A DNA stretch of 21,449 nt from an uncultured Rubritalea sp. (lineage in GTDB: Bacteria; Verrucomicrobiota; Verrucomicrobiia; Verrucomicrobiales; Akkermansiaceae): the NCBI GenBank assembly GCA_937951395.1, contig CALFBV010000116.1:1-21449 (forward strand), in the 5' to 3' direction. Each line of letters starts with the position of its first letter. The first letter of the stretch is position 1. Below are positions 1 to 21,449 of this stretch, piece after piece. The notes beneath the pieces were generated by a model, which was not told the origin of the DNA, searched no databases, and worked only from the letters and a program-made list of their open reading frames with translations. The translations under genes and the position numbers were made by a program.

Positions 1-815
1 TGTATCATGAGCCGATGGTGAACTATGCGATGCGTCATTGTATTTCTGCCGGGATCACAGACTTTGCCATCAATACTCACCATCTTCCTGATGCTTGGGG
101 TGAGCATTATCCTGAGGGGAAATTTAGCGGAGCGAATATCGAGTTTTTCTTTGAGGAGGTGTTACTTGAAACTGGGGGTGGGATTAAGAATATAGCGCCA
201 TTTATCGGAGAGGAACCCCTGCTAATCTATAATGGTGACATTCTTACAGATATGGATATTTCTGGTCTGATGGAGGCGCATATGAGGTCTGGAGATGTAG
301 CGACGCTTGCGCTTTTCCCTACTGGCCCTAACTGCAATGTGGCGGTGGAAGACGGCAGAATAGTCGATATGCGCCATGCTCGTGGTGTCCATCCAGGGAG
401 TCATCAGTTCACGGGCATCTACTGTATCAGCCCTGAGATACTCGATCTGCTTCCTTCTAATGAGAAAATTTCCATCGTTCCAGCATTTCTAGAACTCATA
501 GAGCAGGGGGAGCTTGGTGCCTACGTTTCTGAGACTGCTAGCTGGCATGATCTGGGCTCGCGCGAGTCATACTTTGATGCTCATGAACTGCTTCGGGCGT
601 CCTGCCATCCTATTAGCGAAAAAGCAATGATTGACCCGAGTGCTGAGATTTGTGTAGAAAGCTGTGTAATTGGCGATAACGCAAGCATCGGCAAGAACGC
701 TAAACTCAAGAATACGATCATCTGGCCAGGCGCCAAAGTGACGGATAATGCAGATCTTAATGATTGCATCGTGCGTCACATAGCTAGTGGGACTCACTCT
801 GGAGAAGATCTCTAA
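1..815 (+). CDS. NDP-sugar synthase / sugar-1-phosphate nucleotidyltransferase (5' partial)
   Basis: The reading frame is open from the first base of the window; the residues before the first Met (Y-H-E-P) belong to the conserved KP-x-x-P-x-MV-x-Y stretch that follows the signature loop G-x-G-T-R of NTP transferases. The N-terminus with that loop is therefore outside the window. The visible part has the metal-binding NGD (in YNGDILTDMD), an E-x-x-L-x-x-TGGGIK segment for sugar binding, and a C-terminal run of hexapeptide-repeat character (about residues 205-255 counted from position 15), as in mannose-1-phosphate guanylyltransferases. MurU, the usual partner of AmgK kinases, lacks such repeats, so GDP- or UDP-sugar formation for cell wall or surface glycans is likely but the sugar is open. 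The kinase gene downstream suggests that the two act in sequence: kinase makes sugar-1-phosphate, this enzyme makes the nucleotide sugar. Confidence 0.85.
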   Translation, partial: YHEPMVNYAMRHCISAGITDFAINTHHLPDAWGEHYPEGKFSGANIEFFFEEVLLETGGGIKNIAPFIGEEPLLIYNGDILTDMDISGLMEAHMRSGDVATLALFPTGPNCNVAVEDGRIVDMRHARGVHPGSHQFTGIYCISPEILDLLPSNEKISIVPAFLELIEQGELGAYVSETASWHDLGSRESYFDAHELLRASCHPISEKAMIDPSAEICVESCVIGDNASIGKNAKLKNTIIWPGAKVTDNADLNDCIVRHIASGTHSGEDL

Positions 816-852
816 CCTCTCTCAAACCAATTACGAACATAACTATCTCATC

Positions 853-1821
853 ATGCCAGCTAACACATTACTCACTGCCATTCGCGCTTATTTAGACCTT
901 GCTCCCACGCATTCGGTTGTCATAGAGCCTATCACGAAGGGGGCATCTGGGCGTACGATTATCCGGCTGAAACCTGAGGGGTTTCCTACCTATATCGGCA
1001 TCCATTACACGATGGAAAGAGCGGATAATGCGAATTACTTGCCAGTGGCGGAATTTCTAACCAATGCCAAACTCAACGTCCCGCACGTCCTCTATGACAA
1101 CATAGGCAGATGCTGCGCACTAGTAGAAGATCTAGGAGACCAAGACCTGCTCTCGATGCGTGATGAGCCATGGGAGGTGCGCGAGCCTGTTTACCGCTCT
1201 ACCTTTGAGCAGTTAGATAAACTCTTTTACACGAGACCGCCTAAGGATCTAGAGTTTCAGCCTCCATTTGATCCAGAAATGTATGTCTGGGAACAGGATT
1301 ACTTCTTCGATTACCTAGCGGAAAACTATCTAGGGATGTCCAGTGTTGAGACTAAGCCGCTAAGAGATCACGCTGTGCTGAAGCATATGTCAGAGGCTCT
1401 AGGAGCTTCCTCTAGGCATCTGGTACACAGAGATTTTCAGTCGCAAAATATCATCGTGAATAAAGGAAAAGCTTACCTGATCGACTTCCAAGGCATGCGT
1501 CGTGGCAGACAAGAATATGATCTGGCATCACTCATTTATGATCCATATATGGATCACCCTTCGGATGAGCGGGAGAAGTTGTTAGATATCTGGGAGGATG
1601 TGACAGAGGAACGTCCTCTGGATGATATTCTCAGCATGTGCGCCATCCAGAGGCTGATGCAGGCGCTTGGTGCATATGGTAATTTAGTCTCTAACAAGAA
1701 CGAAGAATGGTTCGCTCAGCACATTCCTACAGCGGCTAAGTTACTCCGTGAATTGGTTACAGGCGCGGACTACGCTGAGCCTATTCTGCCTGTGCTAGAT
1801 CTCGTAGATAGCCAGGTATAA
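853..1821 (+). CDS. AmgK-like aminoglycoside phosphotransferase-family sugar kinase
   Basis: This is a protein-kinase-like (APH/choline kinase fold) phosphotransferase of about 322 residues. The catalytic loop HRDFQSQN and the metal-binding segment LIDFQ followed by R-x-G-x-x-x-YDLASL are the hallmarks of the AmgK family, cytosolic anomeric kinases that phosphorylate MurNAc/GlcNAc-type sugars at C1. It follows the nucleotidyltransferase, which is the arrangement of the Pseudomonas amgK-murU recycling pair. I place the start at the ATG at 853, where the family-like sequence begins; a GTG at 787 in the same frame would overlap the upstream gene by 29 bases and adds 22 residues without similarity that I recognise. 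Neither start has a clear ribosome binding site. The substrate is inferred from family and neighbour only. Confidence 0.8.
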   Translation: MPANTLLTAIRAYLDLAPTHSVVIEPITKGASGRTIIRLKPEGFPTYIGIHYTMERADNANYLPVAEFLTNAKLNVPHVLYDNIGRCCALVEDLGDQDLLSMRDEPWEVREPVYRSTFEQLDKLFYTRPPKDLEFQPPFDPEMYVWEQDYFFDYLAENYLGMSSVETKPLRDHAVLKHMSEALGASSRHLVHRDFQSQNIIVNKGKAYLIDFQGMRRGRQEYDLASLIYDPYMDHPSDEREKLLDIWEDVTEERPLDDILSMCAIQRLMQALGAYGNLVSNKNEEWFAQHIPTAAKLLRELVTGADYAEPILPVLDLVDSQV

Positions 1822-1837
1822 ATTTTTCTAAATCCCT

Positions 1838-3322
1838 GTGAACCCTGATCGCCACAACAGCAATACCATTTTCCTAATCTATCTGTTAGTGGCAGTGCTG
1901 GGGTATTTCATATTACCTATAGTGCAGCAATATATTCCACTCATTGAGGGGAAAACACTGACTCAGTGGGATGCCATGGCTATCCCCAATGAAAAGACGA
2001 TCCTGAATAGACAAGAAATTCTTAGTCAGAAAAGTGCGGAGGTTCCCGTGCCCCCCAGCTATCTCGTATGCAGAATAGATGATGATCCGGATGGGATGAA
2101 TGCCTACGGAATCTATGATCCTACGGATCTTGCTGTGACGGTGAGAAATCTAGTCAGGCTTGAAGCGAAACACCTTTTTCTTGGAACGCATCTGCACTGG
2201 CCTGATCTGCCTGAGATAGAGAACAATACGCTGAACTCTCAGCTTGAGCTCCTAGAGTCCTGTATCCTGTCGACACCTTTGCGCCGCACAGCGGACGTGG
2301 TGGAGATTCCGGGTTATCTGTTAGACTCATCGCTACCGCTCGGTGAGGTAAAGGGGAACTCGCAGACGCTTCCTAAAGTCAATAACTTAAGCCTAGCGCT
2401 CACTTTAAAAATCCCTAATAATTGTAAGGTAGGATTTTCTCAGCTAGAGAGTGAACCTGTGACGAGTGATATACCGCTGCTCGCAGTCTGGGGTGATCGA
2501 GTGATCTTGTCTTCGCTTCTGTTAGAGAGAATGCATCACCTAAAACTTACCCCTGCGGACATCCAGATCACGATAGGGAAATTCGTCTCACTAGGTGATA
2601 CGGGAAACGTCATTCCAATCGATGAATTTGGATATTACACACCCACAGAATTTCCTAAGGTGACCAAGGCACATATTATTTCTGCGGATATCACATCAAT
2701 AGAGAAGTCACCAGTTGAGACAGCTAATGCCGTTCTAACGGCCTCTGGCGCTAAGGCTGATAGCTACCGTGCTATCGAGTCACCAGTGAAGCAACTCACG
2801 CAGCTCACACTTACTCCAGTGTTCTCAGAAACGGTGAAATACCAGCGTATATGGTGGTGGGCGGAGCTGATATTGGCGCTGCTTGTTGCTCTTTTAATGG
2901 CGATAGCGGTGAAACGCTCTGTGTTGATCTACTGGCTTTGGGCGTTGTTTCTTGCTGGGATATTGATATTGGGAAGTATGCATCTCAGTCGTGAGTCTAT
3001 TTATTTCGCTCCCGTCATTTATTTACTACTAGCACTAGTTGTGTGCATGATTGTGTTCCCATTCTTTAAGAGTAGAGCGAACTTCATTCACGAGCTTATT
3101 GCTAATCAGCATGATCTCGGTGATCTCTCATCACTCTATAAGCAAGAGAACTTTGCGGCTAAAGATCTAACCGTAGCAAAACTTTCTGCCCGTGACCGCA
3201 AGCATCTCCCTAAGCAGAGAAGACGCCAGAAACGTGTAGATAAGAAGAAAAATAAAATTACCGAGCCAGTAGCTTCAGAAACGAACTCTGAGTCCGAGCC
3301 AACCAAGAAAACCGATCAATAA
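1838..3322 (+). CDS. Unrecognised four-helix membrane protein with large extracytoplasmic domain
   Basis: I do not recognise the family. The 494-residue protein starts at a GTG 16 bases after the kinase gene. It has one transmembrane helix near the N-terminus (about residues 11-33), a long soluble stretch of about 300 residues presumably in the periplasm, three closely spaced helices (about 335-412, opening with three tryptophans) and a cytoplasmic tail that is first strongly basic (a K/R-rich run about residues 455-470) and then acidic and Ser/Thr rich. Position between sugar-nucleotide genes and argB, with only one base to the argB start, implies co-transcription, but no function follows from this. 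A role in envelope or glycan assembly is possible given the two genes upstream. Confidence 0.75.
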   Translation: MNPDRHNSNTIFLIYLLVAVLGYFILPIVQQYIPLIEGKTLTQWDAMAIPNEKTILNRQEILSQKSAEVPVPPSYLVCRIDDDPDGMNAYGIYDPTDLAVTVRNLVRLEAKHLFLGTHLHWPDLPEIENNTLNSQLELLESCILSTPLRRTADVVEIPGYLLDSSLPLGEVKGNSQTLPKVNNLSLALTLKIPNNCKVGFSQLESEPVTSDIPLLAVWGDRVILSSLLLERMHHLKLTPADIQITIGKFVSLGDTGNVIPIDEFGYYTPTEFPKVTKAHIISADITSIEKSPVETANAVLTASGAKADSYRAIESPVKQLTQLTLTPVFSETVKYQRIWWWAELILALLVALLMAIAVKRSVLIYWLWALFLAGILILGSMHLSRESIYFAPVIYLLLALVVCMIVFPFFKSRANFIHELIANQHDLGDLSSLYKQENFAAKDLTVAKLSARDRKHLPKQRRRQKRVDKKKNKITEPVASETNSESEPTKKTDQ

Positions 3323-3323
3323 A

Positions 3324-4208
3324 ATGTCACGAGAAATAGACCAGACCATCAGCAAGGCAGCCACACTGGTGGAAGCCTTACCCTACCTTCAGTCATTTAG
3401 AGGGAAGACGTTTCTCATCAAGATGGGCGGATCTGCTATGGATGACCCTGAATTAGTGCGTAAAGTCATGCGTGATATCGTCTTTTTAGAAGTGGCGGGG
3501 ATTAATCCTATCGTCGTTCACGGTGGAGGAAAAGCCATCTCAGCGGCAATGAAGGAAGCGGGTCTGGAGGCTAAATTCATCGGTGGTTTCCGTGTGACCT
3601 CTCCAGAAGCAGCAAATATAGTCGAGAAGACTCTATCTGGAACGATCAATCCCGGACTAGTCGCAATGATTAAAGATTATGGGGGCAAAGCAGTCGGTTT
3701 TCCCGGTACTGAGATCTTCACAGGAGAGAGGATCAAATCGATAAACGAGCAAGGCGAAGAAGTAGATATTGGTAGAGTGGGGCAGGTAGTGAGCTGTAAT
3801 ATGGACAAGATGAAAGAGGCGTTTGATGCTGAGATCGTCCCTGTTATTTCACCACTCGCCTCCGAGTTAGGCAGTGGAAAAAAGCTCAACGTTAATGCAG
3901 ACTTAGCCGCAGCGGCACTCGCCAAAGAACTAAAAGTAACTAAACTCATCTACCTATCAGATGTGCCAGGAGTGATGCGAGACCCAGCAGACGAGACCAC
4001 TATCATTCCTTCTATCAACCCTAGCTCAGCAGAAGAACTTATTGAGAGGGGAATCGTCTCTGGCGGAATGCTGCCGAAGGTGAATTCCGCTCTAGATGCC
4101 CTAGATCACGGAGTCAAAAAAGTCCACTTCATCGATGGCAGAATGCCTCATTCACTACTGTTAGAAATATTCACTGAGTCTGGAATAGGGACGGAAATTG
4201 TTTCTTAG
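3324..4208 (+). CDS. argB: Acetylglutamate kinase
   Basis: N-acetyl-L-glutamate kinase phosphorylates N-acetylglutamate in the second step of the acetylated arginine pathway, in the cytosol. Visible family motifs are K-x-GGSAM at about residues 33-39, VHGGGK at 65-70, G-FRVT near 88-92, GKAVG near 121-125, NVNAD at 189-193, LSDVPGV and GGMLPK in the C-terminal ATP-binding half. At 294 residues it is longer than the E. coli enzyme and has an N-terminal helix before the Lys motif ending in EALPYLQSFRGKT, the feature of the hexameric, arginine-feedback-inhibited class (family knowledge). The segment after GKAVG reads GFPGTE rather than the more common GLSGKD, a mild departure. It begins one base after the membrane-protein stop and ends overlapping the convergent Maf gene by 4 bases. 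Confidence 0.95.
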   Translation: MSREIDQTISKAATLVEALPYLQSFRGKTFLIKMGGSAMDDPELVRKVMRDIVFLEVAGINPIVVHGGGKAISAAMKEAGLEAKFIGGFRVTSPEAANIVEKTLSGTINPGLVAMIKDYGGKAVGFPGTEIFTGERIKSINEQGEEVDIGRVGQVVSCNMDKMKEAFDAEIVPVISPLASELGSGKKLNVNADLAAAALAKELKVTKLIYLSDVPGVMRDPADETTIIPSINPSSAEELIERGIVSGGMLPKVNSALDALDHGVKKVHFIDGRMPHSLLLEIFTESGIGTEIVS

Positions 4209-5767
4209 TGGGATTGCTCACCAGCAATTTTTCTAGGGAGATTTTGCACCCAATTTTTCCAGACCTTGATGAAGCCTCCGATGGGTTCCCTCGGAGCTAG
4301 AACCTTTAGTTTAGAGCCAGTGCTGGAAAAACTTACCTCTGTGTGTCTGCCTAGATACTCGCCATCCACTTCGATGGGGACATCGCGGTCTGCCACTACT
4401 TTGAACTCTGCTGCTTGTACGTATTCAACGGATGACTTTACTAAGTCCAGCACGCCAGCTATTCCCTTTAGACTATCGACTACGAATTTGTAGCCGGTTT
4501 CCTTGAAGACCAAAATATCTAACAGACCATCATTGTTGTCTGCCTTGGGGAAAAGTCTGACTTGACCACCGTAGAGCTCTCCATTTCCTGCTAGCACAGC
4601 CACACCTTCTATCTCGCGGCCATCAGAGCATATGAGTGTCATCTTGGGAGGGTTTTCTCCCAGGAGTTTTACTGCGCTCATTAGATAGGCTAGGGGACCT
4701 AACATTTTCTTGGATTCCACAGTGGTGTCTTCTATCACCTGGGCATCGAACCCTATGCCAGCCATCTGGACAAAGGGCTGATCATTGGCGCGAAATAGAT
4801 CTACCTCGGTGATGTGACCACCCTTGATGACTTCTAGAGCGCAGTTGAGGTTAGAACGTTGCATAGTTGGCACTGGGATGCCCATTTCTCTGGCAAAGAC
4901 ATTCATAGTTCCCGTGGGAAGGACACCGAGAGCGGTGTTGGAGCCGATCAGACCCATGATCACAGCATTCAGAGTGCCGTCGCCTCCAGCGGCGAGAACT
5001 ACTGGTTCATTGTCAACGGCAAATTTAGCAGCTAGCTCTCGCGCATCATCTATGCCGCGTGTGGCGTAGAGCGTGAAGTCGGTTGCGTTATTCATCAGGA
5101 AGCGCAGTGATCTACGGCCTCTAGTGCTTCTTGCGTGAGGATTAAACAAAACTGGATAACGGTGATTTTTTGCGACTCGTTGTTTCTCAGGTAGGCACTT
5201 TACTCCAAACTCCTCTAGTTTTTCGCGCACAGATTTGATTGGTAATCCCACTACATTTGAGTGACTTCCAGTCACTTCTATGACGATCATTTCACCGTGC
5301 TCTTGCACTGCGTAGCTGCCCGCCTTATCCATCACATCCACCTTTTCCATATAGGATTCTATGATCTCATCGGTTAGTTCTTTAAATCTTACCTCTGTGA
5401 TCTCGTAAAAGCTTTTGATCTGCTCACCTTTGATGATGCAGACCCCAGTGCAGACTTGGTGAGTTCTACCAGAGAGTTTCTTTAGAGTGGCTATGGCAGC
5501 AGCTCTGTCGCGAGGTTTCCCGAGTGGGGTGCTATCGATGTAGACTAGAGTGTCTGCGCCTATCACGATGTGATTCTGATGCTCAGGTCTGCCAGCGATG
5601 GCGGATGCTTTTGATTGTGCGTTGATGCAGCAGAGCTCGGGTAGGGGAGTCTCATGGCAGTGAATTTCCTCACCCGGTGATGGGATTACTTGAAAATCTT
5701 CTAGCAATGAGGAGAGGAGTTCGCTCCTTCTAGGAGAGCTTGAGGCTAGTATGATGTCTGCATTCAT
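4205..5767 (-). CDS. maf: Maf nucleotide pyrophosphatase - diacylglycerol/lipid kinase fusion
   Basis: One open frame of 520 residues joins two enzymes. Residues 1-190 are a complete Maf protein: ASSSPRR at 8-14, GADT at 70-73 with the catalytic Asp, SGRTH at 99-103, DKAG at 147-150 and GSHSNVVGLP at 167-176. Maf proteins hydrolyse non-canonical or pyrimidine NTPs and were linked to division-septum control. After a short basic linker, residues about 204-495 are a DAGK/YegS-type lipid kinase: NPHA at 209-212, the nucleotide loop GGDGTLN at 261-267, LPTGTMNVFAR near 283-293, and a C-terminal VDGE motif. Such kinases phosphorylate diacylglycerol or related lipids at the membrane. The last 30 residues are Trp- and Lys-rich and may touch the membrane. 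There is no stop or frameshift between the parts. It follows the rRNA methyltransferase gene by 5 bases, so the two are probably one transcript. Confidence 0.93.
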   Translation of the reverse strand: MNADIILASSSPRRSELLSSLLEDFQVIPSPGEEIHCHETPLPELCCINAQSKASAIAGRPEHQNHIVIGADTLVYIDSTPLGKPRDRAAAIATLKKLSGRTHQVCTGVCIIKGEQIKSFYEITEVRFKELTDEIIESYMEKVDVMDKAGSYAVQEHGEMIVIEVTGSHSNVVGLPIKSVREKLEEFGVKCLPEKQRVAKNHRYPVLFNPHARSTRGRRSLRFLMNNATDFTLYATRGIDDARELAAKFAVDNEPVVLAAGGDGTLNAVIMGLIGSNTALGVLPTGTMNVFAREMGIPVPTMQRSNLNCALEVIKGGHITEVDLFRANDQPFVQMAGIGFDAQVIEDTTVESKKMLGPLAYLMSAVKLLGENPPKMTLICSDGREIEGVAVLAGNGELYGGQVRLFPKADNNDGLLDILVFKETGYKFVVDSLKGIAGVLDLVKSSVEYVQAAEFKVVADRDVPIEVDGEYLGRHTEVSFSSTGSKLKVLAPREPIGGFIKVWKNWVQNLPRKIAGEQSH

Positions 5768-5772
5768 AAACT

Positions 5773-6357
5773 TTAATCCGCACGTTGTCTAACCGCTTCG
5801 TAGAGACAGACTCCAGTAGCAACACTCACGTTTAGGCAGTCCACTTTGCCAGCCATCGGAAGGCTGATGAGGAAGTCACAGTTTTCTTCCGTGAGTCTGC
5901 GCAGCCCAGGACCCTCAGCTCCCATGACGATGCCAATGGGGCCTTTCATGTCTGATTGATAAAGTGTCTGCGTGGCTTTATCGCTCGTACCTAGAAGCCA
6001 GATGCCATAGTCTTTTTGAAGTTTCTTCATGGTGCGTGAGAGGTTAGTCACTCTCACGAATGGAGTGGTCTCTGCGGCACCTACTGCTACACGCTGGACG
6101 GTTTCTGTTAGACCTACAGATTTATCCTTAGGAGCGATGACTGCATCCACTCCGGCCCCATTCGCAGTTCTCAAGACTGCGCCTAGATTATGCGGGTCTG
6201 TGACACAGTCTAGTACGAGCACGAAAGGATTTTCCTTATCGCGTAGGATGGTCTCCAGTGCTTCTTCGCCCTTAGCGAGTCCACCGCCACCCTTCATCTC
6301 TCTGCCACGAGTGTGCTTATTATCTCTGGCTACGTGTTCATTTCCTCGCTTGCGCAT
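5773..6357 (-). CDS. rlmB: TrmH/SpoU-family RNA 2'-O-methyltransferase, RlmB-like, short form
   Basis: The protein carries the three SPOUT motifs of the TrmH family in order: LD-x-V-x-DPHNLGA-x-x-RTA near residues 49-66 (motif 1), GAEGPGL near 146-152 (motif 2) and [13 protein letters not shown] near the C-terminus (motif 3, SAM-binding knot). The wording is closest to RlmB, which methylates the ribose of G2251 in 23S rRNA. At 194 residues it lacks the N-terminal L30e-like RNA-binding domain of RlmB (usually about 240-250 residues); only a basic, Gly-rich stretch of 25-30 residues precedes the catalytic domain. This is not a wrong start: an in-frame TAG lies two codons upstream of the ATG. 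It leads a two-gene unit with the Maf-kinase fusion. Another rRNA or tRNA target is possible. Confidence 0.85.
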
Positions 6358-6458
6358 GTTGTTCTAAATATCTTAGTCAACTGGTATAGGAAAGTCTTTT
6401 GTCTCAGAATGATAAAGGCGGATGAAAGAATGGTTAAGTCTCTACGTATTAAACTTTC

Positions 6459-7652
6459 ATGAAGCTTCAGAATAAAATTCTTAGTAGATTGATGGTATTA
6501 GCAGTTGTTTCACTCACTCTCACTCAGTGTGTAACTCAGCAGGTGACGCAGGAGCTAGATCAGAATGTGGAGAAACAGGGGGAGTCTTACGCACGTGAGC
6601 TAGCGGCTCAGTCACCATTTAAAAAAGTAGAGATGTCATGGATGGAGGCATCTGAACTAATGAAGGACAGAAATCCGAGTTATCGGAAGGCGATAACAGA
6701 TAAAGAAGAGTCTCAGATCAAGCGAGGGCTAGTCAACAACCTCACCTTCGAAGTGCGCAAGAGCCTCTCTAATAGTGTGCAGACTACTCTCAATCCTAGC
6801 GAGCTAGCGAGTGCGATGAAGGATCCAGTAGCATCTCTCCCAAAGCAGCTAGAATCCATCACCGATCTGAAAAACATCACTCACTCACTGACTCAATCAG
6901 AGTGGGAGCGGGTCTCACAGAGCATGAAGGCAGACACGGCTCAGCGTAAGGAGATGGTGAACTTGCATGCCTTGTTCTGCCAGAGTGAAAATCTAAGCCA
7001 GGCTGAGGACAACATCCGGCGGATCAAGCAAGAGCTAGCGCTGAAGGGTGGTGTCATCACGAAAGAAAGTAAGGCGATGACTGTGGAGCTAACAAAGGCG
7101 CAAGGCGTCCTCACTAAGGAACGCCAGCAATGGCTGGACCAGGTGAGAAATTTCTTTAATGCTGAATATTTTGATGTGGAATTCAATCATTATACAAAAC
7201 GGCTGAACTTTTATCGCACTGTGCATAATCCAGAATTTTCAGACTGGAGGCGCTGGAGAGTTCTTGAGAATTCAGCTCGGCTAGCTACCGAAATGCAGAA
7301 GCAGCACGTCAAAGAAAAACCGGTGCTGCCGGGGATGAATCGAATCAAACAAAACTTCGGAGTGGATGAGCTGAGGAGCAGTTTAGCAGAGCAGAGCACA
7401 CTCAATGAGAGTATGGCACATGAGGTGCGTCAGATGCTCAAGAACTGGCGTAATCTCAAGTCCGTGCAGAGTAAGATAGCGCAGACAGAGGTAAGTTTTG
7501 CTCAATCTCCATCAATCACTGATCCACTCCCAAGTGTAGCTGACCTCAAACGCGTCACTGTGATGTATCACCTCAAGAAAAAAGAAATAGAGCATCTGAA
7601 GTCATTCTGGATGATCGATGAGAAGTGCTGGAAGTCTGAGAAAAAAGGATAA
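6459..7652 (+). CDS. Putative coiled-coil lipoprotein, possibly TolC-like
   Basis: No family is recognised with confidence. The N-terminus is a signal sequence with a basic start, a hydrophobic core and Cys24 in LTLTQC. Gln before the Cys is unusual for a lipobox, so lipid attachment is probable rather than certain. The remaining about 370 residues are rich in Lys, Glu, Gln and Leu with long helical stretches. The sequence MSWMEASELMKDRNPSYRKA soon after the signal resembles the opening helix of TolC-type outer-membrane factors, where an x-x-NP motif is typical, but no beta-barrel segments are evident to me. The gene is divergent from the RNA methyltransferase across about 100 bases that must hold both promoters, and stands alone, about 200 bases ahead of parA. 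Confidence 0.7.
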   Translation: MKLQNKILSRLMVLAVVSLTLTQCVTQQVTQELDQNVEKQGESYARELAAQSPFKKVEMSWMEASELMKDRNPSYRKAITDKEESQIKRGLVNNLTFEVRKSLSNSVQTTLNPSELASAMKDPVASLPKQLESITDLKNITHSLTQSEWERVSQSMKADTAQRKEMVNLHALFCQSENLSQAEDNIRRIKQELALKGGVITKESKAMTVELTKAQGVLTKERQQWLDQVRNFFNAEYFDVEFNHYTKRLNFYRTVHNPEFSDWRRWRVLENSARLATEMQKQHVKEKPVLPGMNRIKQNFGVDELRSSLAEQSTLNESMAHEVRQMLKNWRNLKSVQSKIAQTEVSFAQSPSITDPLPSVADLKRVTVMYHLKKKEIEHLKSFWMIDEKCWKSEKKG

Positions 7653-7826
7653 TTTAAATTACCTGAGTTCATTGTTGATCGTTTTGTGGCCTTTGCTGAA
7701 AAGAGGTCAATGTGGATTACCTCGCGGATCATTACTTTTGACGGCAAATTCATTTTTCAGATGAGCCTGGTTCTTAATATGTAGAGATGACTCTTATCTT
7801 TTTAGTAAAATTGTGCGTGTTTTTCC

Positions 7827-7850
7827 AGAAATACTGGGTAGAAGTATTCT
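7827..7850. promoter_or_regulatory. Imperfect inverted repeat just upstream of the parA start
   Basis: AGAA-ATACT, a 7-base spacer and AGTAT-TCT form an inverted repeat with one bulged A, ending 4 bases before the parA ATG at 7855. It could be an operator for autoregulation, as ParA proteins commonly repress their own gene, or a hairpin in the mRNA that covers the start. The arms are short and AT-rich, so chance is a real alternative. Confidence 0.25.
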
Positions 7851-7854
7851 GCAC

Positions 7855-8631
7855 ATGAAAGTAATCGCGATAGCAAATCAGAAGGGGGGAGTGGGAAAGA
7901 CTACGACGACTATCTCATTGGCAGCTGGACTAGCTAAGCTGGGGAAGAGAGTTCTGTTACTAGATCTGGACCCGCAGGCGAATGCTACTTCTGGGCTAGG
8001 GCTTGATGCGGATAGTAGTATCTACTACCCACTCATCGGTGAGGCGCAGATACTGGATAAGGTGGTGTCTGCTGAGCGTGAAAATTTATACATCGTCCCA
8101 TCAGGCATGGATCTCTCTGGAGTGGAAATAGAGCTGGCTCGCAGGGATGACCACCTCACATTTCTCCGAGATATGCTGGCTGGAGTACGTGCAAGCAATG
8201 ATTTCGACTACTGCCTACTAGACACACCTCCGAGCCTAGGCGTGCTGATGACTTCATCGCTAGCTTCTGCAGATGAAGTACTTATACCACTGCAGTGCGA
8301 GTATTTTGGGCTAGAGGGATTGGCTAAAATTATTCATATTATTTCTCAGATCAAAGAAAGTGGAGCAGCTCCAGGGCTGACTCTAGGTGGCATCATCATG
8401 ACTATGTATGATGGACGTACTAATCTCTCAAAACAGGTAGTGGACGAGGTGACGAAGCATTTCCCAGACCAAGTCTATGAGCGTGTAGTACCTCGGAGCA
8501 TCCGTATCGGTGAGGCTCCATCCTTCGGCAAAACTATCTTTGAGCACGACTCCGGTGGCACAGGATCACGCGCCTACATGGCGATAGCGCATGAGTTCCT
8601 GGAACGTCAGGTAGATGCTCCGGCCGAGTAA
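7855..8631 (+). CDS. parA: ParA/Soj-family chromosome-partitioning ATPase
   Basis: This 258-residue protein starts with the deviant Walker A box KGGVGKTT at residues 10-17, has the A' motif LLLDLDPQAN at 35-44 and Walker B LLDTPP at 121-126, all as in Soj/ParA ATPases that form nucleotide-dependent patterns on DNA and move ParB-parS complexes. There is no N-terminal helix-turn-helix, so it belongs to the short chromosomal type. The ORF is open back to a GTG at 7813, but the family begins with MKVIAIANQKGG, so the ATG at 7855 is chosen. No parB follows: the downstream 400 bases hold no gene and the next gene is lgt on the other strand. It may serve chromosome segregation with a distant parB, or position some other cargo. 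Confidence 0.9.
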   Translation: MKVIAIANQKGGVGKTTTTISLAAGLAKLGKRVLLLDLDPQANATSGLGLDADSSIYYPLIGEAQILDKVVSAERENLYIVPSGMDLSGVEIELARRDDHLTFLRDMLAGVRASNDFDYCLLDTPPSLGVLMTSSLASADEVLIPLQCEYFGLEGLAKIIHIISQIKESGAAPGLTLGGIIMTMYDGRTNLSKQVVDEVTKHFPDQVYERVVPRSIRIGEAPSFGKTIFEHDSGGTGSRAYMAIAHEFLERQVDAPAE

Positions 8632-9034
8632 AACGCTGGAGGAAGGTGATTTTTCTACAAAAATGGGTTGCTAAATGTGCCCATGGGGCTTACAGCTTTT
8701 CCCGTCAGGAGCTGTGGAGTATTGGCAGATGAATCCGCCAGGCCTTAATCGGAGCAACGGTAGTTTGTCCAGTATTGCCGCAGTTTCCTGGCACTTTTTT
8801 TGTGAGTAGTAGTAGTTTTTGCTAAATGTTAGTATTTTGAATATACAACACAACCATTTGTCAGATAAATTATTTTAGCTATTTTGCTCTATCAATTAAA
8901 TAAGATATGTCAGAATTCCCGCTCCTAGTGTGGAGGAACGACAAGAAAGGTTCCCTAATCATACTATAGAAATATCAGAGACTTGGGAAACTGGAAAATC
9001 CTACCTTAAGCTGAACTCACTGGTAGGGAGAGCC
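8632..9034. other. Gene-free gap between convergent parA and lgt
   Basis: I see no convincing coding region here; the one 60-codon frame on the minus strand (8671-8853) is Cys/Tyr-rich with no start context. The stretch is AT-rich from about 8800 to 8910. It holds three weak inverted repeats: a 6-bp stem at 8692-8697/8710-8715, a 5-bp stem GGAAC/GTTCC at 8935-8939/8950-8954, and TAGGG/CCCTA at 9024-9028/9033-9037, the last overlapping the lgt stop and followed on the + strand by TTTAT. Any of these could help terminate the convergent transcripts, but none has the long GC stem and T-run of a good terminator. No parS-like palindrome was found. Confidence 0.5.
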
Positions 9035-10102
9035 CTATTTATAAGCATCCAGATACCGCGGTCTCATGATGGCCTGGATGATGAAGCCTAGACCGATGAT
9101 GATCATGAAGATGGAGAGGTATTGTCCCATAGTGAGAGTCATTCCGAACCTAATGACATCCTCAGTTTCTTGTTGGCGGAAATTTTCCATGGTGATGCGG
9201 AAGATCGCATAGAAGACGAAAAACATACCTGTAAGGATGCCGTGTGGGAGTTTCTTAAAGCACATTCTAGTGATCCATAAGATTATAAATAAACCAAGTC
9301 CCTCGCCTGCAGCTTGGAATAGCTGAGATGGATAGCGAGGCTCTAGTAGTTCACCTATTGCCTGTCTTACTGGCTCGTGCTCACGGATGACTTCATTGAG
9401 CCGCGCGCTTTCTTGGTTAGCTAATGCTGCGTATTCGTTGTACTGTGGAGAACCTGGCTTGTGTCCACCTGCGAGGACTTTGTCGTAGAGTTGCTGAACT
9501 TTCCCATGATAGGCTGCGTAGTCAGGGTCTGCATCAGCGGCGATCTGGTTCGCGGCGGCTTGTTGGTGATACTCAGGAGCGGTTTTATCGTAGAGTGCAT
9601 TGGGGAATTTCATCGCCCATGCGTAGCTTTTATCGATTCTTCCGTAGAGCTCGCCGTTGATGAAGTTAGCAAGTCTGCCAAACATGACTCCGAGGGGTGC
9701 TACTACGCAGAGTCCATCACCTAGACCAGTCCAGGAGACTTTTTTCTTCCAGGAGTAAACTAGGGTGAAAATCATCAGTCCTAGAATGCCGCCATGAGAA
9801 GCCATGCCGCCTTCCCAGACTTTAAATATCATCAGCGGGTTTCCTATAAATTCGTCCCACTGGTAGACTAAAATATTTCCGATTCTGCCGCCGAGAAAGA
9901 CGCCAAAGATAGCTGCGAGAGTGATGAAATCACTAGCTTTTTCGCCGGGAAGTACCCAGAGCTTCTTGTCTCCGAGTCTCTTAAGAAGATAAAACCCTAC
10001 TACGAATGCGAGAAGATATGCTAGTCCATACCAGCGTAGCTTAATGGCATCACTGATGGAAAAGATGACGGGGTCGATGTTATGGACGTATGTTGCGAGC
10101 AC
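9035..10102 (-). CDS. lgt: Phosphatidylglycerol-prolipoprotein diacylglyceryl transferase with large insertion
   Basis: Lgt transfers diacylglycerol from phosphatidylglycerol to the lipobox Cys of prolipoproteins in the inner membrane, the first lipoprotein maturation step. Visible family landmarks are the N-terminal YVHNIDPVIF and RWYG, GGRIGN, the HGG motif (SHGGILG), the signature GRLANFINGE with the essential Arg, and PRYPSQL before the last helices, with about seven membrane segments. Between KFPN and EPRYPSQL the protein has about 85 extra residues, helical, Ala-, Gln- and Tyr-rich, falling in the periplasmic head; this explains 355 residues against the usual 260-300. I choose the GTG at 10102 as start. 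The frame is open to a TTG at 10180, but that lies inside the terminator of the gene upstream, and the family N-terminus begins next to 10102. Several putative lipoproteins in this window would be its substrates. Confidence 0.92.
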   Translation of the reverse strand: MLATYVHNIDPVIFSISDAIKLRWYGLAYLLAFVVGFYLLKRLGDKKLWVLPGEKASDFITLAAIFGVFLGGRIGNILVYQWDEFIGNPLMIFKVWEGGMASHGGILGLMIFTLVYSWKKKVSWTGLGDGLCVVAPLGVMFGRLANFINGELYGRIDKSYAWAMKFPNALYDKTAPEYHQQAAANQIAADADPDYAAYHGKVQQLYDKVLAGGHKPGSPQYNEYAALANQESARLNEVIREHEPVRQAIGELLEPRYPSQLFQAAGEGLGLFIILWITRMCFKKLPHGILTGMFFVFYAIFRITMENFRQQETEDVIRFGMTLTMGQYLSIFMIIIGLGFIIQAIMRPRYLDAYK

Positions 10103-10156
10103 GGCGGGATAGTATGGAGAGATCGGCAGATGTAAAGCATGTGAAGGAGATACCGC

Positions 10157-10191
10157 AAAAAAAAGAAACCTGACCCACAATGTGGATCAGG
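10157..10191 (-). terminator. Rho-independent terminator after the glycine-rich small gene
   Basis: Read on the minus strand, CCTGATCCACA (10191-10181) and TGTGGGTCAGG (10179-10169) form a near-perfect hairpin with one G-U wobble, followed by TTTC and eight T residues down to 10157. The hairpin starts 31 bases after the stop codon of the small Gly-rich gene, so it ends that transcript. It lies 55-90 bases ahead of the lgt start and separates the two genes. Confidence 0.9.
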
Positions 10192-10222
10192 CTATTTGAG
10201 TTAATAAATAGAGGTTGAGAAA

Positions 10223-10489
10223 TTACTTCTTAATCAGTAATTTTTTGATGAGACCAACAACAGTCATGAGGATGCCGCCGCCAGCAGCACCTGCTACAGC
10301 TGTGCTTCCATTGCCAGTGAGTCCTCCGATGCCTTCGAGAAGACCACCTAGTTGAGGTAGTGATCCGAGAAGACCACCGATTCCACCTGTGACTAAGTTG
10401 CCAACTTTACCTAAGCTGAGTTTTTTAAGAATACCACCCATTCCTCCTCCACCGAGAAGACCAGTTATAATGCTAATTAAGATTTCCAT
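10223..10489 (-). CDS. Glycine-rich hydrophobic microprotein, unknown function
   Basis: The 88-residue product is about one third Gly plus many Leu and Ile, with repeated GG-I/L-GGL units (for example GGIGGLLG and LLEGIGGL), and ends in a hydrophobic stretch followed by KKLLIKK. The pattern fits glycine-zipper-like helices that insert in a membrane; an N-terminal segment MEILISIITGLLGGGG could be a first helix. No family is recognised. It is very likely a real gene: it has its own promoter (TTGACA-17-TATTTT) and a strong terminator, making a monocistronic unit. Roles could range from membrane spacer or channel-like protein to a secreted bacteriocin-like peptide; nothing near it resembles an export or immunity gene. 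Confidence 0.75.
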   Translation of the reverse strand: MEILISIITGLLGGGGMGGILKKLSLGKVGNLVTGGIGGLLGSLPQLGGLLEGIGGLTGNGSTAVAGAAGGGILMTVVGLIKKLLIKK

Positions 10490-10498
10490 ATCGAAAGA

Positions 10499-10527
10499 AA
10501 AATAGGTGCTAATCTCTCATCTGTCAA
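10499..10527 (-). promoter_or_regulatory. Sigma70-type promoter of the glycine-rich small gene
   Basis: On the minus strand a perfect -35 box TTGACA (10527-10522), a spacer of exactly 17 bases and a -10 box TATTTT (10504-10499) precede the ATG at 10489. With the usual distance from -10 to the start of transcription, the message would begin only about 2-4 bases before the ATG, so it would be nearly leaderless and needs no Shine-Dalgarno site; none is present. Confidence 0.75.
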
Positions 10528-10554
10528 TGGGGGAGATTTTGGGCTGTTTTAACG

Positions 10555-11028
10555 CTAATTATGGCCTGGTTTTCGCTTGTGGATGCCTACGGAGTTTCCG
10601 TCTGGGTCTTTTACGAATGCCATGTGGCAAACTGGGGTCTCAATGGGGCCGAAGCCAAATTCGATCCCCGCTTCTTGTAGCTCGGAGATGGCTTGCTCGA
10701 AGTCTTCCACCTCCAGGGAAACGCTGCAACCATCAGGGCTGGGGTTCATACCGGGGGCGACTCCGAGTGCGAGGGTAGCGGGTCCAATGTCATATTCTAC
10801 CCAATGACCTTTTTCCATTTTGTGATCCATAGTGACTTCTAGACCGAGGATTCCTTCGTAGAATTTGCGGGCGCGCGCCATGTCGGAGACAGGCTGCCAT
10901 TGGGTGAGATTTCCTATGAGCTCTACAGCACCATCACCATCTTTCAGAGGATTCCTCTGAGGGTCAGCTGATAGGGGTGTTAGAGAAGCACAGAGGAAAC
11001 TTATGGATAAAAAAGCATTTCTCATCAT
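10555..11028 (-). CDS. Exported VOC-fold (glyoxalase/bleomycin-resistance-like) protein
   Basis: The 157-residue protein opens with a Sec signal peptide (Met-Met-Arg, hydrophobic core, likely cut after PLSA near residue 21), then a single VOC unit: the segment VSDMARARKFYEGILGL (about 49-65) and the closing DPDGN (about 143-147) are standard for the superfamily. VOC proteins bind a metal or a small ligand between paired beta-alpha-beta-beta-beta units. Here the usual Glu two residues after DPDGN is absent (DPDGNSVGIH) and the first strand lacks the common His, so a metal-dependent glyoxalase reaction is doubtful; ligand binding or an atypical site is more likely. Export to the periplasm is rare for this fold. 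The start may be either of the two adjacent ATGs. It is divergent from the phosphatase gene. Confidence 0.8.
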   Translation of the reverse strand: MMRNAFLSISFLCASLTPLSADPQRNPLKDGDGAVELIGNLTQWQPVSDMARARKFYEGILGLEVTMDHKMEKGHWVEYDIGPATLALGVAPGMNPSPDGCSVSLEVEDFEQAISELQEAGIEFGFGPIETPVCHMAFVKDPDGNSVGIHKRKPGHN

Positions 11029-11159
11029 AGGTAACAGGTATGATTCGTCTGATGAAAGAAAAGATAATAAGCAGAATATGGAATGTGCTCTGCTGTGAGT
11101 GAAATAGTGATGGACGCGGGGTGGTTCTTCGTGGATATTAGTTGAGATCCATTTACGTT

Positions 11160-11600
11160 ATGAAATATAGACATTTATTTCCACCACTCATCACAGGGCT
11201 GCTTCTTTCATCCACGATTGTTAGTCAGGCGAAGGAAATAAACATCACGCGTGATCCATACGTTCAGCTCTCTACTGAGAGCTCGCAAGTAGTGGTCTGG
11301 CGGACAGATGGTGAAATGAAGCCTGTGGTTAGAATAGGCACTTCGTTGGATAAGTTGAATTTCTCTGAGGAGAAAATCTTAGTAAAGCAACGCGAGCACC
11401 TCTGGCAGGGGCCAGAGGCGAAGAGCGCACCAGAGAATACGATGCAATATGAAGCGTATCTCAGCGACCTCCAGCCAGATACCACTTATTACTATGCATT
11501 TATAATGGGGACCAGAGAATCACTCCCTCTGATAAAAGTTATCATTTCAAAACACACCCTAAAAGAGGAGCTAAGACAGAGTCTAGATTCTGGGTCGTAG
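11160..11600 (+). CDS. Purple-acid-phosphatase-like protein, N-terminal part (frameshifted)
   Basis: This frame encodes a signal peptide (MKYRHLFPPLITG to about SQA) and an N-terminal Fn3-like domain of the purple acid phosphatase family: DPYVQL, QVVVWRTDG and LQPDTTYYYAF are typical. After YYYAF the family-like sequence continues in another frame (GDQRITPSDKSYHFKTHP, then VVGDSGTG), which reaches the next ORF. A single missing base at about 11501-11510, next to ATAATGGGG, explains this: one added A or G restores a continuous protein. The last 30 or so residues of this ORF are thus out-of-frame. The ATG at 11160 is preferred to a TTG at 11142 because the signal peptide begins there. As it stands the product lacks the catalytic domain. 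Confidence 0.75.
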   Translation: MKYRHLFPPLITGLLLSSTIVSQAKEINITRDPYVQLSTESSQVVVWRTDGEMKPVVRIGTSLDKLNFSEEKILVKQREHLWQGPEAKSAPENTMQYEAYLSDLQPDTTYYYAFIMGTRESLPLIKVIISKHTLKEELRQSLDSGS

Positions 11601-11635
11601 GGGACTCTGGCACGGGTGGCGAAGACCAAAAACGT

Positions 11636-13114
11636 GTGCATGACGGAATGAAAAAATTTCTAGGTGACAGGAAGTTAGATGGCTACATCCACGTGGGTGA
11701 CATGGCGTATGGCTCAGGAACGGATAAGGAATTCTCTAGGAATTTCTTCCCAATGTATGCTGACACGCTACGCAATACGGTCTGCTGGGGATCAATGGGG
11801 AATCACGAAGGTGGCTCATCTAAAGGTGAAACTGGTATAGGTCCATACTATGATGCCTACGTGCTACCATCCATGGCTGAAGCTGGTGGTGCCCCATCTG
11901 GCACGGAGACATACTATTCGTTTGATTATGGGAATGTTCACTTCATCTGTCTCAATTCTCACGACCTAGACCGTAGCCCAACTGCTGCAATGGCGCAGTG
12001 GCTGAAGGCTGACCTCGAGAAAACGAAGGCTGACTGGCTGGTCGCATTTTTCCACCACCCACCGTACACGAAGGGGTCTCATGACAGTGATCAGGAGAGG
12101 CAGCTGATCGAAATGCGTGAGAACATCATGCCTATCCTAGAATCTGGTGGTGTAGATGTAGTTTTCACTGGTCACTCACACATCTACGAGCGCTCCATGC
12201 TCATCGATGGCGCCTACGTGACACCGAGCACGAACAAAGGTGTAGTACTTGATGATGGCGATGGCGATCCTCGCGAAGGTGGTGATGGTAGCTACAAGAA
12301 GAGTTCTGGACTGGCTCCTAACAATGGAGTCATCCAAGTGGTAGCAGGTCACGGAGGGACAGGACTACGTAGAAAGGCTAATCACGTTCTAATGAGTAAA
12401 ATTATCGTGATGCATGGCTCAGTTATTTTAGAAACAAAGGACAATAAACTTACACTAGAAATGATCAATTACAATGGTGCAGTAGTAGATCACTGTGTGA
12501 TAGAGAAGGGAGGTAAAGTAGAGAGAAGCATTGTGGAGAATCCAAGAGATCCAGAGCTTATCGTTGATAAGAAAATTCTCGCTCAGACTGGGGAAAAAAT
12601 GCCTAAGAAGCATGAGCCAGTGATCCCTCCACATGTAGAGTGGGACTATCTTGCAGGTCCAGACCTACACCCAGTGAAGGGCTGGACAGAAATAGACTTT
12701 GATACCTCAAATTGGAAAAAAGGTAAGGCGGGATTCGGCTACAGTGATAAGGATGACAATACCATCCTCGATATGAAAGACAAATTCACGGTGGTCTATA
12801 CGCGTAAGGAATTTGTGATCGATAATTTATCTAAGGTTAAAGTAAAAGGCCTGGGGCTAGCTGCTAAATATGATGATGGATTCATTGCTTATCTCAATGG
12901 TGTGCCCATTGTCCGCTGCCTGGTAGATTATGGAGAAGGAAAAACAGCGAAAGGATTTCATAATCACGAGGCAAAAAACTATGAGTTCTTCCCATTGCCG
13001 AAGCTTATTTATCTCTTAAAGAAAGGAAAAAATGTCCTTTCTATCGAGGGTCATAATGCGGACATCGGTAGTTCAGATTTCACGCTAGATGCATTCCTCA
13101 CAATCAAGAAATGA
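11636..13114 (+). CDS. Purple-acid-phosphatase-like metallophosphoesterase, catalytic and C-terminal part (frameshifted)
   Basis: This carries most of the two-metal phosphoesterase signature: GDMAYG near residue 22, GNHEG near 57, FFHHPPY near 142 and GHSHIYER near 184, which is the purple acid phosphatase form. The first motif GDSGTG is encoded just upstream in the same frame (11600-11617), before the GTG at 11636, so that GTG is an artefact of the frameshift and a protein from it would miss a metal ligand. Residues about 330-492 form a separate domain of galactose-binding-like type, with W-x-x-x-DFDTSNW, GFGYSD and an AYLNGVPI strand, as seen at the end of many secreted enzymes of Planctomycetota and Verrucomicrobiota. 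The joined product would be a secreted phosphatase of about 650 residues. Its stop overlaps the TPR gene start (ATGA). Confidence 0.85.
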   Translation: MHDGMKKFLGDRKLDGYIHVGDMAYGSGTDKEFSRNFFPMYADTLRNTVCWGSMGNHEGGSSKGETGIGPYYDAYVLPSMAEAGGAPSGTETYYSFDYGNVHFICLNSHDLDRSPTAAMAQWLKADLEKTKADWLVAFFHHPPYTKGSHDSDQERQLIEMRENIMPILESGGVDVVFTGHSHIYERSMLIDGAYVTPSTNKGVVLDDGDGDPREGGDGSYKKSSGLAPNNGVIQVVAGHGGTGLRRKANHVLMSKIIVMHGSVILETKDNKLTLEMINYNGAVVDHCVIEKGGKVERSIVENPRDPELIVDKKILAQTGEKMPKKHEPVIPPHVEWDYLAGPDLHPVKGWTEIDFDTSNWKKGKAGFGYSDKDDNTILDMKDKFTVVYTRKEFVIDNLSKVKVKGLGLAAKYDDGFIAYLNGVPIVRCLVDYGEGKTAKGFHNHEAKNYEFFPLPKLIYLLKKGKNVLSIEGHNADIGSSDFTLDAFLTIKK

Positions 13115-14010
13115 AGTTCAAATTAGTATTTTTAACTTTTTGCTTAGGCTGTAAGGTTATTCTAGCTCATGCGGATCCTCATGATGTGATCCATGCTCTG
13201 ACTCATCAGTTAGAGCATGCAGAGAAGAAGGATAAAGCCGAGCTGTATTTTAAAAGGGCCGCTGAATACAGGGCCTCTGGAAAACTCGCAAAGGCAAAAT
13301 CGGATCTACTAACGTTCACTAAACTGAAGCCTAATGATCACAATGGTTGGCTAGAACTCAGTAGAGGAGAGGAAGAAGATGATGATAGGTTTTTGTATCT
13401 TACTAAGTCATTTGACCTAGCGGTAACTGACCGAGAGAGAGCGATGTCTCACTTCGGTCTAGCTAAGCATTACTATGTCATTAGTGACTATCAGAATTCA
13501 CTGAGAAACTGTGAAAGTGCAATCAAGATAGAACATAAAAAACAGATTGCTCCCTTACTTCTTAAGTCTCATCTTCTCTGGAAACTAGGAGAGCTTGATA
13601 AGCGTGTGGAGTTTCTAACAGATGCGAAGAAGGTCAACCCGAGCATCGTGCTGGAGAATAACTGGATAGAAGCAATGATCGATGCTGATAAAGGGGTTGA
13701 ACTAAAAGGGCTAATAGAAAAAGGAATCCAGGAGTCAAGATTCAAAAGCAGTTGGCAAATCCGAGCGGCTCTATGTGCTCCAGATCACAGTGAAGAAGCC
13801 AAAGTCCTAGCAATCAGAGCCATCACTGAAATCAATAAACGCCTAGATATGAAGCGCCCAGACATTACTCTTTTAATGGATCTAGCCCGCGCTTTCGCCA
13901 TCATAGAAGAATACGAAAAATCGCTAGCTTATCTAAAGCTAGTCAAAGCAGGCCCTCACGATCTATGGACGATGAATGAACTGGAGAGTAAAACCCAAGA
14001 TCCTAGATAG
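13111..14010 (+). CDS. Secreted TPR-repeat protein coupled to the phosphatase gene
   Basis: A signal peptide (MKFKLVFLTF, likely cut after AHA near residue 21) is followed by repeats of TPR character: one about residues 42-75 (LYFKRAAEYRASGKLAKAKSDLLTF without its flanks), one about 108-142 (AMSHFGLAKHYYVISDYQNSL region), one about 150-180 and a last near 248-282 (DLARAFAIIEEYEKSLAYL). TPRs are helical scaffolds for protein contacts. The ATG overlaps the phosphatase stop in ATGA, so translation is coupled and the product probably acts with the phosphatase in the periplasm or outside the cell. No catalytic motif is seen. It converges on the eight-gene operon with only four bases between the stop codons. 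Confidence 0.8.
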   Translation: MKFKLVFLTFCLGCKVILAHADPHDVIHALTHQLEHAEKKDKAELYFKRAAEYRASGKLAKAKSDLLTFTKLKPNDHNGWLELSRGEEEDDDRFLYLTKSFDLAVTDRERAMSHFGLAKHYYVISDYQNSLRNCESAIKIEHKKQIAPLLLKSHLLWKLGELDKRVEFLTDAKKVNPSIVLENNWIEAMIDADKGVELKGLIEKGIQESRFKSSWQIRAALCAPDHSEEAKVLAIRAITEINKRLDMKRPDITLLMDLARAFAIIEEYEKSLAYLKLVKAGPHDLWTMNELESKTQDPR

Positions 14011-14014
14011 AGTT

Positions 14015-15064
14015 TCACTTTTTATTTATAAAGCGATAGTGCGATACAAACCATTCTTCGCCATTGCGAAAGCCCCAAAGTTCAGCGCAAGCCATGTAGA
14101 AGCAGCGCCAGTAAACCCACCATTTAGTAGCTTGATCTTTGCCGTAGGTTTCTTGGATCAAAGGGAAGAGTTTTTCCTTGTTAGCATCCATGCGGTCTAG
14201 CCAGGCGTTACAGGTTCGCTCGTAGTGGCTGCCGTTCACTTGCCAGTGGTCGTCGATGGATAAATGGTCTTGGAAATAGAGCAGGAGGTCATCGCTCGGC
14301 ATCTGTCCCCCGGTGAAGAAATACTTGCTCATCCAGTCATCATCACTTTCTACCTCGAAATGATAGGAGGTGTCCTTGTGGGTGAAAATGTGGACGGAGA
14401 GTGTTCCATCTGGCTTGAGCCACTCACTGATTCTCTCTAACAGAATCTGGTAATTCTTCATGTGCTCAAACATTTCTACCGATACGACACGGTCGAAGAT
14501 GCTCTCTCCTTCACCACGATAGTCGATCATGTTTACTGTCTTAACCGTTACATTAGTCAGTCCACGGTCTCCGAGTTGGGAGTTGATGAATTCACGCTGA
14601 GTGTTGGAATTTGATATTGCAGTGATCTCAGAATTTGGGAAATATTGTGCCATCCAGAGCGTGAGAGATCCCCAGCCGCAGCCGAGTTCTAGGATGCGGT
14701 CGCCATCGATGATGTTGGCGCGTTCACAGGTAAGTTTTAACATTCGGGCTTCTGAGGCTTCGATATCTGAACTGGTCTCACCATCTTTCCAGTAGCCAGA
14801 GCTGTATTTTAAATGTGGACCCAGACAGCCTTGGAAGAACTTAGTCGGTAGCTCGTAGTGTTGCTCGTTAGCTTCATCAGTAGCGATGGCTAGCGGGCTG
14901 TTCTTGAGGTCGTTGATGTGTTTGATGAGTGCCACTTGACGGTCTTCGCAGTGGGTTGGGCGGAATTTATTCAGAGTCTTCAGGAGTCGCTTGCGGATAC
15001 CGAAACGGATCATTGAGTCTGGAATGCGGTCGTTTTCTAGCCAGTCGTTAATATCTAATGTCAT
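14015..15064 (-). CDS. SAM-dependent methyltransferase, CFA synthase / coclaurine N-methyltransferase-like
   Basis: The SAM-binding motif ELGCGWGSL is at residues 126-134, preceded by HYELPTKFFQGCLGPHLKYSSGYW (about 69-92, key HYELP and KYSSGYW) and followed by SVEMFEHM and VHIFTH. This wording belongs to the CFA-synthase-like subgroup that includes plant coclaurine N-methyltransferases and many bacterial homologues of unknown substrate, not to classical Cfa. Ser stands where Cfa has its bicarbonate-binding Cys; the later Glu (MFEHM) and a His (VHIFTH) are kept. As the last gene of the operon, overlapping the DUF1295 gene by four bases, it probably acts on the same lipid as the first methylase, for instance adding a second methyl group. 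An amine headgroup substrate is the main alternative. Confidence 0.88.
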   Translation of the reverse strand: MTLDINDWLENDRIPDSMIRFGIRKRLLKTLNKFRPTHCEDRQVALIKHINDLKNSPLAIATDEANEQHYELPTKFFQGCLGPHLKYSSGYWKDGETSSDIEASEARMLKLTCERANIIDGDRILELGCGWGSLTLWMAQYFPNSEITAISNSNTQREFINSQLGDRGLTNVTVKTVNMIDYRGEGESIFDRVVSVEMFEHMKNYQILLERISEWLKPDGTLSVHIFTHKDTSYHFEVESDDDWMSKYFFTGGQMPSDDLLLYFQDHLSIDDHWQVNGSHYERTCNAWLDRMDANKEKLFPLIQETYGKDQATKWWVYWRCFYMACAELWGFRNGEEWFVSHYRFINKK

Positions 15065-15849
15065 GATGTTTTCGTTGTCGATTTGTTTTTAAACCAAGGA
15101 ATGAAGGAACTCGTGGTTTGTTGGTATTCTCTGTAGGCGTCGCCTCTACTTTTCAGAAGTGAACGTTCCAGTGGTGGGATGCCGGTGACTTTAGTGAGCA
15201 GAAAGATCATGATGATAGGAGCATGAATGGTGTAGATGCCCCCTGGAGCTGCGCTGCAGAAGAGATAGATAGCTATCCAGATCACGGCTTCGAAAAAGTA
15301 GTTAGGGTGACGACTATAGTTCCACAATCCGATTTTACAGATCTTTCCTCCTCCGCTTTGACTTATGAAGTTAGCTAGTTGTTTATCCGCAATCGTTTCA
15401 CCGATGAACCCTACTATGAAAACACCTAAGCCTACCCACTCTAATAATTGAAGAGGAGCATCTGACTGAGAAGAGAAATAAAAGGGGAGTGATAGTAGAA
15501 AAACTAATATTGCGTTTGTGAGGAAAATGAACAGAAAATTTCTGTTAGCATTATCTCCCCATTTGTCTCGCATCTCTTTGTAGCGTTTATCTTCTTTTGG
15601 ATGTTTAGAGTAGATACGTTTTACAAGATGGCTACCTAGTCTCACTGACCAGATGAGAGCCATAGCGATAAGAATAATTTTTCTATCACTGCGGCCCTCA
15701 TGAGAAGCAATGTAGATAAGCACTGGAATACCCAAACTCAGTGCCCACATCGCATCTACGAAACTCGCGTTTTTAATTTTCATCGAAGCGAGCCATCCGA
15801 TCACAAAAATGATCGTGAGGATCAAGGCGCTGGGAATTAAAATGTTCAT
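15061..15849 (-). CDS. DUF1295 membrane protein, steroid 5-alpha-reductase-like
   Basis: The 262-residue integral membrane protein has about six to seven hydrophobic helices and the DUF1295 signature FVDAMWALS near residue 30, the R-L-G-S-H-L-x-x-R segment near 80-90, and LWNYSRHPNYFFE near 175-187. The last resembles the NADPH-binding region of steroid 5-alpha-reductases and isoprenylcysteine methyltransferases, whence a proposed reductase role on membrane lipids. A DUF1295 gene (Rv0446c, from memory) also sits next to the ufaA1 methylase of M. tuberculosis. The ATG directly follows the DUF2062 stop with no spacer, and its own end overlaps the second methylase gene by four bases, so all are co-translated. 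Function is inferred from family and place only. Confidence 0.85.
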   Translation of the reverse strand: MNILIPSALILTIIFVIGWLASMKIKNASFVDAMWALSLGIPVLIYIASHEGRSDRKIILIAMALIWSVRLGSHLVKRIYSKHPKEDKRYKEMRDKWGDNANRNFLFIFLTNAILVFLLSLPFYFSSQSDAPLQLLEWVGLGVFIVGFIGETIADKQLANFISQSGGGKICKIGLWNYSRHPNYFFEAVIWIAIYLFCSAAPGGIYTIHAPIIMIFLLTKVTGIPPLERSLLKSRGDAYREYQQTTSSFIPWFKNKSTTKTS

Positions 15850-16371
15850 CTAGCTAGTTTGTTTCTGGTTAGATTTTCTGTTCATGTATTTCTTGATCAA
15901 ATAGCGGAAGATGAAAAATAGTGGGATAGCAAACCATGGTGCAATGAGTGCCCATGCTTCTATCCCATAAAGAGCAGTCATGCCGAAGTCCCTGGCAAAC
16001 TGCATTGGGTCTTCTTTGAATTTGACGAGTAGCTGTGGAATACTGAATGGTATGTGAGGAGCGCCATTAATAGATTCCCCGATGCGGATGAAAACTAAAA
16101 TCAGACCGAGGTGCAGTGGGTAAAATAAGCTCTTAAAGAGTAATAAGAACGGAAGGTTCATCCGTAAAACAGAACCTACTAGAAGACTCAGCAGGTTGGT
16201 AGAACCTAACACTGGGAAAGCGGATATGACTGGTGAGATAGCCATTGTGAGCGATATTTTTTCTACCGAGACCCCACGACTGAGTTGATTCTTAATTGGT
16301 TTCACCATAAACTTCTTCCAGAATCTGGAGAGTCTGCCTTCTGGTGCTGGGACTGTTTGTTCCTGAGTCAA
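15850..16371 (-). CDS. DUF2062 membrane protein
   Basis: This 173-residue protein has the DUF2062 pattern: a basic N-terminal stretch (FWKKFMVKPIKNQL), then LG-x-x-x-LL-x-x-LVGSVLRMN near residues 57-72, a long hydrophobic pair of helices, and a last helix followed by KKYMNRKSNQK. Proteins of this family are small inner-membrane proteins without known activity, sometimes fused to or next to glycosyltransferases and lipid-active methylases. The start is a TTG at 16371 (no ATG is available before residue 22), 14 bases after the first methylase gene, with no Shine-Dalgarno site. A start at the internal ATG (MVKPIK) is possible. Its insertion between methylase and DUF1295 genes is a departure from the mycobacterial order. 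Confidence 0.75.
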   Translation of the reverse strand: MTQEQTVPAPEGRLSRFWKKFMVKPIKNQLSRGVSVEKISLTMAISPVISAFPVLGSTNLLSLLVGSVLRMNLPFLLLFKSLFYPLHLGLILVFIRIGESINGAPHIPFSIPQLLVKFKEDPMQFARDFGMTALYGIEAWALIAPWFAIPLFFIFRYLIKKYMNRKSNQKQTS

Positions 16372-16385
16372 AATTTCGATAAGTC

Positions 16386-17648
16386 TTATCTAACAGATGT
16401 AAGTTTTTCGTTGTTGGGTTTTGTATAGATAGCTTGGACTACACTGATGTTTCTGGTGGCGAATGCGGCTTCGCAATACTTAAGGTAGTAATTCCATTTG
16501 CGGATGAAGGTATCGTCGAAGCCTTGTTCTTTTACGGAAGCTAACTCTGCATTGAAGCGATCATACCATTCTGAAAGTGTGCGTGCGTAGTCTAGTCCCA
16601 TGTCGTCTATTTGGAAGGTGCTGAGCTCTCCGGTCTTTTTCATCACTTCATTGAGGCGTCCTAGTGAAATGAGTAGGGAACCCGGGAAGATGTGTCTTTG
16701 GATGAAGTCCACACCGCGCTTGAGTTCATCATAACGGCTGTCTGGAACGGTGATCATTTGTAGTCCGAGTGCTCCGTCTGGCTTGAGGAGTTCGTTGCAT
16801 TTACTGAAATAGCTAGGTAGAAACTTATCACCCACAGCTTCTAGCATTTCAATGGATACGATGTGATCAAACTCGCCGGTAATCTCGCGGTAGTCTTGGA
16901 GACGTAGTTCTATTTTGTCTTCTAATCCTGCTCTTTTGACTCGCTGTTGTGCGTAGTTTAACTGTTCCTGAGAAATGGTGACTCCGATAATCTTACAACC
17001 ATAGATAGATGCAGCGTGACACGCAAACCCGCCCCAGCCACAGCCTATTTCTAAGACTTCATCGCCTTCCTTGAGCTGTAGCTTCTGGCAGAGAGCATCA
17101 TATTTCGCGAATTGTGCTTCCTCTAAGGAGGTCTCTTCTTTAGTGAAAAGACCACTCGAATACGTCATCGATGGATCGAGAAACAACTTATAAAAATCGT
17201 TTCCTAAATCGTAGTGTTCGGAGATGTTTTTCTTACTGGTGCGGATAGTATTTGCGCGGGCGATGTGGAAGATCTTGTTGATGAATTTGAATTTATTCAC
17301 CGCCTTGATCTTGTTAGATGATCCCTTCACACCTGTCTTGGCTTTCATGTTGCGGATGAACCAAGTAATGACCGCTCTGATATCTGGAGTGTCCCAGACC
17401 TTCTCCATGTAGGCTTCGCCTAACCCGATGTTGCCATACGCCACGCATTGTCTGAAGAACTCGTTGTCATCGTTGAGATGGATTTCTGCTTCTACTTCAT
17501 GATCCTTGGCTCCGTATTGCTTTTCCGTGCCATCACTATAGCGGAGAAGTAGCCCACTCACGGGCATGCTAGAGAAGAGTTTCTGGATGACTTTTTCCTG
17601 CCATATTCCCTTATTAGGTTTGGTGATTTCTGGTGTGTTACTATCCAT
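16386..17648 (-). CDS. CFA-synthase-family fatty acid methylase (UfaA1/UfaM-like)
   Basis: At 420 residues the protein has the Cfa layout: an N-terminal lipid-binding domain (about 1-130), HYDLGNDFYKLFLDPSMTYSSG at about 145-166 (key residues YDLGN and YSS), SAM motif EIGCGWGG at 200-207, SIEMLEAVG at 265-273 and FIQRHIFPG near 316. Cfa enzymes act on double bonds in phospholipid acyl chains. Here the Cys that helps hold bicarbonate in E. coli Cfa is Ser165, and the later His is Gln297 in LQMIT, while Glu270 is kept. These swaps occur, as far as I recall, in the UfaA1/UfaM branch, which makes methyl or methylene branches, not cyclopropane rings. The neighbours (FAD enzyme, DUF1365) support that branch. 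The start is 2 bases after the DUF1365 stop; no ribosome binding site is visible. Confidence 0.9.
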   Translation of the reverse strand: MDSNTPEITKPNKGIWQEKVIQKLFSSMPVSGLLLRYSDGTEKQYGAKDHEVEAEIHLNDDNEFFRQCVAYGNIGLGEAYMEKVWDTPDIRAVITWFIRNMKAKTGVKGSSNKIKAVNKFKFINKIFHIARANTIRTSKKNISEHYDLGNDFYKLFLDPSMTYSSGLFTKEETSLEEAQFAKYDALCQKLQLKEGDEVLEIGCGWGGFACHAASIYGCKIIGVTISQEQLNYAQQRVKRAGLEDKIELRLQDYREITGEFDHIVSIEMLEAVGDKFLPSYFSKCNELLKPDGALGLQMITVPDSRYDELKRGVDFIQRHIFPGSLLISLGRLNEVMKKTGELSTFQIDDMGLDYARTLSEWYDRFNAELASVKEQGFDDTFIRKWNYYLKYCEAAFATRNISVVQAIYTKPNNEKLTSVR

Positions 17649-17650
17649 GA

Positions 17651-18442
17651 TTATTTTTTAGTGAGGCTTTTATGTGGGCGGAGGACTTCGATCTGGTCAG
17701 AGGCTGTGCCTGATTTATTAGAAATGGGGAATTTACGAATCCACATGATCAGTGCATGCCAGTGGATGAGGAAAATGACGCGTAATGTGAGTAGGGGGTA
17801 TCTAATGGTATACCAGCTTAGGCGCAGAGTACTAAAGGATTTTTGATGACCACGAATGGTGCTCACTAAAACCAAGCCCTCATCATCTTCATCATTGATG
17901 TTGATTGACCATTTTTCATCCTTGGGTCCTATCTGGAAGTCGAAGTAGTCGTTTACTTTTGAAAATGGAGAGACGTAGAAAGCTTTCGCAGTTTTAAGCT
18001 TATACCAGCCGCGTTTGTCTTTCTCATCGATGAGGAACATCTTCTTTTCAAGGAAAGTGTTTCCCACTTCAGCTACGGTTGCGATCACTTCTCCAGAATC
18101 ATTTTCTAAGTAATAGAATGATACGGGATTAAACTGATATCCGAAAATACGTGGAAAAGTTTGTAAGTAGCAGGTGGAAATTTTTGTCAGATCAAATTTT
18201 TTGGTTTCTAAGAAATCAAAGAGTTTTTCTTTGATCGTTTTTTCAGTTCCCTCATCGAGGTAGTCTGCGTCTCTAATACAATAAATGTTCCAGCTGTTTC
18301 TGCTGAATAACCAGTGCTTCTTACTAAGCTGGTCTAGTTCGTCTAAATCGAGCGACATCATGAACACGGAGTAGGTAAATTGGCGCTCGACAGGTTTCAG
18401 TCGTTTATGAAAAATTTTACATTGGTAGAGCGATGATTTCAT
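17651..18442 (-). CDS. DUF1365 protein (UfaO-like candidate)
   Basis: The family signature is clear: SLYQCKIFHKRLKPVERQF at the start (key residues Y-x-G/C-x-x-x-H-x-R), then PRIFGYQFNPVSFYYLEN in the middle (key FGYQFNPVSFYY). DUF1365 proteins nearly always sit between an FAD amine-oxidase-like gene and a CFA-type methylase, as here. In Rhodobacter sphaeroides a gene set with these families is needed for furan fatty acids, and the oxygen-inserting factor UfaO comes from that set; I believe it is the DUF1365 protein but cannot verify this. I choose the ATG at 18442, not the TTG at 18448: an AAGGAG sits 9 bases upstream of the ATG, and the ATG then overlaps the upstream TGA in the classic ATGA form. 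Confidence 0.88.
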   Translation of the reverse strand: MKSSLYQCKIFHKRLKPVERQFTYSVFMMSLDLDELDQLSKKHWLFSRNSWNIYCIRDADYLDEGTEKTIKEKLFDFLETKKFDLTKISTCYLQTFPRIFGYQFNPVSFYYLENDSGEVIATVAEVGNTFLEKKMFLIDEKDKRGWYKLKTAKAFYVSPFSKVNDYFDFQIGPKDEKWSININDEDDEGLVLVSTIRGHQKSFSTLRLSWYTIRYPLLTLRVIFLIHWHALIMWIRKFPISNKSGTASDQIEVLRPHKSLTKK

Positions 18443-19734
18443 TTCCAAACGCTCCTTCCAAGTATGGTTTCACAAAGTGTCACTGCTGACAGTAGACCGT
18501 CTTCATGGAAGCCGTAGCGTTGCCAGGCACCACAGAAAAAGGTATTTGTCTCGCTCAGTCCTTCTTCGTGTAGGCGCGGAATTTCTTTTTGTGCAGTGAT
18601 CGCCGCTAGATCGAAAAGTGGGTGCCTATACTCGATCGTTCTTAGGATATTTTTAGGCTGTTTTTGAGGGTTGATGGTGACGAAGTACTGCTCATTCTCA
18701 GAGACGCCTTGCAGTGAATTCATCCAATAATGGGTAGAGCTTCTGAGACCTTCATCAGTATCGCCTATTTCATAATTCCATGATGCCCAGCAGGGTTTGT
18801 TCTTTGGCATCACGCTGGCATCCGTGTGCATTACTGCTGTGTTTGGCTGGTACTGAAACGCAGAGAGAATCTTAGATTCAGAAAGGGTAGGATCTGCTGT
18901 TAGTTTCAGTGAGTCATCGGCATGAGTAGCAAGAATCACTTGATCAAAGGTTTGCACTCCGTTCTGAGAACTTACCTCTACGCCTTCTGCTGTTCTGCGG
19001 ATAGAGGTTACTGGGTTGTTAACCTGTATTTTATCGTGAAATGGCTGGATCAATTTCTCAACATAAGACTTAGACCCACCACAGACAGTTCTCCATTGCT
19101 TGCGTTCTTTCACTGCGAGAAATCCATGGTTTTTCCAGAATCTCATCAGAGTGATAGCGGGGAATTGCTCTATTTTTTCTGGCGGGCTTGACCAAACGGC
19201 AGATGCCATTGGTACGAGATACCAGCGAAGGAAATTCTCACCATAGTCACGGTGCACCACATACTCACGTAGTGTCATGTGGTGCAGTTTTTCGTTCTCT
19301 ATATCCTCTAGTGCATCAGTATTAAAGCTCTTGATCTGGAAGAGCATTTTCCAAAATTTAAGATTAAATATATTCTTACGCTGCCCGAAAATCTGGTTCA
19401 TTTTACCCCCATTGAACTCCAGTCCATCAGGCAGATGATTGACAGAGAATGACATGTCAGTTTTTTTCGTCTCTACCTTTAGCGCTGCAAATAAGCGTGT
19501 CAGATGTGGATAGGTGTCCTCATTATAAACCATGAATCCCGTGTCGATAGGGATGTCCCTATTACCTTCCTTGACCGTAACTGTGTTGGTGTGACCACCG
19601 ATATAGTCATTCGCTTCATAGAGCGTGAGCTCTGCATCATTCTTTAGGAAATGCGCGCAGCCTAAACCAGAAATCCCAAGACCGACGATGGCGATGGTGG
19701 GTTTCTTTTTATCGTTAGTAGGATTAGATGACAT
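18439..19734 (-). CDS. FAD-dependent amine-oxidase-like dehydrogenase/desaturase (UfaD/BfaA-like position)
   Basis: An N-terminal Rossmann dinucleotide fold VGLGISGLG at residues 17-25 with E40 closing the beta-alpha-beta unit, GGHTNT near 46-51 and IPIDTGFMVYNE near 61-72 place this in the flavin amine oxidase/phytoene desaturase superfamily; the C-terminal CGAWQRYGFHEDGLLSA is the second FAD-contacting motif. The subgroup with PIDTGF-x-V-x-N is the one found beside DUF1365 and CFA-type methylases. In tuberculostearic acid synthesis a flavoprotein partner reduces the methylene group, and in furan fatty acid synthesis a desaturase adds a second double bond; either reaction fits. It overlaps the upstream desaturase gene by 11 bases and the DUF1365 start by 4. 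There is no signal peptide, so it works at the inner face of the membrane. Confidence 0.9.
   Translation of the reverse strand: MSSNPTNDKKKPTIAIVGLGISGLGCAHFLKNDAELTLYEANDYIGGHTNTVTVKEGNRDIPIDTGFMVYNEDTYPHLTRLFAALKVETKKTDMSFSVNHLPDGLEFNGGKMNQIFGQRKNIFNLKFWKMLFQIKSFNTDALEDIENEKLHHMTLREYVVHRDYGENFLRWYLVPMASAVWSSPPEKIEQFPAITLMRFWKNHGFLAVKERKQWRTVCGGSKSYVEKLIQPFHDKIQVNNPVTSIRRTAEGVEVSSQNGVQTFDQVILATHADDSLKLTADPTLSESKILSAFQYQPNTAVMHTDASVMPKNKPCWASWNYEIGDTDEGLRSSTHYWMNSLQGVSENEQYFVTINPQKQPKNILRTIEYRHPLFDLAAITAQKEIPRLHEEGLSETNTFFCGAWQRYGFHEDGLLSAVTLCETILGRSVWK
18452..18457 (-). promoter_or_regulatory. Ribosome binding site that fixes the DUF1365 start
   Basis: AAGGAG on the minus strand, within the end of the FAD enzyme gene, lies 9 bases before the ATG at 18442 and only 3 bases before the competing TTG at 18448. 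It is one of the few clear Shine-Dalgarno sites in the window. Confidence 0.7.
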
Positions 19735-20698
19735 CGGAAATCTTTGTTTTATTGCTGGATTGTTCTTCCTTTAGCAACTCCTTAGGAACTTGACGTAGAT
19801 TTCTAATCAATCCGAGCCAAGACATTAATTTCAGCCCATAATAAGTGATATCAAATTCCCACCATCTGAATCCCTGTCTAGTGCTGTGTGGATAGCGATG
19901 ATGGTTATTATGCCAGCCTTCACCGAGCGTGATGATGGCAAGTAGAGCGCTGTTGCGGCTATCATCATCTGTTTCATAGCGCTGCTTACCCCAGACATGC
20001 GCCATGGAGTTGATCATCAGTGTGCCGTGAAGTAGGAACACGGTGCTTACGAAAAATGTCCAAACGAAGAACTGCGCAGCGGTTACACCCAGTGATGGAT
20101 AGACCGTTTCCAGAAAATATCCGATACCATACATCGCCGCGCCATAAAGGTAAGGTACTAGCTGATCGAAACGATTCAGAAATACTAACTCTGGGTATTT
20201 CGCGAGGTCTTTGATCTGGCTGTAGTCAGTGGGGAAATTTCTTTTACAAGTGATCCAGCCGATGTGAGACCACCAGAACCCCTGCACGCCTGGTGAGTGG
20301 AGATCTTCGTCTGTGTCAGAGTGTTTGTGGTGGTGACGATGGTTAGCTGCCCACCAGAGAGCACCGCGTTGCATGGCTGTATTTCCCCAGACTGCGATGA
20401 TAAACTGCATCACTCTACTCGTCTTAAATGTACGATGAGAAAAGTAACGATGATAAAACCCGGTGATCGCAAACATGCGCAACACATACATTGCGATAGC
20501 AGCAATCACTGCCGTAGGACTCCAGCCTACCCAGATCAGAAAAAATAGACCTAGGTGGATGATAATGAATGGAATGCAGCGCTCCCAGTCCATTTTTTCT
20601 TCAAGTGACTTAGGGTTTTCTATGCGCTTGTAATCAGAGTCCAGCCAGTGCCCCAGCATGTCCTTGATCCTTGATGCTGTCTTTTGTTTATGATCCAT
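19724..20698 (-). CDS. Membrane fatty acyl desaturase (acyl-CoA/acyl-lipid delta-9 type)
   Basis: Three histidine boxes of the di-iron desaturase family are present: HRYFSH near residues 83-88, HRHHH near 120-124 in WWAANHRHHHKHSDTDEDLHSP (key residues), and EGWHNNHHRYP near the C-terminus. Four hydrophobic helices lie between them. The wording is that of stearoyl-CoA-desaturase-like delta-9 enzymes, which use O2 to place a cis double bond in a saturated C16/C18 chain. In this operon it would supply the unsaturated acyl chain that the CFA-type methylase needs. I start at the ATG at 20698, which has GGAG 6 bases upstream; an ATG at 20710 in frame adds four residues. The 3' end overlaps the FAD enzyme gene by 11 bases, indicating coupled translation. 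Confidence 0.92.
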   Translation of the reverse strand: MDHKQKTASRIKDMLGHWLDSDYKRIENPKSLEEKMDWERCIPFIIIHLGLFFLIWVGWSPTAVIAAIAMYVLRMFAITGFYHRYFSHRTFKTSRVMQFIIAVWGNTAMQRGALWWAANHRHHHKHSDTDEDLHSPGVQGFWWSHIGWITCKRNFPTDYSQIKDLAKYPELVFLNRFDQLVPYLYGAAMYGIGYFLETVYPSLGVTAAQFFVWTFFVSTVFLLHGTLMINSMAHVWGKQRYETDDDSRNSALLAIITLGEGWHNNHHRYPHSTRQGFRWWEFDITYYGLKLMSWLGLIRNLRQVPKELLKEEQSSNKTKISDVI

Positions 20699-20719
20699 TC
20701 CGTTCTCCATACTGCGCTG

Positions 20720-21376
20720 TTAGAGGCGTTTTTTAATCATGCGGATACCGCCACCGATGACTGACACATGCTCAAACATTCCGCTCGTTGAGTCCCAGAA
20801 GTCTTGGTGAATCAGAGCTTTTCCATCTTTATCAAATACCACGTGAGACATCCCTATCGATACGATTTCCTTACCGCTGGCTAGCTTGGGTGCGGAGAAC
20901 TTCATCGTCCAGCGAAGGTAGTATCCATTCCCCGTAGTAGATTTAGAAATATCTTCTATTTCCAAGGAGTAGCCAGTCATCACCTTCGAGGTTTTGATGA
21001 AGTGCTGCTTTATTTCTCCGCGATTCGTGAGTGTTTTTAGAGTGTCATTGAGATACGCATTTTCAGCATAGACATTAGAGATTTCGCGCTCGATAAATTC
21101 CTCAGATCCGATATCTTGTAGGAATTTACTGAAGCGGTCCAGGGCGGCTTTTGATTCAGCTTCACTGAGGTCAGCAGTTTGTGGGGCTGAGGCAGTTTTC
21201 GCTTTATAGTATGTGAGTGCTTGTTCGTTCATATTTTTATTCTGACTACAACCAGTGATGAGAAATAGGGCTATACACATAGAAAATCCGACCCATCCCA
21301 GCCAAGGGAATATCGTTTTTATTCCACTCAAGATAGGAGAGGGGTGAGAAGTTCTTTTCTGATTACTGGTCTTCAT
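20720..21376 (-). CDS. SnoaL/NTF2-like lipoprotein, first gene of the operon
   Basis: The N-terminus has a signal sequence with a long polar part, a hydrophobic core (about residues 22-41) and a good lipobox LITGC with Cys43. After an Ala/Ser/Gln-rich linker, residues about 65-190 look like a SnoaL/NTF2-fold domain: LDRFSKFLQDIG, NAYLNDTLKTLTNRGEIKQHF and HQDFWDSTSG, a cone-shaped fold that can hold a hydrophobic ligand. NTF2-like proteins accompany CFA/DUF1365 gene sets in several proteobacteria, from memory. It may bind or carry a lipid in the periplasm. Start is uncertain: the frame is open to a GTG at 21415; the ATG at 21376 gives a more normal signal peptide. The desaturase gene begins 9-21 bases downstream. 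The AT-rich 21416-21449 edge may hold the operon promoter. Confidence 0.8.
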   Translation of the reverse strand: MKTSNQKRTSHPSPILSGIKTIFPWLGWVGFSMCIALFLITGCSQNKNMNEQALTYYKAKTASAPQTADLSEAESKAALDRFSKFLQDIGSEEFIEREISNVYAENAYLNDTLKTLTNRGEIKQHFIKTSKVMTGYSLEIEDISKSTTGNGYYLRWTMKFSAPKLASGKEIVSIGMSHVVFDKDGKALIHQDFWDSTSGMFEHVSVIGGGIRMIKKRL

Positions 21377-21449
21377 AGATATAGAACGAAGCAAAGGTTG
21401 ATTTAGATGCTTCACTCTTAATAATAGTAATTAATTATTTTTTTACTAT

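Follow-up and report, generated by a model that had tools for sequence, protein, structure and literature searches.

The window analysed here, the whole 21,449-nucleotide stretch of an Akkermansiaceae (Verrucomicrobiota) MAG contig, carries eight ORFs on its minus strand between positions 14015 and 21376. All eight are present on one strand, as a preliminary description of this DNA had stated, most of them with Pfam matches (Table 1). With the starts used here, the successive intergenic distances are 9, -11, -10, 2, 14, 0, and -4 bases. The 11-base overlap reported earlier was found again, but the largest gap is 14 bases and not 21, a discrepancy that probably comes from start-codon choice. 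The first gene was read from the ATG at 21376, in agreement with the earlier call, and an alternative longer ORF beginning with GTG (21415) would start 5 bases above the promoter motif. Since the contig ends 73 bases above this ATG, hardly any upstream DNA is visible in the source genome.

Table 1. Features of the operon, in the order of transcription.
Feature	Coordinates	Strand	Basis
Promoter motif GCATCT-N16-CGTTCTA	21382..21410	-	Exact match to GCATCY-N16-CGTTYTA
NTF2/SnoaL-like putative lipoprotein (ITGC lipobox, read by eye)	20720..21376	-	Weak Pfam
Di-iron acyl desaturase, proposed olefin supplier	19724..20710	-	PF00487, 72.6 bits
UfaD orthologue, FAD amine-oxidase/phytoene-desaturase-like; methyl-olefin desaturase by orthology	18439..19734	-	PF01593; identities
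UfaO orthologue (DUF1365), O2-dependent furan-forming protein by orthology	17651..18448	-	PF07103; identities
UfaM orthologue, SAM-dependent methylase of cis-olefin by orthology	16386..17648	-	Identity, tree, signature
DUF2062 membrane protein, accessory, not constant	15850..16371	-	PF09835, 30.5 bits (cut-off 27.4)
DUF1295 membrane protein, sterol-reductase/SRD5A/ICMT fold; proposed NADPH reductase partner of FufM	15061..15849	-	Pfam; model
FufM orthologue, SAM-dependent furan methylase by orthology; ATGA overlap with DUF1295	14015..15064	-	Identity; tree

Gene deletions and in vitro experiments on bacterial furan fatty acid synthesis identified UfaD as a FAD protein, UfaO as a DUF1365 protein, and FufM as a second SAM methylase (PMC7380195). 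UfaD (RPA2571/RSP1091) was described as NAD/FAD-binding and phytoene-desaturase-like. The references named below are orthologues from Rhodopseudomonas palustris XCP and Cereibacter johrii, the experimentally tested strains being CGA009 and 2.4.1. The flavoenzyme of the operon (Amino_oxidase, 77.6 bits) is 38.6% identical to the R. palustris UfaD orthologue (residues 14-431) and 39.4% to that of C. johrii (6-427), and its gene adjoins that of the DUF1365 protein, as in both references. The latter (228.4 bits) shares 30.8% and 29.4% identity with the R. palustris and C. johrii UfaO orthologues, respectively, and thus only about 30% with verified lineages. As judged from these sequences, the flavoenzyme is assigned as UfaD and the DUF1365 protein as UfaO. 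Relative to the preliminary description, the roles are corrected as follows: UfaD corresponds to the flavin amine-oxidase-like protein, UfaO to the DUF1365 protein, and the di-iron desaturase is an extra enzyme.

The first methylase (CMAS family, 290.8 bits) shares 43.5% identity with the UfaM orthologue of R. palustris XCP and 44.2% with that of C. johrii. It groups with both in the tree (99/99), separately from CFA synthases, and scores 290.9 bits with the NCBIfam equivalog of cyclopropane fatty acid synthase, below the cut-off of 400. It also carries a SIEMLEAVG signature. The general form SIEM-x-E-A-(V/L)-G, which was derived in the present analysis and not from a published definition of UfaM, was found in 27/27 UfaM-type rows covering that site; SVGMFEHVG is found in 3/3 CFA synthases and in an RPA3082-like protein. 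Conservation counts of this methylase exclude a truncated Rhizobium sequence (L049). Tree and signature together lead to the assignment of this enzyme as UfaM. The second methylase (CMAS family, 135.9 bits) is 42.5% identical over 339 aa to the R. palustris XCP FufM orthologue and 26.9% to the UfaM orthologue of the same strain; the reference FufM (RPA0924) is itself about 26% identical to UfaM. By orthology it is taken as FufM, its conservation counts excluding L179, L181, L182, and L183. Methylase phylogeny had been named earlier as a possible refutation of the operon's proposed function, and it places the two enzymes with UfaM and FufM orthologues.

Among 58 related genomes, the same 22 hold the operon-type desaturase (match above 280 bits), UfaO, a UfaM-type methylase, and a strong DUF1295 match (above 200 bits), even where the genes are unlinked; DUF1295 matches set aside are those of G043 (23.6 bits) and G055 (20.9 bits) and a second weak one in G009. 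FufM-type methylases occur in these 22 genomes, plus one contig-edge fragment. UfaD, whose presence was judged at UfaO loci, lies beside UfaO in 22/22 loci, window included. Searching relatives for the gene set, as had been proposed, showed that most of the gene order is conserved, which argues that the eight-gene grouping is not a chance arrangement. The two remaining genes are less constant. DUF2062 gave no tblastn match at six operon loci (L026, L029, L031, L032, L036, and L039). Support for the NTF2-like assignment is weak, with SnoaL_2 scoring 26.2 bits against a cut-off of 27 and DUF2358 scoring 24.3 bits, at its cut-off; a relative is found in 14 of the 22 operon genomes, window counted, lying downstream on the opposite strand in one locus (L033) and on a separate contig in one genome (G002).

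The solved-structure matches of the di-iron desaturase are acyl-CoA desaturases (best 9.1e-33), and it is an enzyme distinct from UfaD. A match above 280 bits is present in 22/22 genomes with UfaO and 0/36 without (split across two contigs in G002). As none of the 58 related genomes has a FabA match above cut-off, this dedicated desaturase plausibly supplies the olefin. The absence of FabA matches also makes likelier the earlier proposal that the operon alone would make its product from a saturated chain, and the substrate of the pathway may differ from cis-vaccenate.

Furan fatty acids are membrane lipids that scavenge reactive oxygen. With UfaD, UfaO, UfaM, and FufM orthologues all in the operon, the genes very probably encode a pathway to dimethyl furan fatty acids that works on the acyl chains of membrane phospholipids. 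The di-iron desaturase would convert a saturated chain into a cis olefin; by orthology, UfaM would then transfer a methyl group from SAM to the olefin, UfaD would form the conjugated methyl diene, UfaO would close the furan ring with O2, and FufM would add the second methyl group to the ring. The step order suggested in the preliminary description (desaturation, methylation, desaturation or oxidation, methylation) agrees with the published UfaM-UfaD-UfaO-FufM chemistry.

The preliminary description had left room for a methyl-branched product of the tuberculostearate type beside a furan one, and the furan part has held up, whereas the branched part has not, given the orthologues of UfaD, UfaO, and FufM. 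In a tuberculostearic acid route, a CFA-type methylase would make a methylene fatty acid that a flavoprotein reduces to a 10-methyl branch, and a CFA-type methylase is indeed encoded here close to a flavoprotein. The tuberculostearate enzymes BfaAB include a flavoprotein of the BfaA type. The flavoprotein found here is of the amine-oxidase/phytoene-desaturase type (PF01593) and a UfaD orthologue. Together with the grouping of the methylase with UfaM and the presence of UfaO and FufM orthologues, useless to a branched-chain pathway, this makes such a route highly improbable. Ordinary cyclopropane fatty acid synthesis amid unrelated neighbours has an even slighter chance of being correct. Although both methylases match CMAS, the first shares 35.8% identity with E. 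coli CFA synthase, and one study reports cyclic fatty acids alongside expression of a Halomonas UfaM in E. coli (PMC12089945), the first methylase falls outside the CFA synthases (99/99) and lacks their FEHVG signature, and the gene set is co-retained in 22/22 genomes.

A monomethyl furan product, with the second methylase acting elsewhere, for instance on an amine like the plant coclaurine N-methyltransferases, is also improbable, if less so. A coclaurine N-methyltransferase is the best solved match of the second methylase (39.5% identity), and the branch uniting this methylase with the R. palustris FufM orthologue to the exclusion of the plant enzyme has just 91/83 support. Nevertheless, the second methylase is somewhat nearer to the R. 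palustris orthologue and shares the operon, and that FufM orthologue is itself 33.8% identical to the plant enzyme.

The role of the DUF1295 protein is the most interesting point raised by this operon. Its family match is strong (221.4 bits), and the family model resembles sterol reductases and steroid 5-alpha-reductases, with ICMT less close; the protein scores 32.7 bits with Steroid_dh (cut-off 22.6) and 20.4 with ICMT (cut-off 24). Its best profile match, a weak one, is ICMT (E 0.051), followed by SRD5A2 (E 0.099). ICMT methyltransferases have the same fold as DUF1295. The weak profile alignment pairs D155, N183, and E187, at cofactor-side positions, with SRD5A2 residues; D155 and N183 are invariant in 27 pathway-linked DUF1295 sequences and E187 is variable. 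The SRD5A/sterol reductase superfamily has a catalytic Glu and Tyr on the substrate side, a region in which the weak match gave no useful alignment of DUF1295 to SRD5A2. The gene overlaps fufM by 4 bp both here and in R. palustris. The family is broader than the pathway, with control matches in Caulobacter, Lactococcus, and Methanosarcina.

We propose that DUF1295 is probably an NADPH-dependent membrane reductase acting with FufM or on its product. FufM on its own sufficed to give the dimethyl product in the published system (PMC7380195); DUF1295 is thus dispensable there for the second methylation. A more speculative and rather unlikely role, made less likely by the ICMT-type alternative for DUF1295, is that of a recycling reductase for spent furan lipids: a furan fatty acid quenching reactive oxygen would become an ene-dione (dioxoene), whose conjugated C=C an SRD5A-fold NADPH enzyme would reduce to a saturated 1,4-diketone, able to re-close to the furan. 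If this were true, the operon would not only produce a membrane antioxidant but also restore it, the DUF1295-FufM pair would do the same job from Verrucomicrobiota to Rhodopseudomonas, and the fate of reacted antioxidants would become testable.

The promoter motif is expected by chance 0.06 times in the window with one mismatch allowed. It ends 5 bases ahead of the first ATG, and in seven relatives this distance is 7 to 27 bases; a leaderless start is therefore possible. The motif was first spotted by eye, non-blind, and its tests were a genome-wide search, a spacing count, and a reversed control; locus scans covered spacings of 16-18 after GCATC and of 5-30. A relaxed form, GCATC-N17-CGTT, stands at the operon head in 8/8 same-genus genomes (the only form in G005) and also before ECF sigma genes. 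Genome-wide, the strict motif gave 12 matches over 12 genomes (four operon heads, four ECF genes, one separate DUF1295-FufM pair, two other sigma genes, and one unrelated gene), with none in four same-genus genomes lacking the operon, and the reversed motif gave three. The motif was not seen at the operon heads of five loci (L036, L040, L043, L044, and L184) that belong to other genera in the family. In G057 (L042), a variant with spacing 18 is located 10 bases ahead of the UfaD gene. The canonical sigmaE motif is of the TGATC type; it was rejected as the operon promoter, its strict pattern occurring in 0/22 upstream regions of operons or operon heads. The same pattern was found in one of three regions upstream of ECF genes, inside a neighbouring coding stretch (L035).

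A ChrR-cupin gene adjoins the ECF gene in 5/5 genomes whose ECF gene was read. The anti-sigma proteins of relatives match PF12973 above cut-off and the NCBIfam ChrR subfamily below it (43.0 and 39.0 bits; cut-off 124.5), and two of them showed no H-x3-C-x2-C motif among their first 60 residues. The association with ECF/ChrR does not hold throughout: PF12973 is matched in 15/22 operon genomes and 12/36 others, and was not found in the source genome (58% complete). A motif common to the operon head and the ECF/ChrR-cupin pair of same-genus relatives suggests photo-oxidative stress control: an ECF sigma factor, held by its ChrR-cupin anti-sigma, would drive transcription, and the lipid would be made under such stress and be spent on oxidant scavenging or signalling, as has been suggested for Rhodobacter.

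The pathway itself is already known, and the operon appears to be a new version of it, which would extend bacterial furan fatty acid synthesis to Verrucomicrobiota as a single self-contained transcription unit with a predicted stress promoter. Beyond the assigned steps, two enzymes travel with it, the dedicated desaturase and DUF1295. The open-access literature, as far as its texts were available, yielded no report of the pathway in Verrucomicrobiota (co-mentions being judged unrelated), and no open-access paper linking DUF1295 with furan fatty acids was found. A Luteolibacter pohnpeiensis record matches the operon-bearing contig of one relative (G035), which provides a named test organism, and the compact operon could be a gene source for furan lipid production.

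Several known systems can be compared with this locus. In R. palustris, the pathway comprises RPA2571-2569 (UfaD-UfaO-UfaM) and RPA0924 (FufM) (PMC7380195), and all four have orthologues here. Strain XCP keeps UfaD-UfaO-UfaM together and a DUF1295-FufM pair elsewhere, and nothing related to the operon desaturase was found in the 13.5 kb inspected around either locus, whereas here a single operon also includes the desaturase, DUF2062, and the NTF2-like lipoprotein. Plasmid pYH12207-1 of Acinetobacter piscicola has a matching order (desaturase-FAD-DUF1365-CFA-DUF1295-methylase), but at identities of 23-50%, with no DUF2062 found and an NTF2 family gene that is near but separate. In Arabidopsis, AtUFAMD1, AtUFAO1, and LIME1 were proposed as homologues of UfaM/UfaD, UfaO, and FufM, respectively; similarity to UfaM and UfaD lies within one protein and there is no operon (PMC10940516). 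As to regulation, the promoter motif differs from the sigmaE motif of R. sphaeroides, and the second sigma factor preceded by the motif in two genomes scores highest with RpoD/RpoS models, unlike the RpoH-type rpoHII of that species. Its position nonetheless parallels the sigmaE to rpoHII cascade, and the R. sphaeroides sigmaE-ChrR (ECF11) regulon likewise links an ECF sigma factor and a ChrR-type cupin to furan genes (PMC6852236).

ORF calling and a Pfam scan of the window placed the operon's eight ORFs on the minus strand; the preliminary description had put all eight on one strand. Of the spacing range it gave, the 11-base overlap stands, and the largest gap is 14 bases instead of 21. A TPR gene convergent with the operon stops 4 bases from it. 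The window is one entire contig from a genome that is 58% complete, and searching with the final operon gene gave, among its best protein matches, Luteolibacter pohnpeiensis (69%) and a MAG from Akkermansiaceae (88%), which places the source in Verrucomicrobiota, Akkermansiaceae.

Features with coordinates in the window and in loci (L) of other sequences (G, genome)
Location	Strand	Feature
Window 14015-21376	minus	Operon, in order: NTF2-like putative lipoprotein, di-iron desaturase, FAD amine-oxidase-like (UfaD), DUF1365 (UfaO), CMAS methylase 1 (UfaM), DUF2062, DUF1295, CMAS methylase 2 (FufM)
Window 17651-18448	minus	DUF1365/UfaO; weakly supported predicted model: fatty-acid-binding-protein/lipocalin-like barrel plus helical tail
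Window 4205-5767		Single ORF, Maf domain fused to diacylglycerol-kinase/YegS domain (unexpected fusion)
Window 1838-3322		Long ORF, zero Pfam matches at E 0.001
Window 6459-7652		Long ORF, zero Pfam matches at E 0.001
L037 13169-18187		Possible photo-oxidative stress cluster near the operon, same-genus relative
L035 5241-6561		Possible photo-oxidative stress cluster near the operon, same-genus relative
L190 6659-6684		Motif copy of the G009 DUF1295-FufM pair, which is located away from the other operon genes
L199 and L203, 1501		Motif, ~106-108 bases upstream of an RpoD/RpoS-like sigma gene of 285 aa (G008, G009)
L049 12525-12755		UfaM-like methylase of Rhizobium CIAT894, present only as a C-terminal fragment

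By sequence comparison, the operon maps onto the furan fatty acid pathway of R. palustris. Published work (PMC7380195) shows that UfaM methylates 18:1 chains, that UfaD, a phytoene desaturase-like protein with an NAD-FAD domain, produces a diene, that UfaO (DUF1365) is required for inserting O2-derived oxygen, and that FufM adds a second methyl. For direct comparison, genomes of R. palustris XCP and of Cereibacter johrii were located and searched. UfaD, UfaO, and UfaM of XCP are grouped at one locus (identities with their window counterparts 38.6, 30.8, and 43.4%, respectively), and FufM lies at a separate one (42.5%). Compared with C. johrii UfaM, the third XCP methylase shows 37% and XCP FufM 28% (over the aligned part). 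The paper's values against R. sphaeroides UfaM are similar, 38% for RPA3082 and 26% for RPA0924, in support of the XCP methylase assignment.

A grouping of the methylases with enzymes of unrelated function had been named as a possible refutation; both fall with UfaM or FufM orthologues. In a 61-row tree, whose long reference branches are unsure and whose root is for drawing only, methylase 1 joins the UfaM orthologues (99/99 support), apart from three solved-structure CFA synthases and an RPA3082-like protein, and methylase 2 joins FufM, with plant coclaurine N-methyltransferase set apart (91/83). The signature SIEM(L/I/F/M)EA(V/L)G occurs in 27/27 UfaM-type rows covering the site, a count that leaves out the short L049 fragment; SVGMFEHVG stands there in all three CFA synthases as well as in the RPA3082-like protein.

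Among 58 genomes (the window's own and relatives), DUF1365 is found in 22, and the same 22 hold DUF1295 (>200 bits), the UfaM-type methylase (>270 bits), and the operon-type desaturase (>280 bits). FufM-type matches occur in those 22 and in G015, where a contig end truncates the gene. The co-occurrence has a Fisher p of 1.8e-16, uncorrected for relatedness of the genomes. Since genera g1, g10, g13, g18, and g25 hold genomes both with and without the pathway, its genes were probably gained or lost jointly several times; g5 also holds both, but G015 may be incomplete. In G057, four contigs (L185, L186, L187, L188), none of them the one with UfaD-UfaO (L042), carry UfaM, DUF1295, FufM, and the desaturase, yet every gene is retained. 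Five genomes (G038, G042, G046, G049, G057) have the operon-type desaturase at an unlinked position (46-66% identity). Genomes with and without the operon contain other desaturases, which share no more than 37% identity with it, so the operon desaturase acts like a component of the pathway. FabA exceeded its cut-off in none of the 58 genomes, where the best match (44 bits) is probably FabZ, and in 2/14 controls, so olefins plausibly come from desaturases.

The relaxed motif GCATC-N17-CGTT, a candidate promoter, heads the operon in 8/8 same-genus operon-bearing genomes (G000, the window's own, and G001, G002, G003, G005, G008, G009, G011). Across ten same-genus stretches, spacing 17 gave 16 matches and every other spacing from 5 to 30 gave 0 to 5. 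Thirteen of the 16 lie at operon heads (8), ECF genes (4), and the separate DUF1295-FufM pair of G009 (1); the remaining three look like chance. The strict form, GCATCY-N16-CGTTYTA, had 12 matches in 12 genomes (reversed control, 3), at operon heads (4), ECF genes (4), that pair (1), RpoD/RpoS-like sigma genes (2), and another gene (1), with none in the 4 searched genomes lacking the operon. A sigma cascade is possible, given the motif ahead of a second sigma gene. Near the operon in same-genus relatives lie SDR, NmrA/DUF2867, photolyase-related, ECF sigma, and ChrR-cupin genes, which may form a photo-oxidative stress cluster (L037 scanned fully by Pfam, L035 and L038 partly, L041 by leading residues only, with no sigma within reach). 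ECF and ChrR-cupin genes are adjacent in G001, G002, G003, G009, and G011, the G003 pair being on a different contig from the operon; the relatives' anti-sigma seems to be without the ChrR zinc motif. The conserved core of the R. sphaeroides sigmaE-ChrR regulon includes furan fatty acid genes, and rpoHII is activated by sigmaE (PMC6852236). In Chlamydomonas, CFA synthase, DUF1365, and DUF1295 genes share one table in a singlet-oxygen acclimation study (PMC4067076).

Related loci occur elsewhere. Acinetobacter piscicola plasmid pYH12207-1 carries desaturase-FAD-DUF1365-CFA-DUF1295-methylase, a pathway that may move between hosts because the plasmid is typed mobilizable; a photolyase gene lies nearby. 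A Rhizobium sp. CIAT894 plasmid holds a UfaD-like gene, ECF sigma, ChrR, DUF1295-FufM, and DUF1365. In Cupriavidus sp. USMAHM13, UfaM-DUF1295-FufM is found close to DUF1365-FAD. The literature also reports a predicted Aeromonas operon of NTF2, SDR, FAD, DUF1365, CFA, and DUF2878 (PMC10012899), and ufaM adjoining ufaD and ufaO in Halomonas (PMC12089945). The pathway itself is already known, and the predicted variant appears to be new in its phylum as far as a literature search can tell. It differs from the reference pathway in being a single operon that includes the desaturase, and in its predicted promoter.
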